This document shows, one piece after another, positions 1 through 45,029 of a DNA stretch of 45,029 nucleotides. How positions within the stretch are numbered: the first letter of the stretch is position 1; every line of letters begins with the position of its first letter. This DNA comes from Microcaldota archaeon. GTDB lineage: Archaea; Micrarchaeota; Micrarchaeia; Micrarchaeales; CABMGC01. A program made the translations under genes and the position numbers. The notes beneath the pieces are model-generated. The model had not been told where the DNA came from, made no database searches, and was given only the letters and a program-made list of their open reading frames with translations. The stretch covers positions 1 to 45,029 of the forward strand of contig JAJZKP010000006.1 in NCBI GenBank assembly GCA_021804105.1, in the 5' to 3' direction.

Positions 1-113
1 GGTATGTTTATCGTATCCTTTATCGTGTGTATATAGTACAACCACTCACCAATATAGACTGTAAAATAGGCGAAAAATATGCAATAGTTTATGGTAAGAA
101 AGGTATTTATATG

Positions 114-497
114 CTATCTAAGGGTACCTGATCGTGTCATGCTGAACGCCCTTATCTTGGCTTTCTTGAGAACCTTTTTGAGTGCGATGTCATTGGTACA
201 TACAGCATAACCGGCTTTCTTGGCGTAGTTGGTTATCCAGCCGTCCACAGGGGACATGTCCTTGACTATCTCAACGTTTGACAGAGGTATTAGCAACAGC
301 GCTGCCGATGCATATTTGCTGAACTTTTCGTGCCTGGCCTTTATCGCTTGGAGTTCCCTCAGTATGCCTTCCGATACAACCGGAAGGTAATAGGGGGACT
401 TTTCCCTTGCAGCTTGGAACGGGTCCTTGTTGTTTGTTAACGAGAAGATTATGGAGCTGGTATCCAGGATCAAGTAATGCATACAAATAATAAGCAT
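114..497 (-). CDS. PIN-domain protein (FCF1/VapC-like nuclease fold); start may be the internal Met of MHYLILDTSS
   Basis: ORF; 'YLILDTSSIIFSL' N-terminal Asp motif and C-terminal 'AVCTNDIALKKVLKKAKIRA' PIN-like motif. Confidence 0.75.
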   Translation of the reverse strand: MLIICMHYLILDTSSIIFSLTNNKDPFQAAREKSPYYLPVVSEGILRELQAIKARHEKFSKYASAALLLIPLSNVEIVKDMSPVDGWITNYAKKAGYAVCTNDIALKKVLKKAKIRAFSMTRSGTLR

Positions 498-529
498 TGC
501 GTATATAAAGGCTATTCAGGGAGGTATTA

Positions 530-1123
530 ATGGTACTTCAGAGTCTGATAGGTGCTCTAAATACTGATTCCTTCAGGATAATGAATTTGCTTGCAAATCC
601 AGTCCTGAATGTGATAATGTATTATTGGGCCAAGAGCTATCTTATAGTTCTGCCACTCATAGCCATTTTCCTGCTCTTGAGGAAAGACAAGAAAGTCTTC
701 ACATTCGCAATTGCAATAGTGGCAATGTATCTTGTATCAGACCTGATAAAGATTGCAGTCAAGGAACCCCGGCCATGCAGCGTTGCTGATTTGTCATGGA
801 TACATACGTACGGGGGGTGTGAGTCAGGATTTAGCTTCCCGTCTAGCCACGCGTCTACACTGACAGGGCTTGCAATATTCGTAAACGGTTACAAGTATCT
901 AAGGGTTGCATATTGGGTATGGCTTTTCTTTGTGCTCTTCGGAAGAGTCTATCTTGGAGACCATTATTTTACAGATGTAATTGCAGGGATGGCCTTGAGC
1001 GTGGTTCTCGCATGGCTAATAAATAGGTATAGAAAGCCGGTGAATGACTTCTGCGAGAAGGTTTTTGACAGGATAATTGGGCTCTTTTACCATAAGAAGT
1101 GGTTTGCAGGGGGAGTAGAATGA
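530..1123 (+). CDS. PAP2-family membrane phosphatase
   Basis: Motifs KEPRPC, SFPSSHAS and GRVYLGDHYFTDVIAG plus hydrophobic helices. Confidence 0.9.
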   Translation: MVLQSLIGALNTDSFRIMNLLANPVLNVIMYYWAKSYLIVLPLIAIFLLLRKDKKVFTFAIAIVAMYLVSDLIKIAVKEPRPCSVADLSWIHTYGGCESGFSFPSSHASTLTGLAIFVNGYKYLRVAYWVWLFFVLFGRVYLGDHYFTDVIAGMALSVVLAWLINRYRKPVNDFCEKVFDRIIGLFYHKKWFAGGVE

Positions 1124-1527
1124 CCGACCTGGATATATATGCCGAGGAGCTGATACACCATTACGAACATCCCAACAATAAAGGGGAGATTGCAAAGCCC
1201 AGTGCCAAGATGCATGAAGAGAATATTTCATGTGGTGACAAGATAGACATATTCCTGCTTATAGAGGATGGGAAGGTAAAGGATGTGAAATTCCATGGCA
1301 GCGGATGCGTTATCTCCATGGGTACGGCAAGCATGCTGACAGATGAGATAAAGGGGAAGAACCTTGCAGAAGTGGAAAAGATGGATAAGGCAGGATTGCT
1401 CAAGGTCATAGGCATAGATCCAGGGCCTGTAAGAATGCACTGCGCTACGCTTTCCCTCAGGGCCATCAAGAAGGCCGTTCTTGAATACGAGAAGAAGCCT
1501 GTTGACACCGCTACAAAAGAGCTCTGA
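1120..1527 (+). CDS. IscU/SufU/NifU-like Fe-S scaffold protein
   Basis: 'ISCGDKIDIFL', 'FHGSGCVISMGTASMLTDEIKG', 'MHCATLSLRAIKKA' scaffold Cys motifs; ATG overlaps the upstream stop. Confidence 0.9.
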   Translation: MTDLDIYAEELIHHYEHPNNKGEIAKPSAKMHEENISCGDKIDIFLLIEDGKVKDVKFHGSGCVISMGTASMLTDEIKGKNLAEVEKMDKAGLLKVIGIDPGPVRMHCATLSLRAIKKAVLEYEKKPVDTATKEL

Positions 1528-1560
1528 TTTACACTATCCTAAGTCCAACGCACTTGCTGT

Positions 1561-1639
1561 GGGAACCTTTATTCGCGAGTGCATTAGGCGCAAAACCGCC
1601 TATTTCCTCCGGGCTCTGCCGCTTCGTATCCGGGTTCCT
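1561..1639. other. Structured intergenic element / possible ncRNA, strand unresolved
   Basis: Outer pairing GGAACC(1562-1567)/GGTTCC(1633-1638); inner perfect hairpin TAGGCG-CAAAAC-CGCCTA (1585-1602). Confidence 0.35.
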
Positions 1640-1732
1640 TAAAATATATATCATTCAGTATAATCTTTACGTCATCCAGACCGCTGGAAAAGCCATAATA
1701 TATATTATGCCAGATATGAAATAGATATGCAT

Positions 1733-1805
1733 AGCCCCATCGTCTAGTGGCCAAGGACAATGGGCTTTGGACCCATGAACACCAGTTCGAATCTGGTTGG
1801 GGCTA
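1733..1805 (+). tRNA. tRNA-Gln(TTG)
   Basis: Acceptor AGCCCCA/TGGGGCT, loop CTTTGGA with anticodon TTG, T-arm CCAGTTCGAATCTGG; A1-U72 as in archaeal tRNA-Gln. Confidence 0.93.
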
Positions 1806-1867
1806 TTTACGTTTTGGGTAATAGAATAGGCGTAATGCTTACTTAATCGATGCTGTGCTGCCAATGT

Positions 1868-2683
1868 CTATTTCACTGTGTATGATGGATTGCCACCATA
1901 ATTCATGCCAACGATGACACTTCCTTCAAGTACGTGCGGGTTTTCCAGGGCAGCATCCAGGGGCTTGGAGCCGGTATATCCATTGCCAGTACCTTGCATT
2001 ACATTAGACAGGAAAATAAAGTATTTTCCATCTTCACCTATCCTTTCTATGTGTGCTACTATTTCGTCAACCTGAAGTTTGACCTCGATACCCAGATTTA
2101 TAGTAAATGGTTGGACGACTCCCTTAGCAAATGCAGATCCGTACCATCCACGCCCATGATCCCTGAGCACAGATTGAAGGTCTCCCGTCGATTCTGCCTT
2201 GATCGCCTTTCCTACTAGCACCATAAAGTTTAGTAGCTGCGATAGGTCAAAGTCTACCAGTATTATGTCTTTTGGTCTAGGATTGAGGTTGTTTAGGAGC
2301 ACAAGATGCTGGTTGCCGCCTCCACATACGCCGACATATCTAGTTATGCCATTTGACGAAACAACCTCGTTTATATCGCTCAAGAATTCAGGGGTGAAAA
2401 CTTCGTTAGTAGTAGGGAATATTGGTGCATGCAGATCGCGTACTCGCGGATCATATCCATTGACGGGGCCCAATTGTCCGACTTCCAGCCGCCTAAGCGC
2501 GTCTGTCAAAGTGGCGTCAGGAACGACCGTTATGCCGCCCGTCTTGCTTCCAAGCTTACCTTCCTGATTTAATATGACATATTCCTTTACTTCGGCCCTG
2601 AATTGGTTTGCATAGTTCTCTAGCCGCTCCCTGTTGCGCCTCCTAACTTCCGGATTTCTATTACGCATCGCTCCGTGTGCCAT
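1868..2683 (-). CDS. Uncharacterised protein, possible class I SAM-binding (Rossmann-like) fold
   Basis: 'YVGVCGGGNQHLVLLNNLNPRPKDIILVDFD' resembles a methyltransferase motif I to acidic strand arrangement; family not recognised. Confidence 0.5.
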   Translation of the reverse strand: MAHGAMRNRNPEVRRRNRERLENYANQFRAEVKEYVILNQEGKLGSKTGGITVVPDATLTDALRRLEVGQLGPVNGYDPRVRDLHAPIFPTTNEVFTPEFLSDINEVVSSNGITRYVGVCGGGNQHLVLLNNLNPRPKDIILVDFDLSQLLNFMVLVGKAIKAESTGDLQSVLRDHGRGWYGSAFAKGVVQPFTINLGIEVKLQVDEIVAHIERIGEDGKYFIFLSNVMQGTGNGYTGSKPLDAALENPHVLEGSVIVGMNYGGNPSYTVK

Positions 2684-2916
2684 ATACTATCAACTATATG
2701 ATATTGCGTTTTTCTCATATAATAGCATTAGCATGCTGTTGAGGACTACATTTATCATATATATGCATTTTTAGGGCATAGACATCTGACCAAAGGCACT
2801 GCACAACTAACAACGTAGAACGATTGGCTTATAAATGGAGCTTGCGCAATTACATCTGCTGTATTATGCAGGAATAGATTTCGCATGTATTCATCAACTT
2901 CAATCAGCTTCATATT

Positions 2917-2969
2917 CAATGATGAGACGAGGTATTTCTGACTTGTGATGATTAAGAGAGTCTCTGAGA
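2917..2969 (+). ncRNA. C/D box sRNA (2'-O-methylation guide)
   Basis: C box ATGATGA (2919-2925), 12-nt guide, D' CTGA (2938-2941), 3-nt spacer, C' GTGATGA (2945-2951), 12-nt guide, D CTGA (2964-2967). Confidence 0.88.
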
Positions 2970-3141
2970 TATTTTCAGTATTAGGCTTGTAGCATCAGAG
3001 GATACATTTATAAATAGTGGGAGAGGATAGCATATCATGCAGATTGTGACTCAGTACATGGCTCTTTCTCTCAGTTGCAGCACTACTGCTACCGCGCCAT
3101 ACATGCCAGCGCGCGCTGCGGCATAGTGGCACTCGGCTTTT

Positions 3142-3930
3142 GTGATCATTATGCAAGAATCTATATCTAGAGAGCACCCTGATTTGCCGAGCCAAGGCAA
3201 AGTCCTTGTCAAGGTGGGCACAAGCAGCATAACAGATAACGATGGCCTGGATCTCAGAGTGCTGAGCAACCTTGCCGATAATATCGCATGGTTGTGGGAT
3301 CAGGGCAATAAGTTTGTGATAATAACTTCCGGAGCGAGGGTTCTTGGGGAGATGAGCGGGATAAAGGATTCCAGGACTGCCGCGGGGGTTGGGCAGCCGA
3401 TGCTCATGGAAGCGTACAGGAAAGCATTCGATACTTATGGCATACAAATAGAGCAGTTGCTGCTTGAGAGCACCCACTTTGACAGAGGGGTAATGGGACT
3501 CCTTAACAGGAACAAAGTAAAGAATATTATTCATGCGATAAGCACCGCATGGAGCGAGGGCGTTATCCCGGTGGTAAACGAGAATGACCCAGTAGCTACG
3601 GAGAGGACCACATTAGGCGATAATGACAAGCTTGCAAGGAGAATATCACGGGCAATGGATGTTGACATTACAATATTCCTTTCTACTGTTGACTCCAGGA
3701 ACGGCAGAGGAGGGGCAGGTTCAAAGGCGATCGAGATACGCAGGATACTTAGGGCAGGAGGAAGCGTGATGCTAGTTGATGGAAAGCGGCAGGACGTGGT
3801 CAAGAAGGTTCTTGAAGGAGATGTTATAGGCATAAGGAACGCACAGGAGTTGATTGAGCTGCAGAGGAACAGGAATGGAATCAGGAACAGGATAAGAAAT
3901 GCGCTTTCTAATAGGACTTGGCAAAATTAG
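3142..3930 (+). CDS. Glutamate 5-kinase-like amino acid kinase
   Basis: 'VLVKVGTSSITD', 'FVIITSGARVLG', 'GVIPVVNENDPVATERTTLGDNDKLARRI'; C-terminal sugar-site region diverged. Confidence 0.75.
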   Translation: MIIMQESISREHPDLPSQGKVLVKVGTSSITDNDGLDLRVLSNLADNIAWLWDQGNKFVIITSGARVLGEMSGIKDSRTAAGVGQPMLMEAYRKAFDTYGIQIEQLLLESTHFDRGVMGLLNRNKVKNIIHAISTAWSEGVIPVVNENDPVATERTTLGDNDKLARRISRAMDVDITIFLSTVDSRNGRGGAGSKAIEIRRILRAGGSVMLVDGKRQDVVKKVLEGDVIGIRNAQELIELQRNRNGIRNRIRNALSNRTWQN

Positions 3931-5386
3931 CCCTCTCGACAGCCTGCTTTCCGCAGTAAACGCATTTTCCATTGATCTTCTTCTGGTCTAATGGTATGTT
4001 GGTTATCTTCGCTCCGGTTTCCTCTTTTATCTTGTCCTCGCATGTAACATTTCCGCACCATGGAGCGCTAACTATCCCTTTCTTTTCTGACAATATATCC
4101 TTGAGATCCGAATAATCGTCTGCCATGTGTATCATTGCCTTCATCGCGTGCTCGGCCCTTGAATAAAGGTTTTCTTGGATATGTTCTACAAGATCCTTGA
4201 CAGACCTGTTCACAGATGCCGCGTCTGTTTCCTGTTTCTCCCCAGTATCACGACGCACCAGTATCACTTTATTATTCTCGAGTTCCCTGGGGCCCAGTTC
4301 TATTCTTATTGGAATCCCTTTTAATTCCCATTCATTGAACTTGAACCCTGGAGAATAGCCCTCCCTGTCGTCTACCCTTACTCTGTATTCTGCTTTAAGC
4401 TGCTCTGCAATGCTCCGTGCATACTCAAGGACTGCGGCGCTGCCATCCTTCTTCAGTATTGGTATAATGATAACTTGTATGTTAGCAAGCTTAGGGGGTA
4501 TAACCAAACCTTTGTCATCTCCGTGAGTCGCAACCATGACCCCCAATTCGCGCGTTGTTATCGCATAGGTATTCTGCCATGCAAATTGCTGCTTCTCTTC
4601 CTTGTCAAGGAACTTTATCTCGAATGCCTTTGAGAAGTTTTGCCCATCCAGATGGAAGTCAGGGCCTTGTATGGCCCATCCGTCAGGGAGTATATGCTCT
4701 ATACTGTAACTAGCCAGTGCGCCTGGAAATGTTTCTTTCCTGCTCTTTATGCCTATTATACCAGGAATTGCTAGATATTCCTTAAGTATCTTATTGTATA
4801 TCCCAAGTATGACATCTCTCTCTGCCTTTGAGTCTGCCTCTGTTGCGTAAACTGTATGACCCTCATTCCAGAGGAATTCCCTTGATCGTATAAATGGCGT
4901 GGGGTGCTTGAACTCCCATCTCACGACATTGTTCCATTGGTTGAATCGCAATGGCAGATCTCTCCATGACCTTATACGTTTAGAGAAATTCCGGTACATT
5001 ATTGTCTCAGATGTGGGCCTTATAGCGAGCTTTTCATCAAGCTTTGAGTTTCCTGCCTCAGTAACCCATGCAACTTCTGGAACGAATCCCTCAAAGTGCT
5101 CCTTCTCCTTAAGGAGCAATCTCTCAGGTATGAATAGCGGAAAGTAAACATCTTCGATTCCGTCCTTCTTGAACTCTGCATCAACAGCATATGTGATCTT
5201 CTGCCATGCATAGTAAGCCGCAGGAAGGAAGACTATGCACCCAGACACATCGGAATAATCAATGAAGTCTGATTTAAGCAGTGCTTGAGTATACCATTCA
5301 GAAAAGTTATCCGCCTTCTTCACGGTAAGCCCATTAGGGTTTGATCTCTCTGCCTTTTCCATACAATCATTCCAGTATCGTGCCAA
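3908..5386 (-). CDS. proS: Prolyl-tRNA synthetase, archaeal/eukaryotic type
   Basis: 'FSEWYTQALLKSDFIDYSDVSGCIVFLPAAYYAW', 'RPTSETIMYRNFSKRIRSWRDLPLRFNQW', 'ATHGDDKGLVIPPKLA', C-terminal CxxC. Confidence 0.96.
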   Translation of the reverse strand: MARYWNDCMEKAERSNPNGLTVKKADNFSEWYTQALLKSDFIDYSDVSGCIVFLPAAYYAWQKITYAVDAEFKKDGIEDVYFPLFIPERLLLKEKEHFEGFVPEVAWVTEAGNSKLDEKLAIRPTSETIMYRNFSKRIRSWRDLPLRFNQWNNVVRWEFKHPTPFIRSREFLWNEGHTVYATEADSKAERDVILGIYNKILKEYLAIPGIIGIKSRKETFPGALASYSIEHILPDGWAIQGPDFHLDGQNFSKAFEIKFLDKEEKQQFAWQNTYAITTRELGVMVATHGDDKGLVIPPKLANIQVIIIPILKKDGSAAVLEYARSIAEQLKAEYRVRVDDREGYSPGFKFNEWELKGIPIRIELGPRELENNKVILVRRDTGEKQETDAASVNRSVKDLVEHIQENLYSRAEHAMKAMIHMADDYSDLKDILSEKKGIVSAPWCGNVTCEDKIKEETGAKITNIPLDQKKINGKCVYCGKQAVERANFAKSY

Positions 5387-5966
5387 GTTCTATATCCAAT
5401 TGCCTTCTGCTCTTATAAAGTATTGAGTACATGCCCACTTCCTTAGCTCCCAAGACATTTTCTATTTGATTGTCTATGAACACGGTCTCCGTTGGCTTAA
5501 GTCTCATCCTGTCAAGTACAACCCGATAGATCCTGTGGTCAGGCTTGCGCAGATGGAGGTCGCAAGATGCAAACCTGTAGTCAAAGAGCTCCTTGCCCAG
5601 CATCTTCTTGAAAAGTGCATACTTTGATGCGTCTATGTTGGTTATATACGCAGTGACGTATTCCTTGTGCAACTGGGCTATCAGGTCGGTCACATCCTGA
5701 TCTATTGTAACGAATTTTGAGTAATAATGGTACCACTGAACGTCTTTGGGGCGGATGCCCAGTTTCCTGGAAATCGCGTTCTCGAAGTCTTTTACGCGCA
5801 TATTGCCTTTCTCGAACATGGGTATGTTGGCTTCTATAGTGCCACTAACGAGCTTCGGCGTCTTGCCAGAGAGATTAGCCAAGTAAATTGTATACTCATT
5901 ATCAGGGAACTTGGTTATTACTCCGCCTATGTCGAATATGACTGCCTTAATCGCCCCACACATCAA
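5367..5966 (-). CDS. HAD-superfamily hydrolase
   Basis: 'AVIFDIGGVI', 'AYITNID', 'KPDHRIYRVVLDRM', 'VFIDNQIENVLGAKEVGM'. Confidence 0.9.
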   Translation of the reverse strand: MMCGAIKAVIFDIGGVITKFPDNEYTIYLANLSGKTPKLVSGTIEANIPMFEKGNMRVKDFENAISRKLGIRPKDVQWYHYYSKFVTIDQDVTDLIAQLHKEYVTAYITNIDASKYALFKKMLGKELFDYRFASCDLHLRKPDHRIYRVVLDRMRLKPTETVFIDNQIENVLGAKEVGMYSILYKSRRQLDIELGTILE

Positions 5967-6014
5967 ATCACAAGTACTTGACAGTAAACAATTATATTAG
6001 ATGCAGGAAGGCCG

Positions 6015-6743
6015 CTACCTTCTTCGCCTTGTGGCTCTTCCCTTACGTGTCATGGTCTTTCTTGCTGCAGGCGATCTGGATCTTCTCGTCGTAGATGATC
6101 TAGCACTTCTTTTAGCAGACCTTTTTCTAGAAGATCCTCTCATTACGATCTTTGCGCCTGATCTCCTGCCTGCTGCTGGCCTTGAAGTTGATGCTATTCT
6201 GGTCTTCTTCCTTACATAGGCATACCCAACCGAGATTGCTATGATTATTACTGCGCCGATGGCGTAAGGCAGCGGCGAGGATCGCGGGGCTTGCGCTGTT
6301 ATTGTTATTATCTTTGCAACTCCTTCCTGTATGTTTGCACCACTACCAGAAAGCGAAGGCGAATTCGAGACTACAACTGCTTGAATTATTCCAGTCCACT
6401 GAGTTCCGGGAGTGTTGTTCTTTGATGATGGCACATACACAGTAACATTCACTGTGAATTCAGAGCCAGGGGTTATTGTGCCGTTCATGGGATTTGCAGT
6501 TACTGTTGGAACCACGGTATTGGGCGTTGCAGACTGGAATTGTGGAGGAGGTATTATCTGAAACTTAATAGGGGTTGATCCGCCATTGACCAGCGTGAAT
6601 GAGACAGAGTTGCTGCTGCCTATGCTGACATTTGTATGCAGTTGACCGGCTATCTCTCCAAACTGGGCATAAGCAAGTGATGACATGGCAGAAAGAGTGA
6701 GTATCAGAACCACTAGCTGCAGTTTTATACCCAGGTATGACAT
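6015..6743 (-). CDS. Secreted/membrane protein: signal peptide, Ig-like ectodomain, C-terminal TM helix, highly basic tail
   Basis: Likely start MSYLGIKLQLVVLILTLSAMSSLAYAQ; TM 'LPYAIGAVIIIAISVGYAYV'; about 70-aa Arg/Lys/Ser-rich tail. Confidence 0.75.
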   Translation of the reverse strand: MSYLGIKLQLVVLILTLSAMSSLAYAQFGEIAGQLHTNVSIGSSNSVSFTLVNGGSTPIKFQIIPPPQFQSATPNTVVPTVTANPMNGTITPGSEFTVNVTVYVPSSKNNTPGTQWTGIIQAVVVSNSPSLSGSGANIQEGVAKIITITAQAPRSSPLPYAIGAVIIIAISVGYAYVRKKTRIASTSRPAAGRRSGAKIVMRGSSRKRSAKRSARSSTTRRSRSPAARKTMTRKGRATRRRR

Positions 6744-6753
6744 CCAATCCCTA

Positions 6754-7773
6754 TCAGCAAGAATTCTCAATAAGTATGTTCTGCGTGTATGTGCCTCCGG
6801 CAGTTCCTGCAGGAACCCCAAGCCCGAAGAATACATTTGCTGAAGTTGAAGTGGTTATTACATTTGGGGCAGCTATGGCTATGTTGCTGTTGGTTAGTGC
6901 GTTTGAGAGCGGCGTGCCCGAGTATGAAGACTGGGGTGAGGCACTATAGAGGGTATTGCTTACAGGTATAACATTTGAACCTGGGCCAAGCCAGTCGCCA
7001 AGGGTAGCACCAGATCCTCCAGTTCCCTCAATTAATATGTTTGCAGCAACATTACCACCATTGTCAGTATCAGTAACAATTTGATTGGTATTATACGTGG
7101 CGGTCGGTGTTAGGGTTCCGAAGCTAATGGAGCTAGGGGAGAGGCTTATATAGCATACGCCTTGCACCACTACATTAGCCACTACATTAGCAGTCTGGAT
7201 GTTGCCGGAGCACGAGTTCTCCAGTTGTATTGTCTGTGTGTATAGTCCTGCAGCAGTACCTGAAGGTATTGAAACGCCAAGATATATGTTTGCAGATGTG
7301 CTTGGGTTAACAGTATTTGGAGCTGTTAGTGAAATGGATGTAGAAGCAAGCGTGTTTGATAGCGCCGTGCCCAAGTAGGATGGTTGCGAGGCTGCATTCC
7401 AGTCAGTCTGTCCTACTGGTATTGTATTGGATCCAGGCCCGGTCCAATATCCCAGCGTCGCTCCACTTCCGCCTGTTCCTGCAATATAGAGCGTTGACGC
7501 GGCATTGCCACCGTTGTCTGTATCAGTAACCAAGGTGTTTGTATTGTCAGAGCTGCCTGGAGGCAGGGATGGAAATGTGAATGCAGACGGAGTGCCGCTT
7601 GTAAAGCATGTGTTCGAGACAACCACATTGGCAACCACATTGCCGGTATAAGTGGCAGCATTAACTGAAAGTGAGACAACCATGGCAAAGGCCAATGCAG
7701 ACATTGAGATTAGCGCATACAGTAATGTAAGTTTGGTTTTTAGTTGGTTCTTCCCATTTCGCACTATAAGCAC
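6754..7773 (-). CDS. Secreted surface protein of two tandem ~130-aa Cys-bounded repeats ending in ENSC
   Basis: Signal peptide; two units each with 'TDTDNGGN...GTGGSGATLG.W.GPGSN.IPV...Y(TQ)..I.LENSC/IENSC'. Confidence 0.85.
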   Translation of the reverse strand: MLIVRNGKNQLKTKLTLLYALISMSALAFAMVVSLSVNAATYTGNVVANVVVSNTCFTSGTPSAFTFPSLPPGSSDNTNTLVTDTDNGGNAASTLYIAGTGGSGATLGYWTGPGSNTIPVGQTDWNAASQPSYLGTALSNTLASTSISLTAPNTVNPSTSANIYLGVSIPSGTAAGLYTQTIQLENSCSGNIQTANVVANVVVQGVCYISLSPSSISFGTLTPTATYNTNQIVTDTDNGGNVAANILIEGTGGSGATLGDWLGPGSNVIPVSNTLYSASPQSSYSGTPLSNALTNSNIAIAAPNVITTSTSANVFFGLGVPAGTAGGTYTQNILIENSC

Positions 7774-7915
7774 CTGATAGCCTTCTTTTTTATAGATAGG
7801 GAGAATTTATAAATTGCTATGTAAGTAAATGATGGCGCCTACAGGCATTGGAATCAGAATCCTGGCTGTCGCGAAAGATTTAAATGATAACAGAGCAAGT
7901 CTTTATGGCTATGAT

Positions 7916-9940
7916 ATGAACAGTGCTGCAAGGAGACGCTTGTTACTGAGCCTGCTGCTTGCCTTTGCAGGCATGCAGACAGCTGGGCTCTTCTCAGCGT
8001 CATCAGATGGCAGCGTTACAGCCTCGGTAAATGTCACGTGCCCGTTTACAATAACTCCTGCGGCAGCTGGAGCATACGCTTGGGGAGGAAACGTGCTGCT
8101 GAATTATTCTGCGCAGGCAACAGTACCATGTTCCATACCAAGCCCATCTGGATATCTTAGTTTATATTATGCCTCAAATTCCATGTTGGCTTACAAGGAA
8201 CAGATAGGCATTGGCAGTATATCCTACAATTCTCCTCAACAAGGTAATGTATTACTCGATACGGCCCTGGTGCATGCTGGAAACTATATAGCGTTCTTCA
8301 ATCTGACCGCATTCGGAGAGGTAATATCAGCAAACCAGGTGGTAGCGTTAATTGCACCTGCAGCAATAAACCTTACTGGAGCAAAAATAGGAAGTCCAAC
8401 TGTGCAGGGCTCGCCATTCTCGCTCTCTGCAAGATTCCTTAATACAGGCACTCTTGCTTCAGGGAACTTCGTGTTTTATGCTAGAATATCGGGGCCTTCC
8501 ACTAACGCATTGCTTTCCTACGCAGAATCTGCGTTGAGCCCAGGACAGTCTGAGAATGAGACTGTTGCGGTTGCAGGTTATTCGCAGTATGTAGGCACAT
8601 ACAACTTCTCTGCTTATGCAGTTTATGGGAATAACATACGTACGGACACAATAAATGGTACCTATGTTGTCATAGCCCCGCGGCTGCTTCAGAGTGGCGG
8701 ACTGCCACCGACAAACTTGTCCGTTGTTACTGTTGCTGTTCTGCCTACACTAAGTGTACAATATGTGCCGTTATATACAACCATAACCTCAGGGAGCTCT
8801 GCTGTTGCACCTATGGTGCTGCAGAATACAGGCACGTCTGTTGAGAGAGTGCATCTGAGCCTTCCGGATACGTACAAGAACGTTACATACCTTTCTACAA
8901 GCAACCTTACAATACCGTCAGGCCAGAGCTTATCCGCAAGCTTGACCTTCTTATCAACCCAGGGTACTACGCCAGGCACATATGTTATCCCAGTAGGCAT
9001 AACCGCCACGTCGGACGGCAAGACTATAAACTCGACGCAATCGTTTGTATTTTATGTGTACAATAGCACAAACCAGTTTTCTGGGATAATGAACCAGATA
9101 AGCATGCTCGACAACGGCACGATAGCTCAGGGAACAATACAGGCAACGGCATATGAGGGCCTGAAGAACGCTACTTTGGAGACGCTATTACCCCAGAGCA
9201 TTGCGCAGAGCAGGTCGGATATAAGCGCCTATGGCATACCTAACAAGGTATCCGAGGAAAACGGCTATTATGTTATAACGTGGTATGTTGGGAATATATC
9301 TGCAACCGCGGGAGTCTTGGCGTATTATGAGATACAGAACCCCAACCCTGCACTGCTCGGGCTCCCCATACAGAATATGCTTTCCGAGAGCTCTTCCGTG
9401 CAGGCGTCATCTCTTCTCAAGGCCATAGAGTTCACAGTACCAGAATTGTATACGAATTCGACCAACCATTTAAGCGTTGAGGTCATGTATACGGGCACTA
9501 AGCCGCAAGACGTGTATTTCTATCTCACGGGGCCTATTGGTATTCCCATAGTCAACAGTTCTCGTGTGGTGCTTGCAAGACCTAACGAGCTGCTGGACCA
9601 GCAATTCAGTGTACTAACCAACTCCTCGACAGGAACTCTTGTGTTCTATGCATACGTAATAACCAACGGTGCAAACCTGACTTACACGCTGCCAGTAAGA
9701 GTGGTTCCTAAGACCAGCCAGCTAAGTCAGGCAGAACCTGAGAACCCAGAGATACTAAGGTCAGAATATGCTGGTTTGGCCGGATTGCTGATTGCAATGG
9801 CTTTGATGGCCTTTGTAGGAGTTAAGTATCGGAGAGGAAGAAGAATCAAGTATGACAGGAATAGGGCTGCAAGGCTGGTGCTTATGCGTGAAAGGATAAA
9901 GAGAGAGATGGGCCAGGAGGATGGCGCCGGGCAAGAGTAA
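7916..9940 (+). CDS. Surface protein with extracellular beta-rich repeats and C-terminal TM anchor
   Basis: Signal peptide MNSAARRRLLLSLLLAFAGMQTAGLF; C-terminal 'YAGLAGLLIAMALMAFVGVKYRRGRR'. Confidence 0.8.
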   Translation: MNSAARRRLLLSLLLAFAGMQTAGLFSASSDGSVTASVNVTCPFTITPAAAGAYAWGGNVLLNYSAQATVPCSIPSPSGYLSLYYASNSMLAYKEQIGIGSISYNSPQQGNVLLDTALVHAGNYIAFFNLTAFGEVISANQVVALIAPAAINLTGAKIGSPTVQGSPFSLSARFLNTGTLASGNFVFYARISGPSTNALLSYAESALSPGQSENETVAVAGYSQYVGTYNFSAYAVYGNNIRTDTINGTYVVIAPRLLQSGGLPPTNLSVVTVAVLPTLSVQYVPLYTTITSGSSAVAPMVLQNTGTSVERVHLSLPDTYKNVTYLSTSNLTIPSGQSLSASLTFLSTQGTTPGTYVIPVGITATSDGKTINSTQSFVFYVYNSTNQFSGIMNQISMLDNGTIAQGTIQATAYEGLKNATLETLLPQSIAQSRSDISAYGIPNKVSEENGYYVITWYVGNISATAGVLAYYEIQNPNPALLGLPIQNMLSESSSVQASSLLKAIEFTVPELYTNSTNHLSVEVMYTGTKPQDVYFYLTGPIGIPIVNSSRVVLARPNELLDQQFSVLTNSSTGTLVFYAYVITNGANLTYTLPVRVVPKTSQLSQAEPENPEILRSEYAGLAGLLIAMALMAFVGVKYRRGRRIKYDRNRAARLVLMRERIKREMGQEDGAGQE

Positions 9941-9970
9941 TATATCTTTTTATGTTAAGTTGAGTAGATA

Positions 9971-12900
9971 ATGATGCGACCTCTGGTTCTATATTTCGTA
10001 TCTGCTCTCCTTCTGCTACTCTTTTCCTTGTACACATATGATGCTTACCATATCTCAGGCGCTCATACAAACGCATCGCACAGCTGGAGAACTACTACGA
10101 TACTCGATGAGAGCACGCAGATGTACAGCTATGTGGTGAGCGGTGGAGGGATAGGTTTTACAGGAGGCAATAGCACAGTGTCATCTTCTCTGTCTACGAC
10201 TAGCTCTGCTGTTACAACGGTAAGCGGCACCCCCACTACAACTACCGCGCAAACTAAATCAACAACTCCTACTACCTCATTAACAACTACCTCTACGACT
10301 ACAACAACCGTGCCAAATGTAATCACTTCGACCACTCCGGCAACGACCATGCCGCAGAACTCGCTACAAAATTTCACTACTTCATTCTACGGAGCAGGGC
10401 TTCCCCAGAACGCGCTCTGGAGCGTATACTTAGGAGGGGTGCTCAGGTCTTCGACATCGGTTTTCATAAACTTTACCGGCCAGTCCGCTAACACGGTCTA
10501 CAGCGTATTAATTCCAAATGTTACATACCAGAACTCGACTTTTGCCCCGTCTCCCAACTCAGGGAACGTCGTTTCCGGATTCGAGTACAGGATAGCGTTC
10601 AATGCCCTGGCAAAGGCAACATCCGGCACAAATTCCATCATGACTACCGTAGACCAATCGCCGAGTAATAATTTTACTGGTGCGCAGAGCGAGATACTGA
10701 TCACAAACGCCACAAACATGTTGCGGGAGAGGTTGCGCGGCAGAACCCTGGATGGAATAACAGTGAACCTTACCGCAGCAGGATTATATCTGAGTATTAA
10801 CGTCTTAAACAGGACAACGGTGCCATCAGGCTATGCGCCGGTGCCAAGCCCGGTATATAGCTTCATACGCATAAACGGCACGGCTACCAAGGACGGAGTG
10901 GTGAACAACATAGATAATTACATAAGCAACGTTACATACAATTTTTCTGTGCCTATAGATTGGGTGCAACAGCAGCATATCAGCAGCGGTAACATCAGGC
11001 TCTTTAAGTATGTGCAGGGTAACTGGACTGCACTGCCGACAAGTTACGTAGGATCGAACACAACCTCATATTTCTACTCAGCGCTCTCAAGTTCTTTTTC
11101 CGGATATGTAGTTGGATACACAACCGCAAACACAGTTTCTGTCTCAGATACGATTACACTCGCGGCAACAAGCGGCTATACCACATACTTCTTCGGAGTT
11201 GGATATTCTGCAATGAGCGGAGCGGGGCCGTTGCCTTCGTTAATAAGCTGGACTAATGACACAAACATGACACTGGTACTGAACTCAGGGAAGCCAGGTG
11301 ATCGGTATGCAAACTACTCATCGATAGGCCACCAGACCAGCAGTTCAGGGACCTTTACGCTAGGCTCAGGAGCTTCGGCATACGACGGCGCACTCTCCGC
11401 AGTAGGGGCTAATGTCGTATTCACAGGGAACAATGTAAACGGCGTCCTCTTTTTAAAGAATGGGACCGGAAGTCAGAGCCTCACATACAGCGTAACAGCA
11501 GCCAATAGCTTTGTAGTGCTCGTAATGACTGATGGCGGTTCTGTCTTCACGTCGAATCCGACTCCGCCTAGTAGCGGCTGCACTTGGGTTACTTCCCAAG
11601 CAGAGGAGAGCACATTTGCCGAGGCGGAGGTGGCGGTGTGCTCAGCTTCCACGAGCGGTTCGAAGACAATTAGCTTCACCTCATCTAAGACAGCCGATGC
11701 CGCTGGTGCCATAGCCGCATATGTCTTCCCGCCATATTCAATCACGCTTGATGACAGCCCCACAACAGGCAACATACTCACCGGAGGCGTGACCTATAGC
11801 AACGGCGCAAAAGCAAACCTTATCGGAACGAATACGCTGATTGCAAACGCACCATATGGATATACATTTAATTCCTGGTCCACAAGTTCCACTTCCAATA
11901 TAATCATAGCTAATACACTTTCGGACAATACCGCGGTGACTATAGAAGGAAGCGGAACGGTAACCGCAAACTACATAACATATTTTAATGTATCCCTCTC
12001 ATCATGCCCTACGGCAATACTGCTTGATTCAGGCCAGTCGGTATCGTGCACTGCGATAACATCCAACGGTGTTACGCCTTATACGTATAACTGGCTTGTA
12101 AGCGCACTTAATAATCTTCAATACATAGTTGCCAATCAGCTCTATAGCGGCCTTACCTTATCATCGAACACAGTAACGTTCACCACAAACTCGTTGTTTG
12201 TGGATCACTCTCCTGAGCAATTCAACGTGACCGTGACAGATGGAAGTTCTGTGACGATAAATTCCACTTACTCCGGAAATTTTCAGGTTGCGAGCGCACT
12301 CGCACCTTCCTGCAATCTTCCCGGAACCTCTGATTCAGGCCAATGGTATACGCTCACATGTTCGTGGGCAGGCGGATGGGCAAATTACAACGCAATATGG
12401 TACATTGGCGCTCCTGGCAATAGCTGCGCTCAGGACAGTTCCAATGTACTTGCATCTTACAACGGCATAGCGGTCCTATCCCATTCGCTGTTAGTTTCAC
12501 CGACTACATCAAATAGTTATTGTATAAAAGTCTCCGATTCTGCGACAACGCCTGAAACTGCGAACTCCGTATCCGGCAATATTGTGGTCGATAGTGCGCT
12601 CTCTGTCACGGCGAGCCCGGCAACTAACACAGTAACGCAGGGTGCAAACGCAGTGATATCAGGCAGCGTATCCGGAGGCACCGCAAGTTACTTTTATCAA
12701 TGGCTTGCAGAAGCACCGCTAGGTTCCATGACAGCGTGCACTAACAATTGGCAGGGGGGGACCTGCGCTGGAAATGTACTGACATATACGCAGAATACGG
12801 TCTTGTCTTCTGACATAGATGCGCTGGTTAATATAACAGTTAATAGCGGTGTCACACTCACGACAAACGGATACGCGATATGGATAAGCGGAAATTTAAT

Positions 12901-14095
12901 CAACAATGGCAATGTGATGGCAGGCAATACAATCCCGAATAGAGGTTCGTCATCGCTTAACGTGAACCAACCATTATCATTTGCAGGATCAGGCGCTGGA
13001 GGAGGAGGCGGGGGTATAGGATACAATGGTAATATCGGAAATAGCACATTGGCAGATGGCGGTGGCGGTGGATTTGAAAGTGGAAACGGCGGAAATGGAG
13101 GGACACCGGCTGCACCGAGTATCACCAATGCAAATATAGTAAACTGGGAGGGGAGCAACGATTTCGTGAACTACTTTCTTAGCGGTACAGGAGGAAATGG
13201 AGGCGTTAGTGGACTTTGTCCCGGGGGAAATTGCTATAATAGGGGCGGCAATCCCTCATATGGACTGTATATACAGGCTTCTGATATAGTCAATAGTGGT
13301 AATATAATTGCTACGGGTTTTAGTGGCAGCAACCCGAACAGTAACCCAACAGGCGGTGGTGGGGGCTCAGGAGGCGGATTTGTCCTTCTGTCGTATAACG
13401 GAGTGTGCACCGGATGCGCTGCAAACACAATAGTTACTGGTGGCAGTGGAGGCACAGGTTACTTTGGGGGTGGAAACGGTGGCACAGGTGGCAACGGAAA
13501 TGTTGTAACATATAACTACGGAAACTCACCCCCATTGGTGCCTGGCCTTAGTGCGGCGGAGGGCAATGCTCTTTGTGGAAATACTGCTAACACTATAAAC
13601 TGCAATTTTGCAACTAACAGCCTCACCGCCACAGGCAACTATATCTTCATGCTTCGGGTCACCGATTCGGCGACATTTCCGGTTACAGTGGACTCGGGCC
13701 TTGCGAATGTGATCGTGCAGTCACCATCAAATAACTGCCAGATAAGCCTTTCCCCCGGAGCAATCTCATTCGGTTCCCTGAACCCGACAGCAAGCACAGC
13801 AACGCAGGATACAATAACAGATAAAAACAACGGTAACATAGCGGCAAATATCCTGATATACGGAACGAACTGGATTGGTACTGGCTCGAACGCCTTCGGC
13901 GTTAGCAATACAGTATGGTCAGGCACGCTGAATCTACCTTTTGCGAGTGCAAATGCACTAACTTCGAGCGCAATACTAACTCTGTTGACGGTTGGCAGTA
14001 GTAGCAGTGCAAACATCTTTATAGGTGCAGAAGTGCCTGGCGGCGCGGCAGGGGGAATATACACACAGAATATAATAATAGAGAATAGCTGCTAG
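9971..14095 (+). CDS. Giant secreted surface protein/adhesin (Thr/Ser linker, PGF-pre-PGF-like domain, Gly-rich region, C-terminal ENSC domain)
   Basis: N-terminal hydrophobic segment; Thr-rich tract; 'NYNFSVPIDWV...GNIRLFKYVQGNWTALPTSY...FYSALSSSFSGYVVGY'; GGGGG repeats; C-terminal unit like 6754-7773. Confidence 0.85.
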   Translation: MMRPLVLYFVSALLLLLFSLYTYDAYHISGAHTNASHSWRTTTILDESTQMYSYVVSGGGIGFTGGNSTVSSSLSTTSSAVTTVSGTPTTTTAQTKSTTPTTSLTTTSTTTTTVPNVITSTTPATTMPQNSLQNFTTSFYGAGLPQNALWSVYLGGVLRSSTSVFINFTGQSANTVYSVLIPNVTYQNSTFAPSPNSGNVVSGFEYRIAFNALAKATSGTNSIMTTVDQSPSNNFTGAQSEILITNATNMLRERLRGRTLDGITVNLTAAGLYLSINVLNRTTVPSGYAPVPSPVYSFIRINGTATKDGVVNNIDNYISNVTYNFSVPIDWVQQQHISSGNIRLFKYVQGNWTALPTSYVGSNTTSYFYSALSSSFSGYVVGYTTANTVSVSDTITLAATSGYTTYFFGVGYSAMSGAGPLPSLISWTNDTNMTLVLNSGKPGDRYANYSSIGHQTSSSGTFTLGSGASAYDGALSAVGANVVFTGNNVNGVLFLKNGTGSQSLTYSVTAANSFVVLVMTDGGSVFTSNPTPPSSGCTWVTSQAEESTFAEAEVAVCSASTSGSKTISFTSSKTADAAGAIAAYVFPPYSITLDDSPTTGNILTGGVTYSNGAKANLIGTNTLIANAPYGYTFNSWSTSSTSNIIIANTLSDNTAVTIEGSGTVTANYITYFNVSLSSCPTAILLDSGQSVSCTAITSNGVTPYTYNWLVSALNNLQYIVANQLYSGLTLSSNTVTFTTNSLFVDHSPEQFNVTVTDGSSVTINSTYSGNFQVASALAPSCNLPGTSDSGQWYTLTCSWAGGWANYNAIWYIGAPGNSCAQDSSNVLASYNGIAVLSHSLLVSPTTSNSYCIKVSDSATTPETANSVSGNIVVDSALSVTASPATNTVTQGANAVISGSVSGGTASYFYQWLAEAPLGSMTACTNNWQGGTCAGNVLTYTQNTVLSSDIDALVNITVNSGVTLTTNGYAIWISGNLINNGNVMAGNTIPNRGSSSLNVNQPLSFAGSGAGGGGGGIGYNGNIGNSTLADGGGGGFESGNGGNGGTPAAPSITNANIVNWEGSNDFVNYFLSGTGGNGGVSGLCPGGNCYNRGGNPSYGLYIQASDIVNSGNIIATGFSGSNPNSNPTGGGGGSGGGFVLLSYNGVCTGCAANTIVTGGSGGTGYFGGGNGGTGGNGNVVTYNYGNSPPLVPGLSAAEGNALCGNTANTINCNFATNSLTATGNYIFMLRVTDSATFPVTVDSGLANVIVQSPSNNCQISLSPGAISFGSLNPTASTATQDTITDKNNGNIAANILIYGTNWIGTGSNAFGVSNTVWSGTLNLPFASANALTSSAILTLLTVGSSSSANIFIGAEVPGGAAGGIYTQNIIIENSC

Positions 14096-14144
14096 TAGAA
14101 AGGAATAAAGATGACTATGCTCTAATGAGTTATACCACTTCCAT

Positions 14145-14286
14145 GGGGTTGTGGCGTAATCTGGCAGCGCGGCAGGCTCCAGATGTTTAAGAAATCTATG
14201 AGCAGAAATGCGATGATGAAGATTTGGAGCGATGATTTGTGATCAGGCGTTACCTGCATGTCGGGGTTCAAATCCCCGCAACCCCA
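14145..14286 (+). tRNA. tRNA-Trp(CCA) with ~69-nt intron at 37/38 (14183-14251)
   Basis: Acceptor GGGGTTG/CAACCCC, D-stem GCGT/GCGC, anticodon stem GCAGG/CCTGC, anticodon CCA, T-arm CGGGGTTCAAATCCCCG; near-canonical BHB at the junctions. Confidence 0.93.
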
Positions 14287-14420
14287 GACACTTCATAATA
14301 TGCACGCACATAAGTAGTGTCATCAAGAAGATATGTAGGTTTTAGGGAAGATAGTCGCAATATTTAAGATATAATGCTGCGATATGTTTTACGTTGTTTT
14401 ACGTGCGGAAAACATATGTA

Positions 14421-15182
14421 ATGAGGGTATGCTCCACGAAAGGAGGGGTAGGTAAGACTACAGTGGCAATAAACCTTGCTACTTCCCTGCAGCTACGTGG
14501 ATACAATGTGCTTATTGTAGATGCAGATAGTATAAATCCGTGCGTGGGACTTTATATGGGCCTGCAGGATGTCAATGTAGGCACTTTTGAAGTGATGCGT
14601 GGCAAGATAGATGCAAGAAGAGCGATAATTCCGCATCCTGTGACGGGTTTGCATATACTCCCAGGGAGGACAGGTTCTGAAGACGCCAAGTATACAAAAG
14701 CGCAGGTCTCACAATTCTTTAAGACAATAGTAGCATTAGGTTATGATTTCATTATAATAGACACGCAGCCAGGCATAATGTTTCCAGATAACCTCGATGC
14801 TTATGATGAGGGTCTCATTGTGACCTTGCCTTTTGAGGCAAGTTGCCTGAGTGCGCTCAAGATGTCGCAGCTATATTCGAAGAAGAACCTGAAGACAAAC
14901 GTGGTTGCTAACAGGATAAGGGGAAAGAGATACGAATTGAGCCTGAGGGAGATAGAAGAACTCACGGAGAACCATGTAATAGCGTCTCTGCCTGAAGACG
15001 AGAAAGTTGATGTCAGTATTGCAGAGCATATACCGATATATCTGTATGACAAGAAGGTACGGTTCAACAAGGCGATTACGAATCTTGCAGATGTTTATAC
15101 GTCAAGAGTAGCACTTGATAGGGAAGCGCCAACACATAAGGATAGGGGCTTTTTCTCGTGGTTCCGCAGAGATAGAGGATAA
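14421..15182 (+). CDS. ParA/MinD-family P-loop ATPase
   Basis: Deviant Walker A 'STKGGVGKTTVAINLA', 'LIVDADSINP', 'DFIIIDTQPGI'. Confidence 0.93.
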   Translation: MRVCSTKGGVGKTTVAINLATSLQLRGYNVLIVDADSINPCVGLYMGLQDVNVGTFEVMRGKIDARRAIIPHPVTGLHILPGRTGSEDAKYTKAQVSQFFKTIVALGYDFIIIDTQPGIMFPDNLDAYDEGLIVTLPFEASCLSALKMSQLYSKKNLKTNVVANRIRGKRYELSLREIEELTENHVIASLPEDEKVDVSIAEHIPIYLYDKKVRFNKAITNLADVYTSRVALDREAPTHKDRGFFSWFRRDRG

Positions 15183-15503
15183 GCAGGTTATGTTCATTGG
15201 CAGACATATGTAACTGCGGCATTAAGTTAAATTAAGTGACTGCCCACTCTGCAGGATTGACACGCATAACATCCAGACCTGCATATTCACATAGGACTGC
15301 AAGGTTATGGCATTACTTTATATCTTTGTGCGGTGGTTTATAGTTTAACGCGCATATATTGAGCGTGGCCAGAGCGGATCAGCCATGCTGTCGGTGATTT
15401 TATCAGGGCAGAGTATACGGCAGAGCAAATAAATGGTTCTTTCAAGTATCTGCTTGCTTCAAGAGGGTTCAGGAGCATTGCTATCTCTTTCACTACATCA
15501 GCA

Positions 15504-16715
15504 TTGCCGCTTTACCTAGTATTTGTACTGAAGCAGGGGCTTATAGGCGTTGGAGCCGCATATTTCGCCATAATACTTTTTGTGGCCCTTACGTCATTTT
15601 TCTTCGGGATCATGAGTGATAGAATAGGATATGTAAGGACCATGATTATATCAGAGATACTTCCATTCGCAGGCCTTGCCGGGCTAACAATCTCTACTTT
15701 TCTGACAAGCAATGCCACCCTGGCCCTTACCGTGGCGATAATATCTGCCATGCTTGCAGGGATAAGCACGGTTGGAGGGATGAGGGGAGCATTCTCCTCC
15801 GGACAACAGGCGCTTATTGCAAATAATTGGAAGGAACCGAAGGACAGGGCAAACAGGTTCGGAAAGATAATTACGATAGCCTCGATAGCTTCCATAATAG
15901 GGAGCCTTCTCCTTGCATTCCAGGGAATACTAACAGGGGCTCTGCAGGGCCATGCAGTCACCGAATTGCTTGCCAGCACACTCTCCTTCAGGTATATGTT
16001 TGCGATCGGTGCAGTGCTGTTGTTCCTGTCCGTCTTGAGCTTATCCATGGTCAAGGAGATTGCCAAGGCGGAGAAGAAACGCCATATTTTCATAAAGAAA
16101 GAATCATCGCCGCACATGTACAAGGTTATGGCTGCACAGATTTTCGCAGGTATTGGGTTGGGACTCGCCCTGCCAATACTTCCGGCAATAATAGCAAAGG
16201 CATACGCACTTGATTCTGCAACAGCATCACAACTCATAGGATACGTATTCGGAATCGGATACATGCTGATAGCATTGGCATCATCCTATATGTCAAGGCT
16301 TGTATACAGGAGAGAGGTGCCTTCGCTGAAGATCGCGTCCTCAGCAAGGATAATGCAGGGAATCATAATGGCACTGATAGCAGTAGTAATATCCCTTGGT
16401 CCCGGCATACCGTATGGCGCCGGATTCGGCATGGCTATGTTCGGCCTGCTCTATTCAGCTTACGCGCTTTTAATAGGCATAGGAGTTCCGCTAAGGTCTA
16501 TGATAAACATAGGCAGTATACACCAACAGGATTATGGGAGTGCAAGCGCGGCCATGGGAATTGCCATACAGATACCACAGACCAGCGTGAGTCTGTCTGG
16601 GTTTCTATCCGAGGCAATATCATCATTCATTGCCCTGCCGCTGGCTCTGGGTGGCCTTTTCATCTCGATAAGCGGATTTGTGTACTGGAAGCTGCTGAAC
16701 AAGGAAGGCAAATAA
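15504..16715 (+). CDS. Major facilitator superfamily transporter (5' end uncertain)
   Basis: Multiple hydrophobic helices; 'FFFGIMSDRIGYVRT' loop 2-3 motif. Confidence 0.85.
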   Translation: MPLYLVFVLKQGLIGVGAAYFAIILFVALTSFFFGIMSDRIGYVRTMIISEILPFAGLAGLTISTFLTSNATLALTVAIISAMLAGISTVGGMRGAFSSGQQALIANNWKEPKDRANRFGKIITIASIASIIGSLLLAFQGILTGALQGHAVTELLASTLSFRYMFAIGAVLLFLSVLSLSMVKEIAKAEKKRHIFIKKESSPHMYKVMAAQIFAGIGLGLALPILPAIIAKAYALDSATASQLIGYVFGIGYMLIALASSYMSRLVYRREVPSLKIASSARIMQGIIMALIAVVISLGPGIPYGAGFGMAMFGLLYSAYALLIGIGVPLRSMINIGSIHQQDYGSASAAMGIAIQIPQTSVSLSGFLSEAISSFIALPLALGGLFISISGFVYWKLLNKEGK

Positions 16716-16793
16716 CTTGCATGTTGCATCCCAGTGCACATAATTGGTTGAATGTTTTTTATAATGCTTCATTCCAAGTATCCTTGTGATTTT

Positions 16794-17480
16794 ATGATAG
16801 TGCTTGGAGTTGCTGCGCATCCAGACGACCTTGACTTCGGCGCCTCTGGATCGTTCGCAAAGTGGGCAAAGGAAGGCGCATCGTGCTATTATCTCATATG
16901 CACTGACGGCTCGAAAGGCTCTGATGATCCAAAGATGACGGAATCAAAGCTTATCAAGATAAGGAGAGATGAACAGAAGGCAGCCGGAAAGGTCATAGGG
17001 CTTAAAGGCGTGTTCTTTTTGGATCACAAAGACACACAGCTTGTAGCAGATCTTACTTTGAAAAAGGAAATAGTCAGGCACATAAGGAAACTGCGCCCTG
17101 ATGTGGTGGTGACAATGGATCCTACGTTAGTATACTCGAAACGCGGCTTTGTGAACCATACAGACCACAGAGCAGCAGGGCAGGCTACAATAGACGCAGT
17201 ATACCCGATGGCCAGGGACAGGCTGACATTCAAGGAGCTCGAGAAAGAAGGGTTGAAACCGCATAAGGTAAAGACAATGTATCTTACCAACTTCGACAGT
17301 CATACCGATGTAATCGACATAAGCGACTTTATCGAGGTAAAGGTGAAGGCGCTAGCATGCCACAAGAGCCAGATATCTGAGAGGAGCCTTGGATGGGTAA
17401 GGCAGATGGGAAGCATGATAGGCAAGGAGAAAGGGTATAAATACGCAGAGGCATTCGTAAAACTTGGGTTTGATAGGTAA
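16794..17480 (+). CDS. PIG-L/LmbE-family N-acetylglucosaminyl deacetylase-like protein (MshB/BshB superfamily)
   Basis: 'VAAHPDDLDFGASGSFAKWAKEG', 'DGSKGSDD', 'HTDHRAAGQA', 'CHKSQI'. Confidence 0.93.
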   Translation: MIVLGVAAHPDDLDFGASGSFAKWAKEGASCYYLICTDGSKGSDDPKMTESKLIKIRRDEQKAAGKVIGLKGVFFLDHKDTQLVADLTLKKEIVRHIRKLRPDVVVTMDPTLVYSKRGFVNHTDHRAAGQATIDAVYPMARDRLTFKELEKEGLKPHKVKTMYLTNFDSHTDVIDISDFIEVKVKALACHKSQISERSLGWVRQMGSMIGKEKGYKYAEAFVKLGFDR

Positions 17481-17485
17481 ATAAT

Positions 17486-18667
17486 ATGAGTTTAAGGCTT
17501 TTCAGCTCTGCGAGCGGAAAGAAGGAACTGTTCAGGAGCCTTAGGAAAGGGTATGTATCGATCTATGTCTGCGGAGTCACACCTTATGACACTACGCACC
17601 TGGGCCACGCGTTCACATACATGTCATTTGACGTGCTGATAAGATATCTGAGATTCAAAGGATTCAGGGTTACATATGCGCAGAATGTGACAGATATAGA
17701 CGACGATATATTGAGAAGGGCAAGGCAGGAGGGCAGGGAGTGGAGGGAGCTGGGAGGGTATTGGACAGAGCATTATCTGAATGACATGAAGGGCCTGAAT
17801 ATTGCAATGCCAGATTATTATATCAAAGCAACTGATGCCATCCCCATGATTACAAAGATGATTTCCGGGCTCTTGAAAGGCAAGCATGCATATAAGAGTG
17901 GGGGAAATGTCTATTTCGACGTATCGAGTTTTCCCAGATATGGTGAATTGTCCCACTTCAGCCAGAAACAGATGACTATGCTGCTCAAAGAACGCGGCGG
18001 TGACCCTGAAGACCCGAATAAGAGGAACCCGCTTGATTTCATACTCTGGCAGAAATGGAAGAGAGGCGAACCGTCATGGAGCCCGGATTTTGGAAAGGGC
18101 AGGCCAGGGTGGCACATCGAGTGCTCGGCCATGATCAAGCAATACCTTGGAGACCAGATAGATATCCACGGCGGAGGCAGAGATTTGATTTTCCCGCACC
18201 ATGAGAGCGAGATAGCGCAATCGGAGAGCTATACAGGGAAGCATCCTTTTGTAAAATATTTCATGCACACTGGCACTGTAATGTATATGGGAGAGAAGAT
18301 GGCCAAGTCGCTAGGAAATCTAGTTATGGTTTCTGAGTTGCTGAGAAGTCACAGCCCAAGCGCAGTGAGGTGGCTGCTTCTGTCACACCATTACAGGAAA
18401 CCCTGGGAGTATATGGCAGAAGATATTTACAATGCAGATATTTACGCTGAAAAGATAGACAAGTTGATGCGAAGGAGCAGCGTAAATGCGGAAAGAATCA
18501 ATAAAAAGTTGGTATCTGACTTTGAACAGGTTATGGATGACGACTTGAATACTCCGGCAGCGCTAGACATTATCAAGACCTTGCTTACGAATGGGAAGGG
18601 GAAGGATACTGCGCGGTATCTTTTGGGAATATTAGGGTTCGCAAGTGTTAACCAACACGCTATTTAA
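17486..18667 (+). CDS. Cysteinyl-tRNA synthetase paralogue, MshC-like cysteine ligase candidate
   Basis: 'YVCGVTPYDTTHLGHAFTY', 'RGGDPEDPNKRNPLDFILWQKWKRGEPSWSPDFGKGRPGWHIECSAM', 'DIHGGGRDLIFPHHESEIAQSES', 'KMAKSLGNLVMVSELL'; ends at about 393 aa without the C-terminal region of CysRS. Confidence 0.85.
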   Translation: MSLRLFSSASGKKELFRSLRKGYVSIYVCGVTPYDTTHLGHAFTYMSFDVLIRYLRFKGFRVTYAQNVTDIDDDILRRARQEGREWRELGGYWTEHYLNDMKGLNIAMPDYYIKATDAIPMITKMISGLLKGKHAYKSGGNVYFDVSSFPRYGELSHFSQKQMTMLLKERGGDPEDPNKRNPLDFILWQKWKRGEPSWSPDFGKGRPGWHIECSAMIKQYLGDQIDIHGGGRDLIFPHHESEIAQSESYTGKHPFVKYFMHTGTVMYMGEKMAKSLGNLVMVSELLRSHSPSAVRWLLLSHHYRKPWEYMAEDIYNADIYAEKIDKLMRRSSVNAERINKKLVSDFEQVMDDDLNTPAALDIIKTLLTNGKGKDTARYLLGILGFASVNQHAI

Positions 18668-18691
18668 ACTTGAAATGGAATTAGTGATACC

Positions 18692-18934
18692 ATGGCAAAA
18701 AAGACTAAAGTGGGGAAGAATGAGCTTCTTGAGGACTATCGCATGCTTGACAGGATGTCGAAGGGACTCGCAGTGCATCAGAAGAATATACAGACGATAA
18801 GCAAGCGCATATCGAAGAAGGTAGATGCGGATTTTAGATCAGGACTAATTGAGAATCTTGACATAGTGGCATCACATATGCGCAGGGCAATGATGGAGCT
18901 AGAACGGGCAAAGAAGGAGCTGAAGGGCATATGA
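18692..18934 (+). CDS. Small hypothetical, predicted helical protein
   Basis: 80-aa charged ORF just downstream of the MshC-like gene. Confidence 0.55.
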   Translation: MAKKTKVGKNELLEDYRMLDRMSKGLAVHQKNIQTISKRISKKVDADFRSGLIENLDIVASHMRRAMMELERAKKELKGI

Positions 18935-19216
18935 CAATGTTACTGTAGCGGTGGACCTGTGAAACCACAGGAGGCAGTATTCAGTAATTCGATATTCTCA
19001 TTCACATTCGGCTAACGAACCCGGATTGTACCTGTAGATCTGTAATGCGTCTAAGGCATATCGAGAATGGGAGGATGTCATGCGCGGAGAGAATGGCTTC
19101 AGTGCTGACGTATAGCTCTGGTTTTCTCATACAAGCGGATACACCGCTGGCAGTAAAGCTTTTTATTACTACTTATAATATAGTATGTTACAGTTCGTTT
19201 TTATGGGGCGCGTGGA

Positions 19217-19633
19217 TTGTCTGGGAGAACCGTACTGAACAGGTATAGTCTGTTCATATCTGATCTACACAAGGCGATAAAGAACAAGGAAGCTGCCAGG
19301 CAGGAAAATATACTCAGAAAGAAAGCTGCTCTTGTAGCAGCACTCTCATCAAGCCATTCATGGAAGACATACGAATACTTCAATGATGGCGCGCAATTCG
19401 ACAAGGAAGCAATAATTGAGGAGAAAAGATGCGCCTTCGAGAAAGGGTGGATGGAGATAACAGAGGATGATGTTGAGGAAGTAATATCAATAAATATAAG
19501 CGAGTATGCTTTCTCAATGTGGCTCTTTTACGCCTTCGGCAAGGAGGAGAAGAAAGAGTACACGCTTCTCTTCGACCAGATAAAGAAAGAGTTCGCCTAC
19601 GGTCTTGAGCCGATAGAGCGCGTCATTGAATAA
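19217..19633 (+). CDS. Hypothetical protein
   Basis: 138-aa ORF (TTG start) co-directional with kae1. Confidence 0.5.
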   Translation: MSGRTVLNRYSLFISDLHKAIKNKEAARQENILRKKAALVAALSSSHSWKTYEYFNDGAQFDKEAIIEEKRCAFEKGWMEITEDDVEEVISINISEYAFSMWLFYAFGKEEKKEYTLLFDQIKKEFAYGLEPIERVIE

Positions 19634-19656
19634 CTTTTCCTTAGTATAATATCGTT

Positions 19657-20634
19657 ATGGCAGTACTAGGCATAGAGAGCAGCGCGCACACATTCGGAGT
19701 AGGCATTGTGGAGAACGGCAGGGTGCTCTCAAATGAGAAGGAGATGTACAGAATAGGAAGGTCCGGAATGATACCCAATGAGGTTGCAGAATTTCATGCA
19801 GAAAATGCAGGATCTGTTATAAGCAGGGCCGTCAGCAAGGCAGGGATATCAAGGAAGGACATAACCGGCATAGGGTATACAAGGGGTCCGGGGCTCGGCC
19901 CGTGCCTGCAGGTAGGCCAGCTTTCAGCAAAGATCCTTGCCAAGAAACTCGGAGTACCAATAGCACCGGTAAACCATGGGATAGGACATGTAGAAGCGGC
20001 AAGGATATTTTCCGGGCTCAAGAGGCCCGTTGTGCTCTATGTGAGCGGCGGTAACTCGCAGATACTTAAACTCTCGGAGGAGCCATTCAGGCATTACAAG
20101 GTGCTAGGCGAAACCTTTGACATAGGCGTGGGCAACATGCTCGATACTTTTGCAAGAGCAATAGGGCTTGATCCTGCCTGGGGCTCTACTGTGGACAAAT
20201 ATGCAAAGAAAGGAAAGTACATTGAATTGCCATATAACGTAAAGGGCATGGACTTTTCATTCACCGGGCTGGTAACCAAGGCAAGCGGGCTTGCATCAAG
20301 GCACAGCAAGGAGGATTTGTGCTTTTCCATAGAGGAAACGGCATTCGCGATGCTTTGTGAGACTACAGAACGGGCACTATTGCTCACAGAGGCCAAGGAG
20401 CTCTGCGTCTGCGGAGGGGTTGCGCAGAGCGCGAGGCTCAAGGAGATGCTCGGCATTATGGCAGATGAGCATGGAGTAAGGTTTGGATTCTGCGATAATC
20501 AGTTCAATGCCGATAACGGAGCCATGATAGCTCTGGTGGCAGAGCGCATGCTTAAGGGCAATTGTTCTGCAAGGATTGGAGAATGCGACATAGAGCAGAG
20601 GTACAGGGTAGATTCAGCAGAGGTATTCTTATGA
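19657..20634 (+). CDS. kae1: KEOPS subunit Kae1 (tRNA t6A biosynthesis)
   Basis: 'LGIESSAHTFGVGIV', 'GYTRGPGLGPCLQVG', 'VNHGIGHVEAARI', 'VLYVSGGNSQI'. Confidence 0.97.
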   Translation: MAVLGIESSAHTFGVGIVENGRVLSNEKEMYRIGRSGMIPNEVAEFHAENAGSVISRAVSKAGISRKDITGIGYTRGPGLGPCLQVGQLSAKILAKKLGVPIAPVNHGIGHVEAARIFSGLKRPVVLYVSGGNSQILKLSEEPFRHYKVLGETFDIGVGNMLDTFARAIGLDPAWGSTVDKYAKKGKYIELPYNVKGMDFSFTGLVTKASGLASRHSKEDLCFSIEETAFAMLCETTERALLLTEAKELCVCGGVAQSARLKEMLGIMADEHGVRFGFCDNQFNADNGAMIALVAERMLKGNCSARIGECDIEQRYRVDSAEVFL

Positions 20635-21215
20635 TAGTAGGAGAAGGGGCTGAAGCACAGATATATTCTGAGCTGGTATTCGGAAAGGAGCTGCTGGTGA
20701 AGGAAAGGCATGCCAAGAAGTACAGGATACCTCAGCTTGACCTTTCCATAAGGAGATGGAGGACAAGGAACGAGGCGCGCATAATGAGTGCATTATATGA
20801 AGCTGGCATACGTGTTCCGCGCATTGTTGCACTTGGGGAATTCACTATATACATGGAGAAGCTGGAGGGCAGACTTATGAAGGACTTTAAGTCTGGAAGG
20901 AGGACAGCCCTGCAGTGTGGTAAGACTCTTGCCAAGATGCACAATATAGGCATAGTACATGGCGATTTCACGCCGGCAAACATAATTGTATGCAATGGCA
21001 ACGTGCATGTGATAGACTTCGGGCTCTCGGGTTTCAGCAGGGACTCGGAGGAAAGAGCACTGGATATGTTGCTAATGAAGAGGGCGCTTACTCGCGACAT
21101 GTATGTTGCATTCGAGAGGGCTTACTCAAGGTCTTCTAAAGACCAGAAAGCAGTGCTGAAAAGGCTGGCCGAGATGGAATTAAGGGGCAGGTATCAGTCC
21201 AGGACAATCGCTTGA
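20631..21215 (+). CDS. bud32: KEOPS subunit Bud32 kinase
   Basis: 'GEGAEAQIY', 'VKERHAKKYRIPQLD', 'HGDFTPANIIV', 'VIDFGLS'; ATGA overlap with kae1. Confidence 0.96.
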   Translation: MIVGEGAEAQIYSELVFGKELLVKERHAKKYRIPQLDLSIRRWRTRNEARIMSALYEAGIRVPRIVALGEFTIYMEKLEGRLMKDFKSGRRTALQCGKTLAKMHNIGIVHGDFTPANIIVCNGNVHVIDFGLSGFSRDSEERALDMLLMKRALTRDMYVAFERAYSRSSKDQKAVLKRLAEMELRGRYQSRTIA

Positions 21216-21244
21216 GTATGCAGGAAGGAATATGTAGCAGGGTA

Positions 21245-22501
21245 TCAGGTACCGTATCTCCACTGGCTCATGTACTGCTTCTGCTCCTTTGTCAATTCGT
21301 CTATTGTAATGCCCATGGCATGGAGCTTGGATCTGGCTATCCTTTCGTCGGTCTCAGGCGGGATTTCATGGACACGCGGTGCAAGCTTCCCGCGGTTCTT
21401 TATTATGTGTACTGCACCAAGGGCCTGGTTTGCGAAACTCATGTCCATTACCTCGCTCGGATGCCCTTCCGCGGCACCGAGATTCACAAGCCTTCCGTCA
21501 GAGAGCATGTAGATGCGCTTTCCGCCAGGCAGTGTATACTCATTTAATTGGTTCCTTAGCTCCCTTCCTGGCTTGACCTTCTTTTTGAGGCCTTTTACGT
21601 CTACTTCGACATCGAAATGGCCGACATTGGCAAGTATTGCACCGTCTTTCATTTTCTGCATGTGCTCATACGTTATGACATTTATGTCTCCTGTAGCGGT
21701 TATGAATATATCGCCCTCTTTTGCCGCTTCAGCCATGGGCTTTACCTCAAAGCCATCCATTGTAGCTTCCAAGGCCTTGAACGGATTGACCTCGGTGACT
21801 ATGACCCTGGCTCCATGGCCGTGCATCCTCATTGCGATTCCCCTGCCCACCCAACCGTATCCTGCCACTACGCCAACCTTACCGCTCACCATTATGTTCG
21901 TAGCCCGTATTACTCCGTCAAGCCCGCTCTGCCCTGTGCCATACCTGTTATCGAACAGGTATTTTGTATAAGCATTATTCACTGCCATTATAGGATAACG
22001 CAGTATCTTCTCTTCCTCCATCGCCTTTAGGCGCACTATGCCCGTAGTCGTCTCCTCTGTGCCGCCTATTATCTTCAGGTCTGGATAATCCTGATGCACC
22101 ATTGCGTGCATATCTGCACCGTCATCCATTATTAGGTCTGGCTTCAGCTTAAGTGCCGTGCGCATATTCTCATAGTAGGCATCTCCGTCCTGTCCCTTCC
22201 ATGCATATACCTTTATTCCTTCAGCTGCAAGGGCTGCTGCAATGTCGTCCTGAGTGGAGAGCGGATTGCCGGCTACAAGTGCTATATCTGCCCCTGCGGC
22301 TTTGATGACGCGCACGAGAACCCCAGTCTCCTTTGTTATGTGCAACATCATCGCAACCTTTATTCCCTTAAGCGGCTTTGATTCCTGAAGCTCCTTCTTT
22401 ATTATCATTAGCACAGGCATGTGCATCTCCGCCCACTCGAGCTGGAGTTTGCCCTGTTCGGCTAGCTTTATGTCTTTTATCTTGTAGTCTGCCATAGGCA
22501 C
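21245..22501 (-). CDS. ahcY: Adenosylhomocysteinase
   Basis: '[27 protein letters not shown]', '[11 protein letters not shown]', '[21 protein letters not shown]'. Confidence 0.97.
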
Positions 22502-22541
22502 ATCACGTATGCAGTGAACTCCGAGAGGGGTAAGGAGCTGA

Positions 22542-22616
22542 TCAGAGCTCTCCTACTCTCCTCTTCTGCGCTCGCTTTATCCTTCGCCTTCTTTTCTTTA
22601 CCCATTTCCAGCGCAT
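22542..22616 (-). CDS. rpl41e: Candidate ribosomal protein eL41
   Basis: Short ORF below the track cutoff: [24 protein letters not shown], resembling the Arg/Lys/Trp-rich eL41 peptide. Confidence 0.7.
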
Positions 22617-22712
22617 TCTTCCCTTTTTCTTCCACTTCCTAGGTATGCTTCCCGTTGTAAACACCACAGATGTCTCTTGATTTTAATTAGCTTTAAGCTG
22701 GATAACCTTTAT

Positions 22713-23519
22713 ATGCCTATGTTGCCTTATTTCAGCAGTGCATCCTCAATGGCAGCGAATATTTCCACATATATAATAGTGATAGTCTTGGTAATCATAG
22801 CGATAGTTGCTATAGACTTCCTGCTCAACTATGTGATATCACTGAGGACTTCAAAGACCTCGACGACGACAGCAGTTACAAGCAATGGTGTCGCGACAAC
22901 AGTCAATAGCGTGGTGACTACCGTTGCCAATTACTCCAACGTAACAACAGGGTGCCTTTCTAATAATGTTACTGAAGCGCTACTTAACGGCAACTTCAGT
23001 AGCGGCAATTTCGAGGGCTGGAACGTTACAGGGCAAGGTTTTGGAAGTGCCCCAGTAAACATCATTTATGCGAATGCAAATGGCGATTATTACAGTGCGC
23101 CATGGTCAGGATACAATGGCATCTTCTTCGCAACGACGCACTGGCCAGGAACCAGCGTTACCCCGGGCAACATAACTTCAGAGCCTTTCAAGGTAACCGA
23201 GCCGTATCTCAATTTCCAGATAGTATCCCCGCAGGATAACGAGTTATATGTGGAACTGCTTGACAACGGACAGCCATTGATAATAAACCACTATTTCACA
23301 TTCCCGGCGGTGGCAAACGCCACAAATGCGCAAAGCACATTCGTCAACGCCAGCATACCAATAGCCTCACTGATATGCCAGAATATCAGCGTGAGGGTTG
23401 TATCGGGTGTTGTGGGCCAGCGAATAGGCAATTATAAGTTCATAGCAGTAGGCGACTTTTACATGAGCAAGGTCTTCAAACAGGACCCCGGAGTGATATA
23501 TAACAGAACAGTAGTTTAG
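22713..23519 (+). CDS. N-terminally membrane-anchored extracellular protein
   Basis: TM 'ISTYIIVIVLVIIAIVAIDFLLNYV', Thr-rich linker, 'LLNGNFSSGNFEGWNVTG' beta-domain start. Confidence 0.7.
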   Translation: MPMLPYFSSASSMAANISTYIIVIVLVIIAIVAIDFLLNYVISLRTSKTSTTTAVTSNGVATTVNSVVTTVANYSNVTTGCLSNNVTEALLNGNFSSGNFEGWNVTGQGFGSAPVNIIYANANGDYYSAPWSGYNGIFFATTHWPGTSVTPGNITSEPFKVTEPYLNFQIVSPQDNELYVELLDNGQPLIINHYFTFPAVANATNAQSTFVNASIPIASLICQNISVRVVSGVVGQRIGNYKFIAVGDFYMSKVFKQDPGVIYNRTVV

Positions 23520-23567
23520 GGCCAGGCGCGCAAAAGACTTTTATAGCCAGTTTGATGAGGTTATATC

Positions 23568-25019
23568 ATGCTCCGTCTCTATAACACACTAACCAGGAAG
23601 AAAGAGAAATTCGTGCCAATCAGCGATAGGAAGGTTGGGTTCTACAGCTGCGGCATCACAGCCTATTTTTATCCGCACATAGGTAACATGCGCAGGTACG
23701 TCATGGACGATGTGATAAAGAGGACCATGCTTCATGGCAAATATTATGTCACGCATGTGGAGAATATAACTGACGTCGGGCACCTTATAGGGGACGCAAA
23801 CACTACTGACGACAAGATGAGGATAGAGGCAGAGAAGGAGCATAAAACTATGAAGGCGGTGGCAATGTTCTATTTCGGGATATTCGAGAACGACATGAAA
23901 TTGCTCAACATAATCAGACCGTCCAAGATGCCATTTGCATCTGAACATGTGCCCGAGATGATAAGCCTAATAAAGAGGCTTGATGACAAAGGATTCCTTT
24001 ATAGGCTTGGTTCCGGCATCTACTTTGATACATCGAAGTTCAAGGATTACGGGAGACTCACAGGATCTGATTTTGACACCTTGAATGCGCAGCTTAAAGG
24101 TGGTGCGAGGGTTGAACGTGTTGCAGGCATAAGGAACATCACAGACTTCGCAGTATGGAGGTTTGCTGAAGGGACAGACATGATATGGAATAGCCCATGG
24201 GGCAGGGGTTTTCCAGGATGGCACATAGAGTGCAGTGCGCTCAGCATGATGGAGCTCGGCGAGCATTTTGACGTGCATACTGGTGGTGTGGACCATATAG
24301 CAGTGCACCATTCCAACGAGATAGCGCAGTCGGAATCGGCAACCGGGAAGAAATTCGTCAATTATTGGGTGCATCACGAATTCCTCACAGTAAACGGGCA
24401 GAAGATGTCAAAATCGCTGGGAAACATATATACGGTACAGCATGTGCTAGAAAAAGGCTATTCTCCAATGGCCCTGAGAATGTTCATGCTCTCGGGTCAT
24501 TACAGGCAGATACTTAATTTCACTTTCGAGGCCATGGACAACATAGCCAACACGCTAAACGGCATTTATTCCTTCCTTGAGAGACTTGAAGAAATTAAAG
24601 GAACCGTGAAAAATGACGATTCTGCGGACTTCAGAAAGACCATAAGCTCCCATAAGAGAGGTTTCTTCAAGGCCCTTGATGACGATATAAACACGCCGCT
24701 GGCACTGGCAGAGATGCATGCTGTGATAAACTACACCAATGCAAGGCGCTCTGCAGGAAAGCTTAACAATGCAGAGGCAAGGCACGTGATGAGGGCAATG
24801 CTTGAGTTCGACAAGGTGCTTGGGCTGAAGTTTGAAGCGCACTTGAATTCGGTAAGCAAGCCATTGGAGAAGGAGGTGCTGGACCTGCTGGACGAACGCG
24901 AGAAGGCGAGGAACGGCAGGGATTTCAAGCGTGCAGACGAGATAAGGAAACTGCTCAAGGACAAGTATAACGTGGCGCTTGAGGACACCAACGAAGGCGT
25001 GCGCTGGCACAAGGACTGA
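23568..25019 (+). CDS. cysS: Cysteinyl-tRNA synthetase, full length
   Basis: 'YSCGITAYFYPHIGNMRRYV', 'ENITDVGHLIGDANTTDDKM', 'GWHIECSALSM', 'KMSKSLGNIYTV', C-terminal 'REKARNGRDFKRADEIRKLL...VALEDTNEGVRWHK'. Confidence 0.95.
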   Translation: MLRLYNTLTRKKEKFVPISDRKVGFYSCGITAYFYPHIGNMRRYVMDDVIKRTMLHGKYYVTHVENITDVGHLIGDANTTDDKMRIEAEKEHKTMKAVAMFYFGIFENDMKLLNIIRPSKMPFASEHVPEMISLIKRLDDKGFLYRLGSGIYFDTSKFKDYGRLTGSDFDTLNAQLKGGARVERVAGIRNITDFAVWRFAEGTDMIWNSPWGRGFPGWHIECSALSMMELGEHFDVHTGGVDHIAVHHSNEIAQSESATGKKFVNYWVHHEFLTVNGQKMSKSLGNIYTVQHVLEKGYSPMALRMFMLSGHYRQILNFTFEAMDNIANTLNGIYSFLERLEEIKGTVKNDDSADFRKTISSHKRGFFKALDDDINTPLALAEMHAVINYTNARRSAGKLNNAEARHVMRAMLEFDKVLGLKFEAHLNSVSKPLEKEVLDLLDEREKARNGRDFKRADEIRKLLKDKYNVALEDTNEGVRWHKD

Positions 25020-25475
25020 TCAGGTTTCTGGTTCTGGAGTCAGAGTGGCTTCTGGAAGATGCCCTGCATTGACTTTCCTTCCGCCTCGCTTTGCCTGTTT
25101 CTCTATGTGTGCAGCGGCAAACAGCAGCGCAAGGTCATCAATGCCCTGCATCTCTGCCCAGGACTTGATGTACGTGGCTATATTCTTAAGCGACCTGGTA
25201 TATCTGTCAGTAAAACTGTATGCGTTTGCCTCATGCTTAAGTATGCCAACGGTCACGCCGAAATCCAGATAGCGTTTCCAAGTAGCTACAGGCAAATCTT
25301 CGGGGCAGTCCTTCAGCCTGAGCTCTCCGCGCTTCTTGACCTCAGTAAGGGCCTTCGAGAATCTGTATGCCTTTGTCTCGTTCTCGAAATAAATCTTTGC
25401 AATCTCCTTCACGTTAGGGCTCTTGAGTTTCTCCCTGAGGGCTGCATCCTCAAATTCCCAGTACCTGATCGCCAT
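25020..25475 (-). CDS. Hypothetical protein
   Basis: 151-aa ORF, same direction as the upstream DRG GTPase. Confidence 0.6.
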   Translation of the reverse strand: MAIRYWEFEDAALREKLKSPNVKEIAKIYFENETKAYRFSKALTEVKKRGELRLKDCPEDLPVATWKRYLDFGVTVGILKHEANAYSFTDRYTRSLKNIATYIKSWAEMQGIDDLALLFAAAHIEKQAKRGGRKVNAGHLPEATLTPEPET

Positions 25476-25499
25476 GATATTGGTTGGTCAGTTAAGAAT

Positions 25500-26615
25500 T
25501 TATGCTTTTGCGTAAATCAGCGTCACGACATCTTCATCCATAAGGACGTGCTCCGGGCCTACCTTCTGGTTCTTGAATTTAACGCTCCTTCCCTCTACAT
25601 ATGCATACCTGAGGTCTTTTGCGGTCTTCGAGTGTATGGCTTTTGCGACATCCATGACGTTGCTACTGCGCCTTACGATCATAGGCTTTGAGAAGTCTGG
25701 GTCGCCATCCCTGGGTTTAAGGTATATTCGGATAAGCCCCAGCCTTGCGAACAGCGATTCCTTGAGCATCTCTATGTTGGTATCGCGCATTGCGCTTATC
25801 GGCACCACTTTCATTCTTGTCTTGGTTTCTATGTCCGACTTGATCCTTTGCAGCGCCTTTTCATCGATGGTATCGATTTTGTTGAGGGCGACTATGCCGC
25901 CTATATATGCGACGTTGCCGGAAAGGATATCAACTACGTCATCTGCAGTAGAATCTTCATAGAAATAAATGTCACCATTATATATGCTGAACTCGTTAAG
26001 TATTCCAACAATCAGGTTCTTTTCCGGAATCCTGTGCCTGTTAGCTGCGATAGCTATCCCACCAGACAGCTTCCGTTCTATCCTTATGGCAGGAACTGAC
26101 CTGTTTGGGCGTATGCCGAGCATGTTAAGCTCTGCTATCAATTCATAAAGCTGGTCCACTTTATTCACGTCGACAAGGAAGAGGAGCTGATCTGACGTAC
26201 GTATAACGCTGGCTATCTTGGTGCCCTCGCCCCTGCCTTCATGCGCTCCTGAAATCAGCCCCGGCAGGTCCAGGATCTGTATCTTTGCCCCGTTGTATTC
26301 CATCATGCCAGGTATTACTTCTACAGTAGTAAACGCATAGCCTGCTACCTTTGACTCGACATTGGTAAGAACTTTTAGAAGCGAGGACTTGCCGGCATTG
26401 GGGAAACCAACAAGAACCACGGTCGCATCGCCGGTCTTCTTTACCGCAAATCCGGTTCCGCCAAAACCCTTCTTTGTGGCCATCTCTTTTCTTATCCGGG
26501 CCATCTTGGCACGGAGTATGCCAAGGTACTTGTTAGTAGCCTTATTGTACTTGGTCTTTGAGTATTGTTCCTCAAGCTCAGTCAGCTTGTTCTTCAGGCC
26601 CTCGTCCGCGGGCAT
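25500..26615 (-). CDS. DRG/OBG-family GTPase with C-terminal TGS-like domain
   Basis: 'VGFPNAGKSSLLKVLTN', 'ILDLPGLISGAHEGRGEG', 'ALNKIDTID', C-terminal 'VKFKNQKVGPEHVLMDEDVVTLIY'. Confidence 0.96.
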   Translation of the reverse strand: MPADEGLKNKLTELEEQYSKTKYNKATNKYLGILRAKMARIRKEMATKKGFGGTGFAVKKTGDATVVLVGFPNAGKSSLLKVLTNVESKVAGYAFTTVEVIPGMMEYNGAKIQILDLPGLISGAHEGRGEGTKIASVIRTSDQLLFLVDVNKVDQLYELIAELNMLGIRPNRSVPAIRIERKLSGGIAIAANRHRIPEKNLIVGILNEFSIYNGDIYFYEDSTADDVVDILSGNVAYIGGIVALNKIDTIDEKALQRIKSDIETKTRMKVVPISAMRDTNIEMLKESLFARLGLIRIYLKPRDGDPDFSKPMIVRRSSNVMDVAKAIHSKTAKDLRYAYVEGRSVKFKNQKVGPEHVLMDEDVVTLIYAKA

Positions 26616-26671
26616 TGATCCTCCACCTTCAGGTACTATTTTGAACGGACACTTTAAATAATCTCACATTT

Positions 26672-26770
26672 ATGTCAAAGCAGTTGGTGGAAATGGCCAA
26701 AAAAACACATAAGAGGAAGGCTTCAAAGAAAGTCTCGAAGCGAAAGGCCTCCAAGAATAGAAAAAGATAA
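26672..26770 (+). CDS. Small Lys/Arg-rich peptide
   Basis: MSKQLVEMAKKTHKRKASKKVSKRKASKNRKR* (or from ATG 26693); TTTAAATA TATA box upstream, T-rich tract downstream. Confidence 0.5.
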   Translation: MSKQLVEMAKKTHKRKASKKVSKRKASKNRKR

Positions 26771-26836
26771 TAGGTGGGAACTTTCTTTTAATTTTTAAAT
26801 TTTTTTGATTGAGACTGGAATATGCATGCGGTGGAA

Positions 26837-28174
26837 CTACGCGCCAGGCATATACTTAGAGAGCTGCTTCCTGAAGTCCCTGTTGTTCTTGAACATGTTC
26901 GCTATCTTCTTCATCTTGCCGAAATCGTTGAGTAACTCCCTTACGTCTTTTTCGGTGGTTCCGCTGCCTTTCGCTATCCTTGCCATCCTGCCGGATTCCC
27001 TTACAAGCTTCTCGTTCTTGCGCTCCTTTTCCGACATTGACCCTATTATGACCCCGTATTTCTTGAGTTTGGCCTCACTGCTTTCCAACGCATCCTTAGG
27101 TACATCCGCAAGGCCCATCATTCCGAGCATGTTCTTGATCGGGCCCATCTTCGACATAGCCTTAAGCTGTGTGTAGAACGTCTCGAAATTCAGCTCCTCC
27201 ACTTCCATTTCTTCGGGCTTTATGTTGGCTTCCTTTATGCCTTGTTGGACGGTATCTAACAACGATTCGAGATCAGGGATGCCGAGAAGCCTGCCGACGA
27301 ATTTCTTGGGGTCGTAAAGCTCAAGGGAATTTAGCTTCTCGCCTGTGCCTATGAATGCTATTCTTGTGCTGGCCGCGGAAACGGCGCTGAGCGCGCCCCC
27401 GCCCTTGCCGGATCCATCAAGCCTTGTGACTATCACGCCGTCTATGCCTATGGCGTTGCTGAATTCGGTAGCCTGCCTGCCTGCCACCTGGCCCATGTCT
27501 GCTGTGATCACAAGAAACCTCTCGTCTGGAGAGAAAGCCTTGTTTATTTCCTTGAGTTCATCTATTAGCTCCGAGTCCAGGGCGCTTCTTCCGCTTGAAT
27601 CGCATATGACTATCTTCCTGTCCTTTAGACTGGCCAAGCCTTCACGTATTATCTTAGCTACACTTCTCTCGCCCTTGATTCCGAAGAAGCTGACATTTGC
27701 CTGCTTTGATAGCATTTCAAGCTGCTCGTATGCAGCAGGCCTCGTAACATCGCAGCATATAAGGCCCACGCTAAGGCCACGATCCTGATAGAACTTTGCC
27801 AGTTTTGCTGTGGTAGTGGTCTTTCCGGATCCATACATTCCCAGCATTAGCACGCGCTTGGGCTTTAGGGCAGGCTCGTAGCTCTCGCCCATAAGCCTGA
27901 CCAGCTCCTCATATACCATGTTGGTTATGTAATCCTTGGGGCTCACGCCTCTTGGAAGCTTCTCGCGCAGTGCAGCATCTTCTATCCTCTTCGTGAATGC
28001 GAACACCAGGTTGAGTTCCACGTCTGCAGAGATTAACGCCTTCTGCAGCTCCTTGGTGAACTCGCGTATGGTTTTCGCGTCTATTACAGTAGCTCCGGCC
28101 AGCCTCGCCATGGCCTTCCTGAGCCCTTCTCCTAGATCCATTAACACCAGTTTATTAAGAAGCGTATCAGCCAA
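26837..28174 (-). CDS. srp54: Signal recognition particle GTPase SRP54
   Basis: 'LMLGMYGSGKTTTTAKLAKF', 'DVTRPAAYEQL', 'VIVTRLDGSGKGGGALS', C-terminal M-domain. Confidence 0.97.
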   Translation of the reverse strand: MADTLLNKLVLMDLGEGLRKAMARLAGATVIDAKTIREFTKELQKALISADVELNLVFAFTKRIEDAALREKLPRGVSPKDYITNMVYEELVRLMGESYEPALKPKRVLMLGMYGSGKTTTTAKLAKFYQDRGLSVGLICCDVTRPAAYEQLEMLSKQANVSFFGIKGERSVAKIIREGLASLKDRKIVICDSSGRSALDSELIDELKEINKAFSPDERFLVITADMGQVAGRQATEFSNAIGIDGVIVTRLDGSGKGGGALSAVSAASTRIAFIGTGEKLNSLELYDPKKFVGRLLGIPDLESLLDTVQQGIKEANIKPEEMEVEELNFETFYTQLKAMSKMGPIKNMLGMMGLADVPKDALESSEAKLKKYGVIIGSMSEKERKNEKLVRESGRMARIAKGSGTTEKDVRELLNDFGKMKKIANMFKNNRDFRKQLSKYMPGA

Positions 28175-28216
28175 TAGTGCATTTATTAAGCATTTTTATG
28201 TATATAAAGTTATGTT

Positions 28217-28318
28217 GGGCTCGTAGCTCAGCCTGGTTAGAGCGCTGGTCTTATACAAACTTTTTCAGGAAAGTTTTTGGAAAGCCAGATGTCGAGAGTT
28301 CAAATCTCTCCGGGCCCA
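28217..28318 (+). tRNA. tRNA-Ile(TAT) with 27-nt intron (about 28256-28282)
   Basis: Acceptor GGGCTCG/CGGGCCC, anticodon stem CTGGT/GCCAG, loop C-T-TAT-A|intron|A, T-arm GAGAGTTCAAATCTCTC; body resembles archaeal tRNA-Ile. Confidence 0.85.
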
Positions 28319-28377
28319 GATTAGAATTAACGGGAGAAGACAGTAAGTCCGAAAACAGAAAAGCAAGCAAAAAGAAA

Positions 28378-29193
28378 ATGCGAATTCTTGAAAAATCTGA
28401 ACTCGAAGAGCTAAAAACAGATTTGCAAAGAATTCTGCCAGCATTGGCAAAGCACAATGTTGAAGACCTGCGCACACTAATCCATCAGAGTTACGTAAAG
28501 CGTTTCAAGAGAAGCCGTACACCGAAGTACGGCAACCTGAACAAAGGCTTTACGGAATACGAATTGCAGAGGTTCTTTAAGGCAATAGAGAGCGACAGGT
28601 TCAGGATATTGTTCTCTTATCAGGCGCAGTTGGGTCTTAGGATAGGTGAGGCTGTAAAACTGAACGTCAAAAACATCAACTTCCAAACAAGAGAACTGAC
28701 CTTAAAGACAGAAAAGGCAAGGATAATTGATACCTTGCGTATACCTGTCCAATTATTCAAACAGGCCTTAGAACTAATCAAAAGCAATGAAAAGCACATA
28801 GAAGAGTCAGGCGGATATATCTTCTTCAAAGACCGCAATAGCTCACGCAAGTTGCCATATCTGAAAATGGACTATGTAAGGAACAGGTTCAGGCACTACA
28901 TTGAGCTAGCTGACATAGACCAAGTCTATGACATAAGCGATGAATCCTATCAAAGCCACGTTCCTAGAAGGTTACACAGGCTTACCACGCACAGCCTCCG
29001 CCACTATGCCATAACCAGCTTCTCAAAGCAGACAAATGGCAATATAGTGCTGACCAGCAGGTTCGCAAGGCATTCCAAGCCTGACACCACCATGGCCTAC
29101 ATAAACACACGCAAGGAGGAGCTGTATGCGGAGCTGGATAACATGGCAATAGACAGCGTAGAGAGGCTCAAGCGTAGCGTAATGACAAAATAA
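28378..29193 (+). CDS. Tyrosine recombinase/integrase
   Basis: 'LGLRIGEAVKLNVKNI' (Arg I), 'THSLRHYAITSF' (HxxR), 'RHSKPDTTMAYI' (H...Y); lies directly downstream of a tRNA. Confidence 0.92.
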   Translation: MRILEKSELEELKTDLQRILPALAKHNVEDLRTLIHQSYVKRFKRSRTPKYGNLNKGFTEYELQRFFKAIESDRFRILFSYQAQLGLRIGEAVKLNVKNINFQTRELTLKTEKARIIDTLRIPVQLFKQALELIKSNEKHIEESGGYIFFKDRNSSRKLPYLKMDYVRNRFRHYIELADIDQVYDISDESYQSHVPRRLHRLTTHSLRHYAITSFSKQTNGNIVLTSRFARHSKPDTTMAYINTRKEELYAELDNMAIDSVERLKRSVMTK

Positions 29194-29216
29194 GCAGTTA
29201 CGTCATCTCAGAATGT

Positions 29217-29438
29217 TTACAGATATCTTTCAATATCCTCCCACCGCAAACCTGTCTGATTCAGTATTTTCTTTAGCACATTTTTACCAAGTTCAAAATT
29301 TGCTTGTATTACTGTAGTGTGTCCTTTATCATCCTGCAATATAATGTGCCTGCCATTTCCCATGCGGGCAGTATAACCATAGTACTTTTGCAGTATCTTT
29401 AGAAGCTCTTGGCTTTTTATGGGTCTGAGTCTGGGCAT
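29217..29438 (-). CDS. hicA: HicA-like toxin
   Basis: 'KSQELLKILQKYYGYTARMGNGRHIILQDDKGHTTVIQ...LGKNVLKKILNQTGL' HicA fold motif. Confidence 0.85.
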   Translation of the reverse strand: MPRLRPIKSQELLKILQKYYGYTARMGNGRHIILQDDKGHTTVIQANFELGKNVLKKILNQTGLRWEDIERYL

Positions 29439-29447
29439 AGGTAGCGC

Positions 29448-29687
29448 CTATGCTTCTACTAGTTGTATTTTCAGCTTTCTGATAACAGAAGAACTAAATC
29501 CCTTAGACGCATTTTTCTCGTCCTTAAGGATAAAATCTACTACAAGGCTGACCGCGTCCTTAAGTTCGCTCTCTAATTCATTAAGGCTGTCTGCCTGATC
29601 TGCGATGTGTAATTCAGGTATTTCTCCTACTAAGTGCTTGCCATCCCTTGTAACATTCGCCTTGAATCCGTATATGTCTATCTTCAT
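29448..29687 (-). CDS. hicB: HicB-like antitoxin
   Basis: 'GKHLVGEIPELHIADQADSLNELESELKDAVSLVVDFI'; directly upstream of hicA. Confidence 0.82.
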   Translation of the reverse strand: MKIDIYGFKANVTRDGKHLVGEIPELHIADQADSLNELESELKDAVSLVVDFILKDEKNASKGFSSSVIRKLKIQLVEA

Positions 29688-29705
29688 ATCTATCTCTATA
29701 GATAT
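29686..29705. promoter_or_regulatory. Palindromic operator candidate for hicBA
   Basis: Perfect inverted repeat ATATCTAT-CTCT-ATAGATAT at the hicB start, downstream of a minus-strand TATA-like ATTTTATAT. Confidence 0.55.
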
Positions 29706-29993
29706 ATGGCAGCTACACATATAAAATGTTTCGCATCTGGTGCATCTTTCCTCATAAACATGGAACACGACTCTACATGAAAACAGGATGTAGGGAGTGT
29801 TTTTGGTCATACGTAGGGAGTAAATTACACCCCACCATTGCGTTGAACATGATGATGATAGAGCTGCAGTCCAGTAGGGGCCTTGATATATGGGCCATGC
29901 TTTTAGGCATTTGACTCAGCAAGACCGCATGTTTACATTGGTTCCATAATGTCTTATGGCATTTATTTATCTTTAGGCTGCAGTTCCATAAGC

Positions 29994-30785
29994 ATGTGGC
30001 GACTCCACATTGATAAGGAACCGGCACTTGATCTCAATCCAGTGACGGTGAACGGAACGTCTTACTTTGTAGACGCAATATTCACAGAAGGTAGGACGGC
30101 TAGCGCATCGCTGAAGGATGGCAGGATAGTAATAAAGATACCAAAGTGCGTCCGCACAGCAGAAGCGGAGGCCCTCTTCCTCAACCTGAAAAGAAGGATC
30201 TCTAGATCGCTTGAGGAGCACCCGGAGCGATTCAAGAAGCATGCACTGGAATTCATGGATGGCCAAATGCTCTCCATATACGGCAAGAACATCTCAATTG
30301 CAGTTGAGTATTCACAATCGGGCCGCAAATGGGCCAAGGTATATGACGATAAGGTAGTGGTGAAACTTCCAACTGCAATGCCTATAGGATCTGCGCGCAG
30401 CAAGCTTGTGACAAGGCTAGTGACGCGTGCGCTGTGTAGGTCTTTCAGGTCATTAGTATGGTCCAGGGTAAACGAACTGAATAGGGCAAACATAGGTGCA
30501 AGGATAGATGGAGTTACACTGAAGGACATAAAGTCGAGATGGGGGAGTTACTCCCCAAGGAGCAGGAAGATCTCACTAAACGTAAGGCTGCTTTTCGCCC
30601 CGCATGAGGTGCTTGATTATGTTATAGTGCACGAACTCTGCCACAGCCGCGTTCACAATCATGGAAGAAGGTTCTGGTCCCAGGTGGCAGTTATACTGCC
30701 AGACTACAGGAACCGAATCAAATGGCTTCGCATGAACGGGGATATGCTAGGCTGCACTGAGCCGGCTAACGCTAGCATAGCCTGA
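29994..30785 (+). CDS. DUF45/YgjP-like zinc metallopeptidase
   Basis: 'DIKSRWGSYSPRSRKISLNVRLLFAPHEVLDYVIVHELCHSRVHNHGRRFW'. Confidence 0.92.
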   Translation: MWRLHIDKEPALDLNPVTVNGTSYFVDAIFTEGRTASASLKDGRIVIKIPKCVRTAEAEALFLNLKRRISRSLEEHPERFKKHALEFMDGQMLSIYGKNISIAVEYSQSGRKWAKVYDDKVVVKLPTAMPIGSARSKLVTRLVTRALCRSFRSLVWSRVNELNRANIGARIDGVTLKDIKSRWGSYSPRSRKISLNVRLLFAPHEVLDYVIVHELCHSRVHNHGRRFWSQVAVILPDYRNRIKWLRMNGDMLGCTEPANASIA

Positions 30786-30804
30786 TCCTTGCCATATCCC
30801 CGAC

Positions 30805-31167
30805 TCACTTGGTCAGAAAGGCCATCACCACATCCTTAACGAGCGGTGTGCTCCTCTGTGCCAAGGGGTTGCTCCGCAGCCTGTGCCTGTGTGCCTTGCG
30901 CATGGAGTTATAACAGTCCACGCACATGAGTCGCCTCGACACAAGACCCTTCTTCACGTGCTCATCCCGTTCCTGCATGTAAGCAGGAGGCAGTATGCGC
31001 ACAGAATATCTTGGCAGTACCTTATCGCACGAGATGCAGCTGTTTTCAACGAGATACTTCAGGCTCTCCGCCTCTATCTCATCTACCTCGTAGCCTGTCG
31101 ATTTGGTTGCTGTAGCCGTAGTTGTTACCCCACCCACGTTTTTCCACTCTTCGTCTACTTTTGCCAT
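30805..31167 (-). CDS. Hypothetical zinc-ribbon-like protein
   Basis: 'CISCDK...RLMCVDCYNSMRKAHRHR' two CxxC motifs. Confidence 0.65.
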   Translation of the reverse strand: MAKVDEEWKNVGGVTTTATATKSTGYEVDEIEAESLKYLVENSCISCDKVLPRYSVRILPPAYMQERDEHVKKGLVSRRLMCVDCYNSMRKAHRHRLRSNPLAQRSTPLVKDVVMAFLTK

Positions 31168-31255
31168 TTACCCAACCCCACAAAACCTGTACCTTCTGTC
31201 CTTCCCTTCCTGACTGCCAGCAAGTATAAATTATGCCATACCTGATATATATTAG

Positions 31256-32182
31256 TTGCGGTTGCAGGGTATCAGACTTATAGCGCAATATGCAAAGGGA
31301 ATTGATGATTGGGGCGATTTTATTAAGTACGTTATAGCAATTGGCGGAAACGCAATAACCAGCGCGCATGCCCTCAGCGGCCTTTCCGTTGAGATAGGCA
31401 GGCTTGCAAGGAAGGGGGACCAGATACTTGTAACGCACGGTAACGGTCCTCAGGTGGGTGAACTGCTGCTCGAGGAGGGGAGACGCCTGGCCCTGCTGAC
31501 TGCACAGACTGAGGCAGAAATAGGGCTGGAAGTCCAGGAAAGCATAGAAAAGGCAGGTCATGTAGGCAAAGTAGCTATAGTCATAACCAGGGCACTTGTA
31601 AACCCGAGAGACAAGGAGTTCAGGTTTCCTACCAAGCCAGTAGGCAGGTTCTACTCTAAGGCTGAAGCAGACATTGGCAGAAGGAATGGCCACGTTGTAA
31701 GAAAGCTTATAGGCGGGTACAGAGTTGTAGTGCCCTCGCCCGATCCAATAGAGATCCTTGACCTTGAGCACATCTCATCATTGCTTGAGTCAGGGCATGT
31801 AGTAATAGCTGGAGGAGGTGGCGGAGTGGCAGTGGCAAGGGGGAGCAATGGACTCCGATACTTAGATGCTGTGCTGGACAAAGATAAGACATCTGCGCTA
31901 CTTGCTTCAAGACTGCATGCTGATCAGTTTATAATACTGACTAATATAGATGCGGCATACCTTGGCTATGGAAAGCGCAACCAGAAACGCATAGCAAGGG
32001 CTGCGGTGGCGGAGATGGAGGAATATATAGAGGAAAAGGAATTTGAGCCCGGTAGCATGTTACCAAAGGTCGAGGCCTGTATTTCCTTCATAAGATCAGG
32101 AGGAAACTATGCTGCGATAGGCAGCCTGGATGAGGCCAGGAGAGTTATAGGAGGCAGGTCTGGAAGCATTATAACGCAGTAA
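31256..32182 (+). CDS. arcC: Carbamate kinase (non-ATG start)
   Basis: 'VIAIGGNAI', 'ILVTHGNGPQVGELLLE', 'VVIAGGGGGVAV', 'AVLDKDKTSALLASRLHADQFIILTNID', 'GSMLPKVEAC'. Confidence 0.93.
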   Translation: MRLQGIRLIAQYAKGIDDWGDFIKYVIAIGGNAITSAHALSGLSVEIGRLARKGDQILVTHGNGPQVGELLLEEGRRLALLTAQTEAEIGLEVQESIEKAGHVGKVAIVITRALVNPRDKEFRFPTKPVGRFYSKAEADIGRRNGHVVRKLIGGYRVVVPSPDPIEILDLEHISSLLESGHVVIAGGGGGVAVARGSNGLRYLDAVLDKDKTSALLASRLHADQFIILTNIDAAYLGYGKRNQKRIARAAVAEMEEYIEEKEFEPGSMLPKVEACISFIRSGGNYAAIGSLDEARRVIGGRSGSIITQ

Positions 32183-32390
32183 AGGCGTTTCTATGGGTAA
32201 ACGAGTAGGGTATATAGAAGAGATGTAGCATAACACCACATATGGGTAACTGATAAGAAGTATTGAGGACAATTATCTCTAGACTATGGATTATGATGCA
32301 TGTAGTAGGGTAATGCTTGAATAATTATTTATTATGCGAATGATTTTTGACGCAGAGACCTAGATATTACTGACTCCACTGTATCAAGCC

Positions 32391-32505
32391 TTATATATAA
32401 GTTATTTCCATACATAATCTTAGAGGGGCAGTGCATCATCTGTTTTTATCATTCATATCCCACCCACATCCCCAATGTATGAATGTTCTGCACCTGCCCC
32501 TGTCT
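32391..32505 (+). ncRNA. Structured small RNA candidate with TATA box (TTATATATAA, 32391-32400)
   Basis: Stem 32424-32435/32489-32501 (12 bp, one bulge), stem 32450-32457/32478-32485 (8 bp perfect), C-rich 20-nt apical loop; TATA about 25 nt upstream. Confidence 0.5.
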
Positions 32506-32515
32506 TTTCCACTTC

Positions 32516-33604
32516 TCAGTGGTAACACTGCATTACTGCCTTTCCGACTGCAGATAAAGGCGCAACTGTCTTAACAGCATCCTTCTCAAACTGGGTAGGT
32601 GTGGCAGGATAGCCAGATTTGTTTATCGACTCGATCACGCGCAGCGATGAGACCGAGCCGATGCCCATTGATTTGGTCATCTTTGGGATAGAATAGAAGA
32701 ATGGAATGTCAAGTTCCTTGTGCAACTTTTCTAGGATAGCCTTGGCTTCAGGCAGGGTTCCTGCAACGGCTATCGCCTTTGAGACCTTGTTCTTGTCATA
32801 GAGCCTGCCAAGCCACAACGGCCCTGCAAGGTCTTCGACCGAACCGCAATTCGGGCATTTGCCGGTCAGCCGCGGCACAATGCCAGTTGAAGTAGAGAAC
32901 GCATGGCACTTGCCGCATGAGGCGACATAGCCAAGTTGGTTAACTGAAGTAACAGCCCTCTCCGCCCCCTTCCGCAGAGTTATGAATATGCGCATGTAAT
33001 GCATATCAGAGATTGAAAGCAGGGGCTCGATGCCGAGATTGAATTGTGCTGCGGACTTAGCAGCAAATCCAAGCAATATCCTTATTCCTGCTTCCTTGCA
33101 TAGTTCGTTATGCAATGGCCTTGCATTGTAGAGTTTTATGCACGCGGACATGTGGGCTCCGCATAATACTGCAGTGTCAGTTGCAGTCACCATGAGCATG
33201 GTACCGTCATGGGACATCTTCAATATATCATGTATGTTAGGCACCGGGCTCCCGAATGGATCAAGGTCTATCACATCAAATGGCCCTGCCCCCGAGCCGG
33301 CAAGCTCCTGTATGCTCTTCCCCAGTACCTCAGCACGGACCTTGTTCCGCTTCAGGTTCGACTTGATTGAAGTTACAGCCTTGTCGTTTATGTCTATTAG
33401 AGTAATATCATCAAGACCGCATTCCTTGGCATATCTTATCCCGCGTATGCCTGTTGCTGCGGTGCTGTCGAGCAGAGATTTGCCTTTAGGGCCCATTGCG
33501 TTGAGCACGGATACGGAAATGTCCCGGAGTATTGACATCTTCGGGTTCAGGAATGTGCTCTTGCCTTGCAGGATAGCGGCACTTCCCTCGTGATATAGCA
33601 CCAT
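32516..33604 (-). CDS. trm1: tRNA (guanine26-N2)-dimethyltransferase Trm1
   Basis: 'FLNPKMSILRDISV', 'LLDSTAATGIRGIRYAKE', 'DVIDLDPFGSP', 'CGKCHAFS...CPNCG'. Confidence 0.95.
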   Translation of the reverse strand: MVLYHEGSAAILQGKSTFLNPKMSILRDISVSVLNAMGPKGKSLLDSTAATGIRGIRYAKECGLDDITLIDINDKAVTSIKSNLKRNKVRAEVLGKSIQELAGSGAGPFDVIDLDPFGSPVPNIHDILKMSHDGTMLMVTATDTAVLCGAHMSACIKLYNARPLHNELCKEAGIRILLGFAAKSAAQFNLGIEPLLSISDMHYMRIFITLRKGAERAVTSVNQLGYVASCGKCHAFSTSTGIVPRLTGKCPNCGSVEDLAGPLWLGRLYDKNKVSKAIAVAGTLPEAKAILEKLHKELDIPFFYSIPKMTKSMGIGSVSSLRVIESINKSGYPATPTQFEKDAVKTVAPLSAVGKAVMQCYH

Positions 33605-33608
33605 AATG

Positions 33609-33857
33609 TCACTCTATAACGTGCTTCAGCTTCAGGATAGAGTCCATAAGGCCATGAGCATATGCAATACTCGAAAACGATGTATACATATCGCCCTTCG
33701 CAAGCCATGCTTCAGCGTCATTCGCATACATCTTTGCCAGCTCCACCACCCTGGACTCGTCTCCGCTAAGCTTAACTGCGCTTGTTTTCTCAAGGCTGTA
33801 GGAGAAAAGAGCTATGTCCTTCCTTATCCTCTTCTCTATGTCCTCCGTGGCGACCAC
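33609..33857 (-). CDS. DUF357-family protein
   Basis: 'VVELAKMYANDAEAWLAKGDMYTSFSSIAYAHGLMDSIL'. Confidence 0.8.
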   Translation of the reverse strand: MVATEDIEKRIRKDIALFSYSLEKTSAVKLSGDESRVVELAKMYANDAEAWLAKGDMYTSFSSIAYAHGLMDSILKLKHVIE

Positions 33858-34601
33858 TCAGTCTTCCATGTAAGGCGCAAGGAAGTATGACAGGTCTGCA
33901 TCGCCGATCTTGTAGCTCAGTCTGAGCGGTTCGTTTGATTTCATGGATATCGAGACCGAGTTTCCGAGAGGGCAGCTCTTGACCATGTTCTCAAGGAATT
34001 CCAGGTTGAATACTGCATCGGCGTTCTTGCCAGCATCGATCTTCCTTACCACTGCGCCATCCTTGCTGTGCAATTCCTCAAGTTCGCCTGAATCGCCATG
34101 CGCGCTTGTAGTGAACTGGTCCTTGGCGGCCTTGAAAGAAATGTAAGATGAGAGAAGGCTTGCATCCTTGAGTATGTCCTTGAGAGGATCTCCGCTTAGC
34201 TCGACGTTTGCGTCGAACTCCACATTGGGCTCCTTCTCAACGCTTTTCTTTACATCTATCATCTGGAGCTTGTATCGCCTCCTGCTGCCAGGCCCTATGA
34301 ACTCCATTGAGAGCTTGCTGTCTGAGTCCTTCATTACAAGTGCTTCGTCTTCCCTGGTCCTTGAGAGTATCTTGCCCAGGTTCTCAAGATTTATGCCTAT
34401 GCCAGTGTTCTTGTCTATCGTGAACTTTGAGAACGCCTTGGCCGGCATGAAGAACGAGACCATGCTTATGCTGGAAGGATCCATGGCCTTTAGGCTTATG
34501 CCCTCCTTGGTTATGTTGAAAAGCCCTTCATCAACCAGTGCACCAACAGCACTTATGCAGTCTCTCCAATACTTCGCATTATCAAGCTTTATCTCAAACA
34601 T
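33858..34601 (-). CDS. pcn: Sliding clamp PCNA
   Basis: 'FNITKEGISLKAMDPSSISMV', 'GINLENLGKILSR', 'LRLSYKIGDADLSYFLAPYMED'. Confidence 0.96.
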   Translation of the reverse strand: MFEIKLDNAKYWRDCISAVGALVDEGLFNITKEGISLKAMDPSSISMVSFFMPAKAFSKFTIDKNTGIGINLENLGKILSRTREDEALVMKDSDSKLSMEFIGPGSRRRYKLQMIDVKKSVEKEPNVEFDANVELSGDPLKDILKDASLLSSYISFKAAKDQFTTSAHGDSGELEELHSKDGAVVRKIDAGKNADAVFNLEFLENMVKSCPLGNSVSISMKSNEPLRLSYKIGDADLSYFLAPYMED

Positions 34602-34696
34602 AGGATCACTCTTTTCCAGCCAGACAAGAATTATTGGTAGTATATAGAACGATAGATTATTAAGAATAGCGACGTGGATGCGACTTGATAAATAAT

Positions 34697-35007
34697 TCGC
34701 CCCGCAAACCCATCATTTCAATGGTGGGTTAGGGGCGAAGTAGAAATGGAAGAATCCCATTTTTCCGTCAGGGATTCACGGACTTCATATCGTTGTTTGT
34801 TTCGGTATGTTCTCAGTTCATAGACGATTGCCTCACTGGAAAACTTAGGTCTTACATAATTTCCCTGAGCGTGGATTTCGGCGTGTCCCGCCGTATAACA
34901 TGACTCTTGTTGCAAACATATATATGCCTTTTTGTTCTATCTTATTGTGTTGTTTGTTTCGGGAAGCCCACACGATTTATCGGTGGGAGGATGTCACATA
35001 AACATTG
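34697..35007 (-). mobile_element. IS200/IS605-type (tnpB) remnant or MITE-like element
   Basis: Hairpin TTCGCCCC...GGGGCGAA (34697-34738) with AACCCATCA/TGGTGGGTT; hairpin CCCACACGATTTATCGGTGGG near 34970; minus ORF 34718-34915 resembles a TnpB C-terminal tail. Confidence 0.6.
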
Positions 35008-35023
35008 CCGCTAGATTAGCATT

Positions 35024-35833
35024 ATGCGCATAGCAATAGCTTGCTCCTCTGATGACCCGGCATCTTCCAACATGGCCGGCCACATAATCAGGGAATATGG
35101 CCTCGACAGTGTCTCTCCCAGCCTTTTCGTGTACGGAAAGCATGAGATAGTACTGCAAAGGATAGACAAACCTTTGTGGTCTTACGAGCATGCGGACTCG
35201 CTCAATGTAGACATGATCTTATTCCTTAGCCAGCACCAGAGCGCAGAGGGGATACCCGCGCTCACAGTGCACTCGATGGGGAATTGGGGCATGGAGAACG
35301 CATATGGCGGGGAACCGCAGGCTCTCTCAGCTGCTGCACCGGGCCCCATGCTCTCAGCGTTCAGGCTATTGAAGAGCATAGAATCGACAGTCGGGAAGAC
35401 TTACGAGGCTACGCATCACGGACCGTGCCTGAAGACTCCGGCATTCTTCATGGAGATGGGGGGCAACCGAAGCACCATAGAGAACAAGGACCTGGCAGCA
35501 CTTGTAGGAAGCAGGGCCTTTGAGACTGCGCTGGAGATTCTTGATGGCAAAACGGAGTATGAAAAGATAGCGATAGGAATAGGCAGCGGGCATTATCCAT
35601 CAAAGTTCTCGGCCCTTGCGACTGGACGGGGATATGCGTTCTCATACATAATGCCAAAGTACGCAATTCGCAGGAAGGATGGAAATGCAGATCTCAGTAT
35701 GCTCAGAAAGGCCATAGAGATGACGAAGGACATTGATATTGCCGTGATTGAGTGGAAAAGCCTTGACTCGGCAACGAGGAAAGAGGTGCTCTCGATGCTG
35801 GATGAGCAGGGCCTCGAGTTTGAGAGGGTGTAG
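35024..35833 (+). CDS. dtdA: D-aminoacyl-tRNA deacylase, archaeal DTD2/GEK1 type
   Basis: 'SSDDPASSNMAGHI', 'TVHSMGNWG', 'YEATHHGP', 'IGIGSGHYPSKFS'. Confidence 0.94.
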   Translation: MRIAIACSSDDPASSNMAGHIIREYGLDSVSPSLFVYGKHEIVLQRIDKPLWSYEHADSLNVDMILFLSQHQSAEGIPALTVHSMGNWGMENAYGGEPQALSAAAPGPMLSAFRLLKSIESTVGKTYEATHHGPCLKTPAFFMEMGGNRSTIENKDLAALVGSRAFETALEILDGKTEYEKIAIGIGSGHYPSKFSALATGRGYAFSYIMPKYAIRRKDGNADLSMLRKAIEMTKDIDIAVIEWKSLDSATRKEVLSMLDEQGLEFERV

Positions 35834-35870
35834 CAATCCTTTTATTCTTTCCATGAGCCATGGAAGTGTT

Positions 35871-36395
35871 ATGATGAGAGTCGCTATAATAATACCGCAG
35901 CGTGGATTCAAGGACGAATCGTTGCGGGCTGCAACAGATCTGCTGGGAAAATGGCATGTTGAGGCAGTCATAGCTAGTTATTCTTCAGGCGACTCGGTGG
36001 GCTATCACGGAGCTGTTGTGAAACCAGCTATGAGCGCGGCACTGGTCAAATCGTCCGACTTTGACGCGATACTGCTCATAGACGGTCCGGGAGTTGACCA
36101 ATACGCGCTGTACGACTTCAGGCCCCTGCTCGACACCGTTCGCCATTTCTCCATGAATGGAAAAACAGTAGCAGGCATAGGCAACGCAATAAAGATACTG
36201 GCGCGTGCAAATGTGGTTGCCGATACCAAGATCGCATCCCCGAAAGAGGATGAAACAAGGCGGCTTGCCGTATTATACAAGGGCATTCTCACCGATAACT
36301 ATCTGGAGCAGGACAAGAATATTCTTACGCTAAATGCGCCGGAGAAGGTCGATGAGCTTATAGACAGGCTTCTTGTTAAGCTGGGAGTAAAGTGA
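35871..36395 (+). CDS. DJ-1/PfpI-like protein lacking the usual nucleophile Cys
   Basis: DJ-1/PfpI-like layout; elbow position reads 'VAGIGNAIKIL'. Confidence 0.7.
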   Translation: MMRVAIIIPQRGFKDESLRAATDLLGKWHVEAVIASYSSGDSVGYHGAVVKPAMSAALVKSSDFDAILLIDGPGVDQYALYDFRPLLDTVRHFSMNGKTVAGIGNAIKILARANVVADTKIASPKEDETRRLAVLYKGILTDNYLEQDKNILTLNAPEKVDELIDRLLVKLGVK

Positions 36396-36416
36396 CATGT
36401 TGATGTTTCCAAAGCC

Positions 36417-37154
36417 TTAGCCTGGCAGTCCATGCTGCGCCTGGCGGGCCACAATTCCATCCGGAGTTATATCGAATTGCAGCTCGATATTTTTGTACTG
36501 CGAGTACCTGAGCTTGGCCACGCTGATTGTGTACCTTGTCCTTTCATCCGCATCCCCGTGCTTCTTCAGCCTTATTATATTGTCGAACATTGCTTCATCG
36601 AAGAGGCCGGGCACTTTCGTTGCTTCAGATGACAAAGTATCGCTTATTATTATGCCGGTAACGCCCTTGCTACGCAGGTAGTCCACTATAAGCGCCACAG
36701 CCTTGGTGAATGTCCTATCATCATTCAGGTTAACCCGTATCAGGCCGAGAGAGTCTATTATCATTACCCTTGCCTCGTTGGCCTTTATGGCATTCTCAAG
36801 GATCACAAGGAATCGCTCTATTACGTCTCCGGCCTTTATGGCTATCACCACATTCCTTTCAAGGACAAATAGATTGCCGCTGCTGACAAGCACATCAACA
36901 GCCTCGAAGTTCGGGAATACCGCCTTCATGTTCTTCAGCAGAGATTCCTTCGATTCGTCTATTGAGAGGTATACAACAGGCATGCCGGTTGAGGCGTTGG
37001 CATAGGCAATATTGAGCGCGAGCAAGGTCTTTGCGGTTCCGGTCTCACCTACAAGGAGGGTCTGGGTGCCTTCGGTGAGCCCGCCGTACAGCATGTCATC
37101 TATGCCATGTATGCCCGTGGGAATCTTGCTTGCTTTAGGAGTATCGTCTGACAT
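36417..37154 (-). CDS. KaiC-like RecA-superfamily ATPase
   Basis: 'GIHGIDDMLYGGLTEGTQTLLVGETGTAKT', Walker B 'RVMIIDSLGLI'. Confidence 0.9.
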   Translation of the reverse strand: MSDDTPKASKIPTGIHGIDDMLYGGLTEGTQTLLVGETGTAKTLLALNIAYANASTGMPVVYLSIDESKESLLKNMKAVFPNFEAVDVLVSSGNLFVLERNVVIAIKAGDVIERFLVILENAIKANEARVMIIDSLGLIRVNLNDDRTFTKAVALIVDYLRSKGVTGIIISDTLSSEATKVPGLFDEAMFDNIIRLKKHGDADERTRYTISVAKLRYSQYKNIELQFDITPDGIVARQAQHGLPG

Positions 37155-37218
37155 GACTGGCCCAGCAACAAACTAGTTTAGCACTATTAAAAAGCTTTCG
37201 GAACCACATTTTATGCAG

Positions 37219-38079
37219 TTATATAAGAAGGAGTAGAAGTATTATCAATGCGCGCACAAATAAGCCATTTCTTTGAGAATTGAAATGCATCCTCTCCTCA
37301 ACCTTGGGGTCCTTTGTCTTGCTAACAGCATTCAGTATATAGAGCGCAAATAAGTATGATAACAGTAGGATCAAAAAGGCTGGATTAAGTATTCCGGTAA
37401 CAACCATTATAATAAGGAATATGTAGGCCGCAGTTGCAAATGCTAATTGTATCTTTATTGCAAGTGATTTACCGAATACTACAGGCAAGGTCTTTTTTCC
37501 ATGCTCCCTGTCGCCAATAATGTCAGAGTAGTCTTTAGTCATTGAATACCCAAGGTCTACTAACACCAGGAATAATATCAGTGGCAGCCATCTTGCAAAT
37601 AATGTTAGGTTGTTGCTGCCACTAAAGAATCCTATTGCAGAAGAAACACCAGCATAAGCTAGTGCTATGGTAAGGTAATTTACAAACGTTTTATCTTTCA
37701 GCTTTGTACCCATAGAGTACAATATTCCAAGAAGAACGAATATGGTAATCGCCATTACCAAGTACAAATTAGAAGAGAGCAGTAGCATAGACGCATAGAC
37801 AATTATTATCAGGGTAATGTATATTGCAAGTAACTGTTTTCTTGAGAATGTTTCGTGCATAGCTACTCTTTTCTTGTTACGTATATCTATCTGCCAGTCA
37901 GAATAGTTGTTTATAACATTTGCAGATATGTCTACGAGTATTATCAGATATATTCCCTGCAATAGAAGCAGGATGTTCCCGGATCCAGAAAGTAAGAATC
38001 CAAGTATGGTAGTTGGTACTACAACTATCAGTATAGCTGGGATAAAAGCCTCTTTAAGCCCTTTTAGTTTATTAGTCAT
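37219..38079 (-). CDS. UbiA-family prenyltransferase
   Basis: 'NVINNYSDWQIDIRNKKR' and 'TKDYSDIIGDREHGKKTLPVVFGK' Asp-rich motifs; multiple TM helices. Confidence 0.92.
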   Translation of the reverse strand: MTNKLKGLKEAFIPAILIVVVPTTILGFLLSGSGNILLLLQGIYLIILVDISANVINNYSDWQIDIRNKKRVAMHETFSRKQLLAIYITLIIIVYASMLLLSSNLYLVMAITIFVLLGILYSMGTKLKDKTFVNYLTIALAYAGVSSAIGFFSGSNNLTLFARWLPLILFLVLVDLGYSMTKDYSDIIGDREHGKKTLPVVFGKSLAIKIQLAFATAAYIFLIIMVVTGILNPAFLILLLSYLFALYILNAVSKTKDPKVEERMHFNSQRNGLFVRALIILLLLLI

Positions 38080-39197
38080 GTTACAATCCCGATAGATACT
38101 CTTAAGCTGTTGCTGTATAGCCCTGATTTTATGTCTCTAGCCGATATCTTTGTTCCCGTTTGGCCTTCCAGGAAGCCTTCGATGGCTCCTCTAAGTAGGG
38201 GGAATCTGGATTCCTCAGCGCCGACATACCATGGAACACCTATGAAGTTAAAGTTCTCATATGTTGCAGTCTTTTCTGTTGTAACTATGCCATATCCAAG
38301 CGCAGTAAGCATGTTTGCCAGGAACGAATAGCTGTTGGTCTGTTTTGGGAGATTCTTTCCCATGATCATAAAGGATTCCTTTGCAACTTCATACATTATC
38401 TGATCCCCAAATAATCTTTCTAAATCATAGGGCAGTGATATCTCCACAGGAATAAGTCGCACATTTGGCAAGGAAAATTTCAGGGAACCCTTTTCGTACA
38501 TGAATAACCCGGTCTGCATGAGTTTGTTTACATTGAATGCTCCCGCCGGAACAGGGTTTGGAGGTTTGTTAAATCTTATATACTTTTCATTAAGAGTTTC
38601 TGGCTTGCCTTTTGATTCGTAATATTGGACGCCTCTCTCTTGGAGAGCCACTTCAGGACCGCATATTAGTGTGTATTTGCCGGGACCTTTTGACACGACT
38701 CCGCATTCTACTCCGTCAAAGTTGTTAAGGAAGTATCCCCAGATACCGGCACAGCCACCAACAGTAAGCGGTAAACCACCCCCGTTAACACGCGTCACTA
38801 CAAGATCTGATGTATCTAGAGTGAGTACATTATTGTTGGTATCCACATCAACAGTTATGCTCTCTGCATAAAGTGACTCGAAAAACTTGAAGCTCATCTT
38901 GACCGAAAACTCCAGATCGGATCTGGGCATTCGCGTCAATTCAGAAAACCTATATCCAAACCTTTTGCCAGCGCCATATAGTTTTTCCATTCCGTTTCGG
39001 CCATACATTTCAGATACTTTTTCTTCCAAAGAAATGAAGAACGGCTCTGAAAGGAATATGTTTCTTACGAATGCATTCTGCCCCTGTAGAGTATAATACT
39101 TACCAATTACATAGCCAGGAACATCTATGCGGAAGACTTTTGGTAGCAGAATCTTCTTTAGAAAGAATTCCTTTATTGGATCTGCATTTAATGCCAA
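38076..39197 (-). CDS. Uncharacterised protein, paralogue A
   Basis: Clear paralogue of 40033-41145 (shared 'FFLK...LSEPFF.SLE..VS', 'GYRF..LT..PRSD..FSVKM'). Confidence 0.85.
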   Translation of the reverse strand: MALNADPIKEFFLKKILLPKVFRIDVPGYVIGKYYTLQGQNAFVRNIFLSEPFFISLEEKVSEMYGRNGMEKLYGAGKRFGYRFSELTRMPRSDLEFSVKMSFKFFESLYAESITVDVDTNNNVLTLDTSDLVVTRVNGGGLPLTVGGCAGIWGYFLNNFDGVECGVVSKGPGKYTLICGPEVALQERGVQYYESKGKPETLNEKYIRFNKPPNPVPAGAFNVNKLMQTGLFMYEKGSLKFSLPNVRLIPVEISLPYDLERLFGDQIMYEVAKESFMIMGKNLPKQTNSYSFLANMLTALGYGIVTTEKTATYENFNFIGVPWYVGAEESRFPLLRGAIEGFLEGQTGTKISARDIKSGLYSNSLRVSIGIVT

Positions 39198-39205
39198 TTT
39201 ACCAC

Positions 39206-39967
39206 CTACTTCATTTCAGGTGGTGAAACTACTATTCCCCTGTCTGTTATCTCGAAATTATGGAAGTCTAGGGAATTATGAGTACCTCTGATCTTAAGCA
39301 CTTTCAGCATTCTTGAGGCTCCGCCACCCAAGTCTGCTATATCAAATTGAATAACACCGTCGCAAACGAATTCGCTGACGCCATCTACAGTGAGTCTGTT
39401 CTCTCCCTCAACTCTATCAGTTATTATAACATTTGTAGTGCCTAGTTTAGAGAGATGATTTATTGTGAGGTACGTTGTGCGCTGTTCAGATCCACCAGAA
39501 TAGAATAATTCCTTGTCTGCCATATTAGATGAATTAAGCACTTTGGTGATTTCCTCGTCGTATACCAGCGGCACATCAAATTGATCTATATTAATAGAAA
39601 AGGATGCAAGACTATCGAATACGATTCTTTCTGCTTTGACGCGTTTCACTTCCTCACGTATTTTATCGAATAATCTGACGCTCTTCCTGTCAAGCGGTAC
39701 TTTGACTATTGCAAGTTTATCTTCGTTCTCGAGTTTTTCTATATCCCATCCGAATTGGTCTCCTTGCTGTCTGAAGATTTCATCAGACATATCAAGGGAT
39801 ATGTATACGCCAGGATGACCGGTCACAGCCCCATTATATAGGAATTGCTGCCCGAAGATTGTCTTCCCAGATCCCGGAGAACCGGTTAAAAGTATATTAA
39901 AAGCTTTTGGGAAACCGCCACCCACTAGTTCATCAAAACCGGGTATCCCGGTCGCCACTCTTTCCAC
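39206..39967 (-). CDS. KaiC-like ATPase
   Basis: 'GIPGFDELVGGGFPKAFNILLTGSPGSGKTIFGQQFLYNG', 'ERIVFDSLASF', C-terminal 'VLKIRGTHNSLDFHNFEITDRGIVV'. Confidence 0.95.
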   Translation of the reverse strand: MERVATGIPGFDELVGGGFPKAFNILLTGSPGSGKTIFGQQFLYNGAVTGHPGVYISLDMSDEIFRQQGDQFGWDIEKLENEDKLAIVKVPLDRKSVRLFDKIREEVKRVKAERIVFDSLASFSINIDQFDVPLVYDEEITKVLNSSNMADKELFYSGGSEQRTTYLTINHLSKLGTTNVIITDRVEGENRLTVDGVSEFVCDGVIQFDIADLGGGASRMLKVLKIRGTHNSLDFHNFEITDRGIVVSPPEMK

Positions 39968-40032
39968 TCATATCTCCCATAATACCTACGAACATAGGAT
40001 TTAAATAGCATAGCGGTTAGGTAGCACGGCCA

Positions 40033-41145
40033 TCAGAGTTGTACGTCAATGACTACTCTTAGAGTATTAACGTGCAACTCGGAGCTGAAGTAGCTTGCCT
40101 TTATTGGAGGATTGCCCTGGCCTTCGAGGAATCCGGCTATAGCTCCGCGAAGGAGTGGAAATGTAGACTTGCTTACAGTCTCATACCACGGTGTGCCGCT
40201 GAAAACGAAGCTCATTATTCCTGGGCCTTTTTCTGCAGTTACTATACCGAGACCCATTCCGGTGAGTATATTTGCAAGATATGTGTGGATATTGGCCTGT
40301 TTTGGTATAGTCTTGCCGATTATTGCAAATGACTCCTTTGCTGTCTCGTATACCATTTGCTCCCCAAAAAGCGTTTCTAGCTCGTATGGTAGGAAAATTT
40401 CTACGGAGAGTAAACGTGAATGCGGTAGGGCATACTTGAGCGGGCCTTTGTCATAGTAGAAAGGTTCCGTATGCATCATCTTGTTTGTGTTGAACACATT
40501 AGGCGGGATGTAGCTTGGGGGTTGGTTAAAACGCGTGTATATTGGTTTGTCATTCATGTTTGGTATTCCGTGAGATTCGTAGAACTTTATCCCCATTTCC
40601 TTGAGCTTTTCTGCAGGTGCACTTATTAGCATATAGTTGCCATCGCTTTTGCGTATTATTCCGCACTCTATAGAATTAAAGTCATTCAGGAGGTATCCCC
40701 ATATACCAGCAGTTCCGCCGATCATGACTGGGAGTCCACTTCCATTTACTCTGGTGATCACGAGGTTCTCAGTATCTACCGTAATGACTTTGTCTTCCAT
40801 GTCTATGTCTGGCAAAAGCCGGTCAGCATATATGGATTCTACAAAGTCGTAGCACATTTTAACTGAGAATTTGATATCTGATCTGGGGATATTCGTTAGC
40901 GCACAGAATCTATAACCTAGCTTCTTCCCAACGCCATAGAGTTTTGCAAGCCCTTCCTCTCCAAACTTGTCCGACACTCTCTTCTCAAGAGACACAAAGA
41001 ATGGCTCTGAAAGGAATAGGTTCCTAATGAATATGTTGGATCCCTGACTGCCTAGCACATAGCCAGGCACGTCGACTAGGAACATCCTTGGCAGTACGAC
41101 CTGTTTAAGGAAGAATTCCTTTAGAGAATCTGCATTAAACGCCAT
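40033..41145 (-). CDS. Uncharacterised protein, paralogue B
   Basis: Paralogue of 38076-39197. Confidence 0.85.
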   Translation of the reverse strand: MAFNADSLKEFFLKQVVLPRMFLVDVPGYVLGSQGSNIFIRNLFLSEPFFVSLEKRVSDKFGEEGLAKLYGVGKKLGYRFCALTNIPRSDIKFSVKMCYDFVESIYADRLLPDIDMEDKVITVDTENLVITRVNGSGLPVMIGGTAGIWGYLLNDFNSIECGIIRKSDGNYMLISAPAEKLKEMGIKFYESHGIPNMNDKPIYTRFNQPPSYIPPNVFNTNKMMHTEPFYYDKGPLKYALPHSRLLSVEIFLPYELETLFGEQMVYETAKESFAIIGKTIPKQANIHTYLANILTGMGLGIVTAEKGPGIMSFVFSGTPWYETVSKSTFPLLRGAIAGFLEGQGNPPIKASYFSSELHVNTLRVVIDVQL

Positions 41146-41381
41146 GCAATACCACCTTTATCCAGCGCGCAATCTATTTATGAGCAAGGTATTTAAATAG
41201 CCTCGCAGGTTTCATCGAGAAGGCCCAGCAACCACAATTACATGGCATTAATGTAGACTCTTAACTGCAAACCTCCAATACATGAGCACATAGCAAAGGC
41301 TTAAAAGTGGCAAGGAAGATATTAGATTACTTGGTGAGAATATGTTTGGAGGAGGACCTTATCAACCATAGGATTGTCGCT

Positions 41382-42500
41382 TTAGTTAGACGAATCAATA
41401 GTTGTTTTGACACCGTAGTATCTTTTTCTCTCAGTATATTCTATTTTAGACCCTGATCTTATTCCAAAGTCTTTCTGAAGGAAATGCGCTTGCTCAGAAT
41501 AAGCAGGGTCAAATCTTCTATAGCACAAGGTTCCTATAATAGTATTGGATATTATGGCGCTCTTAACCCTTATGCCTCTTGCTTTGCTAATTATGGTTAA
41601 GGCATCATCAAGATCTTGTTCTTCAAATACAGATAAAAATAACAATGCCCCGAACGGAGTCATTGTATCCCCAGCAAGCGCGTATTTATTGACCCCATAT
41701 TTTCTATCAGTAATAATTTCCTTTAAAACAACATCCCTGCTTTCATAATACTCTTTCTGATCAGTTACCGTGATAAATAACGCAACAGTATAACGTATGG
41801 GTAAATTTTGTATAGAAATGGTTATACGATTTAATATGCCGTTTTCAATAAGTTTATAGTATGCATATTGAGATCTCCCGCCATCAAAGCCATACTTTTT
41901 GTCGATATCAAGAAGATCTGAAGATCCATTAATATTCAATTCTCGTAATGTAGTAAACTCCCTTTGTAATATTTGTTTTTCCTTGTTACTTCGTAGCGCT
42001 TTCTTTCCTTTTTTGATAACTTTCTCTTTAAGTGAATCTACAAATTCATTTCTCAAAGGCATGAAATTGTAATGTTCATAAAAAAGCGATATATACCATT
42101 CCGCAGAATATGTAGCTAAAACAGTGTTTCTTCTAAGGTCGCTGCATATATAAGAGATATCAGTTATATTCTCGGCCAAAACGTATAGAAGAAGATCGTA
42201 ATCCCCGCCTCTTAGGATAGTAGCATACTGTATGTTTATTTTACTTTCAAATGCCTTCTTTATTTCTATAGTTTGGGGGATATCTTTTAGGAATTTTATT
42301 AGTACTATGAATTTTAAATAGCCTAAGTTTTCTATGTTTATTTCGGCCAGGTATCTTATATTTAATCGTTTTTCAAGTGCTTTAACACTGCGGTAAGCTT
42401 TCTGTGGAGATATACCAGCAAGTTTTCCTATTAGCTTTGCCGGGGCCCTACCGTTCATGCTTAGTACAGTGAGTATCTTTTGGTCCTGTTCCTCGTTCAT
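41382..42500 (-). CDS. Lrp/AsnC-like transcription regulator, apparently duplicated architecture
   Basis: N-terminal 'EEQDQKILTVLSMNGRAPAKLIGKLAGISPQKAYRSVKALEKR' HTH; second 'DIDKKYGFDGGRSQYAYYKLIENGIL' HTH-like segment. Confidence 0.78.
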   Translation of the reverse strand: MNEEQDQKILTVLSMNGRAPAKLIGKLAGISPQKAYRSVKALEKRLNIRYLAEINIENLGYLKFIVLIKFLKDIPQTIEIKKAFESKINIQYATILRGGDYDLLLYVLAENITDISYICSDLRRNTVLATYSAEWYISLFYEHYNFMPLRNEFVDSLKEKVIKKGKKALRSNKEKQILQREFTTLRELNINGSSDLLDIDKKYGFDGGRSQYAYYKLIENGILNRITISIQNLPIRYTVALFITVTDQKEYYESRDVVLKEIITDRKYGVNKYALAGDTMTPFGALLFLSVFEEQDLDDALTIISKARGIRVKSAIISNTIIGTLCYRRFDPAYSEQAHFLQKDFGIRSGSKIEYTERKRYYGVKTTIDSSN

Positions 42501-42586
42501 GCAAACACCTATCTGATTAAATTATTAAAATATATAAGCATTATTCTCCATTTAATGGGCATCTATACATAATTCTAACAAAGTTA

Positions 42587-42730
42587 ATATATATAAGTTA
42601 GGTCATAATACTACTTACGGATTCGAGGATGGGATGGCGTTGGAAAAAAGATACTGTGATATATCTGTTTCTGCCGCTACCTTGCAACCCCACATAGCGC
42701 ACCCTGCCATCTGCCTCGGATCCGTCACCC
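42587..42730 (+). ncRNA. Structured RNA / leader candidate with TATA box (AATATATATAAG, 42587-42598)
   Basis: GGATTCGAGG(42619-42628)/CCTCGGATCC(42714-42723) and GATGGC(42633-42638)/GCCATC(42706-42711); TATA about 26 nt upstream of the 5' strand. Confidence 0.5.
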
Positions 42731-42756
42731 CACTACTATGCTGACTTGGTGAAACG

Positions 42757-42882
42757 ATGAATATACTGGGATTTGTACAGAAAATGTCCAGCAAGACTAT
42801 ATACTCAAAGCCTGATGACAAAAGGCCTGTGAAGCTTATTCATGTCTCTGAGAATGTCTGGCATATAGTTTACGCAGACTGA
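42757..42882 (+). CDS. Small hypothetical protein (41 aa)
   Basis: MNILGFVQKMSSKTIYSKPDDKRPVKLIHVSENVWHIVYAD*, preceded by GGTG; below the track cutoff. Confidence 0.45.
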   Translation: MNILGFVQKMSSKTIYSKPDDKRPVKLIHVSENVWHIVYAD

Positions 42883-42900
42883 CAATAAATTGGTGGATTT

Positions 42901-43167
42901 ATGGCTGAGAAAGTAATACGCAGAGTTAGTAAAGGCTATCACTATTTCTTCGTGAAGCCGAGGAAGCCAGGCAATGTTCACAAGGTTGCAGAGAGGCTGA
43001 TGAGAATAGACAACGTAAAGGAGGTTTCGGTTACAGAAGGTGAATACGGGTTCGTAGTAAAGGCGCATGAATCTGAAGAAGAAGAGAAGGTCGTTGGCCA
43101 GATAACCAAGGTTGTTGGAGGGAACACCATAAAGGCGCTATGCCACTACAGGTATATCAGGCCTTGA
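42901..43167 (+). CDS. Stand-alone Lrp/AsnC ligand-binding (RAM/ACT-like) domain protein
   Basis: 'KPGNVHKVAERLMRIDNVKEVSVTEGEYGFVVKAH' pattern; GGTGG upstream. Confidence 0.65.
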   Translation: MAEKVIRRVSKGYHYFFVKPRKPGNVHKVAERLMRIDNVKEVSVTEGEYGFVVKAHESEEEEKVVGQITKVVGGNTIKALCHYRYIRP

Positions 43168-43348
43168 TATATCTATAGACATCTATCAGTTTAAGGCAAT
43201 AATGCTTGATAGGGAGGGCTATGCGGGGCTTGCATAGGCAAGAATTGCGCTGCACAAGAGATCTGGCTGAAGCTGGGCTTCAATGATGTAATAGGCGAGC
43301 TGTAGGCTGCCAGCCGAATTTTTCCAGCACGTATCATAGCACGCGGAG

Positions 43349-43657
43349 TCATTTATAGAATATGCCTGTTTCTGCACCGCACTTGCATTTGTATATAACC
43401 TTGCCAATGCTGCTTGCAAGGGTAACCGTGCACGTTTTTCCTGGAATGAGCATGCTGTTGCACTTCTTGCAGAACGAGTGCTTCTCGCTCCTGCCTAGTC
43501 TTACCTTATAGTGCGAGCTCATCTCTCTTGCAAGCTTTACATACCTCCTCGATAAAGCATCTGGTTCTTTCTCGCTGCCTATTCGTTCATATGCCAGGCT
43601 TAACAGCCTGCCTATGCGCTCCTGCACCATACCCTTTACCAGCTTTTCATCGTGCAC
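43349..43657 (-). CDS. rnp4: Ribonuclease P protein component 4 (Rpp21/Rpr2 family); start uncertain (GTG 43657 or ATG 43630)
   Basis: 'RIGRLLSLAYERI', 'SRRYVKLAREMSSHYKVRLGRSEKHSFCKKCNSMLIPGKTCTV', C-terminal CxC. Confidence 0.88.
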   Translation of the reverse strand: MHDEKLVKGMVQERIGRLLSLAYERIGSEKEPDALSRRYVKLAREMSSHYKVRLGRSEKHSFCKKCNSMLIPGKTCTVTLASSIGKVIYKCKCGAETGIFYK

Positions 43658-43659
43658 TC

Positions 43660-43980
43660 TTACATCTCTATGAATACATCGCCACTCGGCTCGTCGAGCC
43701 TTGCTTTGTATGAGACTATGTCCTCGGTTGCCCAAGGCGTGTTCTCGCTCACCTTGCCTGTGTTTATGTTGAACGCTGCGCTGTGCCATGGGCAAATGAT
43801 TTCTCTGCCGTCTATAGAACCGTCATAGAGAGGGCCGCCTTCGTGTGTGCAGGTGCCCCCCAGAACATGTATCTTTCCCTGATGCATGAACACCGCATAC
43901 TTCTTCCCATTGATTTCGGATTCTATAGGAGAATCTTCCTTGAGGTCCTTGGCATTTATGCTGAGCTTGTACTCTGTCAT
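43660..43980 (-). CDS. Rieske [2Fe-2S] ferredoxin-like protein
   Basis: 'CTHEGGPLYDG...IICPWHSAAFNINTG'. Confidence 0.94.
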   Translation of the reverse strand: MTEYKLSINAKDLKEDSPIESEINGKKYAVFMHQGKIHVLGGTCTHEGGPLYDGSIDGREIICPWHSAAFNINTGKVSENTPWATEDIVSYKARLDEPSGDVFIEM

Positions 43981-44039
43981 AGACTCACGTCATTAAGGAA
44001 TAAATGCCCCGGCAATGCTAATAAGTCTATTGCTAGTCG

Positions 44040-44822
44040 TCAGACATTCTTCTTAGGCTTGAAGTGCCTTGAATCAATCAGTATCATGTGGAAGTTGCTG
44101 TCGTATCCGAGCGATGACTTGAAGATCTCAGGGTCCAGAGTGATTGTGTTGTCTGAATATGGGTCGTTGATGTAGAAAGCATCCTTATCGTAGCCCTTAA
44201 CCACAACCCAATGCGGCGATGACTCCATGTATGGATTTATGGTATTTGCATCGATAAGCACTATTGGTATGTTATTTCCTGAGAGTGCCCTCTTTATACC
44301 GTTTATTGTGACTACGCTGTGATCCTCCTGAACATTCTGTGCCTGTGCTTTTGCCTTTATCTCGTTGTATGAAGCTGTTAGAGTGTCCAGATTTATATTC
44401 TCGTACACGGCGAGCTTCCTGTCATAGCCCTCTTCCTTCATGTTGCTCACTATGGAGACTCCGGCTCCGCGCTTTGCTAACGCATATGCCAAGCCATACT
44501 TTGATCCGTGCCATACGCTACCGTTGACCGCTTCTTGCCATATGTCATATTCGTGCTCTTTCTTGAACTGGAAATTCTTGTTTATGTATTTGAGTACCAT
44601 CATGGCACATGCGGCGCTGCTAGTGAAGTCCTCAGTCTGAGGGTAATGAGGTATGTCGAACATGACTTTGTCCTTTATCTTTGGGCCGCTTTTGGTCTTG
44701 GTGGCCCTGCTTACAGCAGTCTTCTTTACATGCTTTGCCTGCTTCCTCTGCCTCTTTGAGGAGTCTCCACTAACTCTCTTCGATTTCTTATTTGACTTCT
44801 TTGCCGGTTTTGCCATGTTCAT
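44040..44822 (-). CDS. C39-like papain-fold peptidase with basic N-terminal extension
   Basis: 'TSSAACAMMVLKYI' (Cys), 'SPHWVVVKGYD' (His), 'FYINDPY' (Asn/Asp); N-terminal ~45 aa Lys/Arg-rich. Confidence 0.75.
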   Translation of the reverse strand: MNMAKPAKKSNKKSKRVSGDSSKRQRKQAKHVKKTAVSRATKTKSGPKIKDKVMFDIPHYPQTEDFTSSAACAMMVLKYINKNFQFKKEHEYDIWQEAVNGSVWHGSKYGLAYALAKRGAGVSIVSNMKEEGYDRKLAVYENINLDTLTASYNEIKAKAQAQNVQEDHSVVTINGIKRALSGNNIPIVLIDANTINPYMESSPHWVVVKGYDKDAFYINDPYSDNTITLDPEIFKSSLGYDSNFHMILIDSRHFKPKKNV

Positions 44823-44838
44823 CGCCCACTAAGAGATG

Positions 44839-44939
44839 TGCAGGGGAGGAGATTTGTCCAGTAAACCTATTGAACTCCCGCAGGCCTAAGCCAGCGGATC
44901 TTGAGTCCGCCGCGTTTGACCAGGCTCCGCCACCCCTGC
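44839..44939 (-). tRNA. tRNA-Leu(CAA) with apparent 16-nt intron in the T-loop
   Basis: Acceptor GCAGGGG/CCCCTGC, anticodon stem GCGGA/TCCGC, anticodon CAA, T-stem GGGAG/CTCCT separated by 23 nt instead of 7. Confidence 0.87.
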
Positions 44940-45029
44940 AACACCTATTAATTGTAAAGCATATTATTAAAAGGTTTGAACCCATTAACAGACTAATATA
45001 ATGTTGAGCTTATATTTATAGGTTCTGTT

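Follow-up and report, generated by a model that had tools for sequence, protein, structure and literature searches.

Can an archaeon make a small thiol by joining cysteine to an amino sugar? Two adjacent genes raise this question. They lie in a 45,029-nucleotide stretch of DNA from a Microcaldota archaeon (contig JAJZKP010000006.1; we call the whole stretch the window). An earlier note, made from the sequence, described them as a PIG-L/LmbE-type deacetylase and a short paralog of cysteinyl-tRNA synthetase (CysRS), and it compared them to MshB and MshC. In the mycothiol route, MshB carries out a deacetylation and MshC then ligates cysteine (PMC9736012, PMC7278568). We think it fairly likely that the pair is a two-step module of this kind that makes a cysteinyl-amino-sugar thiol. 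It would be a variant of the MshB/MshC system, with a ligase that is not itself an MshC.

The gene pair and its deacetylase

The two genes are arranged as the earlier note had claimed: they are on one strand, with 5 bp between the stop codon of the deacetylase and the start of the ligase (Table 1). (The deacetylase frame also has an alternative, longer start, an in-frame ATG at 16752.) All of the motifs that were quoted for the two proteins are present in the window. When each gene is compared to its nearest relative, both are under purifying selection, with dN/dS of 0.12 for the ligase and 0.04 for the deacetylase. The genome that the window comes from is 805 kb and 74.6% complete, and as assembled, it contains two genes of the CysRS family (the ligase and a full-length CysRS) and one PIG-L gene.

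Table 1. Features of the locus discussed in the text (window coordinates).
Feature	Coordinates	Strand	Length	Basis
MFS transporter, upstream of PIG-L	15504..16715	+		PF07690, 42.5 bits
PIG-L/LmbE-type zinc de-N-acetylase (ATG to stop)	16794..17480	+	228 aa	PF02585, motifs, AlphaFold2, PDB match
MshC-like CysRS paralog, predicted ATP-dependent cysteine:amine ligase	17486..18667	+	393 aa	PF01406, tree, residues
Full-length CysRS, presumed tRNA-charging	23568..25019	+	483 aa	cysS, full DALR, tree

The full-length CysRS matches NCBIfam's cysS (441 bits), PF01406, and the whole of the DALR domain, and it falls inside the clade of tRNA-charging CysRS. Presumably, it frees the short copy from a role in translation. 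The MFS transporter is probably only loosely associated with the pair and not a core part of it: besides the window, a related transporter is near the pair in just two other Micrarchaeota loci, and an MFS transporter is also found in a locus (L282) from the bacterial candidate phyla radiation (CPR). Further upstream, at 9971-14095, the window encodes a protein of 1374 amino acids with Ser/Thr-rich and Gly-rich stretches, which is probably a surface protein.

The deacetylase belongs to the PIG-L family (PF02585, 100.5 bits vs. a Pfam cut-off of 28.2). Its catalytic motifs, AHPDD and HxDH, are invariant across homologs (His9, Asp11, Asp12, His122, Asp124, and His125). The AlphaFold2 model has a pLDDT of 91.1, and in a fold search of the PDB, the best match was archaeal diacetylchitobiose deacetylase (TM 0.87), followed by BshB (0.81) and MshB (0.67-0.74). 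Archaeal N,N'-diacetylchitobiose deacetylase (Dac) is also the best match by sequence (116 bits), yet the identity is only about 30%. The score against the BshB1 profile is 89 bits, which is under the cut-off of 182.5. So, the window's enzyme is closer to Dac and BshB1 than to MshB. We know of no partnership between Dac and a CysRS-like ligase.

The ligase compared to CysRS and MshC

The ligase matches the catalytic domain of CysRS (tRNA-synt_1e, PF01406, 366.7 bits) and only the first 16 residues of DALR (Pfam), which bears out the claim that it lacks the C-terminal region of CysRS. Its orthologs have 384-416 amino acids, vs. 448-522 for CysRS. The earlier note had also claimed that the motifs fit MshC better than CysRS, and here the curated models disagree: the ligase scores 409.5 bits against cysS (above the cut-off of 340) and 381.7 bits against MshC (TIGR03447), below the cut-off of 485.1. 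(The MshC of Dietzia scores 669.5 bits with the same model.) Even so, the ligase is far closer to MshC than is the full-length CysRS of the window, which scores 219 bits.

We then compared residues between 18 ligase orthologs from Micrarchaeota and 23 CysRS, along with MshC and the bacterial relatives. The zinc ligands Cys29, Cys213, and His238 and the HxGH and K-[MI]-[SA]-K-S motifs are intact in all 18 orthologs. In contrast, Arg43 and Lys74, which are conserved in 21 and 22 of the 23 CysRS, are replaced by phenylalanine and aspartate in 18/18 orthologs. We infer that these two residues matter for tRNA handling. The orthologs also have an ERGG-type insert (169-172), which is common to MshC and absent from most CysRS. 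This insert and Trp307, which the orthologs also have, are largely shared by MshC and the bacterial relatives and mostly missing from CysRS. The ligase resembles MshC in its TPYDTTHLGHA-type motif, in the ERGG insert, and in the loss of Arg43 and Lys74. It differs from MshC in retaining Glu242, a known zinc ligand of CysRS; MshC has glycine or serine at this position. His228 is also of the CysRS type. (A diverged ligase from genome G241, L051:5759-6895, is 47% identical; it has threonine instead of Glu242 and glutamine instead of His228, and the glutamine is as in MshC. No PIG-L was detected in that genome.)

The predicted structure of the ligase (AlphaFold2, pLDDT 93.9) is about equally similar to MshC (TM 0.89/0.85) and to CysRS (TM 0.90/0.77), so the fold does not tell the two apart.

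We built a careful tree from 57 proteins, and a larger quick tree agrees with it. A branch with 100/100 support separates the tRNA-charging CysRS, including the window's own, from the ligase. Around the ligase are short CysRS-like proteins found in CPR Microgenomates, Chloroflexota, and Actinomycetota, and MshC belongs to this family as well. The Micrarchaeota ligases form a clade (100/97) that is nested within sequences from CPR Microgenomates (98/89, then 99/94). The MshC proteins (those above the NCBIfam cut-off) have a clade of their own, which is nested within proteins from Chloroflexota and Actinomycetota. A tree that unites the Micrarchaeota ligases with MshC is rejected (AU test, p 0.002), so the ligase is not an ortholog of MshC. 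Placing the Micrarchaeota ligases beside CysRS is weakly disfavored (p 0.08).

The window's full-length CysRS groups with CysRS from CPR Microgenomates (99/96) and not with the CysRS that we included from families of other classes in the same phylum. Both of the archaeon's CysRS-family genes therefore look shared with CPR. We also considered viral contigs as a source of relatives of the ligase, and they had just CysRS-like proteins of 35-42% identity.

Conservation and recurrence of the pairing

Among 303 genomes of the phylum, we found clear orthologs of the ligase in 19, including the window's own (58-90% identity), and an outlier in G241. In the 9-20 kb that we inspected around each ligase, 18 of the 19 ortholog genomes (all except G176, locus L049) have PIG-L as the gene immediately upstream, in the same orientation. 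If near-identical species are merged, the PIG-L neighbor is kept in 14/15 groups and the next-best neighbor in 4/15; the pairing is conserved in relatives while the other neighbors vary. Few genomes of the phylum have a PIG-L gene (30/303). It is present in 18/20 genomes with the ligase vs. 12/283 of the others (Fisher p 3.5e-19, ignoring kinship and with draft assemblies). The two genomes with a ligase and without any PIG-L are G176, which is 94% complete, and the outlier G241. In four genomes, a more diverged PIG-L of the window's type (52-61% identical to the one in the window) has no ligase as a neighbor.

To find relatives in bacteria, we scanned a genome collection with a DNA pattern for TPYDTTHLGHA, which gives a lower bound on the taxonomic spread. 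Among the matches listed, most were from Chloroflexota, CPR Microgenomates (Levybacteria, Daviesbacteria, and Curtissbacteria), and Actinomycetota, and two were from Micrarchaeota. A separate and clearly longer CysRS is present in 32 of the 34 bacterial genomes with the ligase family, so the short proteins are generally not the CysRS for translation. (Of the two exceptions, G309 has a single match and G321 has a second copy at the end of a contig.)

The earlier note had seen the module as archaeal, and it is not purely so: both the ligase clade and the pairing extend to CPR Microgenomates, which have the nearest relatives of the ligase in the tree. We drew 384 genomes from the class of one of these relatives (G324) and found the ligase in 55. 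Of these 55 genomes, 52 also have a PIG-L, vs. 144/329 of the other genomes (p 7.6e-14, ignoring kinship). Adding two ligase loci that we had found earlier gives 57, of which 26 have a PIG-L at position -1. It is divergent in 13 of them and on the ligase's strand in the other 13; at all other positions in the stretches inspected around the 57 loci, PIG-L was absent. Only 7 of the 26 paired deacetylases are of the window's type; one of this type, in L294/L181, is 70% identical to the window's PIG-L. The other 19 are of a different, BshB2-like type that is about 30% identical. Since two unlike types of PIG-L are found beside one family of ligases, the pairing probably has more than one origin. 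We consider this recurrence to be the strongest evidence that the two genes are functionally linked. Chloroflexota have the same ligase family, but we found no adjacent PIG-L in the Chloroflexota loci inspected. (In Ktedonobacteria, a TatD gene is upstream of the ligase-family gene instead.)

No other conserved pathway gene was found around the pair in Micrarchaeota or CPR, nor around the unlinked PIG-L genes of CPR, and the pair is not linked to a dedicated glycosyltransferase, to a phosphatase, or to an MshD-like acetyltransferase. The recurring neighbors of the pair, or of unlinked PIG-L in CPR, reflect housekeeping synteny (IF3-L20-PheST, GltX, and a glycosidase-like protein). In Daviesbacteria-like genomes with the ligase (L434-L439 and L445), the unlinked PIG-L of the window's type is inside a translation cluster, flanked by the genes for ribosomal protein L20 and PheST.

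While collecting relatives, we noticed several other unusual members of the CysRS family. In two genomes of the Ktedonobacteria type (L310:3-2570 and L315:192-2591, from G326 and G310), CysRS paralogs of 800-856 amino acids combine a complete CysRS catalytic domain with a family-2 glycosyltransferase in one protein, and similar lengths are found in G323 and G327. The fusion proteins fall inside the tRNA-CysRS clade, beside the other CysRS of G326; such a fusion hints again at cysteine on sugars. Another clade of CysRS-like proteins, of 365-375 amino acids and distinct from MshC, is found in Actinomycetota (Pseudonocardia, Microbispora, and Acidimicrobiia; L133, L148, L187, and others), and the two members that we scored were under the cut-offs for both cysS and MshC. 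Finally, a Candidatus Microthrix genome has two neighboring CysRS-family genes (G334:C66:123858-126108, L319), one from the MshC-like family and one an open frame of 502 amino acids.

What the pair might make

We asked if the product could be a known thiol. In a search of 26 Micrarchaeota genomes (drafts), we did not find inositol-1-phosphate synthase, although the same search was positive in 6 of 14 controls, and no protein scored above the cut-off for MshA. BshC was not found in any of the 20 ligase-bearing genomes. (The MshA profile does find generic GT4 glycosyltransferases in all of the genomes tested, with and without the ligase, so GT4 is not diagnostic.) The completeness of the drafts limits the individual absences and not the joint pattern of absence. 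Without inositol-1-phosphate synthase, MshA, or BshC, we would not expect the product to be mycothiol or bacillithiol made by the known routes. Because inositol-1-phosphate synthase was not found, GlcN-Ins is an unlikely acceptor for the ligase, and an aglycone of inositol made by the cell itself is unlikely.

Might the pair still be the pathway for mycothiol or bacillithiol, acquired from bacteria? The enzyme logic is the same. In the mycothiol pathway of Actinomycetota, as predicted here, a PIG-L protein acts first and a CysRS paralog without the anticodon-binding end then adds cysteine, and bacillithiol synthesis also uses a PIG-L deacetylase (BshB) before cysteine is added; generic GT4 proteins are available as well. 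But BshC is from another protein family than the CysRS-like ligase, and the missing genes and the rejected grouping with MshC also argue against this explanation. Furthermore, a review of thiols reports that archaea lack mycothiol and its genes, save for one hit to MshD (PMC7278568). We consider this explanation very improbable. The tree, the residues, and the conserved pairing still make MshB and MshC the closest known logic for the pair.

Two other explanations are unlikely, and about equally so. One is that the pairing with PIG-L is incidental and the ligase charges a tRNA or modifies a tRNA base, as GluQ-RS does. There is a precedent in the CysRS* of Desulfobacterales, a truncated enzyme without the anticodon-binding domain, whose substrate is a SelC-like tRNA (PMC9437257). 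The higher score for cysS than for MshC, the retention of Glu242 and His228, and the tree test that did not firmly reject a place beside CysRS would all fit. On the other hand, the ligase is outside the well-supported clade of tRNA-charging CysRS and has lost Arg43 and Lys74, and none of the 18 loci that we scanned has a tRNA gene adjoining the ligase. (These loci contain a single tRNA gene, for tRNA-Pro in L046, at a distance of 1.7 kb from the ligase.) Nor would a role in tRNA metabolism explain the recurrent linkage to two unlike types of PIG-L. The other explanation is that cysteine is added to the glucosamine of a surface glycan, a glycolipid, or an exported compound, and not to a soluble redox thiol. 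PIG-L enzymes, as seen among the neighbors in the PDB, have glycolipids and antibiotics among their substrates, besides thiol precursors; PIG-L adjoins a GH18 glycosidase in two CPR genomes; and an MFS transporter is sometimes near the pair. But the transporter is in few loci and its position varies, and no gene for glycans, lipids, or export is conserved beside the pair.

We prefer the explanation that the pair is a thiol-forming module. By analogy to MshB and MshC, PIG-L would remove acetate from an N-acetylglucosamine-type conjugate and leave a free sugar amine. In its zinc-dependent pocket, the ligase would form Cys-AMP from L-cysteine and ATP. Lacking the parts that handle tRNA, it would then pass the cysteine to the sugar amine, which would yield a Cys-amino-sugar thiol (an amide of cysteine). 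Family membership and the intact motifs point to both steps; the sugar acceptor and a use as a low-molecular-weight thiol are what we would expect from the comparison to known pathways.

More tentatively, and with somewhat less confidence than we would need to favor it, we suggest that Micrarchaeota and CPR Microgenomates have come, via gene transfer, to share a low-molecular-weight thiol that has not been described before. It would have cysteine on a glucosamine-type sugar whose aglycone is neither inositol nor malate, and the module of PIG-L and CysRS-like ligase would have been assembled at least twice from unlike types of PIG-L. In the literature that we searched, we found no description of the ligase clade or of its pairing with PIG-L (this is weak negative evidence, as few subscription papers were covered), and we found no thiol described for Micrarchaeota or CPR.

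If this is correct, then organisms for which no thiol is known have a new small one. The family of cysteine ligases derived from CysRS is far wider than MshC, and its members risk being named cysteine--tRNA ligase: the window's ligase and five of the bacterial and archaeal relatives that we scored exceed the curated cutoff for cysS. As the pair is conserved in both Micrarchaeota and CPR, which have very small genomes, it offers a direct genetic handle on the question of their thiols.

Follow-up and report, generated by a model that had tools for sequence, protein, structure and literature searches.

A double V4R protein, a dedicated group of KaiC-like ATPases and prenyl-chain enzymes form a conserved archaeal module with a possible role in membrane-lipid synthesis

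The 45,029-nucleotide stretch of Micrarchaeota DNA analysed here (the window), part of a draft genome of 805 kb, carries two KaiC-like ATPases, a UbiA-type prenyltransferase and two paralogous proteins, A and B, side by side, which raises the question of whether these genes constitute a module and what such a module would do. An original prediction made from the DNA letters had proposed a KaiC-type energy or signal switch acting together with lipid or prenyl chemistry, with a duplicated Lrp-like regulator as a further component. All six open reading frames were recovered on the minus strand at the positions predicted, and are listed here together with two TATA-like elements.

36417..37154, minus strand: second KaiC-like ATPase, clade K2, an optional companion (KaiC tree)
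37219..38079, minus strand: UbiA-family prenyltransferase (PF01040), a divergent extra paralogue
38076..39197, minus strand: A, protein of two V4R domains, 373 aa from a TTG start (V4R halves, AF2, Foldseek)
39206..39967, minus strand: partner KaiC-like ATPase, group K1, 253 aa (PF06745), with an insert after Walker B
39999..40009, minus strand: GCTATTTAAAT, TATA-like element upstream of the K1 KaiC gene, exact match
40033..41145, minus strand: B, paralogue of A, 370 aa, 54% identity to A
41191..41201, minus strand: GCTATTTAAAT, TATA-like element upstream of B, exact match
41382..42500, minus strand: tandem Lrp-like regulator adjoining B (halves matching each other, E 1.7e-7), probably no specific part of the module

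The A and UbiA genes overlap by 4 bp (ATGA), and 8 bp separate the end of the 39206 KaiC gene from A. The GCTATTTAAAT elements, which had been assigned to B and to the 39206 KaiC gene, occur exactly twice in the window against 0.05 copies expected by chance. Elsewhere in the window, a Peptidase C39-like protein (PF11814; 44040-44822) adjoins a small Rieske protein (43660-43980).

Neither A nor B has a match in Pfam or NCBIfam, and comparison of their sequences with solved structures likewise returned none. They are, as had been proposed, paralogues of about 370 aa, and the suggestion that each consists of two V4R-like halves has been borne out, with each half independently matching V4R proteins. 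When the family alignment was cut in two and compared as profiles with single-domain V4R proteins that themselves match Pfam PF02830, the N-terminal half gave an E-value of 1.7e-11 and the C-terminal half 8.1e-12, against 0.28 and 0.1 for the respective reversed-sequence controls, while the two halves match each other weakly (probability 35%). PF02830 itself is weakly matched by 12 of 46 A/B members (best E 0.0014), with scores below the gathering score and no match at all for the window's A and B. Structure prediction, which had been named as a check, also assigned A to the V4R type: an AlphaFold (AF2) model built from a 46-sequence alignment reached a pLDDT of 91.4, and Foldseek searches of the PDB returned the V4R sensor domains of MopR/PoxR as best matches (E 9.9e-4), followed by MJ1460, TRAPP Bet3, H-NOX and BcsD. 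At about 0.5 on the target the TM-scores were modest, which is expected when a single domain of a divergent pair is matched. A V4R-type cysteine motif, CxGRGDxxC, is found in the N-terminal half of distant members, about half of the relatives; the A and B of the window have lost it, which may mean a different ligand or role for them. As judged from profiles and model, each A/B protein consists of two V4R domains joined head to tail, a domain type that binds hydrophobic ligands, and ligand binding is predicted for A/B as well.

Homologues of A/B were gathered from relatives, from a genome contig collection and from 301 genomes of the window's phylum, of which 33 were positive, representing 21 of 126 genera. 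A single-sequence scan of the contig collection for A/B found nothing; an alignment-based scan recovered 29 loci, and the distribution beyond the window's phylum is drawn solely from the pattern scan. The resulting 53 distinct A/B loci belong to Micrarchaeota, Aenigmatarchaeota, Diapherotrites, Nanohaloarchaeota and Thermoplasmatota. In 46 of these a KaiC gene is no more than four genes from A/B, and in 38 it is the immediate neighbour; a prenyl-chain enzyme, whether UbiA, GGGP-synthase-like PcrB, cis-prenyltransferase or GGR-like, is no more than two genes away in 42. When genes near A/B (four or fewer positions away) were compared with those far from it (six or more), KaiC made up 62/355 versus 3/292 (p 3e-14) and prenyl enzymes 53/355 versus 1/292 (p 6e-14), values that are indicative only since A/B loci share descent, and with profiles seeded from neighbourhood genes that may have missed weak distant copies. 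The enzyme varies among loci while KaiC and A/B are constant, and at several loci lacking an enzyme the contig ends directly after A/B. KaiC, A/B and a prenyl enzyme are a module conserved across archaeal phyla. The original prediction of a conserved gene order holds in this broader form, the particular A-KaiC-B layout having been seen in this genome alone; neither a characterised family of unrelated function for A and B nor an order unique to this genome, the two findings that would have told against it, was encountered. Five A/B loci have no nearby KaiC (L013, L014, L022, L151 and the truncated L152), which counts against reading the module as a KaiC switch. The genome also holds a third A/B copy on another contig (C16:4803-5909, L003), with no KaiC, UbiA or other prenyl enzyme nearby. 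This copy has a syntenic counterpart in a close relative (L013).

The Lrp-like gene has fared differently. Its duplication has been confirmed, the tandem halves matching each other, and its place in the module has not. Six members of its family were matched in this genome, the family is present in 62 of 79 family genomes, the copies adjoining A/B do not cluster, and tandem Lrp genes are no commoner near A/B than far from it (5/355 versus 5/292, same position limits), so the gene is probably no module-specific regulator. Tandem Lrp-like regulators, of about 370-470 aa, are expanded in this archaeal family with up to 14 matches per genome, and one is split into two adjacent genes (G192, L140).

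The identities of the two KaiC-like ATPases have been confirmed by PF06745, with E-values of 1.8e-55 for the 39206 protein (two stretches) and 1.3e-37 for the other. The K1 protein has the KaiC ATPase domain with intact Walker A and B motifs. In an unrooted tree built by a quick method, KaiCs adjacent to A/B and to V4R proteins lie opposite background KaiCs across one branch (SH-aLRT 100), with A/B-adjacent members from Micrarchaeota, Aenigmatarchaeota, Diapherotrites, Nanohaloarchaeota and Thermoplasmatota records. In genomes without A/B, K1-group KaiCs have single V4R proteins as neighbours, in some cases together with UppS. One locus (L021:5630-7926) has four consecutive single V4R proteins beside a KaiC, and nearby are two further KaiCs and one more V4R gene. 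The region after Walker B measures about 44 aa in the window's K1 protein versus 16-17 in other clades, and a median of 40 aa in the partner KaiC group versus 16; many members have the insert, those of the window's family in its longest and most regular form, and it is missing in Aenigmatarchaeota and some Thermoplasmatota members. At the KaiC EE pair, the first position is mostly acidic in K1 and the second usually replaced, so the ATPase rate of K1 is uncertain, a further point against a switch. The 36417 KaiC belongs to a different clade (K2, nine sampled members, six of them near A/B including the window's), has its own AT-rich upstream region and carries no insert after Walker B. Of the two KaiCs originally placed in the module, the 39206 protein is thus the partner and the 36417 protein an optional companion. 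Both are single domains of 245-253 aa, as aligned to both domains of KaiC, and do not have the two fused domains (CI and CII) of the circadian KaiABC clock; at the CII phosphosites (S431/T432) the K1 motif, VSEF/VSEY, is by eye nearer CI than CII. An anti-phage defence role found no support in PADLOC, whose models gave weak ATPase matches at most (best E 3.5e-5).

The window's UbiA matches PF01040 above the cut-off (E 4.6e-29), as predicted, with its motifs NxxxDxxxD and KDYSDxxGD intact. The genome holds three UbiA genes, two besides the window's, and one canonical GGGP synthase elsewhere. In a tree the window's UbiA clusters with module UbiAs outside a 25-member housekeeping clade, and module and housekeeping labels change five times on the tree versus 21 when shuffled. 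Its scores against the NCBIfam equivalog cut-offs for DGGGP synthase fall short (51 bits versus 353; 49 versus 296). The module PcrBs likewise form their own clade (support 0.992). Sequence comparison identifies the module's UbiA and PcrB as divergent extra paralogues; that they are the housekeeping GGGP/DGGGP synthases is ruled out, other or canonical copies being present elsewhere. Prenyl genes near A/B were checked with Pfam/NCBIfam. Most loci have UbiA, seven have a GGGP-synthase-like PcrB, in many cases accompanied by a HAD phosphatase, and others a cis-prenyltransferase; GGR-like oxidoreductases or methyltransferases are additionally present at some, the GGR labels in L130 and L145 being weak and uncertain. 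A PcrB label in L038 (26 bits, 430 aa) was judged spurious. The UbiA and PcrB families both use prenyl diphosphates, and UbiA and a confident PcrB never occur together among the 53 loci, which points to the prenyl chain as what they have in common. In one four-member UbiA clade (L020, L041, L135, L137) the first Asp motif is degenerate, and methyltransferase genes adjoin A/B or UbiA at some of these loci (Pfam-checked for L020 and L135).

The constancy of KaiC and the double V4R protein beside a changing prenyl-chain enzyme is consistent with a KaiC switch that responds to a prenyl-binding receptor. A, and B, would be soluble receptors binding a long prenyl chain, either a lipid of the geranylgeranyl or polyprenyl kind or the corresponding diphosphate. 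In its bound or its free form, the receptor would engage the K1 KaiC ATPase, for which the insert after Walker B is a plausible docking site, and alter the ATP-bound or oligomeric state of the ATPase. That state would in turn govern the cluster's own prenyl enzyme, UbiA in the window, or that enzyme's access to prenyl substrate. The genes, the double V4R fold, the KaiC group, the conserved neighbourhood and the divergent extra prenyl enzymes are the established part; we infer the ligand, the docking and the direction of control, and confidence and doubt in this V4R-KaiC switch are about evenly weighed. The conserved neighbourhood and the V4R fold give the predicted link between a KaiC switch and lipid or prenyl chemistry a better footing, though the link itself is one that we still infer.

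The main rival to a switch is a dedicated biosynthetic module making a special prenylated lipid or quinone-like compound, with A/B as a hydrophobic carrier or accessory enzyme and KaiC performing ATP-driven remodelling with no signalling. Such a module would account for the divergence of the prenyl enzymes and for the partial pathways seen among the neighbours (PcrB-HAD, PcrB-GGR, UbiA-GGR, UbiA-methyltransferase), and a hydrolase is known within a V4R-like family (PMC5847659). It is nonetheless rather unlikely, considering that the enzyme set varies by locus around a constant KaiC and A/B, leaving no fixed catalytic core, and that the same KaiC group also pairs with plain V4R proteins.

A membrane or trafficking scaffold, where A/B would resemble TRAPP Bet3, dock acyl or prenyl chains and position KaiC at membranes while the prenyl enzyme supplied lipid locally, is less probable still. 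The Foldseek matches include palmitate-bound TRAPP Bet3 and Asgard TRAPPC3, solved Bet3-type structures bind hydrophobic chains, and the ancestor of Bet3 has been proposed to be a V4R protein; yet the TRAPP matches are no better than those to V4R sensors, A/B have no sequence match to Bet3/TRAPPC3, and none of the neighbours checked was recognised as a small GTPase or a tether. That unrelated genes merely adjoin one another is extremely improbable: these are small genomes with several KaiC genes each, and the Lrp gene exemplifies a chance neighbour, but the association recurs in 46 and 42 of 53 loci across several phyla with a group-specific KaiC and UbiA, and the near/far enrichment rules out chance adjacency for KaiC and the prenyl enzymes.

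Against this background of alternatives, the V4R-KaiC switch combines families that are already known, the V4R fold and KaiC ATPases. A/B share their fold with the V4R domain (PF02830) of the XylR_N/MopR/PoxR/DmpR aromatic sensors, as reflected in weak, repeated profile matches and in the cysteine motif of many A/B relatives; unlike these sensors, A/B consist of two fused V4R domains with no fused effector, apparently acting in trans with KaiC, and those of the window have no cysteine site. KaiC ATPases have been proposed as archaeal signalling hubs (cited in PMC5847659). With that proposal (Makarova et al., 2017) the module shares a single-domain KaiC ATPase beside a sensor-like partner, and it departs from it in its distinct KaiC group, many members having the insert, its constant double-V4R partner and its tie to prenyl enzymes. 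The enzymes come from the families of archaeal ether-lipid synthesis (GGGP synthase, DGGGP synthase/UbiA, GGR) and UppS, with the main active-site motifs mostly kept; in contrast to those enzymes, the module copies lie outside the housekeeping clades. No description of the double-V4R fusion, the K1 KaiC group or the prenyl-enzyme tie turned up in the literature that could be searched, which did not include the 2017 KaiC survey, so an earlier one may exist.

Taken together, the module points to a means, so far undescribed, by which archaea may sense or steer membrane-lipid synthesis. More tentatively, and with doubt somewhat outweighing belief, it may represent a class of signalling in DPANN archaea and their relatives that has yet to be described, where a double-V4R isoprenoid receptor would drive a dedicated KaiC group adjusting membrane prenyl-lipid synthesis. 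The inputs and outputs of many archaeal KaiC-like ATPases are mostly not known, and one group now has a testable candidate input, a V4R protein with a hydrophobic ligand, and a candidate output, a prenyl enzyme. If true, this would be a KaiC-based counterpart of the lipid-sensing regulation already known from bacteria and eukaryotes, and would offer a handle on how archaea with reduced genomes adjust or modify their membrane lipids.
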